Shown piece by piece: positions 1 through 64,000 of a stretch of DNA of 64,000 bases; the stretch's first letter is position 1; each line of letters opens with the position of its first letter. The notes beneath the pieces were generated by a model. It saw only the letters and a list, made by a program, of their open reading frames with translations. It searched no databases and was not told the DNA's origin. The stretch is from Trichobilharzia regenti. Lineage: Eukaryota; Platyhelminthes; Trematoda; Strigeidida; Schistosomatidae. The position numbers were made by a program, and so were the translations under genes. The DNA lies in the NCBI GenBank assembly GCA_944472135.2, contig OX235267.1, forward strand, positions 16,537,452 through 16,601,451. The letters are read 5' to 3'.

Positions 1-462
1 TGCTGGTATCACTGGACTGTTGATATGAGGCTATTTTCAGTTTCAGTAGCTGCAGCTCTCACAAGCTGCTCTAAAACCCATTCATTACAAATATACAAAA
101 TCTGTGTTAAGAACAGATTAGACCTGGCAAAAAATGTTCCTACGAAGTATTAGAATCATCAGCTTACCTTCCCTGACACTAACTCGTCTAAAACAAATAG
201 CACAACGATGCACATCTCCATCAATTGACCTGCTGAAGCTTTTTATACTCATGACACCTCCACATGAGCAAATCCTTTCTTTCCTAATCAACTCCACATC
301 TAAGCAATACTGGAAGATACTTTACCCTCACCGAACTGCAAACGCAACTAGATTACAGCAGACGGAATTGAAGCTTCAACTCACGTGGATGAAATTCATT
401 GGACCATTCAAAATCATTCATTGATTGGTAGTAGTTAATGGTGCTTAAAGTTTAACTTGGCC
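1..462 (-). mobile_element. Merlin DNA transposon, copy 1 (cut by window edge)
   Basis: Positions 1-460 align by eye over most of their length with 10741-11233 of the complete Merlin copy (shared blocks around ttgaaatatacaaaatctg, the cttacc block, gcacaacgatg and caatactgga). The right end at about 436-462 is a terminal inverted repeat: read on the minus strand it begins GGCCAAGTTAAACTTT, like the TIRs at 10342 and 11233. The coding frame is on the minus strand and broken. The left part lies outside the window. Confidence 0.75.
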
Positions 463-699
463 AGTCTCGCTTATATTGAGGGTTTTCGTTCACAGCTTAC
501 TTGTATTGGCAATCATTTGTTTGTTTTAGAGATATTTTAGAAGACAAAACAAAGTAAAATTGAGCAAAGATAAGTTCTTCATCTGTTTCTATAATTATAT
601 GTACACATATTTAAAAAAGTAATAATTATCGGCAATGTCGGTGCTTCCTAAATGAATATCGAATTTTCAAGTATTGGTTTTGTAGGGATTTTTTGTTTG

Positions 700-895
700 A
701 TTGCATAGAGGATTTCATCATGAGCTGACATCAGTTAGAGAACCACTGGAAAACCTGGGAGTACTGGACAGCTGTCTCGTCAATCTAGTTTGGGACCCTT
801 CAGCAGTACGCACCCACCGCCAGGGTTCGAACCCAGGGCCTTCTGGTTACAAGGCGAGCTCGTAGACCATTCAGCCACTGGGACCTGATCCAATG
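700..895 (-). mobile_element. SINE-C copy (tRNA-like head)
   Basis: Read on the minus strand: a tRNA-like head with B box ggttcgaaccc near 835 and the phrase for cttgtaaccagaaggcc, then a body with cgaaacagctg-like, ccagtactccca, ttttccagtggttctctaac and a tail gctcatgatgaaatcct. At least eight copies of the same unit occur in the window. Not a tRNA gene: the cloverleaf does not close. Confidence 0.7.
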
Positions 896-1056
896 GTCAG
901 CTCATGATGAAATATCGAATTGTTAAAATCAGTAGTGTATGCATGTTTAATTGATAATAAGCATAAAAAATGTAGTAGTAAATTGAATATCCGATGAAAT
1001 TAAAATGGAAGTATGTATGCGATAATGAGAGAAAGTTGGAACAATGATGGTCAAGG

Positions 1057-1400
1057 CGTAACGACAGAAGGCAAGAGTCAGGCAGCAGATCGTTTATTGA
1101 GAAAATCAACCGATAATTATAGATTTTTATCTACATTATTATTCGTTATTATTAGCTGAGAAACAGCGTCTTCTGATTGGTTGTTTTCTCACTGGAAGTT
1201 ATTCTGCCATCTCTTTGTGGCCATTTCTTTGAAGATCGGACCATATATGTGCGAATCGTATCCACCCACGCTAAGTCTGCTGAGATTGGTTGTCGAGTTA
1301 GTCTTTGTTCTTGTTCTTTTCTCATGACCAAGATATGGGACGTAAACATTGACGTAAATTGGTGTCTACCAATTTTGGCTAACAGACAGCTCTTACCACA
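1057..1400 (-). mobile_element. Solo LTR, Gypsy-type family 1 (subfamily b)
   Basis: Begins (t/c)gtaacgacagaaggcaag and ends ctcttaccaca, the same ends as 23849-24183. Contains repeated ctgattggttg blocks. By comparison with the element at 57.9-59.6 kb, transcription would be on the minus strand. Flanks aagg/cagg are a degenerate 4-bp target duplication. No internal domain is attached. Confidence 0.65.
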
Positions 1401-1829
1401 CAGGTAGAGGAAAATTGTCTGAGTGAACTTCTCTCGAAGTTGGTCTTCTTAATGTGGATTCTGAGATTGTTTCAGCTACAAGGTAAACTAGTAAGGCAAA
1501 ACTGGAATTAGTTGTACTACACTGTGGACAATTTTAATAGGCTTTGTTAATGCCAACCTCATAGCCAAATATCTACAAGGTGAGCAAAAACCCAGCCTCG
1601 AAAAGACTGTCTATCGCTTGTTTAAGTAGGTATTCTGATGTCTAGAAATCCGATGATGATGTCCAGTTGTAGGCCTAATGTAGGCAGGAGCAGTCATATT
1701 AGCCAACATCAATTGATTGTAAAAATGTGACAGTTTCTCCTTTCCCCACCCCGTAAGCCTTTTACAGGTTATTATTTATTTTTAACTATCTTTAGTTGTT
1801 GTTACGTATGCCTAGCCACCGATCACCTA

Positions 1830-2310
1830 TCTCGACAACAGGCAATGTTAGATGACTAACATACGATGGATCAGGTTGGGAAAGAGCTAGCATGTGGTGG
1901 TCAAACCAAAACATGGCTTCATCAGTCAATCAAATAAATCCACAACAGTTAGTTTGAGCTAAACAGGTAGGGAAGGAGGTGTATAGACTTCCTGACTGAC
2001 TGACTGGTTGGGGTCCTCGGGATGGGAAAAACCAATGACGGCGGCTGTAGAGAATCGGTGACATGGTTAAAAAATATTGTCAATAGTTGGTGCAAATGCA
2101 TCCACTCCTCGTGACTTATCATATCCGATAAAATTCTTTTGTTTTTCTATATTACTATTCTTTTTACTTCATATTTCTGTCTTTAATTTCTTCTCTTCCT
2201 TTGTGTGCTACATGGAGGCGGGGAGTGTGGCGACTCGAACTGTTGCACATGGGTGCAAAGCAGTTTTATGTTGAAACCAGTCAGTCATATTCAATTTAGT
2301 GTTATTATTT
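1830..2310 (+). mobile_element. RTE-like LINE (family 1), 3' fragment
   Basis: Carries the decayed end of ORF2 (the GQTKTWHQS..., GWGPRDGK and MAQNRSQW region seen intact at 45600-45811) and the 3' UTR with ggcgactcgaactgttgcac, ending in a cagt-rich tail near 2285. Multiple stops; inactive. Confidence 0.7.
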
Positions 2311-2329
2311 CATGCGTCTCTGGTTCACT

Positions 2330-2965
2330 TACTTTTACTTACTTACTTTACTTCGGCTATCTCCTACGGGAGGATGAGCCGGCTTCATGAACGTCTCGAA
2401 TCATCGCTGCTCAGGCGCGGCAATTTGTAAGAGAGTTCATGAAGTTTCATGGGAATTTGGTACGAGTGATGTCCCCAGAATCGCTCGGCCTTTTGTTTGA
2501 GAGTGCAGCTCTAGCCTTTACACAGCCAAGTGTGACCTACAAGGCAGTAGGAGTGGAGTAAGGAGTCCACTATCCATTGGCAGCCGGTGACTGGAGTTCG
2601 GTTCATACGCCTTTTTGAATGGGGCCAGACATCCAGGACATCCAACAAGCCCTTTGTCCATACGTCTGCCGGTGAGCTCCAGTGAGCTACATACGCCAGT
2701 CGTTGGAGGTTTGGAATCAGGGTTTAGCCATCTCCCCTAGACCGTCATCCAATGGACAGTCAACCCGGTGGAGAGCGCCGGGCATCCGCTTTCGCCCTCT
2801 CACTTTGGTGAGAAACACCTCCGCCACGTGAAGGCAGTGAGTAGGACTTCCTCAGGAGAGGCTATGTAAGACGCCCGGTCATATGGGAGCATTTCAAAAG
2901 GTGTGCGGAGGGGTGGCCAACCCGCAGCGCAAGGCACCCACCCCCGACCATCCTGAGGCTTTGGA
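2330..2965 (-). mobile_element. LINE derivative (family 4), minus copy
   Basis: The inverse of 62480-63385. From 2330 the tail (tta/ctt)n is followed, on the minus strand, by the last codons of a LINE ORF2 (SRDVHEAGSSSRRR-like end) and then a GC-richer non-coding module that matches 62480-63020 closely. Most of the ORF2 is missing, so this is an internally deleted copy. Confidence 0.6.
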
Positions 2966-3150
2966 GGTTCTGGTAGAACTCGGGCTAGATTCCCGGTCGG
3001 TATACTCCTAAACCTCTTTAAGCCGGTAGAGAGGGAAGGTTAGTCATTAGGCTAGAAACTCCACTATGTAAAATCAAACCATTGCTACAGAAACCCCAGA
3101 GCTCTAGCTTGAACCCCTATGTTCCAATCGGATTGTAAACAAATAAAATT
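2966..3150 (+). mobile_element. SINE-B copy, degraded
   Basis: Starts with gattcccggtcggtatactcc (B-box-like) and ends with the SINE-B tail aaccattgctacagaaac, ttgaacccctatgttcc, then A/T-rich. Compare 27490-27720. 3150-3225 is A/T-rich without recognisable content. Confidence 0.5.
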
Positions 3151-3225
3151 AAAATAAATAATTATATTTAAATATATATTACCACTAATGCATGCGTCCG
3201 GGATTAAAAGACAAACTGCCTAATT

Positions 3226-3800
3226 TTGCCTCTTCTTGCTATGTGTATCTATCAATTTAACTGCTCCTGTGGAGTGGGTCAGTTACATAGGCCGTAAAAT
3301 TAGGCATGTTTCTCGTCGAATTTCTGAACATCACTCTGCATAGTTAATATCAGTAAAAAGTTTGAGCATTGTGGATTAGATCAAATGAAGTATAATTATA
3401 TTTTAATAGTTTACACACAATGTGATAAGTTTTGTTATTGGTAATATTTCGAGCAAAATTACCAATAACAAAACTTATCACATTGTGTGTAAACTATTAA
3501 AATATAATTATACTTTATTTACTCTGCATAGTGCTTAAGTAAAGGACAAACAAAATCTACTCGTAGCGCTATTCTATCTCATCTTGTGGATACAGAACAC
3601 AAGATTGACGTTAACCAGGCTTTCAAAGTCATTTACCGCATACCAACAAATCTTAATTTTGCCTTAAGAGTTCGATTACTAAATATTGTTGAGGTTGGCT
3701 GTTGGGATCCATATTAAGAAGCCTAATTTGTGCATCCAAAAGAAGTTGGTTAGTTCAGACATCATCCTTACCCGCTCGGTCATCCGAGCGTGGAATTTTC
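3226..3800 (+). pseudogene. PLE (family D) GIY-YIG endonuclease fragment, split by a foldback
   Basis: The frames contain CSCGVGQ, YIGRKIRHVSRRISEHHSA (part of a GIY-YIG domain) and, after an insertion at 3344-3520, the C-terminal segment AILSHLVDTEHKIDVNQAF ... FKVIYRIPTNLNFALR. This is the C-terminal endonuclease of Penelope-like retroelements, which nicks target DNA for primed reverse transcription. The same family is seen on the minus strand at 43560-44035. The RT domain is absent; frameshifts after LLNIVE make it dead. A (tat)n run at 3838-3870 follows. Confidence 0.7.
3344..3520. repeat. Foldback insertion with 58-bp perfect arms
   Basis: Arms 3388-3445 and 3458-3515 are perfect inverse complements (58 bp) around a 12-nt loop atttcgagcaaa. 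The insert is flanked by an 11-bp direct repeat actctgcatag at 3333-3343 and 3521-3531, so it splits the PLE fragment. The left part resembles a PLE terminal repeat (aaaagtttgagcattgtgg versus aaaacttgggcactgtgg at 4096). Confidence 0.8.
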
Positions 3801-4094
3801 CTAATTTTAATTGTTATTCTATTTGCTACTATATGTTTATTATTATTATTATTATCATTATTATTATCAAGCATCTTTAATGAACTGTAATTTCCTTGAT
3901 CATACTTTACAAATCGGTATTATTTAAAAAAAACACTAATATTGTTATTGACTACTTATCTAGAATATTCTATGTATATAAAGATGCATATGTAATTGTA
4001 AAGCCAGAAGAGGAAATTATCGAAAAGGATATTCTTTGTTCAATTATTTTGTGTTTCATAGATGTCTGAATGAATATTTTAGCTATATTATGTG

Positions 4095-4215
4095 TAAAAC
4101 TTGGGCACTGTGGTAGTAAGTAATTCCATATTAGTTTGTTTATTAGATAATTAATAATGTTTCACTGTGTGCTATATTAATAAACAAACTAATATGGAAC
4201 TCCATATCATGCGTA
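4095..4215. repeat. PLE-terminal hairpin
   Basis: aaaacttgggcactgtggt is followed by a 22-bp perfect inverted pair 4124-4145 and 4178-4199 (ttccatattagtttgtttat core) with a 32-nt loop that contains aatgtttcactgtgtgc. The same strings form the ends of PLE family B at 34565 and 35850. 3880-4095 and 4215-4555 hold nothing else recognisable. Confidence 0.6.
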
Positions 4216-4559
4216 AAAAGACTGACGCTATCAAATAACAATTAGTCTGTGAATATAATAATAATAGCCTTATTATGCACAATAAGTTTACATTATATGC
4301 ACAATTTTACGCCGTAGTTTATTGCATAATAATATTTACTCTTCCATTCACGAGTCTCAAGTAAAACACAGACGTCTCCAGTAAGTACATCATGTGATGT
4401 AGTGATGTTAGATCTGAAGAATAAAATATAATCCATTACGATATATTTCTTAGGGTACCACAAAAATGCTCAACGATAGACTGCAAACCAATTAAAAATG
4501 TACATGAGTACATTTGGAGACCCATGGATATATAATTGAATGATTATATAATGACAAAA

Positions 4560-5755
4560 ACTAAAGAAAATTCAAGCAGATCAGTCTGTCTATTTTAAAC
4601 ATAGAACTTTGCATCGATGTGCAGCAGTTCAAGTCGCCACACTCCCTCCTTGTAACACACAAGGCAACGGAACAAAGTAGAAAAAATGCATAATAGGGAC
4701 AGTAGACAGGGATATGACACAAAACGAATAGTACTAACGAATTACAAGTTAGTTCCATTGGAAATTATAAGTCACAAGGAGTGAATGCATTTGCGCCAGC
4801 CATTGAGAATGATTTTGAGCCATATCACCGATTATCTCCAGCCAGTGGTTTTTACCGTCCCGAGGACTCCAACCAGCCAGGAAGTTTACACCTTCCTACG
4901 CCATCGGCTTAAACTAACTGTCGTGGGTTTCATTGACTGATGAAGCCATGTTTTGGTCTGACCACCACTAGCTCTTTCCCAGCCTGACCCTATGTCACCT
5001 AACACTGCCCCTCGAGGAAGGCGATGACTAAGGATGCATACGTAACACATGTCCTAACCATCCCAGTCGATGTAGCTTCACAACCTCGTCGATTGATTTC
5101 CCCTCCAACTTACCTAGCACTCGACCGATGCCTCACCTCAGAATTGCTTACCCTACTATGCCACTTCACACGGGAGATAGAGCGCAGGCACCTATGATCA
5201 AAGACAGCTAGCGGCCTTTTCATGTCTTCCACTCTCAATGGCCAGGTCTCACAGCCATAAAGGAGGACGGAGCGGACTGATGAGCAGTACACCCGACTTT
5301 GGTCGATAGTCGGATATCACGTCTACGCCAGAGACGACGTAAACTGGCATATGCGAAACTAGCCTATGTATCCTCGCTGAGATTTCGTCAGAGATCAACC
5401 CGTTGGCGTTGACTGATGGTACTTCCCAAGTAAGTGAAGCGGTCAACGTGCTCTGCCACTTCACTTCTTATTTCTAATCTAGGAGTCGGTGTAGTCCAGT
5501 CCTGTAACATCATCTTGCATTTGGCGGGAGCGAATCGCATGCCAAACATTCATAGATTGCAGTTCAAGGTGTTTAGAAGACTCTGCATTTTGTCAGCGTC
5601 TTCACCTAGAAGGGCTACATCGTCTGCATATCCTAAGTCAACGAGATTATTCCCAGGTAGCAAGTCAGTCCCTGAGTCTCTGTAGTGAGTTAGGGTTAAG
5701 TCCATTAGTACATCTATGATGAAGTGCGTACCGACGATGATTCTCAAGCTAGGAT
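4560..5755 (-). pseudogene. RTE-like LINE (family 1), ORF2 C-terminal half and 3' UTR
   Basis: Minus-strand frames give, in order, VLMDLTLTHYRDSGTDLLPG, LVDLGYADDVALLGEDADK (the RT YADD motif), LISDEISARI, YCSSVRSVLLYGCETWPLRV, EDMKRPLAVFDHRCLRSISR and the LGHVLRM region. Frames shift several times. 3' UTR with the ggcgacttgaactgctgcac motif reaches about 4600. ORF2 of RTE LINEs encodes endonuclease and RT for target-primed insertion; the endonuclease is missing here. The 5' border near 5755 abuts a SINE-C scrap (5760-5820). Confidence 0.75.
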
Positions 5756-6234
5756 GAAACAGATGTCCAGTACTGCAGTGTTGGTTTTCAATGTTTCTCT
5801 AACTGATATCAATCCGTAGTTAAACTCGGAAAGAATATCTTTGCTCAGTCTTCTTAGTTTTCATCTTCTAAATGTCTAAATGAGAATTGTTACTGTATTG
5901 GAGAATTCAGCCTGCCCTATTCGTTCAACAGTAATATTGTTTGGATTACGCAATTCACCGGTGTACAATTATACTTTCTTTACAGGTTAGGTATTAGTTT
6001 CTCCGAAGTTTTAGATGACTTAGTTTACCAAATAACTACTACAATCGTGGAAATTAGATTCAATGTCGTCTACTAATTAATTCTTTCTACTCATGGAAAT
6101 TTAAATGTCTTCTACTTTTAAACCTTGTCATATAGACTCTATTCACAATCACATAAGCAGATTCCTAATTTTGAGGTTATGATATTATCGGTGTATGTAG
6201 AACACTGCTATCTTGGCTAGCGTGCATTAAATAG

Positions 6235-6850
6235 TCTTAAGATGCTGCTACAGGACTGGACTACGTCAAATCCTAGCTTAGTGATAGGGAGTAAAGTGAC
6301 AGAACATGTTGACCACTTCACCTATTTGGGAAGTTGTATCAGCACCAACGGACTGATTGGCGACGAAATCTCAGCACGGATCCAAAAAGCTCGAGCTGCT
6401 TTCACTAACTTACACCATCTCTGGCGTAGGCGTGACATCCGGCTATTAACCAAGGGACGTGTCTACTGCTCAGCAGTTCGCTCCGTCCTTGTCTATGGCT
6501 CTGAAACATGGCCAATACGAGTTGAAGACATGAAAAGGTTGACTGTTTTTGATCACAGATGTCTACGATCTCTTTCTCACGTTAGGTGGTATAATAAGGT
6601 AAGTAATGTTGACGTTAGGCGTAGAGTGTTGGGCAAAGAGGGAAAATCAATCGACGAGGCTATAAAGTTACATCGATTGAGGTGGCTAGGTCACGTGGTG
6701 AGCATGCCTAACCATCGCCTCCCCCGACGGGCATTACTAGCTGATATAGGTGCAGGTTGAAAAGAGTAAGTGGTGGCCAAACAAAAACATGGCATCAATC
6801 CATGAAATCCTTGACAGTTAAATTGAGTCAGGTAGGGAGATAAGTCTGTT
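6235..6850 (+). pseudogene. RTE-like LINE (family 1), ORF2 C-terminal piece
   Basis: An open frame 6242-6760 reads MLLQDWTTSNPSLVIGSKVT, then HFTYLGSCISTNGLIGDEIS, CSAVRSVLVYGSETWPIRVE and a LRWLGHVVSMPNHRLPRRAL end. It starts after the YADD motif and has neither the endonuclease nor the RT active site. It is the cleanest small remnant of this family in the window but cannot be functional alone. 5820-6235 shows nothing recognisable. Confidence 0.75.
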
Positions 6851-6999
6851 ACAATCGTAGTCTTTTTCTTATGACTCAATATGAGCATATTTCGTTCAAT
6901 GAAAAAACCTATCTTATTTGATAACTATATATAAACAATAATAATAATTTAAAACAATTAGTCCCTTTTATAAATTCGGATAGTGTTATTAGAGACGGA

Positions 7000-7135
7000 G
7001 ATTATCTGACCGAGATGAACCATAAGAATGATGTTAACTCATGCTTTAAGGTCATTCATAAAAATTGTCAAGGGCGCTTACTGAAATACTCTTAGGCTAT
7101 AGGTATTCTTAAGCCCCACCCCGCCACTGTGTATT
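7000..7135 (+). pseudogene. PLE scrap (GIY-YIG C-terminus)
   Basis: HKNDVNSCFKVIHKN resembles the VDVNHAFKVIYRIPTN block of PLE endonuclease C-termini elsewhere in the window. Short and broken; low information. Confidence 0.4.
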
Positions 7136-7304
7136 CAAAAACAGTTTATTATTACTCTTAGCGTACTACCTTACTAATCCTTATTTGATTGGATTACCAA
7201 ACGTTGTGTTAATCATTCTTAAATCCCTTTTTTGTTGTCATTTTGCTTCATTTAATTTCCCTTAATTTTTCTGATTTATATCGACTTGACAAGTAAATGT
7301 GTGA

Positions 7305-7490
7305 CTCCATTATCGGTGGCACAGTGGTTAGGACTCTCGCCGACCATGCACATGGTCCGAGGTTCGAACACCTGCCGACGCACACCTGATATCTATGGTC
7401 GGCCTGCAAAATTTGGGCTACCGATATCCATGCTGAAAATTCCATACTTGTACCAAAAATACGGTGTGGAATCAAGCTGTAAATAAAAAA
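7305..7490 (+). mobile_element. SINE-A copy
   Basis: tRNA-like head: ggtggcacagtggttaggac (A-box region) and gaggttcgaacacctg (B box); body cctgatatctatggtcggcc; tail tgctgaaaattccatacttg, taccaaaaatacggtgtgga, then A-rich. Same unit at 15245, 30660, 36785 and 63873. Confidence 0.75.
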
Positions 7491-7494
7491 AATA

Positions 7495-8880
7495 ATAAGA
7501 TTTTATTTTGATAAGGTGTCACACAGTGTAGTGTTATACAGTAATATTAACTGATGACCACGTTTCGAGCACAAACTATTACTTTAGCTCGTAATCATAT
7601 CAATCACTCACACAACTTTTTTCTTTCATTTATGTATATGTGTGGAATCGATTAGATATTGGCTTAAAAATCAATGTGAGATAATGTCCATTCAAAAATA
7701 TTAGTGGTAGTGTTATTGACCCATTACAATTATATGGGAAATACGAATTTTTATACGAGTGTTTTTTTTTATAGTCATAATAAGTTACTTGTTAGAATGT
7801 TTTGATGTGTTTGAATTGAAATAGAATTTTAAGATTATTTATTATCCTCTTCTGATTTGACTTGAGGTAATAATATCTTCCATATTTCTGGTATTTGCAT
7901 TGAGTCACTTCTGTTGCACGTGTTGGGTGTAGACTCGATGAATAAGGATTCCTTAATCAACCTCTCTCTCCACCTACCTATATTACTTTTTAGAATTTGA
8001 CCTATGTAGTTGACCTCACAATCATTGCAGGGTATTTTGTAAATTATGTTATTTTGTCTAATTGGGTCCACGGGGTCTTTTAGCCTACAGAGCTTGTCCT
8101 ATCTGAGTGAGTTTGTAGGTTTAAATGCCACCCTAATTCCTGCTTTATTTAGAATCCTACATAGGGCGGGTCTCAAATGTCCCCTCTTTATATGGTATCA
8201 CTGAAGATGACTTATATTCTATCTTATTTATGATATTGTAACAACAGAAGACAAGGGCCAGGCAACAGATCGTTTTATTATGAAAATCAACACGTATTTA
8301 TACATATTTCACATACATTATTATAGCTTATGCAAGTAGACAAGCGCAGTCATCTGATTGGTTGTTTATCAGAAGTTAGGCAGACAAACGCAGGCTTCTG
8401 ATTGGTTGTTTCGGGATTCCTCGACAAATAGAGTTCTCTATCTGCGAATCATATTTTGCCACGTTAACTCTGCTGTGATTGGTTGTTGAATCAGCCTTGC
8501 TCATATTTTCTCACGGCCTGCTCTCACCACAATATTATTACTAGTTTCACAATTATTTTTATTTTTCGTTTGACCTTTTTCGATCTTCCTAATGAATTTC
8601 AAAGGATAGTTATTCAACACCAAAGCCCAGGTTTTATACTTATATCAATAATTCACTGATCTTTAGTGAATTTTCTGGGATTGTTAGTTATTCAACACCA
8701 ACCAATTATTCTTCTATCTGCTTCGTTTCATCGTTTAGGTCTTTTTTTGTACTGCTTAGTGCTATTGCTCGGTTTGTTAGACATTTAACTAATCCTACCT
8801 TCACAGATTGATAGTGACGGATGAGATGAATTGAAGTCTAAATATTTATTAGTAGAATGCGTTGGTTTTTTTATAAACTC
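7495..8880 (-). pseudogene. PLE (family B) C-terminal part, interrupted by a solo LTR
   Basis: Minus-strand frames: RT-C-terminal linker (near 8530-8830), then KRGHLRPALCRILNKAGIRV (8220-8090), then PIRQNNIIYKIPCNDCEVNY with IGQ at 8068-7990 (GIY-YIG start) and the ESLFIESTPNTCNRSDS end. The 3' terminal repeat (tgacaccttatcaaaataaaa reversed) ends near 7497. The solo LTR 8237-8531 sits inside it. The RT catalytic domain itself is not present. Confidence 0.7.
8237..8531 (-). mobile_element. Solo LTR, Gypsy-type family 1
   Basis: tgtaacaacagaagacaagg ... gctctcaccaca; nearly the same as the two LTRs at 42022-43092. Flanked by a 4-bp target duplication atat (8233-8236 and 8532-8535). Minus-strand TATA-like tataaata near 8300 and three ctgattggttg/gtgattggttg (inverted CCAAT) blocks. 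Solo LTRs arise by LTR-LTR recombination. Confidence 0.85.
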
Positions 8881-9190
8881 TAGTGTTCAGTTTACCTAAC
8901 AGATGCCACAGAAATGACTCAACGCAAATACCACAGATATGCATGGAAGATATTATTACCACCAGTTAGTCAGTCAAATCAGAGGAGGACAATAAATAAT
9001 CTTAAATTGTATTCTATTTTAACTCAAACACATCACAACATTCTAACAAGTTGAATTGAAGTTTTTGATTTTCCCGTCGATTGATTGGACCGAAGTGCTC
9101 GGTCTCAGGTTGACATGTCGGCTTCTTGTGCAGATGCCTCGACGATTTCTGGGCATTTAATTAGTATACAATTGGTGGATGGTGGCTAGT

Positions 9191-9250
9191 AGTGGAATCC
9201 AGGATGCGCATTTCGTCCTATTTGGGACTCGTCATCTGGATGTACCTGCA
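9191..9250 (-). ncRNA. Hammerhead ribozyme remnant 1
   Basis: On the minus strand: stem I gtacatccag / ctggattcc, stem II gtcc...ggac around caaata, conserved gaaa after stem II, short stem III tgcgca, cleavage triplet atc. The core should read CTGANGAG; here it is ATGACGAG, so C3 is replaced by A. C3 pairs with catalytic G8, so cleavage is predicted lost. Confidence 0.8.
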
Positions 9251-9393
9251 CTTCTCAGTGAGTGATGATGTTCCCACTGAGGCTGGAACCCAGTGCCCAT
9301 AGTTTCAAGTGGTCTAGTGGATAGCACTTTGGCGCTTGAAACTATGGGCACTGGGTTCCAGCCTCAGTGGGAACATCATCACTCACTGAGAAA

Positions 9394-9453
9394 TGCAGGT
9401 ACACCCAGATGACGAGTCCCAAACAGGACGAAATGCACATCCTGGATTCCACT
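9394..9453 (+). ncRNA. Hammerhead ribozyme remnant 2
   Basis: Plus-strand partner of the inverted pair: gcaggtacacccag, core atgacgag, stem II gtcccaaacaggac, gaaa, tgcacatc, ctggattcc. C3 is A. Stem III is weakened by tgcaca. Confidence 0.8.
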
Positions 9454-9819
9454 ACTAGCCACCATCCACCAATTGTATTCCAACAAGTTATTTATTTTGA
9501 CTATAAAACACTTGTCTTATTTCCCATCTGATTGTATTTGATCAATAACACTCATAATATTATTTTTGAATGTACATCATCCTATATTGGTTTTTATTCA
9601 AATATCTCATCATCAATTTCACTCATGTATATAAATGAAGGAAAAAAGTTGTGTGGGTGACTTGATATGATTATGAGTTGTAATGAATTGTTCTCGAAAC
9701 GTGGTCATCAATTAATATTAGTGTATAACACTACACTGTGACACCTTATCAAAATAAAATCTTATGTCTAATGGAGTTAAAATCTACCACCACAGTGCCC
9801 AAGGTTTATACGCATATCA

Positions 9820-10332
<513 letters not shown>

Positions 10333-10341
10333 CGGTCTGAG

Positions 10342-11233
10342 GGCAAAGTTAAACTTTCGACACCACTAGCAACCAATCAGCAAACGACCTTGAACGGACC
10401 AATCATATTAAATAGGCATATATGATGAATGGAAACGCATATTTATAGAAAAAAGCATAAAGAAGGATAAAACGGTTACAAGGAGTATCTTTCTCAAATA
10501 TGTGAGAGAAACATCCCCCAGTTTAGCATGTGACTGTCAATGGCGAAGTCACAGCACATCCTGTACCTATATTCATCTGAACGGCCGTAAATGAGATCCT
10601 TTTCAGGTCCATTTATAGCCCTTATCTTGTTTTTCAAGCGGCCCCAAAAACCTTCAGTGGAATTCGTATGAGTCCTCGTAACGGGATCCACACAGCAAAC
10701 AAGTGATTGTCTCTATTTTACACGATGCAATATCTCTGCAATGCTGGTACCACTAAACTGTTGAGACAAGACTATTCTCAGTCTCGGCAGCTGCTGCTCT
10801 CACCGGCTGTTTCAACACCCAGTAATTGCAGATATACAAAATCTGGGTTAGGGAGAGATGTGACCTAGCGGAAAAATTTCCCACGAAATATTAAAATTAT
10901 CAGCTTACCCTCTCTAATATTAGCATGCTTCAAACATATAGCACAACGATGAACAAACCCACCAGTTGATCTGCTATAGCTTTTTAAAGTCATGATACCA
11001 ACACAAGAACAAGTTCGCTCCTTCCGGAGCAATTTAAATCCAGGCAATACTGGAAAACACTAACCTCCTCAAATTGCAGCCGTAACCTTGTAAGGTCACG
11101 CATTAGAAATGAATCAAGCGCTCTACAACATTGAACTACGTTCGTGAATCTCATTGGATAATTCGACATCGTTCGTAAATCTCATTGGATAATTCGCTGA
11201 TAGGTAGTTAGTGGTGTCGAAAGTTTAACTTCC
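10342..11233 (-). mobile_element. Merlin DNA transposon, copy 2, internally deleted
   Basis: Terminal inverted repeats 10342-10368 (GGCAAAGTTAAACTTTCGAC...) and 11209-11233 (inverse GGAAGTTAAACTTTCGAC...) agree over about 25 bp with a 2-bp indel. Both are flanked by the 9-bp direct repeat cggtctgag (10333-10341, 11234-11242). 8-9 bp duplications are typical of Merlin, the eukaryotic relatives of bacterial IS1016. The 892-bp length is too short for an intact transposase. Confidence 0.88.
10494..11050 (-). pseudogene. Merlin transposase remnant (zinc-ribbon N-part and final E block)
   Basis: Two minus-strand blocks survive. 11047-10865 has CSCVGIMTLKSY, GGFVHRCAICLKHANIREGK, the Cys-rich N-terminal DNA-binding region. 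10700-10494 has TRTHTNSTEGFWGRLKNKIR: HTNxxE is the region around the third acidic residue of the ISXO2/IS1016-type DDE domain. Between them only about 165 nt remain, much less than needed for the two Asp residues of the triad, so the catalytic core has been deleted. The product would excise and reinsert the element; this copy could only move using a transposase from elsewhere. Recognition is from motif memory. Confidence 0.75.
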
Positions 11234-11249
11234 CGGTCTGAGTCACAGA

Positions 11250-11800
11250 CGGAACGGATGTAGCTGGAATCAGCAAGGCAAGATACTCCATCAACGTGAA
11301 ACCAGCTTGCAAATCTTCTCCACTCAGCCAGGCAGTATGAAGAACAAGAATCGGATTCTTCAACACAAATTTGAGGTCAGTCAGTTCTTCTGCTGTATGT
11401 ATGGCTCAGAGACTTGCACTTCGTGGCTGTGAGGCCGGCCAGTTGACCAGAAAGAATTCGGAAGAAGAAACTTTGGCGATAAACAAACCAACCAAGAAGG
11501 CGAGAGCCGATTGCTGAAGCAATGAATATGTTGGAGAAAATGGAGATGAATCATTGGGCATGCACGTCATTGGAGAGATCGTCGGTCTAATGACATTGTG
11601 CGCAGTGCAGGCCATTGCTGCAGTGGAATCCTAATGAGAAACGAGCGACGAGTGGGTCGTCAGTGCGACGGTAACACGGAGGAGGTTGTGTGTTAGGGAG
11701 AAGGAGATAAGAGATTATGGCCATTAATCGTGGACCTGGACAGCTGTAGAGGATAAAAGAAAATATAATAGGAGATAGTAGAGATGTATTGTATACTCCT
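11250..11800 (+). pseudogene. RTE-like LINE (family 3), ORF2 C-terminal fragment
   Basis: Frames contain the SxTCTSWL-like segment after gtatggctcagagacttgc and the tggagatgaat(c)attgggcatgcac block equivalent to the WxWIGHTLR region of the copy at 25500-25700, plus cctaatgagaaacgagcgac shared with 25680-25700. Strongly decayed. Confidence 0.55.
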
Positions 11801-13635
11801 TAGACAAAGGGGCCAAGTATGTCCGTTGTACTTTCCTTGATTACACATCTGCTTTTGACTCTGTACCTAGAGGCCTTTTGTTAAACAAGCTTAGCCTTAT
11901 ACAAACTGAGTCCTGGGCTATCAACTGGCTGCACTCTTACTTCTCCAATAGAATGCAGTACACGGTATATAATGGTGTAGCTTCCTCTCCTTTGCTTACT
12001 GAAGCTGGTGTTCCTCAGGGTGCTGTTCTCTCGCCGTTTCTCTTTTCCTTCTTCTTACATGACTTACCTCTTTCAGAAGAAATCAACTTCGTCAAATATG
12101 CAGATGACCTGACTGTTTCGCTTCCCGTTAAGTCTCAGTTAGACTGTTTCAAATAAAATAGCTTCCTGTCTGACATCAGTCAGTGGTCTAAACTAAATGG
12201 CCTCATGCTGAATCCCTCAAAATGCCAGACTGTCGACTTCTCCTTTGGGCATAAACGAGATCTACAAACACTAGTAAGCACTCATGAAGCCTGTAGCATT
12301 GAGGGGACTATAATTGAAACAAAGTCTAATGCAAAATACCTCGGATTAGTTCTATCTTCCGACCTTACTTGGTCATCTCATATCCAAATGATTTCCAAGA
12401 AAGTGTTTCGTCTAACCTACTACATTAAGAAACTCAGACTGACTGGAGTCCCTCAACCTCTGCTTTCACAATTTGTCAACTCTCGTATCCTACCTATTCT
12501 ACTTTACTGCTCCCCGTTAGTCTTTCCTGGGTTACTGAAAAAGGACTATACCATCCTGAGAAGGATGTTGAAAGTAGTTAGTAGGACTAGCGGTGTAAAA
12601 CTCAGTCAGCTCGTCACTACATTAGTGGATAAGCATCTGAATACATGCGAGAAATGGTCTAAAACCATACTCTATGACCCCCAACACCCCCTCTATTCCC
12701 AACTCTCTCCTTGCATCTCATCAGGTAGAACCAGAAATCAGTACAAAATAATATATGCTCGTACAACCAAGTATAGGAACTCAACGATACCATATTTGGC
12801 CCGTGTTCTAAGTGACAGAGACAATGTTAGGCGTGAAACTTATGACTTGCTTTGTTGTTAATAACATAATTTTGGCCCTTGTTATTTCCCCCTTATACTC
12901 TCTTATTTGTACTCTATAGTGAACAACCTTCTTAAACATACTTAGCTACTTAATATTATTATCATTGGCTTACTTTTTTGTACTTTTCTCTATTCCTTCT
13001 TTTGTATATCTACTGGGTCCGACTATATTATCACTATGATTATTAAAAATTTGTCCCGTCATTAACCATCATGTAATATTAGTTTTGTGGTTGTTCTTTG
13101 TTCGGCACTATTTAACTGACAATCTTGTTTGTGAACGCCACTATCAGCATCTTAAAAAATTTTGTATTATGCATGATTACTCACACTACCACTACAAACA
13201 CTGCATTAGTGCTGACAATAAAAAAAAACACAACCTGAAATGTTTATTTTATGATTGTTTAGTGTTGTTCAATCAAATTAACTGATCATCTTGGCTATAA
13301 ACATTCTCAAGAACATCTCATAATTTCTTGTATGATTATAGCTGTTACTGTTCACCACGCATACACATATCATAGCTTCCACTACCCAGTACTGAAATAT
13401 TTTTTCATTATTGGTGTTTATCTTCCTTTCTACTTGGTATTTTTATTTGCATTTTTTTGTTATTTCTGTGTTTTTTTGTGTGGTTTTTTGTTGTTTTTTT
13501 TATATTTATTTTTTTGTAATACTCCTTTTAAATGTACGATGAAATTAGATGCAATATTGTAGATATGTGCTGAAAATTCCACACTGTACCACAAGTACTG
13601 TTTCTGGAATAAAGCGAAATTGCTATGCTATGTTA
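11800..13635 (+). mobile_element. CR1-type LINE, 5'-truncated, with 3' UTR
   Basis: Starts inside the RT domain near 11800 and runs through the C-terminal domain (stop at 12862) and a long, U-rich 3' UTR to about 13635. The 3' end carries tgctgaaaattccacactgt and a terminal repeat-like ctatgctatgtta. The same 3' end is used by SINE-A. 13640-13690 is a separate RTE-3 tail scrap (gaagccctatgctccacttgg). Confidence 0.8.
11815..12861 (+). pseudogene. CR1 LINE ORF2: RT palm and C-terminal region
   Basis: Reads FLDYTSAFDSVPRGLLLNKL (RT motif A region), EAGVPQGAVLSPFLFSFFLH (motif B, PQG), NFVKYADDLTVSLPVKS (motif C, YADD), then after a single in-frame stop (taa at 12154) SKLNGLMLNPSKCQTVDFSF and KYLGLVLSSDLTWSSHIQMI. 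The end SGRTRNQYKIIYARTTKYRN ... YDLLCC is the usual CR1 C-terminus. The endonuclease and RT fingers are missing. One stop codon is the only lesion in 350 codons, so the insertion is fairly young. The enzyme would do target-primed reverse transcription in the nucleus. Confidence 0.85.
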
Positions 13636-13954
13636 TGAAGCCCTATGCTCCACTTGGAACCCATGGGAATCATAATAATAATCCTTTAGTCTGGTATATT
13701 TTTAGGTTTCAGTAGTGATTGCTCCCATTTATCTTCATAACACCATTCAAGCTAACAACTAGCCTTCATTTATTTGGATTTAAAAAGCTACTAACGATAT
13801 TCAGTGTTTTTTTAAATATAGTTTTCCTGAGATATGAAGTTTCTGTAGCAATTGTATTGATTTTCCCGAAGTAGGATCACCAGCCCTACACGCCGGACTT
13901 AGGACGACCGCCTAGTAAAATAGGTCGGTGAAAAGACTCTGAACGATATGAACT

Positions 13955-14595
13955 TTTCAGATAATTTATGTTTCATTTCACATAAATTCGTAGATCTACA
14001 GGCATAAAGGAACAAGGTGGTGAAAGACACAAGCAGTGAAGAAAGGGCTTTCATCAAGTGATGAACACAGAGAAGACAGATATGTTGAACAACACAGGTT
14101 ATAGGAAAGAATCTGAAGGAAGTCAACTCTCTCATTTATACCTGGCCGTGAGACATTGTCTCAACTACAGGTGGCACAGATGAGGATGTCAAAGTTATCC
14201 ACGATCGGAAAAGTAAGGCAGGCTTTCATCTATCTGAAATCATTGTTGATGTCTACTGCCACTTTCCATGAGGAACAAGATTCGAATTTCGAACATTACT
14301 AATGTTTTCAGTCAGCTGTTCTGTATACCCTACACAGTCCGGCTGCTCCCTTCAGAAAAGCATTTCTAACAGGTGACTACCCGCTTCGTTCGAGGTTGGA
14401 TATCAAATAGCCGATCATCAAGGATAAACTGTAAGGGTAACTCTTCCAACAAATATGAAGAAGGCAATCGAGATGTATTCGACATAACGTTAAGTGGCAT
14501 GTGGTTAAGTGACATCACGAGCCAAGCGCTCAAGTGGAATATAAATGGGGAAAGACAAGTTGGGTTGGGGATGTTTAACTCACTTGTTTAGGCAC
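13955..14595 (+). pseudogene. RTE-like LINE (family 3), RT/C-terminal scrap
   Basis: Plus-strand pieces resemble LCFISHKFVDLQA, MNTEKTDM and IVSTTGGTDEDVK, which match the 25000-25260 and 57840-57930 copies (LxLMAHKS, NTEKTEVMKI, SIVSTTGGTGKDIKA). Many stops; from 14300 on nothing is clear. Confidence 0.55.
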
Positions 14596-14599
14596 TAAC

Positions 14600-14845
14600 A
14601 TCATTATATATATTTTTTTAATCCCTTTGCGCTCCGATTGAAACATAAGACTTTTGGCGTTTAAGCCTTATAAAGTTTCAGTGATATTGATGTTAGTAGC
14701 CTTATACGCTCAACCTTTTCTCTTTTAATCCCGGGCTTATTATCAACTAGGTGTGGCTTAGGAGTATGTCTGTCAGGAATCGAACTTGGCTAACCACATG
14801 CGCCTGTCTGCCGCTCAGTTGACCACTGAATCGAATTGTCGATTC
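14600..14845 (-). mobile_element. SINE-B copy, degraded
   Basis: Minus-strand tRNA-like head near 14760-14840 (gaatcgaacttggctaacca inverse) and body with agcgtataaggctactaac; tail towards 14600. 14850-15245 has only a (gttgtc)n-like run near 15100. Confidence 0.5.
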
Positions 14846-15244
14846 CATGATATTTTGGGCCGGATATATTTTCTTTGTTAGAATGGGAAAGCTCATTTGT
14901 TAGCCGTGTTATCGTGATTTATGCATGCATTGTCATTGTAACTCGACTGGATAATTTTTGATTGGTTTATTTATGGCTTAATTTTCTGAGAGATTACAAT
15001 GTTACACAGCGAATCAGATTTGTTTATTTACTTATGGCTTAAATTCCTGAGGTTTTAAAAATATGATATATTGTGTATTTTGTTCAATAAATGTTGTTAC
15101 TGTTGTTGTTGTCGTCGTCATCGTTTTCCCAGTCTAACTTTTATGTCTATCGCATTGTGTGAGATAAATCCAGGCGATCAGTTGTGATTGTATTATCGCG
15201 TTCTTCAGACACATTTTAGTCAAGTTAAACACGAACTGACAGCT

Positions 15245-15330
15245 CAGTATCACTTTGTGGCACAGCAACTAGGACTCTCACCGACCATGCACATGTTCCA
15301 GAGTTCGATTCCCGACTGACGCATATCTTT
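15245..15330 (+). mobile_element. SINE-A head fragment
   Basis: ggcacagcaactaggactct and gagttcgattcccgactgac: A-box and B-box region of SINE-A, without its tail. It ends 70 bp before the first visible PCYT2 exon, in intron sequence. Confidence 0.6.
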
Positions 15331-15403
15331 TATAATTATTCTGACGACACTTGTGATAGTATACTCATCTTTCCGTTATTTATGTTTCTGTCTTATTCCA
15401 CAG

Positions 15404-15470
15404 ATGATTTAGTTGTATCCAATGATGGATCAGATCCTTATGCTGAAGTGAAGGTAGGAAATCGATACAG
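15404..15470 (+). CDS. PCYT2: PCYT2 exon: end of cytidylyltransferase domain 1
   Basis: Acceptor cag precedes 15404; donor gtaagg starts at 15471. The first two bases complete a split codon; the exon then reads DLVVSNDGSDPYAEVK followed by VGNRY and ends with two bases of an Arg codon. It matches the animal PCYT2 stretch with GNDITLTVDGRDTYEEVK and GRYR: the D-x-x-DG-D-x-Y core and the Arg-Tyr-Arg end are conserved. This strand-order segment lies just before the RTEGISTT motif, which is indeed at the start of the next exon. Phase out is 2, completed by the first base at 27905. Confidence 0.9.
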
Positions 15471-15539
15471 GTAAGGTTTATGAAAAAATATCTTAACAAC
15501 TATAATATATAACTTTGATTTTGTGGTTATCTATGTAAT

Positions 15540-15680
15540 TCCATATCAGTTTGTTTATTAGATGTATTATACGCATAAACACATTCATACACAGTGTTTA
15601 CTGAATGATGAGATTTCGAGCGTCAATTGTAACTACATACAACATCAAAACCTGATTTTTATAGATCTCGTTATTCCTTG
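15540..15680 (-). repeat. PLE (family B) terminal repeat scrap
   Basis: aattccatatcagtttgttt, attagatgtattatacgc and actgaatgatgagatttcgagc parallel 34565-34640 (gtttgtttattagacgtatc, actggatgaccaggtttcgaac). Lies 70 bp after the exon end at 15470. Confidence 0.5.
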
Positions 15681-15824
15681 CCTATTTATCATTATTGATA
15701 ATAAAATTTTTCAGGTGTCCACGCCAGATGAGGTCATATACTTAGGTGAGAGTTGTAGAATGGAGTTAATTAAATGAGCGGAACACCAAAATCTAGCTCA
15801 AATTCTAAAATCCCAGTGGGTGTG

Positions 15825-16260
15825 CGCACCTATGAAGAGTCGTGATCAGGGACGAAACAGTTCTCCAATACCGGTTTCCAGTGATTCTCTAACTGTGATT
15901 TCACCTCATGATCAAACATGAAACTAATCGAATCCCCTGCAAACCAACACTTAAAAACTAATCTGATGCTCATTGACGACTGGCTGTATACAGGAAGTTT
16001 CCTGGAGTTCTTGTAAGAATTCAAGAGCACCGGTGTTCACCAAGTTGCGTAAAAGGATAGTTTTTTGCTGATTACCTTGGTTGTTGGCCGCGCCGTATAA
16101 TATATTATAAATTAGCAGTAGTTGGAATTCACTGGCTATTGGATGGGGTTTCAGTGGTCTACGAGATCAGCTTGTAACCTGAAGGCCGTAGGTTCGAACT
16201 CTGGGGAAGAGTCCCAGACCCAATCGAAACACCCGCGACCCTGCTAGGGATGCAAGGCGG
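15825..16260 (+). mobile_element. Two SINE-C fragments
   Basis: 15825-15925 has the SINE-C tail (gaaacagttctccaatac, ccagtgattctctaactg, tgatcaaac). 16145-16260 has the head (agtggtctacgagatcagct, aggttcgaactctggg). They may be one copy rearranged. Between them no other feature. Confidence 0.45.
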
Positions 16261-16560
16261 GGTCGTTAGGTTACGATCTAGATTAGTTGACCCTGACAAG
16301 ATAAAAAAAATCTGGAAAGTAGCTCAGTTATATACATATAACGCTACATGCAATTACACACAACCATATAATAGGATGGGACATGAAGACACAGTCTTAA
16401 ATCTATCTAATACACCAAAGAGGAGGGAGAGATTGATAACTGGAGCCTTTATATTTATCGAATCATATGAGGAGAATAAATATATGCAATAAGATTGTAC
16501 AACTAGTGGGGTAGAAATATACATTTTAACCCCTAACTGCACAATATGTCAATCTTCCCA
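16250..16560 (+). pseudogene. PLE (family B) C-terminal scrap
   Basis: RLRSRLVDPDKIKKIWKVAQ and RRERLITGAFIFIESYEENK match the family B C-terminus at 33720-33960 (RRRIIDPAKLINLEK, RLITEALFFDSTSYTCNQ). Frame open over about 80 codons but endonuclease start is gone. Confidence 0.6.
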
Positions 16561-16575
16561 ATAATTATGATGCCA

Positions 16576-16737
16576 TATATATCCAAACCAAGTTCACTTT
16601 TAACGGTTTGAAAAAATCTGGACATTGGGTATATGATATTCATTATAATAGAGGTTTTTTGTATTTCCCAATGAATGAAAAAACAAAACGTTTTGTTTTT
16701 TCATTCATTGGGAAATACAAAAAACCTCTATTATAAT
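16576..16737. repeat. Foldback insertion ending in a 96-bp perfect palindrome
   Basis: 16642-16737 is an uninterrupted palindrome of 96 bp centred at aaaacg/ttttg (16689/16690) with no loop. A 15-bp direct repeat ataattatgatgcca at 16561-16575 and 16733-16747 flanks the insert, overlapping the last five palindrome bases. It lies in the 3' region of a PLE scrap. 16750-17035 is A/T-rich PLE-like non-coding sequence. Confidence 0.85.
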
Positions 16738-17039
16738 TATGATGCCACTTTGTTTTAATTTTATCCATCTACCCCCTGTTTATTATGGCATTTTAATTCC
16801 TAATTGTGATTTTATTAATTTAACCCTTAACCGGAAATTATTTTGAATTCCATTTAACTGATTATAAATACCTATTAAAATTCTTTTCAAAAGAATGGTT
16901 ACTGAACGAACAACAATCCATTGATATCATTATTATTGATTCGATGTTATCTAAACAAGATTAATGTTGTTGTTAATAACACTAATTCATTCACTATTAT
17001 GGATCCGTATAACTGTAGAAGCTGATGACCAAGAGCAGG

Positions 17040-20025
17040 TTGGCGAAAAGAATATTCGTTGTTCCGTAGCCATTCATTTGAAAATTCAACTTAAAACAAG
17101 CAATAAAGGTTAATAAAGCAGGATTTAATGAATTCATCAAATTTCGGTAGAACTCGTCAGCTGAATACTCTACATACACGGATATATATACTTTTGAAAT
17201 TACATAGGGAGATATAAGACTGATAAGTAAACAAACTACATTGAATTAATCATGCAGAAAGACGACAGGTGCGAATGTTTTCCAGATCATGTTCAAATAG
17301 ATAAGGCGAGAGAGAGTATGAGAGATCAAAATTAAGATAAATTGCATTACGCTTCAATTACATCACTTAGATAAACAATTAGTCATTAGGGAATATAAAG
17401 AGAATTGCAAACAGACTAATATCAATAGTAATAGTTAAAATAACAATTTTAATAGTGTTGAAGTGAGTTAAGATAATCTTACGGATAAAGCATAGATTTA
17501 AATGAATCAAGAATAATAATAATGATAGTAATAATAACAAAAATAAGAAGAAGAAGAGGTAGAATAATGGTAATAACAAGTAGAGAATAATAAGTAAAGC
17601 GTATTACCATGGTAGATTCAGAGTGACGACCATCTCCTTTTGTATACAGAGAGGTGGTTTGTAAATTCGAATTGCACAAGCCTCTGCAATTGCAAGCATC
17701 TTCTTGTTTCTTTGTTTGCTGACGATGGTGAATGACTTGACGGCGTCGATATCATGTCCGTAATCCACGAGATGTTTTGTTATTGAGGATTTTGGGACTT
17801 TGCACTCAGCTGTTTTCAACCATTTTGGCAAATGCTCCATCATGCGAGTAGACAATCGCCTTTCCGTACGACCTATATATTTGCTGCCACAAACACACTC
17901 AAATTGATATATGCAGTTTGAAGTGTCGAGGATTGGTGACTGGTCTTTCCCAGATTGTTGAAGCACTCGCTTGTTGGTGTTGAGGATAACAAGTTTTGCA
18001 GCATAATAAGTTCTCTTGATGGCTTTGTCAAGTCTTCGTTTCACTACTTCCTGTACGTCATCTCCTTTGAATGGCAAATTGATATAGACAGGTTTCTTTG
18101 GAACTGTTTGGATAGTTTTACAGGAGCTCATTTCTTTAGAATATTTAATTATGAACTTCTCAGGATATCCGTTCTTAGATATAATATCCTTCAGAGATCT
18201 TATTTCATGTTCAATAGTACTGTCAGAACAAATTTTCGTGCTCTATTGAACAGAGTTCTGACTAAGTTCTTTTTGTATTGGATTGGAACGAAGCTCTTGA
18301 AATGCATGTACTGTCCTGTCCATGAAGACTTTCTAAATATAGATCTTTGGATTGTGCCATCATTCATTTTGGTCAGAAGAACGTCTAGAAATTTAATAGT
18401 ATTGTTTTCCTCGTGTTCTACTGTGAAATTGAGATTTGGATGGCATGAATTGAATTTTATCAACATGTCTTCCGCTTTTGATCTGCTTTCACAGACAATA
18501 AAAATGTCATCAACATATCTTAGGTATGCATTTGTTTCTTGTATATGTTGCTGCAAAGCACCGGTTTCTAGGCGTGACAAGAATAAGTCTGCGAAAAGTG
18601 GTCCCAAAGGGCTTCCCATTGCGACACCATCAACTTGACGGAACAGACGCCCGTTGAATTGGAATTGGACATTTTTAGTACATAAAAGTAGTAATTTCCT
18701 CAATTCCGATGTTGGAATGGGTATGTCTTCAGCTTCTTTACATATGAAGTCGATAGTCTCAACGACTGGCACATTTGTGAAAAGGGAGGTAACATCGAAA
18801 GAGACCAAATGCTTATCGGATACATTGAAATCTTTAATTTGATTGACAAATTGAAATGAATCAGAGACTATATGTGTTCCGAAACGTTTCAGCAATGGCT
18901 GCAACAGTTCACATAACCACTGTGCTAATCTGTGGTATGGTGAGTTTATCATAGAGAGTATGGGTCTTAACGGCGCTCCTGGTTTGTGTATTTTTACGCG
19001 TCCGTATAGTTTTGGGATTTGTGACCCAATCGGTTTGATATTTTATATGTGTTTTCGTCAATGTATTTATTTTTGAAGAGTTGTCGTAGATGCTGCACAA
19101 TTTTCCTTTCGGTTGATAACGTTTGGTCTTTTGCATGGTTATCCAATTTGAATTTAGATTCATCAGAGAGAATTTGATTCATTTTTTCGAGGTAATCTAT
19201 CTTGTTCATTAGCACTACACTTTGTCCTTTATCAGCTTGTAAGATAACAAGATTTTTGTCTTTTCGGAGCTTGTTTAAAGATCTCCAGTGTTCTTTGGTG
19301 ATATGCGACTTTTGATTGGTTGGCATGACTCGAAATTGATGAGCAATATCAACCATCTTTGCTTTCAACCAGCTTTCGCTGTCACTGGACGTGGCATGTA
19401 GCCCTATAAGTTGATCATAAAGATTTTCGAATTGGCATTCGATATCAATTTGCTTTATCTTTTTCATGGGAACACAGAATTTGAATCCCAGTGACAGAAT
19501 TTCTGCTTGTTCTTTCGATAGGGAAATATCAGACAAATTATGAACATAATTAGATATATCCACTGGGAAAATTTCATTTGGCGGTTCCGGATGAAGTGAC
19601 TTCTTCAGTTTCTTTTCTTCTGATTCTTTTGTCTTTTTTGATGTGGCATGCAGATATTTAGTGAATTTAATATAACATACAAAGTTTAATTCATTTTGTA
19701 CACTGATCAGTTTACTTGACAATAGGCATAAATTACTGATTTCATCTGTTTCAGAACACAAATGTGATTCAGCAAGACGGTAAAGATTTGCCCGTGTAGG
19801 TCTCAAATGATCTTTACGCAAGGATTTGTAAAATGTTCGAGGATAAATATTATTCTGGATACATTCCTTCAAAAAATCTCGTCGTGCAGAGTGTTTAGCA
19901 ATCCTACACTTCAATTTCACTAGATCATTTAGTGCATTGATAGTGCTTTTTGGGAGACGCTTCTTCAAGAATTGAAAACATTTATTTCCCGATACGAATT
20001 TAAAACAAGCAATAAAGGTCTTACA
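17040..20025 (-). mobile_element. PLE (family A), minus copy, nearly complete
   Basis: Left arm of an inverted pair. 3' terminal repeat at about 17040-17220, coding 17604-19990, and 5' terminal-repeat sequence at 19972-20025 (tttatttcccgatacg, also found at the other end of the pair near 22090). Terminal repeats at both ends (pLTRs) are usual for Penelope-like elements. A (aataat)n-like run lies at 17510-17560. Confidence 0.85.
17604..19990 (-). pseudogene. PLE polyprotein (RT + GIY-YIG), family A minus copy
   Basis: Order on the minus strand: N-terminal region (19968-18994; KSTINALNDLVKLKCRIAKH, then NLVILQADKGQSVVLMNKID, the PLE DKG motif); RT core (18952-18200; DVTSLFTNVPVVETIDFICK, GVAMGSPLGPLFADLFLSRL, AYLRYVDDIFIVCESR = motifs A, B and C); then connector and GIY-YIG endonuclease (18131-17604; YQFECVCGSKYIGRTERRLS, then KHLVDYGHD and CIQKEMVVTLNLPW). 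Three frames are used, so at least two frameshifts inactivate it: one near 18985-19010 and one after FNRARK near 18235, shared with the plus copy. PLE RT is related to telomerase RT; the product would copy RNA at a nicked chromosome target. Confidence 0.88.
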
Positions 20026-22110
20026 TCTCCCTATGTAATTTCAAAAGTATATATACCCGTGTATGTAGAGTTTTCAACTTATCAGTCTTATATCTCCCTA
20101 TGTAATTTCAAAAGTATATATATCCGTGTATGTAGAGTATTCAGCTGACGAGTTCTACCGAAATTTGATGAATTCATTAAATCCTGCTTTATTAACCAGG
20201 AGCGACGTTAAGACCCATACTCTCTATGATAAACTCACCATACCACAGATTAGCACAGTGGTTATGTGAACTGTTGCAGCCATTGCGGAAACGTTTCGGA
20301 ACGTCTCTGATTCATTTCAATTTTTCAATCAAATTAAAGATTTCAATGTATCCGATAAGCATTTGGTCTCTTTCGATGTTACCTCCCTTTTCACAAATGT
20401 GCCAGTCGTTGAGACTGTCAACTTCATATGTAAAGAAGCTGAAGACATACCCATTCCAACATCGGGATTGAGGAAATTACTACTTTTATGTACTAAAAAT
20501 GTCCAATTCCAATTCAACGGGCGTCTGTTCCGTCAAGTTGATGGTGTCGCAATAGGAAGCCCTTTAGGACCACTTTTCGCAGGCTTGTTCTTGTCACGCC
20601 TAGAAACCGGTGCTTTGCAGCAACATATACAAGAAAAAAATGCACACCTAAGATATGTAGATGACATTTTTATTGTCTGTGAAAGCAGATCAAAAGCGGA
20701 AGACATGTTGATAAAATTCAATTCATGCCATCCAAATCTCAATTTCACAGTAGAACACGAGGAAAACGATACTATTAAATTTCTAGACGTTCTTCTGACC
20801 AAAATGAATGATGGTACAATCGAAAGATCTATATTTAGAAAGTCTTCATGGACAGGACAGTACATGCATTTCAAGAGCTTTGTTCCAATCCAATACAAAA
20901 AGAACTTAGTCAGAACACTGTTCAATAGAGCACGAAAATTTGTTCTGACAGTACTATTGAACATAAAATAAGATCTCTGAAGGATATTTTATCTAAGAAC
21001 GGATATCCTGAGAAGTTCATTAATAAATATTCTAAAGAAATGAGCTCCTGTAAAACTATCCAAACAGTTCCAAAGAAACCTGTCTATATCAATTTGCCAA
21101 TCAAAGGAGATGACGCACAGGAAGTAGTGAAACGAAGACTTAACAAAGCCATCAAGAGAACTTATTATGCTGCAAAACTTGTTATCCTTAACACCACCAA
21201 GCGAGTGCTTCAACAATCTGGGAAAGACCAGTCACCAATCCTCGACACTTCAAACTGCATATATCAATTTGAGTGTGTTTGTGGCAGCAAATACATAGGT
21301 CGTACGGAAAGGCGATTGCCTACTCGCATGATGGAGCATTTGCCAAAATGGTTGAAAACAGCTGAGTGCAAAGTCCCAAATTCCTCAATAACAAAACATC
21401 TCGTGGATTACGGACATGATATCGACGCCGCCAAGTCATTCACCATCGTCAGCAAACAAAGAAACAAAAAGATGCTTGCAATTGCAGAGGCTTGTGCAAT
21501 TCGAATTTACAAACCAGCTCTCTGTATACAAAAGGAGATGGTCGTCACTCTGAATCTACCATGGTAATACGCTTTACTTATTATTCTCTACTTGTTATTA
21601 CTATTATTCTACCTCTTCTTCTTCTTATTTTTGTTATTATTACTATCATTATTATTATTCTTAATTCATTTAAATCTATGCTTTATCCGTAAGATTATCC
21701 TAACTCACTTCAACACTACTAAAATTGTTATTATAACTATTACTATTGATATTAGTCTGTTTGCAATTCTCGTTATATTCCCTAATGACTAATTGTTTAT
21801 CTAAGTGATGTAATTGAAGCGTAATGCAATTTATCTTAATTTTGATCTCTCATACTCTCTCTCCCCTTATCTATTTGAACATGACCTGGAAAACATTCGC
21901 ACCTGTCGTCTTTCTGCATGATTAATTCAATGTAGTTTGTTTACTTATCAGTCTTATATCTCCCTATGTAATTTCAAAAGTATATATATCCGTGTATGTA
22001 GAGTATTCAGCTGACGAGTTCTACCGAAATTTGATGAATTCATTAAATCGTGCTTTTTTAAATTTTATTGCTTGTTTTTAATTGGTATCGGGAAATAAAT
22101 GTTTTCAATT
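20026..22110 (+). mobile_element. PLE (family A), plus copy, 5'-truncated with pLTR joined on
   Basis: Right arm of the pair. 20027-20190 holds terminal-repeat sequence, with a roughly 50-bp unit (cttatatctccctatgtaat...) twice in tandem; it joins directly at about 20190 to internal RT sequence (caggagcg...). The same terminal repeat returns at 21945-22065 after the stop. So a truncated body is flanked by direct terminal repeats, a common PLE arrangement. Confidence 0.8.
20190..21567 (+). pseudogene. PLE RT + GIY-YIG, family A plus copy
   Basis: Starts in the RT finger region (MINSPYHRLAQWLCELLQPL), then a frameshift near 20300-20340, then DVTSLFTNVPVVETVNFICK, GVAIGSPLGPLFAGLFLSRL and AHLRYVDDIFIVCESRS (YVDD intact), stop at 20969, and the connector/GIY-YIG frame 21040-21567 ending CIQKEMVVTLNLPW. 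Compared with the minus copy: AMGS to AIGS, FADLF to FAGLF, ETNAYL to EKNAHL. The frameshift after RARKF is identical in both copies. N-terminal 300 codons are absent. Confidence 0.85.
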
Positions 22111-22139
22111 CAACTTAAGCTTGTTACCAGTTCTTTCAA

Positions 22140-22270
22140 GTAGCTAACTGGTAGTCGAGTGGTTCCAAGTAATTCGGTTGAATGAGTTGAGTCAAATTGA
22201 GCTCAACCCCCAAACGTGCAAAATGGCTGTCTGGTGTTTAGATCACCTCGATCGGGCTAGCAAACACTAC
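22140..22270 (+). repeat. Unclassified repeat, partner of 24640-24790
   Basis: gagctcaaccccc..., aacgtgcaaaatggctgtct and gatcgggctagcaaacac recur in inverted order at 24640-24730 (gtttgctagccagatagatc, ccgttttgctcgtttcttgg, gtcgagctc). No coding content. Element type unknown. Confidence 0.4.
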
Positions 22271-22299
22271 TGGTTGAAAATGTGAATGTGGAAAGTAAA

Positions 22300-22740
22300 G
22301 TAACTGTCTTCGAAAGCTTGTCATCAAGTCCAAGGTACTCAACTCGAACTCATGCAGCCAAGTGGCAGTCTACTCAGAGTTTTCAACTAAAGTTGTGACA
22401 ACCAGTGATGTCTGTCAGGGATGCACACTATCCCCATTTTTCTTCACTTTCATTATAGATGTACAAATGGACTGATCTCTAACTGACTTTGCGACTCAGC
22501 GATTGACTTGTTATACCATGAGGGAATAATCTCGTTAACTTAGAATATGCAAATGGTACAGTCCTTGGTGAAGACGCTGCAAAAATAGACCAGTCTTCTA
22601 AACACATTTAAGAATAGCCATCTTCTAATGTTTGGCATGCGATTCTCTGCCGTCAAATGTAAGATGATGCTTCACTGGACTGGACTACACTAACCCACTT
22701 CTAGCTTAAATATACGGATTGAAATGGTTGGTGGAGCGTG
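22300..22740 (+). pseudogene. RTE-like LINE (family 1), degraded RT fragment
   Basis: Follows the 44790-45180 sequence: ctactcgtactcatacagcc equivalent at 22340, gtgtccgtcaaggatg equivalent at 22410, ggcatgcgattc at 22635 and the tggactacac block. Older than the 44-46 kb copy. Confidence 0.6.
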
Positions 22741-23848
22741 TTGATCGTTGTAAAACATGGAAACATAGAAAGCTCGGAAGGAAGACAAGGAAAGCAGAAA
22801 AAGAACAACTTCAAATCAGAATTTCAATGCAAGGTTTTTGTATTTCTCCATCAGTGTACATCATTTTGCAAAATAATGATTCGGTTCTGTCGCTACGAAT
22901 GGATCCCAATAACTCATGATGTGCAAGCTAGTTAGTTTTAGGGAAGGAGGACATTTAAACAAGTAATTTAGTAATAGAAGATAAACTGTTATCCGCATCA
23001 TTGTCTAAGATGGCATACATGTACCACGAAATATTAGAAAAGTATTAGATGTTTTCCTGCTGCCATCCTCACATTTCACCCCTGCACATTAACTTCTGCA
23101 TTAATATGACGACATTACAGAGTATGTCTTTGAAAGACAACGACCCAGCGTAAGAACAAGCATTGCGGAAGTGAAGTGAATGAAAAGCTAAAATAATTAT
23201 GTTTCAAGAAGAATACAAAAAGATTTCACCGCATGAAGCTCCTATTATTACCACACCATGATAATGCTCAGTAGTGAACTGATATGAGTGATGTTCGCTT
23301 CCGAAAATGTTTCCTTGGTAATAAAGGTAAGACTTCACCTGAAATAACTGACTTTCAGTGAGTAATAAAATTCTCAATACTCATTTTTTAAGAGTATTAG
23401 GGACACGGCTGAAAGTTGTTCTGCATGTCGAGGACACAGTCACTCGTCCTGATCGCTTGTGACTACTAAATTTTTCTTTTCTTTCGTGGTTTGTTCATGT
23501 ACTTTTTTCCCCACACACCTATATTTTTTGTGGATGTTTTAGTAGGCTTTTGTCTGACTTTTGCATGGTTCTGTAAAATGACTATTTTGACTGGCTCACT
23601 TTTGTGAGAGGTGCTATGGTTGAAATCCAGTTCAGTTTAGCCTTTTGCGAGCAGAAATTTCTGGAGGTTTCCTCAGCTTTATATCAAGCTGGTTCGGAAA
23701 CATACCTGATTTATAAGTCCTGAATGAAACTCACTGACTGTCCCCAGTACATATATATATATATGTATATATATATCCTGGATCTGGAACAGTAATTTTC
23801 AACAGCTTAATTATAACTGTGTGACGTAATCACTATGAATAGTACTAG
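22740..23848. other. Interval without recognised feature
   Basis: Unique-looking intron sequence. A (ta)n run with gtatat interruption lies at 23750-23777. No exon of PCYT2 is expected here because the flanking exons join in phase. Confidence 0.5.
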
Positions 23849-24183
23849 TGTAACGACAGAAGGCAAGGGGCAGGTCACAAGTCGTTTATTGACGAAATCA
23901 ACAGATATTTATATATTTTATACACATTATTATTCGTTATTGCTAGCAGAGAAACAGCGTCTTCTGATTGGTTGTTTTCTCTCTGAAAGTTAATCTGTCA
24001 TCTCTTTGTGGCCATTTCTTTGAAGGTCAGACCATATATCTGCTAATCGTATCCGCCCACACAAAGTCTGCTGTGATTGGTTGTCGAGTTAGTCTTTGTT
24101 CTTGTGTTTTTTCCTCATGACCAAGATACGGGACGTAAATTGCTGTCTACCAATTTCAGCTAGCAGAGACAGCTCTTACCAGA
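23849..24183 (-). mobile_element. Solo LTR, Gypsy-type family 1 (subfamily b)
   Basis: tgtaacgacagaaggcaagg ... agctcttaccaga, aligned throughout with 1057-1400. Perfect 4-bp target duplication ctag at 23845-23848 and 24184-24187. 24190-24640 shows nothing recognisable. Confidence 0.8.
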
Positions 24184-24829
24184 CTAGTACAGATGTGTTT
24201 CTATAAAAATGAAAGGAGTATGTGGTATTCAGAAGAAACAATGTACTTTTCCTAAAATTATAAAACAGTTTTCCTCTAAAGGAATAGTCATTTCTGTAAA
24301 CTGACAATGAATTTAACAAGTTAGCTTATACCGGACTTATGTCACTTTTAATGCCTACCAATTAATCTTTGTCATCACTTAAAGAAAACATATCTTCAAT
24401 TCGTTTATTTGTGGTGCATATATACATCCTATTTTGTATTGTTCGTGTTGTAGTCAGATAGCTGATAAGAAACTGGAAGGTCATGGTGAAAGAATGAAGT
24501 TATAATACCTTCTCTGGTAGATTTGTCATTCTCTTTTGCTTAGTGCTCAAGTGTTTGCTGTTGGGAAGAATGTTTTGCATAAAATTATATACTACTGATT
24601 AATTCAGATGTATAGTTGTATACTATAAATCAATGAGTGGTGTTTGCTAGCCAGATAGATCGAAGTGATTTAACTACCGCTTGACCGTTTTGCTCGTTTC
24701 TTGGAGTCGAGCTCATTAGCGGTGTACTATCCTGTTTGATTCAATTGAGAGAGTTGAATTAGTTCAAACTACCAGATTTCTAGTCAAGTCTTTGTCAACC
24801 TCATTCATCAACTGGCTGGCTATAAGACA

Positions 24830-25890
24830 ATGCCACATGTCAAGTGATCCACAATGGAAAACCCACTCAGTGAGGCGTTCGATGTGCATACAGGAATAAG
24901 ATAAGCTGACTACCTGTTATCACCTATGGTATTCTCAATTGTGGTGGACTGGATAATGTGTCAGACTGTTGTGGGCGAGGGGTCACGAATACGCTGGACG
25001 ACTGTTAAGAAGACTAGAAGATCTGGATTCCACGTGTGGATGATTTATGTCTAATGGCACATAAATCGAAGTCTTGCAAGCAGGCAGGCGAAAATTAACA
25101 AACTGGCTGAAGAGGCAGCGAAAACAGGACTGCAGGTGAACACAGAAAAGACGGAGGTGATGAAGATAACTAACCGACAGCACCAACGGGAGAGGAAGAG
25201 ATTTGACAGAGGCTTCCTCCTTCACTTATCTAGCCAGGAAGCATCGTTTCAACTACAGGGGGAACGGACGGTGAAGTTAAAACTAGTCAAAATTGGAAAG
25301 CCAAGATACGCCTTCATCAATCTGAAACCGGTTTGGAAATCTTCTACACTCAGCATAAGGAAGAAGGTTCGCATTTTCAACACCAGTGTCAAGTTGGTCC
25401 TTCTATAGGGGTCAAAAACTTGGCGTGTAACGGGAAGGATTTCCACTAGGTTAGTGCGGACTTTCATCAGCAACTGCCTTCTCTGGCTCTATAGTGAAGA
25501 TCAAATGGCCAGGCAGAAAGAATTAGCCACAAAAAACTGTGGGAATACACCAACTGAGCAAGAGCCTATCTCTGAACAAATTTGTAGGAAAAAATGGAAA
25601 GGGATCAGTCGGGCATACATTGAGGAGGCCATCGGTCGAATGACATTGTACGCAATGCAGGCCATTACTCGAGTGGAATGCAAATGAGTAGCGAGCGACG
25701 AGTGGGTCGTCAGTGCGAAGGTGACAAGGAGGAGAACGTGTGAGGATAAGATGAGACAGTTTGGTCAATCGTGGACCTATAGGAAGAGGACGGCAAAAGA
25801 CAGAAGAAAGTGGAGATGTGTTGTTGAAGGCCTATGTTACACTCGGAATGCAAGGGAATAATAATTAAAAACCCGGTTTTCTGGCTGACT
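24830..25890 (+). pseudogene. RTE-like LINE (family 3), C-terminal half of ORF2
   Basis: Pieces in order: GLCLMAHKS (RT motif C neighbourhood), KLAEEAAKTGLQVNTEKTEV and MKI (25090-25165), the RKKVRIFNTSVKLVLL segment, then KKWKGISRAYIEEAIGRMTL and AITRVECK. Residues equivalent to WIGHTLR ... ITRQALEWNP are recognisable but broken. The tail gaaggcctatgttacactcg, gaatgcaagggaataataat ends at about 25870 and is shared with SINE-B. Confidence 0.65.
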
Positions 25891-26029
25891 ACTTGCGTGA
25901 ATTGGCAATGGTTCACTTACTGTGATCTGAATAGTTCGATTTCCAAAGGAAAGTGTGGAGAAATTTGACCTCATTGAACTATGAGAATCGTATAAAGTTT
26001 TTAAAATAAGAATACTCTATTTGATGATA

Positions 26030-26420
26030 ATATTGTTTAAGCCACGTAGGAAGGTGTAAACTTCCTGACTGACTGACTGACTGACTGACTGGATGGATGG
26101 AATCCTCGGGATGATAAAAACCAATGGCGGTGGCTGGAGACATTTGGGCATATGGCTAGCTCAAAATCGTTGTCAATGGCTGGCACAGTTGCATTCACTC
26201 TTTGTGATTTATAATATCCAATAAAATTCTATTGTTCTTCCATATTATTACTACTCTTTTTCCCTCACTCACACTAATCTGTATTATCTCTCTTCCTCTT
26301 CACTCTGTTCTCTTTCTTTGTTTGTTACAAGGCGGGAGTGTGGGGACTCAAACTGGTACACACCTGTGCAAAGTTTCATGTTGAAACCAGTCAGTCAGTC
26401 ATGTAGGTACTGTCTGTTTG
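26030..26420 (+). mobile_element. RTE-like LINE (family 1), 3' fragment
   Basis: Last ORF2 codons (GRCKLP region with an expanded (gact)n run at 26061-26090; MAQNRCQW) and 3' UTR with gggagtgtggggactcaaac, ending cagtcagtcagtcatg at 26402. Meets the next copy tail to tail. Confidence 0.7.
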
Positions 26421-27050
26421 GATTCAACATAGAACTTGGCACCGAAGTGCAGCAGTTCGAGTTACCATGTTCCAAATAGCACACAAAGGTAGACAAGAAG
26501 ATGAGTGAAGATAATCAATAGAGTTTGACAAGTATAAGATTAAAACAGAATGAATAATGTTTGAAAGAAATATGAAAGATTACAGAGACTGAATACATCT
26601 GCGCCATTGACAACGATTTTGAGCCATGTCACCTATTGTTTCCAGCCATTGATTCCTAGAGCCCCGAGGACCCCAACCCGGAAGTCTGCATCTCCCTACT
26701 TGACTCAGTTTAACTGTCAAGGATTTCATGGATTGATGCCATGTTTTTGTTTGGCCACCACCTACTCTTTTCCAACCTGCACCTTTATCAGGTGGTAATG
26801 TCTGTCGGGGGAGGCGATGGTTAGGCATGCGCAGCACGTGACCTAGCCATCTTAGTCTATGTAACTTTATAGCCTCGTCGATTGATTTTCCCTCTTTACC
26901 CAACACTCTACGCCTAACGTCAACATTACTTACCTTATTATACCACCTAACATGAGAAAGAGATCGTAGACATCTGTGATCAAAAACAGTCAACCTTTTC
27001 ATGTCTTCAACTCGTATTGGCCATGTTTCAGAGCCGTAGAGAGTACAGTC
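26403..27050 (-). pseudogene. RTE-like LINE (family 1), ORF2 C-terminus, minus copy
   Basis: Open minus frame 27002-26580: MKRLTVFDHRCLRSLSHVRW, EGKSIDEAIKLHRLRWLGHV, LRMPNHRLPRQTLPPDKGAG, ending MAQNRCQWRRCIQSL. It corresponds to the last 140 codons of ORF2 plus the 3' UTR. No catalytic residues included. Confidence 0.75.
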
Positions 27051-27224
27051 AAATTCTGTGGTTTAATAACGTTATTTGAAGGTGTATACAATTGTAAAAC
27101 CAAAAATAAATTTTCTTCCTAGCCTACGTCGAGTTATAATCAGCTCTCTAAAATAAACCTAAGCAAGTACTATGTGGTATATGTGTGCTCTTTTTTCTTT
27201 TCTTATTCTTTTCCTATGTTCCGA

Positions 27225-27440
27225 GGAGAAGTCATTGGGCTTCAAGCGCTGAACTTTCATCCCCAGTAGTAATGTTTCCTTTTTCACGAATTGGGTTGGT
27301 GGCTAGCCTTATACGCCCAACGTTTCCATTTCTCTATACACCACTATCGGTCAAATGACGTTTATGAATTCGTCAGCTGGGAATTGAGTCATAGCTTTCC
27401 ATATGACAGGTAGAGGTATTCATCACCAATACTATCGAGG
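27225..27440 (-). mobile_element. SINE-B copy
   Basis: Minus-strand SINE-B: tail (gttccgaggagaagtcattg, ggcttcaagcg) at 27225-27260, body (ttggtggctagccttatacg, cccaacg) and a poor head near 27390. 27050-27225 has nothing recognisable. Confidence 0.55.
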
Positions 27441-27489
27441 AACACGTCTGTTATTTCGCCTGTAGATAATTAATTATGCAGCTAACACC

Positions 27490-27720
27490 AAGCTGTGCTT
27501 CAGTGGCACTACAGTAAAATGCTCGCCAGCCACGCATGTGGTTCGGAGTTCGACCGCCGGCCAACGCGTTCCTTTACCTCGCTAAGCCAACAATAGGAAA
27601 AGTTGGGCATGACGCTAGCAACCCCATCCCATAAAAATAAACACCACTGCTACCGAAACTTCAAGCCTTTTGTTTGAAGTCCTATGTTCCGTTGGGAACG
27701 TAAGGGAATAAATAATAATA
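27490..27720 (+). mobile_element. SINE-B copy
   Basis: Head cttcagtggcactacagtaa and gagttcgaccgccggccaac; body cctttacctcgctaagccaa, gttgggcatgacgctagcaa; tail actgctaccgaaacttcaag, gaagtcctatgttccgttgg, gaacgtaagggaataaataa. Confidence 0.7.
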
Positions 27721-27904
27721 ACACTAGGTTATGTTATATTTCTCTACTTTTAAGTGTAGATTTAAAGTAACGCCTCTTGTATATTTCACGGTAGCCATTT
27801 TAGATATTTGACTAATTGAATGTTATTCACCTTAATCTAATCAATTAATAATTATAAATGTTAAATATCTTTGTATCCTCTGTTTTTATTTTATTCTATT
27901 TTAG

Positions 27905-27952
27905 AGAAGTAAAACGGACTGAAGGTATATCTACTACAGCATTAGTGTCAAG
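27905..27952 (+). CDS. PCYT2: PCYT2 exon: RTEGISTT nucleotide-binding motif
   Basis: Only 48 nt. Acceptor ttttag ends at 27904; donor gttagt starts at 27953. With the two bases carried over from 15470 it reads REVKRTEGISTTALVS plus a split Arg. RTEGIST(S/T) is a signature of the cytidylyltransferase superfamily; it contributes to CTP binding. Animal PCYT2 has ECKRTQGVSTTDLVGRM at this place. The split Arg codon is finished by the first base at 31877, giving the expected Arg-Met-Leu junction. It sits between a SINE-B copy (27490-27720) and other repeats, so it is easily masked in automatic annotation. Confidence 0.93.
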
Positions 27953-28014
27953 GTTAGTTATTAGCTTAGTTATTTTAAACAACTTTAAATATTTTTTTAG
28001 TGCATCATTAGTTT

Positions 28015-28575
28015 AGGGAATAGAATATTCGCACTAGCTATGCAAGTGGTTTGGGATTCGATTCCCGACCAGTGCACTCCTAATCTTTTCGTTGCCGATA
28101 GTAAGTTAGGAAATGACAGCAGGTTGTTCATTTGTAAGGATATTAACTCCGCCTCCTAAAGGTGACTATATATAATACCTACTGAAGTGATATCGATTAG
28201 AGAACCACTGGAAAACCTGTAGGGGGTACTGAGCATCTGTTTCGCCCTAGTTTTAGACTCTCCAATAGTACGCACCCACTGAAGTTCGAATCCAGGACCT
28301 CCTGGTTACAAGGCTTAGCTAGCTCGTAGAGCATTAAGGGACTCGGACCCCCCAGTCCATGAATTCAAACTTCTGCCAATTCACAGCACAGCACGACTGG
28401 CACTAGCCATTGTCATCACTGGTGAGTAATTGTCCTGGGTTCAAACCTCGGTGAGTGCGCATTGGTGAAGAGTCCCAACCTAGACTGACGAAACAGCTGC
28501 CTGCCCTGTACTCCAATGGTGGTTTTCCCATTGTTCTCTAACCGATGTATCAGCTAATGATGAAATCCTGTAGCC
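28015..28575. mobile_element. SINE cluster (SINE-A/B head scrap and two SINE-C)
   Basis: 28015-28080: tRNA-like head with gggattcgattcccgaccag. 28185-28365: SINE-C on the minus strand (gagaaccactggaaaacctg, gttcgaatccaggacctcc). 28405-28575: SINE-C on the plus strand (gtcctgggttcaaacctcgg, gacgaaacagctgcctgccc, tgatgaaatcctgtagcc). The two SINE-C copies face each other. Confidence 0.6.
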
Positions 28576-28579
28576 TTAT

Positions 28580-29100
28580 CTTACTTTCTATCTTGTTTTC
28601 AATATAAAAGCTCAACTAAGCTTTGCTTTGTAGCATCAGGTGTTGAATAAGGTTTGTAAACATCTGTGACATTTCACTCGTTCTGTAGCTTTCACAAGTA
28701 TAGTTACCAAATTACTTCATGGTCAAAATTAATCACGTGTATTCACTTATTATAAACATTTTTTGAAACTTCGGAAAAAATTTTTGAAAAATTAAAAAAA
28801 ATTTAAACCAAAAGTTTTAGTAAATCCTTAAGTGTTTAAATGAGTACAATTGTTGTCTAACTTGACTAGTCTAGACTAGACTAACTAGTCAAGTTGTACT
28901 GTCAAAATTTAACTGATTTCACCTGCATCTTTTTCTGTCTGTTTTTTGGCAAGCTTCTTTTCATGTACACGAATACTTTGTGTAATCATACATCACACTT
29001 TTTTTCAGTGGTAATATAGAAAGTTAAGGTGTCCGCAAGTTGATTGTACTCCATCTGTTGTGTACAGCATTACAAAGTAGGTAAAAACACTAGTAGTATT
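28580..29100. other. Interval without gene; short hairpin
   Basis: A/T-rich intron. A 12-bp inverted pair 28859-28870 / 28884-28895 (aacttgactagt) encloses ctagactagacta. Nothing else recognised. Confidence 0.45.
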
Positions 29101-29104
29101 ATAC

Positions 29105-30460
29105 CTCAAGTCGGTAGTCCATTGGTAGAATGAATGCCCGCCAACCATACCTTAGGGCGGCATTCGATTCTGTCGATCGAGAGATACTCTGGCGATGCTT
29201 GGCTGTGAAGGGAATGCCGAGAAAATACATTGCACTGATTAAAGCACTCTACTCGTACTCATACAGCCAGGTGAGGGCTTATGGCGAGTTGTCATCTGAA
29301 GTGGTGACGACTAGTGGTGTCCGTCAAGGATGACCATTATCCCCATTTCTATTCAACTTCATCACAGATGTACAAATGGACTTAACCCTAACTCACTTCA
29401 GAGACTCAAGGATTGACTTGCTACCAGGGAATAATCTTGTTGACTTAGAATATGCAGATGATATCGTTCTTCTAGGCGAGGACGGTGAAAAAATGCAGAG
29501 TCTTCTGAACACATTGAGCTGCAATCTACGAATGTTTAGCATGCGATTCGCTCCCGCCAAATGTAAGATGATGTTTCAGGGCTGGACTACACTGACTCCT
29601 AGTTTAAAAATAGGAAGTGAAGTGGTAGAGCACGTTGACCGCTTCACTTATTTTGGAAATTGTATCAGACCCAACGGGTTGATGATACATAGGGCTAGTT
29701 TCGCATATGCCAGTTTACGCCATCTCTGGCGTAGACGTGACATACGGCTGTTGACCAAACGGCATGTGTACTGCTCATCAGTCCGCTCCGTCCTCCTTTA
29801 TAGCTGTGAGACGTGGCCATTGAGAGTGGAAGACATGAAAACGTTAGCTGTCTTTGATCACAGGTGCCTGCGTTCTATTTCCCGTGTGAAGTGGTATAAT
29901 AAGGTGAGCAATATTGAGGCTAAGCTTCGAGTGTTAGGTAAGGAGAGGAAATCAATCGACGAGTCTGTGAAGTTACATCGACTGAGATGATTAGGACATG
30001 TGTTATACATGCCTAACGTAGTCATCGCCTTCCTCGACAACGAGCAATGTTAGCTGTCATAGGGTCAGACTGGAAAAGAGCTGATGGCGGTCAAACCAAA
30101 ACATGGCACCAGTCAATGAAATCCACAACAGTTAGTTTAAGCCGGTGACGTAGGAAGGTGTGGACTTTCTGTTTGGGGTCCGCGGGACAGTAAAAGCCAA
30201 TGGTTGGAAACAATTGATGACATGGCTCAAAATCGTTCTCAATGACTGGCGCAGATGCATCCACTCCTTGTGATTTATGATCTCCAATGAGACTGCATTG
30301 TTCTTCGTTATTACTATTCCTTTGTCTCACACCTCTGTTTACTGTCTCTTATGCAATTGTTCTACTTTCTTCTCCTGCTTTGTGTGCTACATGGATTGTG
30401 GCGACTCGAACTGTCGCACATTGGTGCGAAGTTCTATGTCGGAAACAGACAGACATACTT
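29105..30460 (+). pseudogene. RTE-like LINE (family 1), RT to 3' UTR
   Basis: Frames: RAAFDSVDREILWRCLAVKG (RT motif A: F-D-S-V), SYSQVRAYGELSSEVVTTSG, VRQG then a stop (tga replaces the Cys codon at 29331), DLTLTHFRDSRIDLLPGNNL, VDLEYADDIVLLGEDGEKMQ (motif C), DRFTYFGNCIRPNG, a deletion of about 12 codons after NGLM, SVRSVLLYSCETWPLRVEDM and KWYNKVSNIEAKLRVLGKER. Then frameshift and 3' UTR to about 30460. It lacks the endonuclease and N-terminal RT fingers. The 29105-29150 head (agtcggtagtccattggtag) is itself SINE-like, as at 30455. Confidence 0.78.
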
Positions 30461-30900
30461 CAAGTCGATGGTTCATTGGTAGAATGAATGCCCGCCAACC
30501 ATGCTAGTGGACTGGGTTCGATCCCCAGTTAACACACTTTTAAACCTCAGTTATCTGATACTGGCGCCAGAAAAAAAGGAATATGAGATGTGTAAGGCTA
30601 GCAAACTCATCCCATAAACAAAAAAAAACAACTCCACCGCTACCAAACAAACCGTGAAGCCTTGTGCGTCGGTGGCACAGTGGTTAGGACTCTCGCTAAC
30701 CATCCACATGGTCCGGGGTTCGATCCCCTGCCGACGCACACCTGATATCTATGGTCGGCCTGGGCTTCTGATATCACATGCTGAAAATTCCATACCTGTA
30801 CCAAAAATACGGTGTGGTTTCAAGCCATCATCATAAAAACAAAAATATTCCACTCGGAAAGCAAAGGAATGAAAAAAGGAGTTATCAATTAATCTTTTAA
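30455..30900 (+). mobile_element. SINE-B with nested SINE-A
   Basis: SINE-B: head ggttcattggtagaatgaat, gggttcgatccccagttaac; body to ccaccgctaccaaacaaacc and gtgaagcc near 30661. SINE-A 30662-30840 follows (gtcggtggcacagtggttag, ggggttcgatcccctgccga; tail tgctgaaaattccatacctg). The remaining SINE-B tail ttccactcggaaagcaaagg resumes at about 30848, so SINE-A landed in the SINE-B tail. Confidence 0.7.
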
Positions 30901-30959
30901 ATTATTCTGTTGTGTGCGCCTGTGAATTGAGTATACCCGACACACACTAGGTCATTGTT

Positions 30960-31110
30960 GTTATTACTATTATTATTATTATTGTTATTATAATCTTCTT
31001 CTGGTTCCGAGTGGAACATAGCGCATCAACAATACATCTCCAATGTATTCCTGTCTTCTCACTCACTCACTGTGCACACACACAGTCTGACGCATAATTC
31101 AGTCAATCTG
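30960..31110 (-). mobile_element. RTE-like LINE (family 3) 3' tail
   Basis: (att)n run, then ttctggttccgagtggaaca and tagcgcatcaacaatacatc: the inverse of the family 3 tail. Only the 3' end is present. Confidence 0.5.
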
Positions 31111-31229
31111 CCACAATTAAGAATATCATTGTGGGTCACAATAGACACGCAGCTAGTCTTGTCCTTCTCCATTCTGTAGTCACTTTGAAGCGAACCTTCA
31201 CTGAGTTTCCTGTTGTGGATCGCCTGACT

Positions 31230-31810
31230 GACACGAGGTTTCAAGATACAACTTTGCACAGATATGCAGCACTTCAAGTTGTCACACTATCTCCATGTAG
31301 CACACAAAGCAAGAGAAGCGAGTAAAGACAGATTCAAAAGAGAGAAAGTGAAACAAAAAGAATAGCAATATATAGAAACAAAATAGAATTTTATTGGATA
31401 TGACTGACAAATCACAAAGAGTGAATGCATCTGCGACAACCACTGACAAAGATTTTGAGCGATGTCACCATTTGTCTCCAGTTGCCACTATTGGTTTTTA
31501 CCATCTCTACGATCCCAACCAATAAGTCAGTCAGGAAGTCCTACACCTCCCTATGTGACTGGCCCGTTGACCGGCTTAAACTAACTGTTATGGATTTATT
31601 TCATTGACTGGTGATGAAGTCATGTCTTGATTTGACCATCACCACTACTAACCAACTCTTTTCCAATCTGATCCATCCTATTTCAGTCAATTAACATCTC
31701 CCGTTGTCGAAGAAGGCGGTTGATGGCTAGGCCACGCATGCGTAACACATGTCCTAACCATCTCTCTCTCTCAATCGGTTGAATTTCGCATCCTCGTTAC
31801 AACCAACTAC
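31230..31810 (-). pseudogene. RTE-like LINE (family 1), 3' part
   Basis: Inverse of 45500-45990: 3' UTR at 31260-31400 and ORF2 end at 31400-31790 (the LGHVLRM, MSWRTQ and GWGPR-equivalent segments), heavily mutated. It stops 65 bp before the PCYT2 exon at 31877. Confidence 0.6.
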
Positions 31811-31876
31811 ACAAAGCCATAAACTATTGATTTTGATGTTCTTTATGTTTTTATTCTTTTTTTCCGGTTATTACAG

Positions 31877-32018
31877 GATGTTGAAACGTATTCAGCAACT
31901 ACAGGATAAAGGTGCTTATGCATCTCAGTCGAGTTCAAATACAGAACAATCAATTCGGCGTACACAATCATTAGATTCTATATTAAAATCTAAGGATACA
32001 TTTACTCACCCACGTAAG
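31877..32018 (+). CDS. PCYT2: PCYT2 exon: interdomain linker, first part
   Basis: Acceptor ttacag ends at 31876, donor after aag at 32018 (gtaaat). One carried base plus 47 codons begin MLKRIQQLQDKGAYA and continue as a Ser/Thr/Gln-rich, basic, probably disordered stretch ending in THPRK. The family is poorly conserved here; the animal protein also has a hydrophilic Ser-rich linker after the domain 1 motif. Evidence is the reading frame open across the exon, the conserved Arg-Met-Leu junction and consistent phase on both sides. A competing donor (gtaagg, five bases earlier) would break the phase of the next exon, so I prefer 32018. The linker could be lineage-specific or alternatively spliced. 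Confidence 0.8.
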
Positions 32019-32099
32019 GTAAATAAATTAAGATAAATAAATGTGTGTGTGTGTTAATTTATTTGCTCCGTCGCATTCTTTATTGTGTCTCAGTTTGTG

Positions 32100-32730
32100 T
32101 CTTTGTGTGGGCGTATGTTGACTACTTCACTCTTATTTGAGAAGTTGTATCAGCCCCTTTTTAAAAAAGAAGTGACTGATTGCTAACGGAATCTTAGTAC
32201 GGAGAATAAAAAAGGGCTTATGTGGCATTTCTCAGTCAACCAACATACATCATCTTTAGTGTAGATATGATATCTGATTATATCGATCAAAGGATGTGTG
32301 TGTGTGCACTGCTCAGTAGTGCCTTCTCTGTCCTTCTGTATGTTTGTGAGATACGGCCATTGAACGTGGAAGACATGAAAAAACTAATTGTCTTTGATCA
32401 GAGATGTTTACTTTCTGCCTCCCGTGGTATTATATAGTTAGTAATATTCAGGTTAGGTGTAGAGTGCTGCTAGGTAATGAAAGGAAGTCAATCAATGAAG
32501 TTGGGAAAGAGTTAGGCGAGGGGGGGATCAGACCAAAACCCGAAATCAATCCATGATGTGTTTGACAGTTGGTCTGAACTAACCACTAACCGTGTAGGGT
32601 CCTCCTTATGCTAAGAACCAACGACTGGAGACTATTAGTGATATGGCTAAAAATCATTGTCGATGGCGTGGATGCGTTCACTACTTATAATCACCGATAT
32701 TCAATAAATCTTCATGTTTCTCGATGTGTT
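32100..32730 (+). pseudogene. RTE-like LINE (family 1), decayed ORF2 piece
   Basis: VLLYVCEIRPLNVEDMKKLI and VFDQRCLLSASRG correspond to LLYGCETWPLRVEDMKRLAV at 45350. Followed by the 3' region with ctaagaaccaacgactggag and a (gtgt)n near 32815. Starts 80 bp after the PCYT2 exon end at 32018. 32730-33030 has nothing clear. Confidence 0.6.
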
Positions 32731-33029
32731 GTCATTGTTTCTCCTGTTCATTTTTGCTTATTATCGATCTTTTGAATTTACCTTTTTTCTTTCACTAATT
32801 TTGTGCACTGTATGTGTGTGTTGCAGCTTGAACTGCCACAGTTCTATGCTGCAACTCATTCAACCAGACGGTCTTATTCGAATTCCATCATTTAACAAAT
32901 TAGTTTGATAAAAGCATACAGTAGGGTACAGCAGGTCGAAGATGACGACAGTTACTCATCGAAGACACTGCGAAGTGGTCGCGCTTTGTCATGAATTGGC
33001 AGAAGTTGTAATTCATGAGCTGGCCATTG

Positions 33030-33215
33030 GATCGTGTCCCAGTGGCTTAACGGTTTACGAGCTAGCTCACCTTATAACCAGAAGGTCCTGGGTTCGTACT
33101 ACTGAAGAGTCCGAAACTAGACTGACGAAACAGTTGGCTGTCCAGTCCTCCCTGGAATTTTCCAATTGTTCTCTAACTGATGTCAGCTCATGATGAAATC
33201 CTCCAACCAAATAGT
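33030..33215 (+). mobile_element. SINE-C copy
   Basis: gtcccagtggcttaacggtt, tacgagctagctcacc, ccagaaggtcctgggttcgt, gacgaaacagttggctgtcc, tgatgtcagctcatgatgaa, atcc. Nearly full length. Confidence 0.7.
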
Positions 33216-34165
33216 ATTATACACCGACGAAGTTTCGAACACAATTTTATTGCTCATATTCGTCATCATATCAAGACGCTCTCTGATGGAATTATATACT
33301 CTACCAAACAGTGTCTAAGGTCTGTTTTTTTCTACTGATCCAGTTCCAGAAATACATTGTTTACAGTTTATTTCTACACTAAAGGGTATACATTTGATTC
33401 GTAGGCTTTCTTAAAATATAATATTAGATAAGTCTGTTTTAAATATCACACAGTGATGATGCATTTTCAAGCATAAATTATTGCCATTCATAATTGCATA
33501 TCAATTTTAGTCACGCAGTTTCACAATTTCTCAATAAAGCTGGAATTAGTCTGGGCAGCATTTAAACCAACCAACTCTCTCAGAGATAAGCACCCGCCCT
33601 ATAGATCCAATTAAGAAAATTAGTACAATTTACCAAAATAACATGTAATGACTGTGAGTGAGGTCAATTACATAGGTCAAACCAAGTAGATCAGGGTCAA
33701 CCAGATTACTGGAACATGAAAATTTAGCCAGACGTAGAATAATTGACCCTGCTAAGTTGATTAACCTAGAAAAAAGCTCACTTAGTGCATTGGATTGCAT
33801 TCACTTGCATGGAATCACAAAATAGGGTGGGTGGGATAGAGTGAGAGTATTAAAAAGTAACATACTTAGGTGGAGAGACAAACAGAGAGGTTAATCACTG
33901 AAGCTTTATTTTTCGATTCAACATCGTATACGTGCAATCAGAATGACACAACTCCTATACAGAAGATATGGAAAGTGTCATTAAACAAGAAACAGAAGTT
34001 GGAGAGACAGAATAGAGAGAAAAAAATATATATATATAAGGCAAACTGTGAAAATGTGTGACTAAAACTGGGATGATTATGAGTGTCAATAATTTATGCT
34101 TGAAATCCTAATATATGTGTAAAACTTGGACTCTGTGGTCGTAATTAAGTTCATATTAGTTTTCT
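33215..34165 (+). pseudogene. PLE (family B) C-terminus with terminal repeats
   Basis: 33215-33300: terminal-repeat scrap (acgaagtttcgaacacaatt). 33590-34060: DPIKK, then RRRIIDPAKLINLEKSSLSA, LDCIHLHGI, ERLITEALFFDSTSYTCNQN: end of the GIY-YIG module. 34070-34165: 3' terminal repeat (gtgtaaaacttggactctgt). RT absent. Confidence 0.65.
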
Positions 34166-34179
34166 TTTGCATATAAAGC

Positions 34180-34560
34180 GTGGGTTTCAGCTTTTGGATA
34201 GCTAGTGGCTTGGCTATGTCCAGATGCCTTAATTTCACTCCCTTTGATAGGTTTGATTCAATTTTCTATATTACTCTGAAGGATTTTACGAAAGGCGCTG
34301 AATGTCCTGAATTGACCAGATGTTCTGTCACTGAACTGTATACACGTTTTTGGTCTCCTTTTACTAGCCAGGCTGGATAGTGTTCACGAGCGCGTTTCTC
34401 AAGTCGACGCATGGTACGGCCGATGTACTCAGCTCTACAAGAGCAAGTAAACTGGTATATGCACGCTTAGGTGGCCCAATGCGACAGCTTGTCTTTCGCG
34501 TTGTGGCTGAACAGTTTCTTGCAGGAAAACGTCAGTCGTAGGCTCGTGGCGAAGTATGTT
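34180..34560 (-). pseudogene. PLE (another family) GIY-YIG fragment
   Basis: Minus-strand translation of the 34360-34450 block gives CSCRAEYIGRTMRRLEKRA with an AREHYPAWLVKG-like continuation, then SVTEHLVNSGHSAPF towards 34260. GIY-YIG core tyrosine and the downstream Arg are present. Related to the 39340-39720 fragment. RT not seen. Confidence 0.65.
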
Positions 34561-34564
34561 TTCC

Positions 34565-35895
34565 TCAGAACATCTGGTTTGTTTATTAGACGTATCACAC
34601 AGTGAAACAGTATTATTTACTGGATGACCAGGTTTCGAACAAAATTTATTTATTGTTCATAATCATAACATCAATTATAATCACACGACTTCGAAACCTG
34701 AGTTTTATAGTTTTCTTTGTTCTCTCCTACTTGTCATCGTAGGGGTAGTAGAATCCTCCAGATATCTGGGACAGGTGTTGAATCATTCTTATTACACGTA
34801 TTTGCAGTCGATTCGATAAACAAAGCTTCCGTTATCGATCTCTTCCTCCACCCTGTTACATTAGATTTTAAAACTGTCATCCTATCCCATTATCCTATTG
34901 TATGATTGTGTGTGACTGCATGTGGTGTAGTGCTATAGCTGAACTATTCTCTAGATTTCTTATTTTATTCGGGTGAACTAATCTAGATTTTGCTAGGTTT
35001 TTATGCTCGACTAGTCCGACTGACTGCCCCTCTTCTACTACTTTGACTTATTCATATGACCTGACACAAAATCATTCCAGCAGGCTATTGGATAAACTAA
35101 ATAGTTTTGTTTTAACGGCTCCACAGGATTGATCCTTTAACCGACAAAGCTGGTTTCTAATTGAGTTTGTGGGTGACTGAATACCAGCCACTTTTATTCC
35201 TGCCTTGTTAAGAATTCTGCGTAAGGTTTCCGAGGTTCCTTCCTTTTGTATGGAATTACAACTGATGATTTTGATTCCTTATTGTTGGTGTTGTCTTGTG
35301 CACGGTTGACATGCATGTCGTCATTAATATTATTACTATTATTATTATTATCACTACCACTACTATCATTATTTATTTTATTTTTACATTTCCTTACATA
35401 TTTCTTGACTAATTTATCAGGGTAATTATTAAGTTTCAAGGCTTCTTTTATGTGTATCACTTCTTGTCTTAGATTTTCATTGGTACTACTTAGTTTTTGT
35501 GCTCTATTATTTAAACATTTCACCAGTCCTATTTTCACTGACATATGTTGGGATGATCGTAAGTCCAAATATCTGTTTGAATGTGTGGGTTTCCTGTAAA
35601 CACACGCTAGTGTTTAACTTCCCGTTTTCTTTCCTTTTTACGCTACAACAATCTAACATTGGAAGCTCCCCTTCCTTCTACCAACCTTATGACAAATAGG
35701 AGAGAACAAAGAAAACTATAAAACCCAGGTTTCGAAGTCGTGTGATTATAATTGATGACATGATTATGAACAATAAATAAATAGTGTTCGAAACCTTGTC
35801 ATCCAGTAAATGATAATACTGTTTCACTGACTGTGTCTGATATATCTAATAAACAAACCAATGTGGAATTACTTACTACCACAGTGCTTAAGTTT
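34565..35895 (-). pseudogene. PLE (family B) connector region inside inverted terminal repeats
   Basis: 34575-34735 and 35695-35890 are inverse copies of one terminal repeat (acctgagttttatagttttc at 34695 / gaaaactataaaacccaggt at 35713). Between them the minus frame 35568-35194 reads MDLRSSQHMSVKIGLVKCLN, SSTNENLRQEVIHIKEALKL, NNYPDKLVKKYVRKCKNKIN, an Asn-rich run, then SSVVIPYKRKEPRKPYAEFL, the RT-to-endonuclease connector. The GIY-YIG start lies near 35100 but is broken. Confidence 0.7.
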
Positions 35896-35982
35896 TACAC
35901 ATACAATAATATTTCCTAAAATACATCAATTCAGTTATTTCTCATACATCTTTTTATTTGTATTATTTATGTATTTTTCTAG

Positions 35983-36196
35983 ACAAAAGAAACCCTTTCA
36001 CCTATATATCCTGGATTGAATTCCGCACATTCCAGAGGAGATGAAGTCGATTCAATCAGTGTTTCTATTTGGTCAACAGGTGGAATGACCTATATGCCAA
36101 ATATATTAAGAATAAGTCAATTTTGTGCTGATCAATTCCGTGAACCTGGTCCTAATGATACAGTTGTCTATGTACCGGGTACATTCGATCTATTCC
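35983..36196 (+). CDS. PCYT2: PCYT2 exon: linker end and start of domain 2
   Basis: Acceptor tttttctag ends at 35982; donor gtatcc starts at 36197. The 214-nt exon reads TKETLSPIYPGLNS, then a segment with MTYMPNILRISQFCADQF, then [13 protein letters not shown] plus one base of the next codon. Animal PCYT2 has GVSQFLQTSQKIIQFASG followed by [18 protein letters not shown] at the same place. The V-x-G-x-F-D-L-F strand and loop immediately precede the catalytic HxGH motif of the second, cytidylyltransferase-fold domain. The last base (c, 36196) is the first base of the HIGH histidine. It directly follows a PLE-derived block (to about 35900), so the intron border is crowded by repeat sequence. 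Confidence 0.93.
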
Positions 36197-36199
36197 GTA

Positions 36200-36780
36200 T
36201 CCTTTTTTTTTAAAAAAAACAACATTTTATTTGAATTTATTTTCATGCTTGTATTAATCTTAAACATTATGTGGAATTTTTAAAAAATATATAAACGATA
36301 TAGTATGACCAAGACTTGGGGGTGGGTGGAGCGGTAGGTTAGGTAGGCTTCAATCTTGCTCTCTAAATGACCACACATTCATATTCTCTGCCAGGTGAGT
36401 CTTATTCACTGCTTTTACCTGGTGTGTTTAAGGGGGGGGGTGTTCCTCACAAGAGTGAAACAGCGAATGAATACAAACGAATAACACTCATATTCGGGCT
36501 GCTAGGTATTCAAGTCTACTTAGTGGAGTTGAGAAACCTTCATTCCTTCATTCAACCTGTGATGTATATTGGTTCTACAGAATGCGAACAAATCGAACCT
36601 GTTTTAGACTGTCGAAACTATGGGAACGTAACTCCTGATGTTACTCAACTGAGCTTTGTGAATCAGATTTCAAGTTAATGACTTGCTTCGGTGTGGGCAT
36701 CCTGGCAGTGTCTTGGCTATCGTACAAACTATATGACTTTGTTTGACGCATCTCTTGGTGCCTATACACTAAGTTTGTGT
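36200..36780. other. Intron interval without recognised feature
   Basis: Contains a 10-G run at 36429-36438 and an open frame of about 100 codons (36367-36678) with no recognisable motif and repeat-like flanks; I do not call it a gene. Confidence 0.45.
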
Positions 36781-36784
36781 TTTA

Positions 36785-36965
36785 GTGATAACAGTAGCGC
36801 AGCGATTAGGACTCTCGCCAACCATCCACATGGTCCGGGGTTCGATCCCCTGCTGACGCACACCTGATATCTATGGTCGGCCTGGGCTACCGATATCATA
36901 TGCTGAAAATTCCATACTTGTACCAAAAATACGGTGTGGTTTCAAGCCATCATCAAAAAAAAATT
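36785..36965 (+). mobile_element. SINE-A copy
   Basis: gcgcagcgattaggactctc, ggggttcgatcccctgctga, cctgatatctatggtcggcc, tgctgaaaattccatacttg, taccaaaaatacggtgtggt, A-rich end. Well preserved. Confidence 0.8.
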
Positions 36966-37234
36966 CTTATGGATAGGCAGTGTATATTATTGCAAAACTC
37001 AACTTTTTCAAGTAATATACAAAATTATGTTTATGTGAATGATTAAACTGGAATTTATTGAATGAAACAGTGAAGTGATAGCGAATAAATTTGATCTGTC
37101 CATCTCGTTCTGCGATATTAATCATATACACGATCAAGTAATATAATTGAAACACTAAACAACAGGCTACTTTTATCGTCTGGTGCGTAAAAATTTCACA
37201 TTTGCTATAGAATCACATTATTGTATTGATACTA

Positions 37235-37760
37235 CAATAGCTCTACCACTATTATTATCATTATTCCTTTGGGTTCCGAGTGGCACATAGGGCTTCAACA
37301 TCACATCCACACTATATTCGGTTCTATTTCCTACCATCCTCTTCACTTAGACAGATCAACGATTACTGACCATAATCTCTCATCTCTTCCTTTTCCTCTT
37401 CGGCAACACACAATCTCCTCCATGTCACCTTTGCATTGACCACCCACTCATCACTCGCTTCCCATCCACCTTCCACTCGAGCAATGGCCTGTAGTGAGCG
37501 TGATGTCATTCGACCGATGGCCTATTTAATGACGTATATGCCCGATCAATCCAGCTCCATCTCCATTTTCCTCTACATATTTATTAGTTGAGCAATCGGC
37601 TCTTGCTTTGTTGGTTTGTTTCTTGTTGCTAATTCTTTCTGATCAGCCAGCTATTTGATCATCAATAAGCAGCCAGCCAGCGAAGTGGACGGCTGTTGAT
37701 AAAAATCTTCAATAGCCTGTTGGAAATCCTTTTCGTGACTGATTTAATTGCACTGCAAGC
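37235..37760 (-). pseudogene. RTE-like LINE (family 3), 3' part
   Basis: Inverse of the 25600-25880 region: tail ttccgagtggcacatagggc at 37272, then ctcctccatgtcacctttgc, cccactcatcactcgcttcc, cactcgagcaatggcctgta and tgtcattcgaccgatggcct. Coding potential broken. 36965-37235 is A/T-rich, nothing seen. Confidence 0.65.
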
Positions 37761-37789
37761 TTCTGACCCAGATGGCAGAAAAACTGACT

Positions 37790-37945
37790 AACCTCACATT
37801 TGGGCATTGGGTTGGAGCCTCGGTGAGAACATCATCACTAGCTGGGGAGTGCAGGTACATCCAGATGATGAGTCCCAAATATGACGAAATGCGCCTTATC
37901 CTGGATTCCACTGCTAGTCACCACCCACCAATTAAATTCTAAGGT
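37790..37945 (+). mobile_element. Smα-type retroposon, 3' half
   Basis: gttggagcctcggtgagaac (B-box region), atcatcactagctggggagt, hammerhead region, then tggattccactgctagtcac and caccaattaaattct. The A-box half is missing. Confidence 0.75.
37851..37912 (+). ncRNA. Hammerhead ribozyme remnant 3
   Basis: gcaggtacatccag, core atgatgag (C3 is A), stem II gtcccaaatatgac (one pair lost), gaaa, tgcgccttatc, ctggattcc. Predicted inactive. Confidence 0.8.
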
Positions 37946-38384
37946 CATACATTGTTTATATAGTTAATATACAGACAAGATAGATTGTGAGTCATAATGG
38001 ACTAACGATCAATAGACATATAGCAAAATATATCAGACTGGCAAAACAAGGCAGGCACCATGTGACTACATATCGTATACACACATCTAAACAGCTATCT
38101 AGTGGTAGTACTTTTCAGTTTTAATCAGCTTCCCTCTTCTTAATGTCGAGTTTTCGAAGGAATATTATTGGCTATTCCCTTCCTCTCTCTCTGTGTCTTT
38201 TTCCGTCGCCCTGACTATACAAAGAAGGAGTGATAATTTTAAATATTCTTAGTATTGTGTTTGTTTTTCCTTGACAGTATACCTTTATATATACAACTGT
38301 ATCTGTGTAACATCTAATAATTGCACAAACCAAACAAATCCATTCATGCACATACACGTACACACAAACACCCTGCTACAACAG

Positions 38385-38461
38385 ATATCGGTCATTTGTC
38401 CTTCCTTGAACAATGTTTAAAACTTGGCAATTATCTACTGATTGGATTACATTCCGATAAG
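38385..38461 (+). CDS. PCYT2: PCYT2 exon: HIGH motif of domain 2
   Basis: Acceptor ctacaacag ends at 38384; donor gtgagt starts at 38462. The exon starts with two bases that complete the His codon begun at 36196, giving H-IGHLSFLEQCLKLGNYLL and then IGLHSDK. HxGH is the signature of nucleotidyltransferases of this fold; the second His stabilises the phosphates in transfer. Animal PCYT2 reads [20 protein letters not shown] at this place, then YIIAGLHFDQ. Splitting the catalytic signature between exons 2.2 kb apart means an ORF-only scan would not see it. Confidence 0.95.
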
Positions 38462-38519
38462 GTGAGTAGTTGTCAAATTTCATTATGTATTATTATTACT
38501 ATTGTCGTTGTTGTTGTTT

Positions 38520-39335
38520 GAGATAACATACCTTGTCTTTTATTTGTATATATATTTTTATTCACAGTCATTATGTGGGTGTTACTGTTACTCTGTGGAT
38601 GCCCCTCTAGTATTCAGACACTTATATATGAATAACTTTTTTTTTTAAAGAGAAATATCGTTTTCTGATGATTGTTATTTTTTGTGACACACTTAAATCG
38701 TGGAAAATACCCATTGGAACATTAGATTGAAAAGAACATGAAGTTCAGCAAAGATGGTGTTGTTTTCGGCGATTTCATTCTCAACAGCTGTACAATCGCA
38801 TTTATATAGATTAATTTACATGGATACAATTCTTATTTGTTTAATTCCACATAGTAACGAAGGTGATGATAATAATTTTCAACATGATATGAGAGTTTGA
38901 AGGTAGGAGGGTCTGAGAGACAATATTGCATAGGATTAGAAATCAGTTACAATGAATGCAAAATTAATATTTGATAACTGGAGAATTAATTTTCAAGGCA
39001 AATAAAAGGTGATGATTGTTTTCAACTTCATATGAATTACAAAAGGCTTAGAGACGCAGGGATAGAACGAATTACAGGTGTGAACAGAATGAGCATGGAA
39101 AAAAATTGAAATCAAAATTTTCAACTTGAAATGTAAGTTAGGAGGTGTAAATATAGATTACAAGAGGCATAGAAACAAAAAAATGGTTATTCTAAACGGA
39201 TTACAAGTGTGATCAGGAGAAGCATGGAAACAAACTTAAAATAACTGATTTTATAACTAAAAAATAGGATGAATCGAATGAAGGCAAAGAGAGAAAATTG
39301 CACACACAGTTAACAAAACAAAAAACTGAAGGGAG
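38520..39335. other. Intron interval without recognised feature
   Basis: A/T-rich. 39000-39300 contains loosely repeated ttacaaaaggcttagagacg / ttacaagaggcatagaaaca phrases, perhaps an old tandem or retroelement UTR. 37945-38384 before the exon is similar, without features. Confidence 0.4.
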
Positions 39336-39339
39336 CATA

Positions 39340-39720
39340 CCGAACTAGGTCCATGGTAGTTGTAAAGGCTGGACTGGTTTCTTTTGAACACACAGCTCCG
39401 GCTTTTCGATGCATATGGCGAGAACTTCTGCAGTACAAAGAAGTCGGGAACACATTGCCTTTGGTAGATTTTTGTTCACTTTGTAAATGACTCTAAATGA
39501 TGAGTCGGTTGAGATTCTGCGACAGGTATTGACGAGATGTTCAGTTATTGCGCTTCTGATTGAACCCGTGCCTCCTCTTTGCAGCCATGCTGGATGATAT
39601 TCGCTAACACGTTTTGATAAGACCTGCATAGAACGACCTATGTACCTATGTACACTTAAATGTTTCAGTATCAATGTGCTATACAGTATTTTCGCGTTTA
39701 ACATGTTATGACCCGAACTA
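39340..39720 (-). pseudogene. PLE GIY-YIG fragment
   Basis: Minus frame 39704-39345: HRYIGRSMQVLSKRVSEYHP, AWLQRGGTGSIRSAITEHLV, NTCRRISTDSSFRVIYKVNK, then ICIEKPELCVQKKPVQPLQL with PWT end. The YIGR core and the C-terminal (L/I)CVQKxxVxxLxLPW block are those of PLE endonucleases. No RT upstream; the 5' border near 39710 is abrupt. Confidence 0.72.
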
Positions 39721-39819
39721 TGACCTAATGAACTAACTATGAGCGAATGCTAACTTTAATGCACTGGCTAATCTGTCCTATTCACACGTCAACAACATCC
39801 CTCTTGTTGTCTATTTCAA

Positions 39820-40640
39820 TTTTCCATATCTCTCGTATAGGCGTTGAGTCATTTTGATTGCAAGTATTTGATGTTGATTCGATGGACAAAAATCTTCATT
39901 GATTAACCTCCCTTGTCACCTAACTATATTACTTTTTAATACTTTTACCCTGCTGCACCGTTTTGTGTAATTACATGCAAGTGAATGCAATGCAATGCAT
40001 TTACTGAGCTCTGTTATTATTCTAGGCCTAGCTAAATTTTTACGTTACGATAGTCTATTTGACCTTGATCGACTAGTTTGACCTATGTGTCATTGATCTC
40101 ATATTCACTGCGAGGTATTTGATGAATTACATTTTATTTTCCTTCACGTTCCCCAGTGGAACATAGGGCTTCAAGCTAGTGGCTTGAAGTTTCTGCAGCA
40201 GTGTTTATTTTACAGGATGGGGTTGCTAGTCTTATGCTCAACCATTTCTCTTTACCAGCTTTACTACTGGCTTAGCGAGGTAAAGGAGTGCGTCGACCGG
40301 GGATTGAACCCCGGACCATGTGCATGGTCGGCGAGCGTCCTAATCGTTATGCCACCGACGCACTATAAATTACATTACTTCCCCTAATTGGATCTATTGG
40401 GTTGTTAAGTCGATAAAGTTTTTCCCTGAGTGAGTGAGTTGGTTGGTGGTTGGTTTGAATGCCACCTTAATTCTAGCTGTATCAAGAATCCTGCATAGGC
40501 CTTCTGGCGGCAAAGTTCTGCTCGCTGTTTGAAGCTAACTGCTGTAGCCTCTTCCTTTTCCAGTACTCGGTACTGAGTGACTTTTGGCCACTTATTTATG
40601 TGGTACCTAATTAACAATGGAGAAGGGTATTTCAAGGCTA
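39820..40640 (-). pseudogene. PLE (family B) C-terminus, minus, split by SINE-B
   Basis: 39840-40124 and 40377-40640 belong together: caagtatttgatgttgattc, ctaactatattactttttaa, gaccttgatcgactagtttg, then, past the SINE, attggatctattgggttgtt and tttgaatgccacc. This is the inverse of the 33590-33960 module. The SINE-B insert is 40134-40367. Confidence 0.62.
40134..40367 (-). mobile_element. SINE-B copy with target duplication
   Basis: Minus strand: head gtgcgtcggtggcataacga, ggggttcaatccccggtcga, body actcctttacctcgctaagc, tail gaagccctatgttccactgg. Flanked by the 9-bp direct repeat aattacatt (40125-40133 and 40368-40376), inserted into a PLE. Confidence 0.82.
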
Positions 40641-40649
40641 GTTAAGTAA

Positions 40650-41080
40650 CAATAATAATAATAGCTTTATTGCAAACAGTACGTACTTTTGGTAGAAATA
40701 TGGAATTTTCAGCAATGTAATACAATATTGCATCTAATTACATACACGAACAATAATTAAAATAGAGGAGCATTTACATTAATAATTATTGTTCAATAAG
40801 AATGTGAATATAAAATTCAATCAGGGGAAAATATTAGCGACAATGTAACAATGTGAACAAAAAAGCAGCAATGACGTTTACTTAGAGTTCTGCAGAAAGT
40901 TGATAATTTTCTGCCTCACATTTTTCTCATCACATAAATAAGGTATTGTATTGTACTTAGTCGTCCGAGCATACAGTCTTCTATAGTTGCTTTTAGTTTC
41001 ACCTAACCGATGAGATGCAGCAAGGGAAGAGTTGTATATGGAGAGGATGTTCAGAGTCTGACAGGATAATATTTGGTTAC
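40650..41080 (-). pseudogene. CR1-type LINE, 3' end
   Basis: Minus frame 41060-40878: SSLAASHRLGETKSNYRRLY, ARTTKYNTIPYLCDEKNVRQ, KIINFLQ, matching the CR1 C-terminus at 12720-12860 (RNQYKIIYARTTKYRNSTIP). 3' UTR ends with tgctgaaaattccat (inverse near 40712) and tgcaataaagctattattat, shared with SINE-A. Confidence 0.75.
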
Positions 41081-41084
41081 AGGA

Positions 41085-41275
41085 TTTCATCATGAGCTGA
41101 CATTGGTTAGAGAACCATTGGAAAACCACCTGGGAGTACTGAACAGCTGTTTCGTCAGACTAGTTTGGGACTCTTCAACAGTACGCACCCACCGGGGTTC
41201 GAACCCAGGACCTTCTGGTTACCAGGCGAGCTCGTAGACCATGAAGACACTTGGACCCGATCCAATGGCCTATGA
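41085..41275 (-). mobile_element. SINE-C copy
   Basis: Inverse SINE-C: atttcatcatgagctgacat, gagaaccattggaaaaccac, ctgtttcgtcagactagttt, gggttcgaacccaggacctt, agcgctcgtagacc-like head. Confidence 0.7.
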
Positions 41276-41339
41276 ATACCAACTTCTGCCAATTCACGAT
41301 ATAGCGCAACCGCAAAAATAAAAGTCATGCTTCACACTT

Positions 41340-43560
41340 ACTAAGATTATTCAATGGTGCACACGCCAATATTGACTTCACTATGGAACACGAAAGTGAC
41401 GGAAAGTTTCACTTCCTCGACATAGCCATGGAACGCTTAGAAGACGGTAGTCTTCAAAAGTCAATTTATCGAAAGCCCACATGGAAAGGACAATACTTGC
41501 ATTTTAATAGCTTTTGTCCACATAGCTTTAAACGTGGTCTAGTCAAAACTTTGTACTATGGAGCGAGGAGAATATGCTCTACAGAGAAACTAGAGGAGGA
41601 GTTTGAGTTCCTTGAAAATGTATTGAAGAGAAATGGGTATCCTCAAAGGTTCATCAACAAGTATGGAAGATCTGAAGTCACAAGAGTAAAACAAATCACA
41701 GTGGAAAAAAAGCGTCTACCTTCAGCTTGATTATAAAGGTGAAAATATTGCAGCGACGATCAACAGAAGGCTGAGTACATCACTAGCCATAGCGTATCCT
41801 GCAGCGAAGCTCGTTCCCGTCTATCGAACAACTTGCTCTTTGGTGCAATCAAAAATCGATAGATATCCTTCTCATGTTACCTCCAACTGTGTATACAAAT
41901 TTACATGTATCTGCGGGAGCAGTTACATTGGAAGGACAGAAAGAAGGGCATATCTACGATTTTCTGAACATGTACCAAAAAGCTTACGTCTAAAGGGAAC
42001 AAATGCTTTAAACAGTGCCATTGTAACAACAGAAGACAAGGGCCAGGCAACAGATCGTTTTATTATGAAAATCAACACGTATTTATACATCTTTCAACTA
42101 CATTATTATAGACAAGCGCAGTTATCTGATTGGCTGTTTAAGTAGACAAACGCAGGTTTCTGATTGGTTGTTTCGGATTCCTTGACAAATAGAGTTCTCT
42201 CTGCGAATCATATTCTGCCACGTTAACTTTGCTGTGATTGGTTGTTGACTCAGGCTTGTTCATATTTTCTCACGGCCCATATTAGTGACCTAGACCTTAA
42301 CGTAGATTAGTGCCAACCAATCGGCTAGCAGCCTGCTCTCACCACACTCGTCCCCCCGTGAAATACGTGCGACTGAAGTCGGCTTGATCTACTTGGTGCA
42401 GGCGTCATCGTTGGCTTGTCTCGCTGTATCCATTTCTGGAGCTCGCTGACGTTCACGCGCCTCTCATTGTTCGCCATTGCGACTGTGTCTGCGTAACCCC
42501 ATCTCGAAGTGACCATATATGGTCCTTCCCACTTTGGAAACTGTTTGCCTGACCCTGTCGAACATTCGTCCATACTTCGGCCCACACCTTCATATGCTGC
42601 TTTCGCCCGACCTCCCAGCAGCGTCTCAAGTAGCGCTCCATCGCTGACAGATCTTGAACGCCACTCAACTGCGCAGAAGCCTTGAAGTCCTGCCCGAAGA
42701 TCCATATGTCTCCATCAAAAACTGCAGGGTATAGGCTTTTCATTTGTCGGTAGGCAGCGACACCAAATGTAACAACAGAAGACAAGGGCCAGGCAACAGA
42801 TCCTTTTATTATGAAAATCAACACGTATTTATACATCTTTCAACTACATTATTATAGACAAGCGCAGTTATCTGATTGGTTGTTTAAGTAGACAAACGCA
42901 GGCTTCTGATTGGTTGTTTCGGGATTCCTTGACAAATAGAGTTCTCTCTGCGAATCATATTCTGCCACGTTAACTTTGCTGTGATTGGTTGTTGACTCAG
43001 GCTTGTTCATATTTTCTCACGGCCCATATTATGACCTAGACCTTAACGTAGATTAGTGCCAACCAATCGGCTAGCAGCCTGCTCTCACCACACCATCACC
43101 AGGCATCTTCTCGACACGGGTCATGAGGTGGACGTTGAAAAGTCGTTCAAAATTATCAATAAGCAAAATAGCTCAATTCTCCTTAAGTTTGCTGAAGCCA
43201 TTTCCATCAAGCTCCTGAAACCTGATTTATGCGTCCAGAAAGAAGAAGCGGTTATCAGCCTTTCTTTGCCCTGGTAACTGGATAATTTCACCTCTCTTTC
43301 CTCCGAATGTGAAATGCTAAAAGTTTCCATTGTGTTTGATTATTATTGTTCGGAATAGTGGTTAATATTGCATATTTATATATGTATATATTTTTAGTGT
43401 ATGCGTATATTGATCGATTGATTTTTGTTTAAAATGAACTCTGTGCAAGTATGTTAAAATTGTTGTTGTAGATATATTTAATAATGTCTTTGCCATGTAA
43501 GCAGCTGACGAGAAGGCAACGAAATAAACACTGATGGTACCATTTTATTGTGCTAAAACT
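41340..43560 (+). pseudogene. PLE (family C), RT end plus GIY-YIG, interrupted by a small LTR element
   Basis: Reads MEHESDGKFHFLDIAMERLE, KSIYRKPTWKGQYLHFNSFC, ENVLKRNGYPQRFINKYGRS, frameshift near 41728, YKGENIAATINRRLSTSLAI, NCVYKFTCICGSSYIGRTER and ... NALNSA up to 42021. After the LTR element it resumes at 43097 with ITRHLLDTGHEVDVEKSFKI and ends CVQKEEAVISLSLPW (stop 43275). 3' non-coding to about 43560. RT motifs A-C are missing at the 5' end. Apart from the LTR insertion there is one frameshift. Confidence 0.85.
42022..43092 (-). mobile_element. Small Gypsy-type LTR element (family 1), two LTRs and a 421-bp core
   Basis: LTRs 42022-42346 and 42768-43092 (325 bp each, a few differences) with 4-bp target duplication ccat (42018-42021 and 43093-43096). 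Read on the minus strand: 5' LTR, PBS-like TGGTGTCGCTGCC, start of gag (QMKSLYPAVFDGDIWIFGQD, FKASAQLSGVQ), then directly the end of pol (FPKWEGPYMVTSRWGYADTV, NVSELQKW), a G-rich polypurine tract (cacggggggacgag) and 3' LTR. Everything from mid-gag to integrase is deleted. Confidence 0.88.
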
Positions 43561-44035
43561 GTAGTTCTTGCTTTGTTCAAAAACAATATTAGTGTTTTTT
43601 AAATAATATCGATTTGTAAAGTAAGATCAATACAATTACAGTTCATTAAAGATGCTGAAATAATAATAATAAAGATATTGTAGCAAATAGAATATCAACT
43701 AAAATTAGGGAAATTCCACAAAAATTCAGGATTATTCAAACCTGGATTACCAAGTTAATGACAATGTCCGAGCTAACTTCTTTTGGATGCATAAATTAGG
43801 CTTGTTAATGTGAATCCCAACAGCCTCAGCAATATTAAGTAGTCGAAATCTTAAGGCAAAATTGAGATTTGTTGGTATGCGGTAAATGACTTTGAAAGCA
43901 TGGTTAACGTCAATTTTGTGTTCTGTCTCCACAAGATGAGACAGAATAGCGCTACGAATAGATTTTGTTTGTCCTTTACTTAAGCACTAGGCAGAGTGAT
44001 GTTCGGAAATTCGACGAGAAACACGCCTAATTGTA
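43560..44035 (-). pseudogene. PLE (family D) GIY-YIG fragment
   Basis: Minus frame 43932-43747: METEHKIDVNHAFKVIYRIP, TNLNFALRFRLLNIAEAVGI, then LCIQKKLARTLSLTW. The upstream part (44035-43950) holds RRVSRRISEHHSA. Same family as 3226-3800. Its 5' side is cut by the LINE beginning at about 44035. Confidence 0.75.
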
Positions 44036-45990
44036 CGGCCTCTTTGGACTCATCAGGGAAACGGGTGGGAGAAGACAAATCATTAGTGAGACAATCTCGG
44101 AAAAAAATGGCACTATAATTAGCTCACAGGATAGACGACTGGATCGTTGGAAAGAGCATTATGAGGAGCAGTTTAATTTGCCCACAGCCACGCTCAACCT
44201 TCCGAGCATCCAACACCTCCCTGAATGGGATATAAACACAGGTCCTCCGTCACTAACTGAGGTTACTAAAGCTGTCACCAATCTGAAACTAGGCAAAGCA
44301 GCGGGACCTGATGGAATGACTCCAGAGGTATTTAAGTACGGTGGAGACAGCTTACTGTCCGGATTAACTGAGGTACTAGGCAGCGTCTGGGAATCAGAAG
44401 AAGTCCCATCGGGTTGGTGTAAGTCACTGATTATCCCCATATACAAGAAGGGAGACAAGTCTTCCTGTGATAATCACAGAGGGATTAGCTTGACTAATAT
44501 AGTATCTAAAGTCTTAGGCTCAATAATCATGCGTAGACTGAGTGGTGCTCGGGAAGCACAAACACGAGAGAGCCAGGCAGGCTTTAGACCAGGAAGAGGG
44601 TGTATTGATCATATCTTCACCCTCCGACAGATTCTAGAACATAGGCATTCCTACCGGCGTCCAACAGTCATTATATTTCTTGACCTAAAGGCAGCATTCG
44701 ACTCTGTCGATCGGGAAGTTCTCTGGAGATGCTTGGCTGTAAAGGGAATTCCAAGAAAATATATTGCACTGATTAAGGCACTCTACTCGTACTCATACAG
44801 CCAGGTGAGGGCTTACGGCGAGCTGTCATCTGAACTGATGACGACCAGTGGTGTCCGTCAAGGATGCCCATTATCTCCTTTTCTATTCAACTTCATCATA
44901 GATGTGTTAATGGACTTAACCCTAGGTGACTTCAGCGACTCAGGGATTGACTTGCTACCGGGAATAATCTCGTTGACTTGGAATATGCAGACGATATAGT
45001 CCTTCTAGGCGAAGACGCTGACGAAATGCAGAGTCTTCTAAACACCTTGAGCCGCAATCTACGAATGTTTGGCATGCGATTCGCTCCCGCCAAATGCAAG
45101 ATGATGTTACAGGACTGGACTACATCGACGCCTAGTTTAAAAATAGGAAGTGAAGTGGTAGAGCACGTTGACCGCTTCACTTATTTGGGAAGTACCATCA
45201 GCCCCAACGGGCTGATCTCTGACGAAATCTCAGCACGAATACAAGGGGCTCGTTTCGCATTTGTTAGTTTACGCCGACTCTGGCGTAGACGAGATGTTCG
45301 ACTATCGACCAAAGGGCGGGTGTACTGCTCATCAGTCCGCTCCGTCCTCCTTTATGGTTGTGAGACCTGGCCACTGAGAGTGGAAGACATGAAAAGACTA
45401 GCTGTCTTTGATCATAGGTGCCTGCGTTCTATTTCCCGTGTAAAGTGGCATAATAAGGTGAGCAACATGGAGGTTAGGCGTAGAGTTCTAGGTAAACAGG
45501 GGAAATCAATCGACGAAGTCGTGAAGCTACAAAGACTGAGATGGTTAGGACATGTGTTACGTATGCCAAGCCATCGCCTCCCTCGACGAGCAATGTTAGC
45601 GGATATAGGGTCAGGCTGGAAAAAAGCTAGCGGCGGTCAAACAAAAACTTGGCATCAGTCAATGAAATCCACAACAGTTGGTCTAAGCCACGTAGGAAGG
45701 TGTAGACTTCCAGGCTGGGGTCCTCGGGACGGTAAAAATCTATGGTTGGAAACAATTGGTGACATGGCTCAAAATCGTTCTCAGTGGCGCAGATGCATCC
45801 ACTCCCTGTGACTTATGATCTTCAATGAAACTGTTTTGTATTTCTTTATTACTCCTTTGTCTCACACCTCTGCTCACTGTTTCTATTATGCTTTTCTTGT
45901 ACTTTCTTCTCTTGCTTCGCGTGCTACACGGAATGTGGCGACTTGAACTTCCGCACATTTGTGCAAAGTTCTATGTCGAAAACAGACAGA
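44031..45990 (+). pseudogene. RTE-like LINE (family 1), longest copy: RT and C-terminal domain
   Basis: Frame 44031-44999 has the RT fingers and palm: VTNLKLGKAAGPDGMTPEVF, GWCKSLIIPIYKKGDKSSCD, NHRGISLTNIVSKVLGSIIM, ESQAGFRPGRGCIDHIFTLR, VIIFLDLKAAFDSVDREVLW (motif A), TTSGVRQGCPLSPFLFNFII (motif B). A one-base deletion near 44960 shifts to frame 44978-45811: YADDIVLLGEDADEMQSLLN (motif C), TYLGSTISPNGLISDEISAR, LLYGCETWPLRVEDMKRLAV, LRWLGHVLRMPSHRLPRRAM, ending RSQWRRCIHSL. 3' UTR to about 45990. The apurinic endonuclease domain is missing (5' truncation at 44031). One lesion in about 590 codons: young. Role: nicking-primed reverse transcription of LINE RNA. Confidence 0.88.
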
Positions 45991-46489
45991 CAGACAGATG
46001 GCCTTTGTTGATGGTTTTAACAACAGCTTTGTTTAGTCACACTAGTAAGTGTTCCCGAGTACGAAAAATTAAGTTCCTAGAGCAACAAATGATCGATAGA
46101 ACTGGTTGAATGAATAAATACAATAAGAGGTAGCTAGCGCCTAGGTGTACTTCGTCTTTTAGTTGAAAAATCACAAGTGGTCGTATAAAAGCATGTACTG
46201 CTGCTTCGAAATGATTTTCTCAACTTAGAGAGAGAGAGAGGTAGACATCTTGTTAACTGATACAAAAGATGTAATTTCTACTTTCTTCAGTTACACTTTC
46301 CGAGCATATAGCTCTGACCCTTTAGCTGAGGTCTTCACCAAATTTACTTATATACTGGAAAGAAACAAAAGCAATGAAAATGTGTATTTCAAACAATTAG
46401 TCCCCTTTTCGAATTTAAACAAAGCAATTAGAAGACGTAATTTTTCTGAATCGTGACACCTTTCGAACAATCTGATCACATATGAACTT

Positions 46490-47160
46490 ATCATAGGAAT
46501 GTGTATATATGAAGTTTATAAACAGTTAAGAGGTGAGAAATAGAAATAGACTTAGGTAAAGTTAAAAGGACATAGATAGGTTTAAAAGACATGTCCTGTC
46601 TCCTCTGTAATATGTTTCTCAATAGAAGAGCTTGGTCTCCTGTTCTCACCAATATTGGTTCTGGAGATTCAATTTGTTTCTTAAGCCATTTGGAAATATG
46701 CTTTGAAGTCAACCCTTACTTGCAGAGATCGATGGGTCCTCCCTTCTATGTATGTATGTATGTATGTGTGTCCACACGGACATTCAATTGGTAAATACAA
46801 CAGTGGGATGTGAATCATTTTTCGCATGTTCAAAGGGCTTAGATGAATGGATGGATACATTGGCTTCACATTCGCAATTATTATGATATTAGCTGCATAA
46901 AAATTCTTTTTAACAGCAACGTTCACTCTTTGTCTAGTTTTCAAGCTGCCTGCTATGATAACCCATATAGGGTAGGTAGCTTAATGTACACACCTTTCTT
47001 AACGGCGAGTTGGAGAATGGGCATTGGTGTTCTAATCAGAGTTTCCGTTAACTTCCATTCTTCCTCGTCAAGTGTGTCTGTCTTCAGCGCATATTCGTTG
47101 GATTCTTCTGAAGAGACACGTCGCTCACTAAGGGAAGGCAGAAACTGTAGCGATTAAGAT
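46490..47160 (-). pseudogene. PLE GIY-YIG fragment with internal microsatellite
   Basis: Minus frames: IPLLYLPIECPCGHTYI then, after an insertion encoded by a (tatg)n run at 46745-46768, EGRTHRSLQVRVDF, and in another frame HISKWLKKQIESPEPILVRT. The expected CPCG...YIGRT...EHISKWL order is readable. 47160-46950 carries the connector. 46000-46490 before it has only unclear PLE-like terminal sequence. Confidence 0.62.
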
Positions 47161-47760
47161 ACTGTCCTGTCCTGTCTAGGTGGGTCTTCTATAAATAGAT
47201 CGTTTTGTTGATCAATCAAACCATTGACTAAGCAATATGTATATAGGAAAGATGAACACTTATCTTCCTCTTCTGTAGACGGATGTAAGTGATATGCTAT
47301 TCTGTACTTCATTCATTCGATTTAAAGTTGAGATGTGTATGTTATACTGTCAGTGTACTTTTCTTATGCAAATCCTTTTTTTTTGATACTACCGTAAGAT
47401 CTGCTTGTGAGAAAGATATCTGAAACATAATAATTATGCTATAGAATTTATCTGCATGTCTTATCTGCGTCAAATCGTTTTATGGCTCATTTAATTCATT
47501 GTAAGTAAACCATTCATACCAAAACGACAGACACCACCAGGTGGACAAAAAACGTGAACAGTTCTCACGATTTTTTTTCTACTTTCTGACCATCTAAAAT
47601 CATTAATCAACTATTCGCGTTGATTTAAACATCATAGAAAATTATTTTAGTTATTAATATAAGAATAAAATTTGTGTTCTGTGGTGGTAGATTATAATTC
47701 AATTATGGATGAAATCATTTTTTTTTTCAAGTATTGTTTTTTGTAGGGATTTGGTTTGAT
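47160..47760. other. Intron interval without recognised feature
   Basis: A/T-rich; T runs at 47378 and 47570. The end (47680-47730) resembles PLE terminal sequence (tgtggtggtagattataatt). Confidence 0.4.
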
Positions 47761-47764
47761 TGAC

Positions 47765-48060
47765 AAAGTCTCAGTGTTATACAGTAATATTTATTTACTG
47801 ATGACCACATTTCGAGTACAGCTCATTACTTACTCCTCATAATCATATCAAGACATTACTCACACAACTTTCTAACTTCGTTTATATAATTCTATTATTT
47901 CAGTTCATCGCTTGATTTGATTGGTAGTAATATTTTCCATATCTCCGGTATAAGTGATGAGTCATTCCTGTTGTACGTGTTAGGTGTAGATTCTATGACC
48001 GAAGATTCAGTAATCAACCTCTCTCTCTCCACTTACATATATTACCCAATCGTAGCAGAT
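47765..48060 (-). mobile_element. PLE (family B) 3' end, minus
   Basis: tcagtgttatacagtaatat, ctgatgaccacatttcgagt, then gattggtagtaatattttcc and gattcagtaatcaacctctc; the inverse of 49660-49920. Together they bracket the two Smα copies and a PLE body: an inverted terminal pair. Confidence 0.68.
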
Positions 48061-48097
48061 ATCCCTCTAGAATTTAATCTGTAGATGGTGACTAGCA

Positions 48098-48156
48098 GTG
48101 GAATCCAGGATGTGCATTTCGCCCTATTTAGGACTCGTCAATTGGATGTACATGCA
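48098..48156 (-). ncRNA. Hammerhead ribozyme remnant 4
   Basis: Minus strand: catgtacatccaa, core ttgacgag (C3 is T), stem II gtcctaaatagggc, gaaa, tgcacatcc, tggattcc. Stem I also has G to A. Predicted inactive. Confidence 0.75.
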
Positions 48157-48497
48157 TTTCCCAGTGGGTAATGATGTTCCCACCGAGGCTCGAACCCAGT
48201 GACCTTAGTTTCAAATGCCAAAGCGTTATCCACTAGACCACTTTTACCACGAAAGCCATCTCTTGTGCAACGGGTCCTATTAATTTAATTGGATTTGAGA
48301 TTTTCCCGTCGATTGATTGGACCAAAACGCTCGGTTTCAGCTTGACATGTCGGCTTCTTGTGCAGATGCTTCAACGATGTCTGGGCATTTAATTACAATC
48401 TCGTGGCCCAAGTGGTCTAGTGGATAACGCTTTGGCGTTTGAAAATAAGGACACTGGGTTCGAGCCTCGGTGGGAACATCAATACTCACTGGGAAAT

Positions 48498-48559
48498 GCA
48501 GGTACATCCGGATGACGAGTCCCATATAGGACGAAATGCGCCTTATCCTGGATTCCACT
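48498..48559 (+). ncRNA. Hammerhead ribozyme remnant 5
   Basis: gcaggtacatccgg, core atgacgag (C3 is A), stem II gtcccatataggac, gaaa, tgcgccttatc, ctggattcc. Predicted inactive. Confidence 0.8.
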
Positions 48560-48699
48560 GCTAGTCACTATCCACAGATTAAATTCTGAATAAATGTCCA
48601 GACATCGTCGAAGCATCTGCAAAAGAAGCCGACATGCCAACCTGAGACCGAGCACTTCGGTCCAATCAGTCAACAGGAAAATCGCAAATTCAATTAAAT

Positions 48700-49925
48700 C
48701 TCTATGGTCTGCTGAGAAAATATTTCTCTTAATACACTCACTTATTCCTACTCCAAAAATATGCTGGAGATATGTGGATGAAACTTCCACTCACAATGTT
48801 ATAAACAGAACATATCTGTAGTTTCTTCACACGCATAAACTCACTAGTAAAGGAAATAAAATTCACATTTAAATCAGAAAATGAACAAGGAGAATTAGCT
48901 ATGGTGTTAGATTGTAAAATAAAACGAACGGCAAAAGGTGTACTTTACACCAGCGTTTATAAAGAGCCAAGGCATTCTGTTAATAGGTATTTAGACTTTA
49001 ATTCATCTCATCCGTTGTCTGTAAAGGCAGGCGGTGTCTAACAAACAGAGCGATAACATTAAATAATACAAGAAAATACCTAAACGATGAAATGAAACAG
49101 AGAGAAGAGGCGTTGGTGTTAGATAACTAACTATCCTATGAAATTTATTAGGAATATCAAAAAAGGTCAAAAGGAAAGTAAAAATAATTGTGAAAATAGT
49201 GATGATGGCATCAATAAGAGAGAATATACGGCATCTACTGTTATACCATATAAGGAGGGGGCATCTGAGACGGGTCCCTAAATAGGATTTTCAATAAAAC
49301 AAAAATTAGGGTGACATTTAAACCTATACACTCACTCAGACAGGAGAAGCTCTGTAGGTTTTAAAGACCCTATGGGTCGACCCAGTTAGACAAAATAATA
49401 TTATTTATAAAATATTTTGCAATGACTCTGATTGAGGTCAACCATATAGGTAAAAGTGGTATATTGGGTTAGTCAGCTTGTCAAAACGTAAGAATTTAGT
49501 GGCTAAGGTTAGAATGATTGACCCCGAGAAAATAAGTAATTTAGAAAAAAGGTCAGTAGCAATTGCACTGCATGCATTTTAACACACAACCACACAATAA
49601 GTTGTAATTCTAAGAAGTAATATAGGTAGGTAGATAGGTATGTGGAGAGAGAGGTTGATTACTGAATCCTTGTTCATCGAGGGAATCTACACCCAACATG
49701 TGCAATACGAATGACTCATCACTCATACAGGAAATATGTAAAAAATATTACTACCAATCAAGTCAAGCGATGAACTGAAATAATGGAATTATATAAACGA
49801 AGTTAGAAAGTTGTGTGAGTGTGTACGTACCTTGATGTGATATGATTATGATCAGTAAGTAAGTAACAAACTGTCGTCGAAATGTGGTCATCAGTAAATA
49901 TCACTGTGTGGCTTTATCAAAATAA
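48700..49925 (+). pseudogene. PLE (family B) body, plus strand
   Basis: Very decayed but ordered: IHSLIPTPKICWRYVDE (RT motif C neighbourhood, YVDE in place of YVDD) at 48720-48785; then atcttcgattt-type connector; PYKEGASETGP near 49250; DPVRQNNIIYKI-like sequence at 49370-49430 (GIY-YIG start); RERLITESLFIEGIYTQHVQ near 49660; 3' terminal repeat to 49925. This is the only family B copy here in which part of the RT is seen. Confidence 0.6.
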
Positions 49926-50039
49926 ATTTTATGCATAATGGTATTTCACTTATACCTTTGTTTGTTATGTGCTTGGGATTAGATTAACAGTAAACAGAAA
50001 CCGATCTAGAGAAAATATTTTTTCAAAATTTGAACAAAG

Positions 50040-50585
50040 AATGTTTCGTCCTAGTGTGGGACTCTTCATCAGTACAGCTGTCCAATACTCCCGTTGTGTT
50101 TTTCCAATGGTTCTCTAACCAATGTCAGCTCATAATGAAATCCTGTAATCAATCAGTCAAATCCCTACAAACCAATACTTGAATATCAATGAGATGCTCA
50201 CTAGCAAATGGCCCTATTCAAGTAGGTAGTTACCTGGGGTTCTAATGAGAAGTCGTGATCAGTAGGGTGCAGCATGTCGGGTGTGAAGACAATTGCTCTC
50301 CGAAGACACTGGCTAGCGGTCGCGCTACATCTTGAATTGGCAGAAGTTTGAATTCATGCAGTGGCTGGTCATTGGATCGGATGGGTCCCAGTGGCTTAAT
50401 GGTCTACGAGCTAGCTCACCTTGTAACCAGTATACCCTGGGTTCGAACCCTGTCTGTGGAGTGAGTGCGTACTGCTGAAGAGTTCTAAGTTGGGATGAAA
50501 GAGCCCCTCCAGTACTGCTTGCTGGTTTTCTAACGGTTATCTAACCAATGTCAGCTCATGATGAAATCCTGTAACCAATCGAAAA
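50040..50585 (+). mobile_element. Two SINE-C copies
   Basis: 50040-50170: body and tail only (ggttctctaaccaatgtcag, ctcataatgaaatcctgtaa). 50270-50585: near-full copy (gtcccagtggcttaatggtc, tacgagctagctcaccttgt, ctgggttcgaaccctgtctg, ... tcatgatgaaatcctgtaac). The second ends 150 bp before the exon at 50736. Confidence 0.65.
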
Positions 50586-50735
50586 GGATATTCTTCGCTC
50601 AACTTGTTTTTCTAAAAATAAATGCAAAGGTTTTTAATAATCATAAGTATAGAGGTGAATGGAATATTTAAAAAAAATTTTATCTATTGAATTCCATGGT
50701 TAATTAATAATTTATTGTCTTTTCTTCCTTTATAG

Positions 50736-50813
50736 ACATCATCGTTTGAAAGTGGTCGAATGGGATCAATTCTTACACTGCAAGAACGCTTATTATCTGT
50801 ATTAGCCTGTCGT
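50736..50813 (+). CDS. PCYT2: PCYT2 exon: LSVLACR segment of domain 2
   Basis: Acceptor cctttatag ends at 50735; donor gtaagt starts at 50814. Twenty-six whole codons read TSSFESGRMGSILTLQERLL then SVLACR. Animal PCYT2 has [20 protein letters not shown] here: the (L/N)-(L)-x-ER-x-LSVLACR helix is almost invariant. The first half (TSSFESGRMG) replaces the animal NHYKGKNYP loop and is divergent. Phase 0 on both sides; the next residues, Tyr-Val, start the exon at 63708. It is separated from the previous exon by 12.3 kb of mainly retroelement DNA. Confidence 0.94.
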
Positions 50814-51004
50814 GTAAGTGCATTTTTTGCCTTTATGAATGTATCAACAATGTGAGAGATACACAAACAAACTTTTCTAATACAATATTAAATTCATAAT
50901 GCTTGATTGAATTGTTGTGGATGAAAGTTTTCATTTATAATTATGGAATAAATAAATATGACTGTTTTATGAGACTTCACAACTGGCAGTCATGTCGTTC
51001 TTTT

Positions 51005-51420
51005 TTATCTGTAGATATGTTACTGTTGTTATTGTTATTCCAATTGCTTCCGAGTGAAACACCACGAGGTTTCAGTAACACACATCATCATTATTTCATA
51101 TTGTTCTTTGGAGTCTGTTCTAGTAGGCTATATGATTGATCATAAGCACCCCCCTCATCGCCTTCTCATCTCATCCCATCCCATTCATGTCGACCTCGTG
51201 TCCATACCCAACTTATTCAGCTTCTACTCATAGGTGGGTAGATCGTATGATAACTACTCATCGTTCGTCTAATCCACCATCCTTTCCTTCTGCATATTTT
51301 TTATGGGTAATAAACTCTCGATTTGGCTCGTTGACAAAGTTTTTCGTTTTTTATCCTATCTGACAGGCCAATTAATCTCCAGCATGTGGAGCCAGCGAAG
51401 GTAGTTGTTGATGACAGTCG
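51005..51420 (-). pseudogene. RTE-like LINE (family 3), 3' part
   Basis: gcttccgagtgaaacaccac, gaggtttcagtaac, then cacccccctcatcgccttct and ccacctcctttcc-type blocks, inverse of the family 3 3' end. Decayed. Confidence 0.5.
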
Positions 51421-51623
51421 GTTTTTTATTTTATTATTTTATTTAAACGCATAAAAACTTGGTACAATATGGCACCAAGAAGGATGCGCCACACAATAAT
51501 AATAAAACAACACAGATCAAAAGTAAAAAAAGTATAAGTAGAGAACGGATAAAGAACTTCATCTGGAAGGAAAACAGTCATGCTTAACAAGTTCAAACAG
51601 TATTCGTTAACTATCATCAGGAA

Positions 51624-51902
51624 TGTTAGGAAGAGGCAAAACACATGCAATTATCAAGTTATTATCATGTCGTTGACATGCATTTGTTTCTGCTTTCTGA
51701 TTGGACGCTTGCACAATTCCAAACTCTCAACCGGATTGGTTGATTTCCAGTCTACCTTATTTTTGTATAAATACAGTCACTTTTGTCATAATAAATGATT
51801 CTGGTTTTACCGCTGATTATCGCGTGTTCTGCTTTACCAGTTAAGTGGGCACTGGTCAGTAGTTAAGCAGTTACCTCGAGACAAAGATCTAGCATCATAA
51901 CA
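51624..51902 (+). repeat. 5' LTR with promoter and polyA signals
   Basis: Contains two ATTGG (inverted CCAAT) motifs (ctgattggac, ggattggttg), a TATA-like tataaata at 51766-51773 and an aataaa at about 51790. Transcription probably begins shortly after the TATA box. Confidence 0.75.
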
Positions 51903-51989
51903 ATTGGCGACGGGGTTTCGAATCCATTGCAGTTCAATACAGTCAAATAAAAACCAGATCATCCAGTGTACATCCAGCCTGTCTTCCAA

Positions 51990-54761
51990 ATGACAATTTC
52001 ATTTGAACAAATGCAACTTCTCCTTCATCAACAACAGCAACAGTTTGAAGCTTGCCAGCTCAGCTTGATTGAAAAACTTACAAAGCAGTTTTCAATTCAA
52101 AATCTCGGCAGTTCCAACTCAGAGAAAACCGAATCTATTGGGAGTTCAATTGTAGAGTTCAATTTCGAACCTTCAACAGGCGTGACGTTTGAAGCTTGGT
52201 TTCGACGTTATGAAGATCTGTTCCGGGTTGAATGCGCTCACCTAGATGATTCGGCCAAAGTGAGACTACTCCTTCGGAAACTTGGTCCAGCCGAACATAA
52301 CAAATATGTCAATCATATTCTACCAAAGAACTCCAGAGAACTCAACTTTGAAGAAACCGTTCAAACGTTAACCAATATTTTCGGTGAACAGTTATCTCTC
52401 TTCAGTATCCGTTACAATTGTTTCAAGATATCCAAAGATCCAGGAGATGATATTCTCACCTATGCTGGTAAGGTGAATCGTGAATGCGAGCGATCGAAAA
52501 TTCGATCACTTACGGATGACCAGTTTAAATGCCTGATCTTTGTCTGCGGTCTCAAATCTTCAGTTGACAGTGATATTCGTACCCGAATCCTTGCAGAGAT
52601 TGAACGCAAACCGGACATGACTTTACAGGAGGTAACTGCTGAGTGCCAGCGAATCATCAATCTAAAGCATGACACGAAGTTGATTGAGGACGGTCAAGTT
52701 CATGAATTTACTTCTGTTCAGGCTGTCAAGTCAAACAATTCTCTGCAAGTCAAACACAAGCCTCCCACAAATTGTTGGTTTTGTGGATCGTGGCATTTTG
52801 GTAAATTTTGCCCGTATAAAAGACATAAATGCAGTATCTGTAACAAGTATGGTCACAAGGAAGGATTTTGTCCCCCAGTGAAACCTAGATCAATCCGATC
52901 TCACAATACGATGGCACAGTCACGAAAGTTTCGATCTCGGTCGACGAAACCTCAAATCAGCAGTATGTTCGCTACCTTCAAAGTTGACTTCGAGTCAAAA
53001 AGAAAGTTTGTCACACTTTCTATCAACCAGAAGCCAGTTCGACTACAGTTAGATACTGCTTCTGATATCACAAAAAAAAAAAAAAAGACGTGGCGGGCAC
53101 TCGGGTGTCCACCTTATCAGAGAACGGAGCATACTGCAAGAAACGCGTCGGGTGACGTAATGAAATTATCTGGCCAGATTGAATGCGACGTAACTTTCCG
53201 GTCGACCTCGTTCCAAGGAACATGCTACATCACCAATCGTCATGATTTGAACTTGCTTGGTATTGACTGGATCGAAAAGATGAAACTCTGGGATGTCCCA
53301 CTGAACTCAGTTTGTTCCAATGTACAGTGCTCAGATAGTCCTACCAACATGTTGATGCATCCGAACTCGACCGCAAAGGAGGACGCTGTGATCGCCGGCG
53401 TTTCTGTCGATGAAGACGTGTGCCACGTATTGATGACGGCAATAAACACTTTACCTGTCTCAGCCGACATGGTTCAACGAGAGACGCAGCGTGACCCGAC
53501 ATTACAGTCAGTTCAACAGTATCTGCGTTGTGGCTGGCCCTCGCGTATTGATTGTCCAGATTTAAAACAGTTCTATCAACGACGACATTCGTTATCCCTG
53601 GTCAATGACTGCATTATGTTTGGCGAACGTGTGGTCGTGCCTCGAAGTCTCCAACAAAAAGTCATGAGTCAACTACATTTTACGCATCCTGGTATTGGCC
53701 GTATGAAATCGTTGGCACGCTGTTACGTCTACTGGCCAAATATCGATCGTGAATTAGAAGCGATGGTTCGCTCATGTTCTCGCTGTGCTCAGGCTTTGAA
53801 AATGCCTATCAAGACAGACCTACAGCCGTGGCCCAACCCAGGAAAACCGTGGTCAAGAATCCACATAGATTTTGCCGGCCCAATCAATGGCAAACAGTTT
53901 CTCGTGGTAATCGACGCGTATTCCAAGTGGCCGGAGGTTTTCATTATGCAAAATACCACAGTGACGATAACATTAAATAAGTTGGTTCAGCTTTTCAGCA
54001 GATTTGGTGTTCCAGAGATCATCGTTTCCGATAACGGACCTCAGTTTACAGCTGAACAATTCAAACAGTTTTGTGAGCGGCTAGGTGTTCAGCATATTCG
54101 CAGCCCGCCTTACCATCCTCAGTCAAATGGACAAGCAGAGCGTTTTGTTGATACACTCAAGCGCGCACTTCAGAAGTCAAACGGGGAGGGATCGATAGAG
54201 GATGTATTGCACAATTTCCTCTTCATTTATCGAACCACAACCAACCCATCATGCCCAAATCAAACATCTCCCGCAGAAGTTATGTTTGGAAGAAGATTAC
54301 GTACTACTTTGGATACAATTATCCCGATCCCATCAAGACGGAGCAAATGTGGTCGAAATAGTGAATTTTGGTTCAATAGACGTCATGGCACCAAGCAAAG
54401 AAGTTTCATGGTTGGTCAGTCGGTACTGGTTCGTGATTACATACGGAGAGATCGCCCATGGGTTTCTGGAGTGATCGTTGGAAGAAAAGGCCAAGTCATT
54501 TACAAGGTCAAGGTTGGAGACCTTATTTGGGTCAGGCATGCCAATCAAATAAGAAATAGACTAGTTGGTAAACAGTTGAACGATTCCAAGTCCGCCGACG
54601 TACAATTTGAGCTATTGATAGATACGACGGATCCGAAAACGTCACATGGCCAAAATAGTCGAAACAAAGGCAAAGTGTCCCAGCAGCCAAGGAGATCACA
54701 ACGACAACCAAGACCGCCAAAGTACCTACAAGTGATTCCGCGATACAAAAGCTACCGGTAG
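51990..54761 (+). CDS. Gag-protease-integrase polyprotein, in-frame loss of RT and RNase H
   Basis: About 923 codons from the ATG at 51990 (the frame is open from 51966, but there it starts GTG). Gag: FNFEPSTGVTFEAWFRRYED; two zinc knuckles at about residues 262-290 (CWFCGSWHFGKFC and CSICNKYGHKEGFC, the latter CX2CX4HX4C). Protease: LQLDTASDIT at about 355, followed by a 15-A run (53072-53086) that turns the next residues into KKKKK; downstream flap/dimer part RHDLNLLGIDWIEKMKLWD. Then, at about 53390 (NSTAKED/AVIAGVS), the sequence passes straight into integrase: H2C2 zinc finger (HFTHPGIGR ... CSRC), core HIDFAG, SDNGPQF and GQAE with D-35-E spacing, and a basic C-terminus. RT and RNase H, roughly 500 residues in Gypsy elements, are absent without a stop. 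The product could package and integrate DNA but cannot make it. Confidence 0.9.
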   Translation: MTISFEQMQLLLHQQQQQFEACQLSLIEKLTKQFSIQNLGSSNSEKTESIGSSIVEFNFEPSTGVTFEAWFRRYEDLFRVECAHLDDSAKVRLLLRKLGPAEHNKYVNHILPKNSRELNFEETVQTLTNIFGEQLSLFSIRYNCFKISKDPGDDILTYAGKVNRECERSKIRSLTDDQFKCLIFVCGLKSSVDSDIRTRILAEIERKPDMTLQEVTAECQRIINLKHDTKLIEDGQVHEFTSVQAVKSNNSLQVKHKPPTNCWFCGSWHFGKFCPYKRHKCSICNKYGHKEGFCPPVKPRSIRSHNTMAQSRKFRSRSTKPQISSMFATFKVDFESKRKFVTLSINQKPVRLQLDTASDITKKKKKTWRALGCPPYQRTEHTARNASGDVMKLSGQIECDVTFRSTSFQGTCYITNRHDLNLLGIDWIEKMKLWDVPLNSVCSNVQCSDSPTNMLMHPNSTAKEDAVIAGVSVDEDVCHVLMTAINTLPVSADMVQRETQRDPTLQSVQQYLRCGWPSRIDCPDLKQFYQRRHSLSLVNDCIMFGERVVVPRSLQQKVMSQLHFTHPGIGRMKSLARCYVYWPNIDRELEAMVRSCSRCAQALKMPIKTDLQPWPNPGKPWSRIHIDFAGPINGKQFLVVIDAYSKWPEVFIMQNTTVTITLNKLVQLFSRFGVPEIIVSDNGPQFTAEQFKQFCERLGVQHIRSPPYHPQSNGQAERFVDTLKRALQKSNGEGSIEDVLHNFLFIYRTTTNPSCPNQTSPAEVMFGRRLRTTLDTIIPIPSRRSKCGRNSEFWFNRRHGTKQRSFMVGQSVLVRDYIRRDRPWVSGVIVGRKGQVIYKVKVGDLIWVRHANQIRNRLVGKQLNDSKSADVQFELLIDTTDPKTSHGQNSRNKGKVSQQPRRSQRQPRPPKYLQVIPRYKSYR

Positions 54762-54781
54762 CCCTATCTTAAAAGGGGAGG

Positions 54782-55061
54782 TGTTAGGAAGAGGCAAAAC
54801 ACATGCAATTATCAAGTTATTATCATGTCGTTGACATGCATTTGTTTCTGCTTTCTGATTGGACGCTTGCACAATTCCAAACTCTCAACCGGATTGGTTG
54901 ATTTCCAGTCTACCTTATTTTTGTATAAATACAGTCACTTTTGTCATAAATAAATGATTCTGGTTTTACCGCTGATTATCGCGTGTTCTGCTTTACCAGT
55001 TAAGTGGGCACTGGTCAGTAGTTAAGCAGTTACCTCGAGACAAAGATCTAGCATCATAACA
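54782..55061 (+). repeat. 3' LTR
   Basis: As the 5' LTR with one inserted a. Near-identity indicates insertion in recent evolutionary time, because both LTRs are made identical at integration. Confidence 0.9.
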
Positions 55062-55089
55062 AGGAAGAGAAGAAAGAAGGAAATTGCAA

Positions 55090-56085
55090 CACGTTCGCCA
55101 CTGATTACGACTCTTGGCCATATCCGATAACGTTTCGAGCCATCGATTCGAGCTATCTCTCGGATCTCAAGCAGGGAGTTGTGACGCACCAACCGATGCT
55201 AATCTAGCACAAACATCCTTCATCCCACGATGCCATGCACTGACCACCTCTCCGCCTTTTCCATCTCGTTCCAGGGCTAGCGAACAGAGACCTGTACGGA
55301 AGCCTCTGGGGTGACATTCACAGCACATGTCCAAGCCACCGGAGCCGGTGTTTCCAGGTGACGACATTCAATGAATGGTGATCTCCACTTTGTTCAAACA
55401 CACGCCGCTGAACCTCAGAATCACTCACGCGATGATGACATCCATCGAACGCAAGCAATCCTGCGGAGACAGCGATGATCGAACACGCAGAGTCGCCGTA
55501 CATCCTCAGCTCGGAGAGGCCAGGTTTCACAGGCGTAGAGCAAGACAGCCCGCACCGAAGCATTGTATACCCGACCTTTGACAGCCAGGCTAACGTCGCG
55601 ACGGCGCCATAGGTGGCTCAAGTTGATGTATGTCACCTAGCCTTCATTATACGGTTGTAAATCTCATTCGTCACCCCTCCGCCAGCACTCACAAAACTAC
55701 CCAGGCACAGAAACTTAACAACTTTAAGCGGTTCACCCGCAATAGTGAGTGCAGGTACAGGCTCCAGCCAATCTTGTAACAGTACTCTGCACTTAGACGG
55801 TGCAAAGCACATACCATACTTACAGACATTGATCGCCAACTGATTAAGTGCGATTTGGGCAGCCTGCATGCTATCGCATACTAAAACGATATCGTCTGCA
55901 CACACAAGGTCAAAAAGTCTATCTCCAGGTAGCAGATCTACACCACCTTCACGCACATCCTTCAGAGCTGACTCCAGAATGTCATCGATGGCAAAGTTAA
56001 GGAAAAGTGGAGAGATTGGGCAACCCTGTCTATCCTGCTGTTGGTTGATGACGGTCGGTACTACCCTGTGCAAAATGCTGTAGGT
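55090..56085 (-). pseudogene. RTE-like LINE (family 5) ORF2, RT palm to C-terminus
   Basis: Minus-strand order: RQGCPISPLFLNFAIDDILE (motif B region, 56025), FDLVCADDIVLVCDSMQAAQ (motif C reads CADD, usually YADD, 55905), INVCKYGMCFAPSKCRVLLQ, VKFLCLGSFVSAGGGVTNEI, then frame change, INLSHLWRRRDVSLAVKGRV, AVLLYACETWPLRAEDVRRL and CVFDHRCLRRIACVRW, frame change, HRLRWLGHVL. Distinct from family 1 at the protein level but with the same architecture. Two or more frameshifts. Confidence 0.8.
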
Positions 56086-56149
56086 GACTCACACTCTAAT
56101 TCTCTGAATCATATAGTATTGAAGATCCATATACTGTTTCCCCTTATCT

Positions 56150-56290
56150 AGAGTGCATTGGACAACTGGAAAGTTCTGGGTTCGAAACCTAGTGTGTGCC
56201 TACTGCCGATGAATTCCAATCTTGGCCGAGGAAACAGCTCTCCAGTACTCCAGTTCTGATTTCCAATGGTTCTCTAACTGATATCAATCC
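56150..56290 (+). mobile_element. SINE-C fragment
   Basis: agttctgggttcgaaaccta, gaaacagctctccagtactc, tggttctctaactgatatca. Head A box missing. Confidence 0.55.
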
Positions 56291-56294
56291 GTGG

Positions 56295-56930
56295 GCTAAC
56301 CTGAAATAAAGAGCGACTCCTAGACTTGAGAATTGACTTTAAAAAACCGATTTCATCTCTGTAGAAAGCTGTTTAATAATCAGCATAGTATGTGTGTAGA
56401 GTATTATTCAATCGCTGATGTGAGATATAAAGTCCTGAATTGAATTGCACATTCGCATTATCGCAGCAGTAATAATAATTAAAATCTGTTCTTAATGTAA
56501 CAGTAGAAGACATGAGACTTGGTAAAGGAATGTTTATTTGCATTTGGCATCGCTATTATATAGCGAAATTATGTTCACCCTAACTCCAAATCACCATCTG
56601 TACAGATCTTCCATGGTGTGCTTCTTCTGTCCTTCATATTGTGTGTTTCTTTGTGTTCCTCTCAGGTCTCCCATATATCTCCGTAACGCAGAATTATTTG
56701 CTTTCTCTGACATCAAATCTATGTCCCTGTTATTTGATGTTTATTATGCCGACGAAAGGCTTTGTATGCTGCTGTTAAACCTTATCAGTAGCACACTCTA
56801 CAACGATACAAATAGGAAAATGAACATGGAATGGCCATACCTTGAGGTGCGACCCATGAGTGACATCATGCTCACCACGCAACCTCTCGAGTAGAACCCG
56901 AATATGAAACGATAAGTTTGGTGTGGCTCC
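56295..56930. other. Interval with possible old LTR remnant
   Basis: 56497 onwards starts aatgtaacagtagaagacat, similar to LTR family 1 ends (tgtaacaacagaagac), but no matching right end or target duplication is found. An open frame 56538-56894 (118 codons, YYADERLCMLLLNLISS) is not recognised and has no exon-like borders. Confidence 0.35.
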
Positions 56931-57080
56931 ATATGTGACATGTCAGAGGATCATGTCAGACGCAGGAATAGATGAAAGCTTATAGGGCCAGCTTAGACGA
57001 TTGAGGTGTGGACAGAGTGAAATGGAGGTGTGTTACTGAAGCCCTGTGCTCCACTTGTAAGTCAAGGAAATAATAAAAAA
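56930..57080 (+). mobile_element. RTE-like LINE (family 3) 3' tail
   Basis: gacagagtgaaatggaggtg, tgttactgaagccctgtgct, ccacttgtaagtcaaggaaa, ataataaaa: family 3 tail on the plus strand. Confidence 0.55.
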
Positions 57081-57269
57081 AATTTCGATTAGTTTCATCG
57101 TCATGGACTAATAAAATCACTTATCGAATCACTGGAAATCAGTGGGCTATGGAGTGAATGGCTGTCTCATTCTGGTTTCGGAATTCTCTTCTGCACCGTA
57201 TACTTGTCATATCATCGAGCATTGAAGCATCTTCAGATCACGAGACGAGCTGATTGTTCATTCCCTGAC

Positions 57270-57945
57270 TACTTTATTATTATTATTATATCATCGTTTC
57301 CTTTAGTTCCTAGAGGAACACTGGGATTCAGCCACACGTCTCCATTGCTTTCGGTTCTCTGCCAACGTTTTCACTTCGCTCCATGTCTGCCCACATGCTT
57401 TCATCTGTTCACATGACCTCCCTCATGTCACCCTCACACTGACAACTAACTTGCCACTTCCTGTTCGGGTTCCACTCAAACGATGGCTTGACGTGTGATG
57501 TCACTTGATTGTTCGTCCTCTCAGAATATGGCCTCCTATCCACTTCCATGTCTTCCTTCTTATTTGTTGCACAATCGGTTCCTCATCACTTGGTTCGTTC
57601 GCAGAGATCCCTGTTGCTGATCTTTTCTGGCTGGCCATCTGATCTTGAGTATTGATCGAAGACAGCTGTCAGTGGAGGTGTGTAGTTTGTTTGAGGTGCT
57701 CTTTATGATGCGCCAAGTTTCTGATCCGTGTAGTAAGTAGCACTGACCTCACATTGAAGTTGAAAATCCGGATGTTATTGTTCATGCAGAGTGTTGTTGA
57801 CCTCCACACAGACTTAAGAGTAATGAAAGCTTACCTCGCTTTCCCGATCCCCGCTTTGATATCCTTGCCAGTTCCGCCTGTAGTTGAAACGATGCTTCCT
57901 AGGTAGGTAAAGTAGGTTGCTTCTTGTCGCACTTGTCGCTCAACT
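57270..57945 (-). pseudogene. RTE-like LINE (family 3), C-terminal part, fused to an LTR element
   Basis: Inverse family 3: tail tttagttcctagaggaacac at 57303, then ORF2 end; at 57940-57831 the minus frame reads EATYFTYLGSIVSTTGGTGK and DIKAGIGKAR. This frame continues upstream without a stop into the LTR element (junction about 57940), giving a chimeric ORF. Confidence 0.7.
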
Positions 57946-58508
57946 TCGCCTTCGAGATGACATGGAACTCTTCGCGTTGTAAATGACCTTACTTTTGGAT
58001 CGCTTAACGGAGTTTCATGATTCACCTTATCGCAATAACCGTATGGGTCGCCATCTCCAGTGAACAGATGATCGTATTTATTAATTAACTCTGTCATATT
58101 GTATACTGTCGACAGCTTAACCGCTGCTATTTCACTGGTCTCATACATGTTGATATGCCCGTATTTCGTGATCACAACGTTCGCTTACGTGTCGATTATT
58201 GCACCAATCTCCCTCAGAAAATCCGCTTCTAGTATCGTTCGCTGTAGTCCGGGTACAACAATGAAAGGAAACATCACCTCGCAGCCTCCAACAACGACCG
58301 TACAGTTCGTTCTACCCGTGATACGCAACACATGCCCGCCTACTGTTTGTACTGTCAATGAACACGGACTAACACTCTTACATAAGTTCTTATGTATTAA
58401 CGACACGGCCGCCCCTGTATCTATCAAACATACTACTTCTCGATCATTCATTCGCAACTTCGAATACACAGCCCCTTTCTCAATAGCCCCCACTAAATCT
58501 AGCTTCAT
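57945..58508 (-). pseudogene. Aspartic protease and pre-RT segment (family 1 element)
   Basis: Minus frame 58508-58185: VCLIDTGAAVSLIHKNLC (DTGA active site), GRTNCTVVVGGCEVMFPFIV and ILEADFLREIGAIIDT (the I-LG-D-FL-type end). A stop at 58185 is followed by frame 58175-57831: INKYDHLFTGDGD, VNHETPLSDPKVRSFTTRRV, PCHLEGEVERQV, the region before RT in Gypsy elements. RT itself is missing. The protease would mature Gag; DTG with the flap residues looks intact. Confidence 0.8.
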
Positions 58509-59220
58509 ACGAGAGAAAGAACAAGTATTATACCGTCTGAAACTTTTCTTTTTCGCCTTTCTGGGCAGTATCTCCTCCAGTGTCCCGGCTTACCGCATTC
58601 AAAACATCGGTCTTTTCTATCACCCAACTTTAACGCCGCCACTTCCCGCTGCAACACTTCAATTTCCTGCTCGTATTCGTTTGGTTTTGGTTGGTCTATA
58701 GCGGCTACCGTTGTGCTCAGCAGCTGTCTGGTCACCTTTGCCAGCTCACTAATATCCATCGACTGCGTTGCGTTAACCAGTTGTAATCGCTGAGAAATGT
58801 GGTCCGGGACACTCTCGATGAATTGGGAAGACAGTAACTGCGCTTCTGATTCTTCATCCAAAGTGGGAAGCGCACGTCGAAGTAGATTCGTCAATTTCAC
58901 CGCCAACACTAACGGGTCTCCATCAGGTCCCAGCTTCGTTGACCGTAACTGCTGCATTGCTAGCTGTCTGTCTGTTTCGCTGTCAAACTCGGACACTAGT
59001 CGTTCAACCAATTTCTTCCAAGACGCTGTGCCATTTGACCTGTCTACGCTGTCATATGTCGCCTTCGCTCGGCCTCTCAACAGCGTCCCCAGGACAACTG
59101 CCTTCGCCGCCTGCTTCTTGACACCTACCAGCTCAGCGACGGCCTCGAAGTCACGTAAGAACTCCGTATGTCTCCTTCTTCAAACGCAGTTGGCCATGGG
59201 CTCTTCATTTTCTGGAGGCC
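58505..59220 (-). pseudogene. Gag with zinc knuckle (family 1 element)
   Basis: Minus frame 59080-58505: RGRAKATYDSVDRSNGTASW, KLVERLVSEFDSETDRQLAM, LTNLLRRALPTLDEESEAQL, LSSQFIESVPDHISQRLQLV, then CFECGKPGHWRRYC, a canonical CX2CX4HX4C nucleic-acid-binding knuckle. Gag packages element RNA. The N-terminal part (59220-59080) lies in another frame, so a frameshift separates it. The protease frame begins four bases before the end of this frame, suggesting the usual gag-pol overlap. Confidence 0.82.
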
Positions 59221-59231
59221 GCGACACGAAT

Positions 59232-59287
59232 TGTAACAACAGAAGACAAGGGCCGGCAACAGATCGTTTTATTACGGAATCAGCACG

Positions 59288-59324
<37 letters not shown>

Positions 59325-59755
59325 CATGTACATTATTACAGCTTATTCAAGCAGACAAGCACAGTCTTCTGATTGGTTGTTTCGGGTTTCTCGGGAAGTG
59401 AGGCCATCTATCTGCGAATCTTATTTACCCACGTTAAGTCTGCTGTGATTGGTTGTTGAATCAGCCTTGTTCATATTTTTTCACGGTCAATATTAGTGAC
59501 CTAGACATTTAAGTAGATTAATGTCTACCAATTGCCTAGCAGCCTGCTTTCACCACACGTGGGCAAATAAGATTCGCAGATAGATGGCCTTACTTCCCGA
59601 GAAACCCGAAACAACCAATCAGAAGACTGTGCTTGTCTGCTTGAATAAGCTGTAATAATGTACATGAAATATATATATATATATATATATATAAATACGT
59701 GCTGATTTCCGTTATAAAAACGATCTGTTGCCGGCCCTTATCTTCTGTTGTTACA
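59232..59755. repeat. LTR inverted repeat with (ta)n in both arms
   Basis: 59232-59434 and 59558-59755 are inverse copies of the same LTR half (tgtaacaacagaagac ... / ... tcttctgttgttaca). The 123-bp centre is the remainder of the LTR. Both arms carry (ta)n of about 28 and 24 bp. Confidence 0.85.
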
Positions 59756-59759
59756 CTAC

Positions 59760-60005
59760 CATTTATGCTGATTTTTATCTGTTGTAGTTGCTGTGGCTGT
59801 TGGTGTTGGCTAGGAATCTTCATCACCGCTGTTTTCTCTATGTTCACCTGAAGTCCTATCTTCTCTGGATGCTTCTTCTGTCAAGTTGTTACTTTTCATC
59901 TTGCATATCTTCTAGTTTGTGTGAAATCAGACATATATCATCGGTGAAGTCTACTGACTGCTGGGTCCTTTAAATTCATACTTCTATAGATTCATGATAT
60001 AGTGC
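59760..60005 (-). pseudogene. RTE-like LINE (family 3) scrap
   Basis: Minus frame MNIEKTAVMKIPSQHQQPQQ, equivalent to NTEKTEVMKITNRQHQRERK at 25140. Short, 5' flank of the LTR inverted repeat. Confidence 0.6.
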
Positions 60006-60009
60006 TTCT

Positions 60010-61375
60010 GCCTACTAATGCTATCGACGAGCATTCTCTAGCCTCCTAACATACTGGATGCCACCCACCTACCACAAGTTTTTATTAGAATAGCATGATA
60101 TCCTCCATCTTGTGGCCACTAATTAGCGAGGGATATATATATATATATATTATATTCATTCGTATTTCTCAGTTTTGTGGGAATTTCGACCAATTCTCAC
60201 ATGGATTTTATTGCTGATTGTTTGGCTCACGGATACGCAAATGACTAAAATGTCTCAAAATGAAATCAAACAATTGTCCAGTACTGCTTGGTTAGTGGGG
60301 GGGGGGGCGGGGGGTATTTTGCAATCATTTTCCAATAGTGATAAAAGTTCTTGAAGTAATCTATGTTGACATAAAGTGGTAAATAGATTAACTGTATATT
60401 CTCTGTATAATGTGCACCAAGTCATTGTTGCACAGAGAGCAAATATTTGGTGACATAACACGCTAAACAAACAAACAAACTCAGTTATGAAATAGAAATA
60501 AGAAGAAAATTTATGATAGTTAAAACAATGATAGTTTGCTAAAGGATTAGAAGGAAGGTGTGGATCGACTAAAACCAACTTGTTATGGTCTGACAGCACA
60601 AAACTGATCTCTGCCTTCTAATGAATAGCTGGAAAAACTTCCATATGATACATACACATAAGCACAGAGTTTAAAAACGCTCCGGAGACAGTAAAAAAGA
60701 TGATTCATTGTGATTCGAATTTATATGGGGTTCTCAAAAGGGCTGTTAGGCAGATATACAGTCCAGTCTAAGTACAACTTCGACAACTTAGAATCATTTC
60801 ATACAATAATTCCCTTTTATAAATTTGAACAAAGAAAAGAGAAACATTGGCGCAAAATAAGCTGGATTCATCTTTTTTCGTTGGTTCTCATCATCTGCGT
60901 ACAACCTGAATTTTTTAATAAAAATAAACAGTGTACAATGTTTAACAAACCTTTGTCCATTAGCAAGCATACTGTCAGAGCGTCATAGTAAAATAAGGCG
61001 TTGAGATCTACAGGGTGTCTAAACTGTTACGAAATACATATATATATATATATATATATTGGTAGAGAGAAGTTTCTTGAAAAAAAATTAACAGTTGTGT
61101 TGTTGGGGTGGTAACAAAAAGCAAATTAGTAAAAGTTACGTAATTCGATAAGAGAAGATTGAAATTTTAAAATTTTGGTACACATGAGGTCAGATGAAAT
61201 GTTGATGATGTAATACAGTGAGCAGAACTCAGAAGATCAAGAAAAGGTTATTTCTTAAGATAGTCAAGCGAAAAAATAAAGGGGGGGGCGATGAAAAGAT
61301 AAGTTGACAAAATTAGAAAACAAAGAGTTACTAAGAAGTGGGTCACCAGGGTAATTGAAGTCCAATAACGGATTA
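60010..61375. other. Interval without recognised gene; simple repeats
   Basis: (ta)n at 60128-60150 and 61040-61060; a G11-C-G6 run at 60297-60314; G8 at 61281. Two open frames of about 90-115 codons (60255-60599 minus, 60710-60988 plus) have no recognisable motif or exon borders, and the first includes the G run; not called as genes. Confidence 0.5.
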
Positions 61376-61379
61376 TTTT

Positions 61380-62180
61380 TGGACACATAAATCAGGCTTC
61401 AATCGTTTTATTGCTATAGCTTTAGCAAACCTGAGAAGACTTGAGGTACTTTGTCTGTTAATTATTTTGAATGATTCCAGAACATCTACTCAGTGTCCTG
61501 TGTCAATCAGGTGTTTGGCGATTGAAGAGCTTAAACAATTCGGTCCCTTTAACCGGAGGCTCCTTGGTACATGTTCGTAGAATCTGACGTAGGTCCTCCT
61601 CTCTGTTCTTCCAATGTAACTGCCCCGCAGATACATGTGAATCGGTAAAAACAGTTGGGGGTAACATGTGAGACGTACTTGTCAATATTTGACTGCACCA
61701 GTGACGATGTTGTTCGGGATAGAGAGACTAATAACGCTGCAGAATACGTCCTAGACAGGGCTGTGCTTAATCTTTTATTAACCATTCTCATAATGTCATC
61801 GCCCTTATAGTCAAGTTTGATGAAAATAGGCTTCTTACTGACTGTGTCTGTATCAAGCTTCTTCAGTTCATTCTTGCCATATTTGTTAATGAAACTTTGT
61901 TGGTAACCATTTTCTTTTAAGCATTTCTCAAGAAGGATTAGTTCACTGTCTAGTTTGTTTGGTGAACATATTCTTCTCACTCTAGAGAAAAGCGTTTTTA
62001 CCAGCGTTCGTTTGTTTCTCGATAGGCAGAAGCTGTTGAAATTCAAGTAAATACCACTTCATGTGTCCTTACGATATACAGAGCTTTCGAGTGTCCCGTC
62101 GTATTTTCTCTCCAACTTAACATCCAAGAAATGGAATTTTTCATCATTTTCATGCTCCATCGTGAAGGTGATGCTTATAC
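61380..62180 (-). pseudogene. PLE (family C), RT end to GIY-YIG, minus
   Basis: Minus frame 62046-61549: MNFNSFCLSRNKRTLVKTLF, LEKCLKENGYQQSFINKYGK, KKPIFIKLDYKGDDIMRMVN, RLSTALSRTYSAALLVSLSR, NIDKYVSHVTPNCFYRFTCI and CGAVTLEEQRGG (frame change inside the YIGRTERR site). Upstream (62170-62060) ENDEKFHFLDVKLE-like residues continue the RT end. C-terminal SIAKHLIDTGH lies near 61520. Same family as 41340-43275; RT motifs A-C absent. Confidence 0.78.
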
Positions 62181-62184
62181 TAAG

Positions 62185-62475
62185 TGTTGCGGATTTATTT
62201 CATTCATTCATGATGAAGTCACCACCAGTAGCTCTTTTCCAACCCGATCCATCCTATATCAGTCAGTTAACATTGCCGATTGTCGACGAGGACAATCGAT
62301 GGCTAGGTCACGCATGCATAACACATATCCTAACCATCTCTCTCAATTGGTGTAACTTCACAACCTCGTTGATTGATTTCCCCCCCCCACACACACACAC
62401 ACTCACCTAGCACTAGATCAATGCCTAATCTCAATGTTGCTCACCCAGTTATACCAATTAACACAGGAGATAGAA
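62185..62475 (-). pseudogene. RTE-like LINE (family 1) scrap
   Basis: Inverse of 45470-45680: LRWLGHVLRM-equivalent at 62300-62360, KSIDE at 62370, then a (ca)n run at 62388-62402 and SVIS-equivalent upstream. Joined to the PLE without spacer. Confidence 0.6.
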
Positions 62476-62479
62476 GGCA

Positions 62480-63385
62480 GGCAGCTATGTTCATATACAG
62501 CCTCCAAAGCCTCAGGATGGTCGGGGGTGGGTTTCTTGCGCTGCGGGTTGGCCACCCCTCCGTACACCTCTTGAAATGCTCCCATATGACCGGGCGTCTT
62601 ACATAGCCTCTCCTGAGGAAGTCCTACTCACTACCTTCACGTGGCGGAGGTGTTTTTCACTGAAGTGAGAGGGCAAAAGCGGATGCCCAGCGCTCTTCAC
62701 TGGGTTGACTTTCCATTGGATGACAGTCTAGGGGAGATGGCTGAACCCTGATTCCAAACCTCCAACGACTGGCGTATGAAGCTCACCGGCAGACGTATAA
62801 ACAAAGGGCTTATTGGATGCCCTGGATGACTGGCCCCATTCAAAAAGGCGTATGAACCGGACTCCGGTCACCGGCTGACAATGGATAGTGGACTCCCTAC
62901 TCCACTCCTACTGCCTTGTAGGTCACACTTGGTTGTGTAAAGGCTAGAGCTGCACTCTCAAACAAAAGGCCGAGCGATGCTGGGGACATCTCTCATACCT
63001 AATTCCCATGAAACTTCATGAACTCTCTACAACATCAACCAAATTCCAGTGCTGATCCAACAACGTAGCCTTCGGTGGTTTGGTCATGTTCTGCGCCGAC
63101 CAGATGACGATCTGGTCAAATCAGTTCTAAATCCCTCGCCATTTCCATCTTTGCGACGTCGCATGGGTGGACAGCTGAAAACATGGCTTGGTACAGTCAA
63201 GGCTGATATGGAGTGCCTGTGGCTACAAACCGTCTACGGACTCCGTCTGTGGAACAAGAATTGGATAACCCTGTCGCAAAACCTTGCATCAGATCGCCGC
63301 GCCTGGGCAGAGATGATTCGAGATGTTCATGAAGTCCGCTCATCCTCCCGTAGGAGATAGCTGAGTAAGTAAGTAAATACAGCTA
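62480..63385 (+). mobile_element. LINE derivative (family 4), plus copy
   Basis: 62480-63020 is the GC-richer non-coding module shared with 2430-2965. Then frame 63049-63360: IQQRSLRWFGHVLRRPDDDL, RRRMGGQLKTWLGTVKADME, GLRLWNKNWITLSQNLASDR, RAWAEMIRDVHEV and an Arg-rich end; this is the C-terminus of a LINE ORF2 (LRWFGHVLR block). Tail (taag)n at 63363-63378. No RT present, so it is internally deleted, at a different point from the minus copy. Confidence 0.7.
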
Positions 63386-63707
63386 GCTAGCCTTTTCGTA
63401 TCTTGAGTATACTGACTAGTCGATGTGGATTTCCTCTATGACAACATACTACGCTTATATTGTACTGTCCTCTTTACTAGTTCTGTCAAGTCCATAAAAG
63501 ACGTCTAAGAATGAATAAATTATCCTTCTAAACCTTTTAAAAGCTATCACGAATTAAACTCAATTATCCCGTAAGAGACTTTCTTTCTTTATGTGCCTTC
63601 TTTTCACACAAATATTCGTACATATATATTTATATATATTCAAATAGTGAATGAATTATTTGCTTTTCTAATGTTTTTTTTGTTTGTTTTTTGTTGCTTT
63701 TTTATAG
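63385..63707. other. Intron end before last exon
   Basis: No repeat recognised; the polypyrimidine-rich tract (T-rich 63672-63705) precedes the acceptor at 63707. Confidence 0.6.
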
Positions 63708-63773
63708 TATGTGAGTAATGTAATTATTGATGCACCATATGTTATTCCTGCAACACTTTTGGATCATTTTAAG
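63708..63773 (+). CDS. PCYT2: PCYT2 exon: YVxxVIIDAPY segment of domain 2
   Basis: A long T-rich tract and acceptor tttatag end at 63707; donor gtaagt starts at 63774. Twenty-two codons read YVSNVIIDAPYVIPATLLDH plus Phe-Lys. Animal PCYT2 has [22 protein letters not shown], so 13 or more positions agree. This is the last exon visible; the expected continuation (VDLVCHG and the second domain 2 nucleotide motif) must lie beyond 64000. A minus-strand SINE-A copy follows 100 bp downstream in the next intron. Confidence 0.95.
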
Positions 63774-63872
63774 GTAAGTATTTGTGTATATTATTTGTGT
63801 ATAGTCTTATTTCAACAACACATTCTAATAGTGTTAATTCTGTTGATTATTTTTTTTATTTTTGATTACAGC

Positions 63873-64000
63873 TAGATTCCACACTGTATTTTTGGGTACA
63901 AGTATGGAATTTTCAGCGTGGATATCGGTAGCCCAAATTTTGCAGGCCGACCATAGATATCAGGTGTGCGTTGGCGAGGGCTCGAACCCCGGACCGTGTG
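63873..64000 (-). mobile_element. SINE-A copy, cut by window end
   Basis: Minus strand: tail gattccacactgtatttttg (inverse), tggaattttcagcgtggata, body ggccgaccatagatatcagg, B box cgagggctcgaaccccggac. The A box lies beyond 64000. Confidence 0.75.

Follow-up and report, generated by a model that had tools for sequence, protein, structure and literature searches.

A young Gypsy-type element without reverse transcriptase and its apparently multiplying lineage in Trichobilharzia regenti

Is a Gypsy-type element without a reverse transcriptase (RT) a single dead copy, or does it belong to a lineage that multiplies? This question was raised by an element at positions 51624–55061 of the window, i.e. 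the whole analysed stretch of 64,000 nucleotides, for which a sequence-only reading had favoured the second answer. The element is, with high confidence, a young copy from a Ty3/Gypsy-type LTR retrotransposon family, in which it belongs to a non-autonomous sublineage.

Architecture of the element

The features were located as follows (window coordinates, strand, feature, basis of assignment):

51619..51623, no strand: left target-site duplication AGGAA (sequence)
51624..51902, + strand: 5' LTR, 279 bp, TG...CA (LTR comparison)
51903..51925, + strand: primer-binding site (PBS) region, ATTGGCGACGGGG... (sequence match)
51990..54761, + strand: open frame for Gag, protease and integrase, 923 codons and a stop codon (ATG 51990, stop 54759–54761)
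52131..52391, + strand: gag-type domain PF23309 (DUF7083) (Pfam)
52773..52871, + strand: two zinc-knuckle motifs, residues 262–294 (motif)
53010..53276, + strand: retropepsin-type protease PF13975/PF13650, DTAS motif at residue 355 (Pfam, matches just below the curated cut-offs)
53072..53086, + strand: A run, 15 bases (comparison with other loci)
53371..53378, + strand: deletion junction, single remaining CCGCAAAG of 8 bases (comparison with RT-bearing copies)
53637..53795, + strand: integrase zinc-binding domain (H2C2) (Pfam)
53847..54119, + strand: integrase core (Pfam)
54771..54781, + strand: polypurine tract (PPT) AAAAGGGGAGG (sequence match)
54782..55061, + strand: 3' LTR, 280 bp, TG...CA (LTR comparison)
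55062..55066, no strand: right target-site duplication AGGAA (sequence)

The sequence-only reading had described LTRs alike but for one base, a perfect target duplication, intact PBS and PPT and an open 923-codon frame without RT and RNase H, and this description held. The LTR pair showed 0 substitutions in 279 aligned bases with a 1-bp indel as the sole difference, AGGAA was present on both sides, the PBS and PPT were found at the positions given above, and the frame, open from its ATG to its stop, gave no Pfam match to RT or RNase H. The TG...CA LTRs, target duplication, PBS and PPT are the hallmarks of a Ty3/Gypsy-type LTR element, and the best match among solved structures, by sequence, was Ty3 Gag-Pol. 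The nearest named protein match belonged to Trichobilharzia regenti and not to Schistosoma, with 95% identity across 225 aa. In sister copies and in related proteins, e.g. P0001–P0003, RT and RNase H precede the integrase in that order; since both are missing here, the element is to be regarded as a deletion derivative of the family and not as a full member.

The integrase carries D627, D681 and E717, with 35 residues separating the second D from the E; E717 falls just outside the stretch matched by the Pfam core domain. The primer matching the PBS might be a serine tRNA, which is a guess; ARAGORN detected zero tRNAs within the window. All Rfam matches in the window were located outside the element, and the nine stretches that fitted the pattern in a viral contig scan encoded no relatives.

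The A run sits directly behind the protease DTAS motif and was unique to the window copy when compared with 19 other loci with sequence there. It is probably an assembly fault or a placeholder, and A-run patches were also seen within several other copies of the family. Apart from this run, the protease, earlier taken for a remnant, is a domain left uncut by the deletion.

Copies with and without reverse transcriptase

In 7/7 fetched RT-bearing copies with both edges, two CCGCAAAG repeats were found 1392 bp apart, and in RT-less copies one repeat was left, the loss being in frame. The missing stretch, previously put at about 500 codons with a junction at about 53390, thus measures 464 codons, and its actual site is the remaining repeat at 53371–53378. 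In L033 the aligned pieces end at 1905 and resume at 3298, and in L034 they end at 1900 and resume at 3293, which gives a gap of 1392 in both. The direct repeats flanking the deleted stretch are imperfect (12 of 15 bases alike) and exact over CCGCAAAG; of 200,000 breakpoint pairs drawn at random with the 1392-bp spacing, 675 had homology of at least 8 bases. RT and RNase H were placed inside this stretch by Pfam in the one RT-bearing copy scanned.

In the 954-Mb genome to which the window belongs, 18 loci showed the RT-less junction, nine of type A and nine of type B without overlap. The RNase H/integrase edge was kept at 88 loci of the same genome, so that RT-less junctions make up 18 of the 106 edges counted. 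At all 15 loci from L011 to L025 the alignment to the window element spanned the junction, and two further RT-less loci were fetched beyond these. A junction occurring only here had been named beforehand as the result that would refute a lineage, and the search gave the opposite. By their flanks, the 18 loci represent 17 insertions, both flanks being common to L013 and L014 only, and eight loci carry perfect 5-bp target duplications, all different (AGGAA, GATAG, CTTTC, GAATG, ATCAG, ATTTT, GCTCC and CATGC). Of the loci at which both LTR ends could be measured, L013/L014, L015, L016, L017 and L019 had no perfect target duplication.

Several RT-less insertions appear recent, with 0–3 substitutions between the LTRs of seven of them (the window element, L013/L014, L018, L019, L021, L024 and L025), and this youth suggests that the lineage may be active at present. 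In several copies the LTR pair differs more than the body does, e.g. by 17 versus 4 in L012, and LTR dating is therefore unreliable there. Older copies with the same deletion were present as well (82 changed bases in L017, 79 in L020 and 45 in L031). Among the loci checked, the PBS was identical in 13/18 RT-less and 5/5 RT-bearing loci, and the PPT with the LTR start in 16/18 and 5/5, respectively. The frame was uninterrupted in only 8 of the 18 RT-less loci. Retention of Gag and integrase by selection was not supported: in 13 young copies (L014, L017, L020, L031 and L032 omitted), nonsynonymous to synonymous changes numbered 33:11 for singletons and 9:2 for shared changes against a neutral ratio of 3.0, which gives no signal of purifying selection on the remaining frame. 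The value of the element's supplying its own proteins is consequently not evident.

Complete partners with matching PBS and PPT were found in the same genome. In four of the seven RT-bearing copies with both edges, a frame of 1386–1387 codons runs without interruption. LTR types vary among RT-bearing copies, those of L030 and L036 being about 280 bp long and others 300–311 bp or partial matches. Over the shared frame, without patches and junction, nine RT-less loci (the window element, L011, L012, L015, L018, L019, L021, L023 and L024) are separated by 1–4 bases from one RT-bearing haplotype; L025 has 3 differences from it too, which makes ten RT-less loci in all.

Descent of the RT-less copies

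A 4-base scar defines type B and is common to nine RT-less loci, seven of them with the exact scar and two with one additional change; six of the nine have different perfect target duplications. It was found at 0/88 RNase H/integrase edges in a 3-mismatch pattern search, which would miss an RNase H edge bearing the scar and at least two further changes. From this distribution it follows that scar-bearing RNA templated new scar-bearing copies. The scar thus points to descent of type B loci from other RT-less copies, and the form that bears it appears to be a multiplying non-autonomous lineage rather than a single dead copy, as the sequence-only reading had proposed. Three properties of a non-autonomous derivative amplified in trans were observed: the copying enzyme is missing, the same deleted form occurs at several different target sites, and the genome contains complete partners with matching LTR, PBS and PPT, although their LTR types vary.

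Recurrent deletion is the alternative that survives best, and it is unlikely: every RT-less copy would be newly deleted from complete RNA at the same direct repeat during reverse transcription and would never serve as a template. The direct repeat at the breakpoints agrees with this, as does the closeness of half of the RT-less loci to one RT-bearing haplotype. The trees, too, failed to separate RT-less from complete copies: with AU p values of 0.163 in the first tree and 0.495 in the second, a single RT-less clade was neither established nor rejected. Each junction type was rejected as a single clade in the second tree (AU p 2.3e-5 for type A, 7.8e-6 for type B), so that one simple tree does not describe the history, which counts against the preferred reading as well. 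The first tree was calculated without L027 and the second without the partial copies L027, L032, L033, L034 and L036; bootstrap was unsettled in both according to the program. L015 and L019 were grouped in the first tree solely by a common A-run patch, and this clade was gone once patches were removed for the second.

Recurrent deletion also gains from RT-less derivatives with other junctions in flatworms. Among the best 120 of 667 protein matches, 13 were without an RT Pfam domain, a share biased upwards because the query itself has no RT, and one of them, P0028, retains part of RT. Eight of these 13 have a 90–100% identical RT-bearing sibling, and their junctions differ from that of the window element. 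Seven are gene models or database proteins with possible predicted introns (P0004, P0028, P0038, P0048, P0053, P0070 and P0084), and for the other six the longest contig is 2.5–3.4 kb, below full-element size (P0033, P0047, P0051, P0062, P0063 and P0116). For type B, however, recurrent deletion is contradicted by the scar, for which an RT-less template is the simplest source. It is also opposed by frame position 1771, which is C in 10/18 RT-less and in 0/8 RT-bearing copies. Type A alone could represent recurrent deletion.

An assembly collapse, in which long reads across near-identical complete copies were misjoined and RT was lost at these loci, is very improbable. The A-run patches suggest consensus trouble in the family, but the same deletion is present in the old, diverged copies L017, L020 and L031, two junction types and 17 insertions were distinguished, and the RNase H edge was assembled at 88 other places. 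Removal of RT and RNase H as an intron with the spliced RNA copied back, as PMC5860796 describes for L1, would agree with the precise, in-frame loss but is hardly tenable and was rejected, because no breakpoint placement in the 8-base repeat allows GT...AG, the ends being for example GT...AA or TT...AG instead, and the exact repeat is better explained by template switching.

Amplification in trans of an RT-less form, the preferred reading, would proceed as follows. The deletion would have arisen when RT switched templates at the direct repeat, which probably happened two or more times (types A and B). Short-form RNA would enter particles, possibly made in part of its own Gag, alongside RNA or enzymes from complete siblings. 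RT presumably comes from these near-identical siblings, a few bases away from the young short copies, and would copy the short-form RNA, which may then be inserted by integrase from the short or the complete form. Recombination with other co-packaged RNAs may keep the remaining sequence almost the same as that of the complete family. On a wider and only tentative reading, two RT-less strains from the same direct repeat would be long-term parasites of the complete Gypsy family, giving Gag, protease and integrase without RT and recombining in mixed particles. Flatworm Gypsy families may repeatedly give rise to forms that lack RT but retain integrase, as the RT-less Gag-integrase proteins with other junctions in other flukes suggest.

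Related systems and significance

The closest counterparts of the RT-less lineage are mouse IAP IΔ1 and the bovine D-type ERVK. TR-GAG elements are non-autonomous LTR elements in which gag alone is kept. TRIM and LARD elements, as described in PMC4558846, keep LTR, PBS and PPT but little or no coding sequence. The window element resembles these three classes in being non-autonomous with LTRs, PBS and PPT kept; unlike them, it has protease and integrase domains besides gag and so falls outside a class with no coding sequence or gag only.

IAP IΔ1 has an internal deletion and one open fused Gag-Pol frame, multiplies strongly and needs proteins in trans from complete relatives, according to PMC6466679. 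The window element is likewise non-autonomous by internal deletion, with one fused open frame. It belongs to Ty3/Gypsy of a fluke, whereas IAP IΔ1 is a mammalian ERV in which the deletion spans 1.9 kb and takes in part of gag and pol (PMC6466679); here only RT and RNase H are gone and the gag, protease and integrase domains are kept. In IAP IΔ1 the fusion protein is reported to act in cis (PMC6466679), whereas the window family is known from its sequence, with the frame open in 8/18 loci. The bovine ERVK[2-1-LTR] D-type is presented in PMC10924933 as defective, trans-complemented by and recombining with complete elements, a "parasite-of-parasite". The RT-less fluke copies are similarly defective beside complete relatives, where trans-complementation and recombination would operate as well. 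The D-type is there described as without intact genes and as 85% of the catalogue (PMC10924933), compared with 18/106 edges and 8/18 open frames for the fluke RT-less form. Nonaut-1.1, -3, -4.1, -5 and -6.1 appear in the LTR group of Schistosoma mansoni in a review (PMC8293314); their likeness to the window element is by name, which suggests non-autonomy.

Many described non-autonomous LTR elements are without most or all coding sequence (TRIM/LARD, PMC4558846), and here RT and RNase H alone were dropped. A lineage without these enzymes but with Gag, protease and integrase would set borrowable parts apart from those that are carried along. The scar as a marker of descent, and complete siblings in the same genome that differ by just a few bases, would allow direct tests of trans-mobilisation, of mixed packaging and of recombination between LTR elements in a parasite group.

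Structure and age of the window copy

The Ty3/Gypsy-type element was annotated as listed below, and no further copy of it was found inside the 64-kb window.

Features of the window copy
51624–55061: element with 5' and 3' LTRs of 279 bp and 280 bp (0 substitutions and one 1-bp indel between them)
Target duplication: AGGAA
PBS and PPT: both present
Open frame: 923 codons
Pfam domains in the frame: DUF7083 (gag), aspartyl protease (match slightly below curated cut-offs), integrase zinc domain, integrase core
Motifs in the frame: two zinc knuckles, protease DTAS, integrase HHCC pattern
Integrase D627, D681 and E717, with 35 residues separating D681 and E717
53072–53086 (+): A run behind the protease motif

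Neither RT nor RNase H was found by Pfam in the 923-codon frame, and a YxDD motif is absent from it. The sequence-only reading, which had described near-identical LTRs, a perfect AGGAA duplication, PBS, PPT and an open frame devoid of RT/RNase H, was thus confirmed by sequence and Pfam. From one RT-bearing haplotype of the family, the window copy differs by a single base in ~2,700 (deletion and A run excluded); LTR pair and body divergence agree in indicating a very young copy. The nearest named protein was a 285-aa Trichobilharzia regenti fragment (95% identity over 225 aa), the N-terminal residues of which match the RNase H end of RT-bearing sister copies. Schistosoma, previously assumed as host, is not supported.

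A runs of ≥11 bases were found six times (lengths 11–29) in the 264 kb examined, comprising the window and the family loci L011–L030 elsewhere in this genome, and T runs of ≥11 bases were found 0 times in the same 264 kb. All six lie within copies of the element (window, L011, L015, L028, and two in L019) and are always A on the assembly + strand, even in one minus-strand copy; L015 and L019 have one at an identical place. They are likeliest an assembly placeholder and should not be taken for a biological feature.

Elsewhere in the window, two closely alike, inverted reading-frame sets at 17604–19968 (−) and 20363–21567 (+) resemble Penelope-like elements. Above Rfam cut-offs were six type I hammerhead ribozyme matches (9197–9447, 37859–37906, 41136–41184, 48103–48553) and a mir-3492 match (45173–45250).

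Deletion junctions and their census

In RT-bearing copies, the stretch missing from the window copy starts after ...CCGAACTCGACCGCAAAG and ends at ...TATAACAAGCCCGCAAAG, followed by GAGG. It measured 1392 bp in 7/7 copies whose fetched sequence included both edges (L026, L028, L029, L030, L033, L034, L035); L027 and L036, fetched without the part preceding the junction, were left out of this count. RVT_1 and two RNase H models were encoded by it (Pfam, one copy scanned). The two edges form an imperfect repeat (12/15 bases identical); for random breakpoint pairs 1392 bp apart, at least 8 common bases were obtained in 675 of 200,000 trials. RT-less loci have two junction versions: type A retains the left repeat version, and type B, which reads AACAAAGCCGCAAAG and carries a 4-base scar, shows 2 differences from the right repeat version vs 4 from type A. 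The simplest reading of these sequences would be two separate deletions inside one repeat.

The census covered the 954-Mb assembly (548 contigs; window at C6:16537452–16601451). With a 71-base junction query, 40 of 110 candidates were scored, 16 at full length and 24 from base 12 (53371) onward. At ≤3 mismatches, the type A pattern matched 9 places (reversed control 0) and the type B pattern another 9, none overlapping those of type A (control 0). The RNase H/integrase edge, absent from RT-less copies, matched 88 places, 69 exactly (control 0), so that RT-less junctions made up 18/106 edges counted; 9 of the 88 edge loci were fetched, and completeness was examined in those 9 at most. Four same-strand edges on C4 (G000:C4:93122443, 93129345, 93136073, 93142801; spacing 6.9, 6.7 and 6.7 kb) are possibly a tandem array with a complete element inside.

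Among the 18 RT-less loci, both flanks were common to L013 and L014 alone, which would represent one insertion duplicated, by inverted duplication or as an assembly palindrome; counted once, they leave 17 insertions. This pair lies at C2:83.30–83.31 Mb in opposite orientation, 5 kb apart, with unequal numbers of changed bases (56 vs 15). Remaining flank matches (51–354 bp, 67–92%, sides not corresponding; single flank only for L020, L031 and L032) are read as other repeats.

Probable multiplication of the RT-less form, and its complete partners

Eight RT-less loci are flanked by perfect 5-bp target duplications, each of a different sequence, and type B accounts for six of these loci (L018, L021, L022, L023, L024, L025); at L015, L017 and L019 the duplication has one mismatch. 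No convincing duplication was found at L013/L014 or L016; L011, L020, L031 and L032 were not judgeable and left out. The type B scar occurs at 0/88 RNase H/integrase edges (pattern limit 3 mismatches), and its carriers include the old copy L031 (45 changed bases), L019 and L032 with one further change in the scar region, and copies with LTR pairs 1–3 substitutions apart (L018, L019, L021, L024, L025). Such a pattern is expected if RT-less templates were copied, but not if complete elements had been deleted anew each time. The multiplying non-autonomous lineage proposed earlier is supported by the 17 insertions, the 8 different duplications and the restriction of the scar to RT-less loci. Frame position 1771 is C in 10/18 RT-less vs 0/8 RT-bearing copies (Fisher p 0.0095, best among many sites and with relatedness ignored); other differing sites gave p of 0.06 or higher.

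An uninterrupted frame of 1386–1387 codons was present in 4/7 RT-bearing both-edge copies, one having a 29-base A run, and their 1392-bp stretches differ by 0–1 bases; of the other three, L035 is stopped at codon 14, L033 contains a stop and misses parts of the frame, and L034 is broken within gag. PBS was exact in 13/18 RT-less and 5/5 RT-bearing loci, PPT with LTR start in 16/18 and 5/5. RT for the short form would most plausibly come from the complete copies.

Of the RT-less loci, 8/18 (window, L011, L015, L021–L025) have no stop and no frame-shifting gap, 4-base junction gaps being alignment ends and not counted; three of the eight (window, L011, L015) contain an A-run patch. Against an RT-bearing haplotype, N:S in 13 young copies was 33:11 for singletons and 9:2 for shared sites (neutral expectation 3.0), with no sign of selection keeping the RT-less frame; the open frames can be accounted for by recent origin or by sequence exchange with the complete copies.

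The tree of shared parts was nearly a star, and it neither established nor rejected a single RT-less clade (p 0.495). For each junction type taken separately, a single clade was rejected because L022 (type B) clusters with the type A pair L013/L014 (100/98), with which it has eight bases in common, scattered across the frame; this grouping would be accounted for if co-packaged RNAs had recombined or if a single parental line had undergone two deletions. LTR-pair substitutions exceeded body differences from a complete copy in L012 (17 vs 4), L015 (8 vs 1) and L023 (7 vs 2), which speaks for exchange or conversion; simple LTR dating cannot account for the excess and is unsafe there.

RT-less forms in other systems and other flukes

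Complete elements likewise carry deleted ones in the case of mouse IAP IΔ1 (PMC6466679) and of bovine D-type ERVK (PMC10924933). An element that retains Gag, protease and integrase but has lost RT and RNase H was not found among the titles and abstract openings listed from the open-licence literature; the Nonaut elements of S. mansoni, which PMC8293314 names, stand outside the comparison.

In a flatworm protein search, the RT Pfam domain was absent in 13 among the 120 homologues listed of 667, 7 of the 13 being gene models or database proteins with possible predicted introns, and the RT-less query biasing the survey toward such forms. Eight have an RT-bearing sibling (90–100% identity across shared parts); the junctions differ from that of the window copy. 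P0004, an S. haematobium RT-less form, represents a 28-sequence cluster, and P0138 (cluster of 4) has an identical protein junction. P0047, P0116 and P0036 are one family with a complete form and two different deletion forms (99–100% identity elsewhere), one without RT/RNase H and the other also without protease. Judged from these sequences, RT-less Gag–integrase forms seem to be recurrent in flukes.
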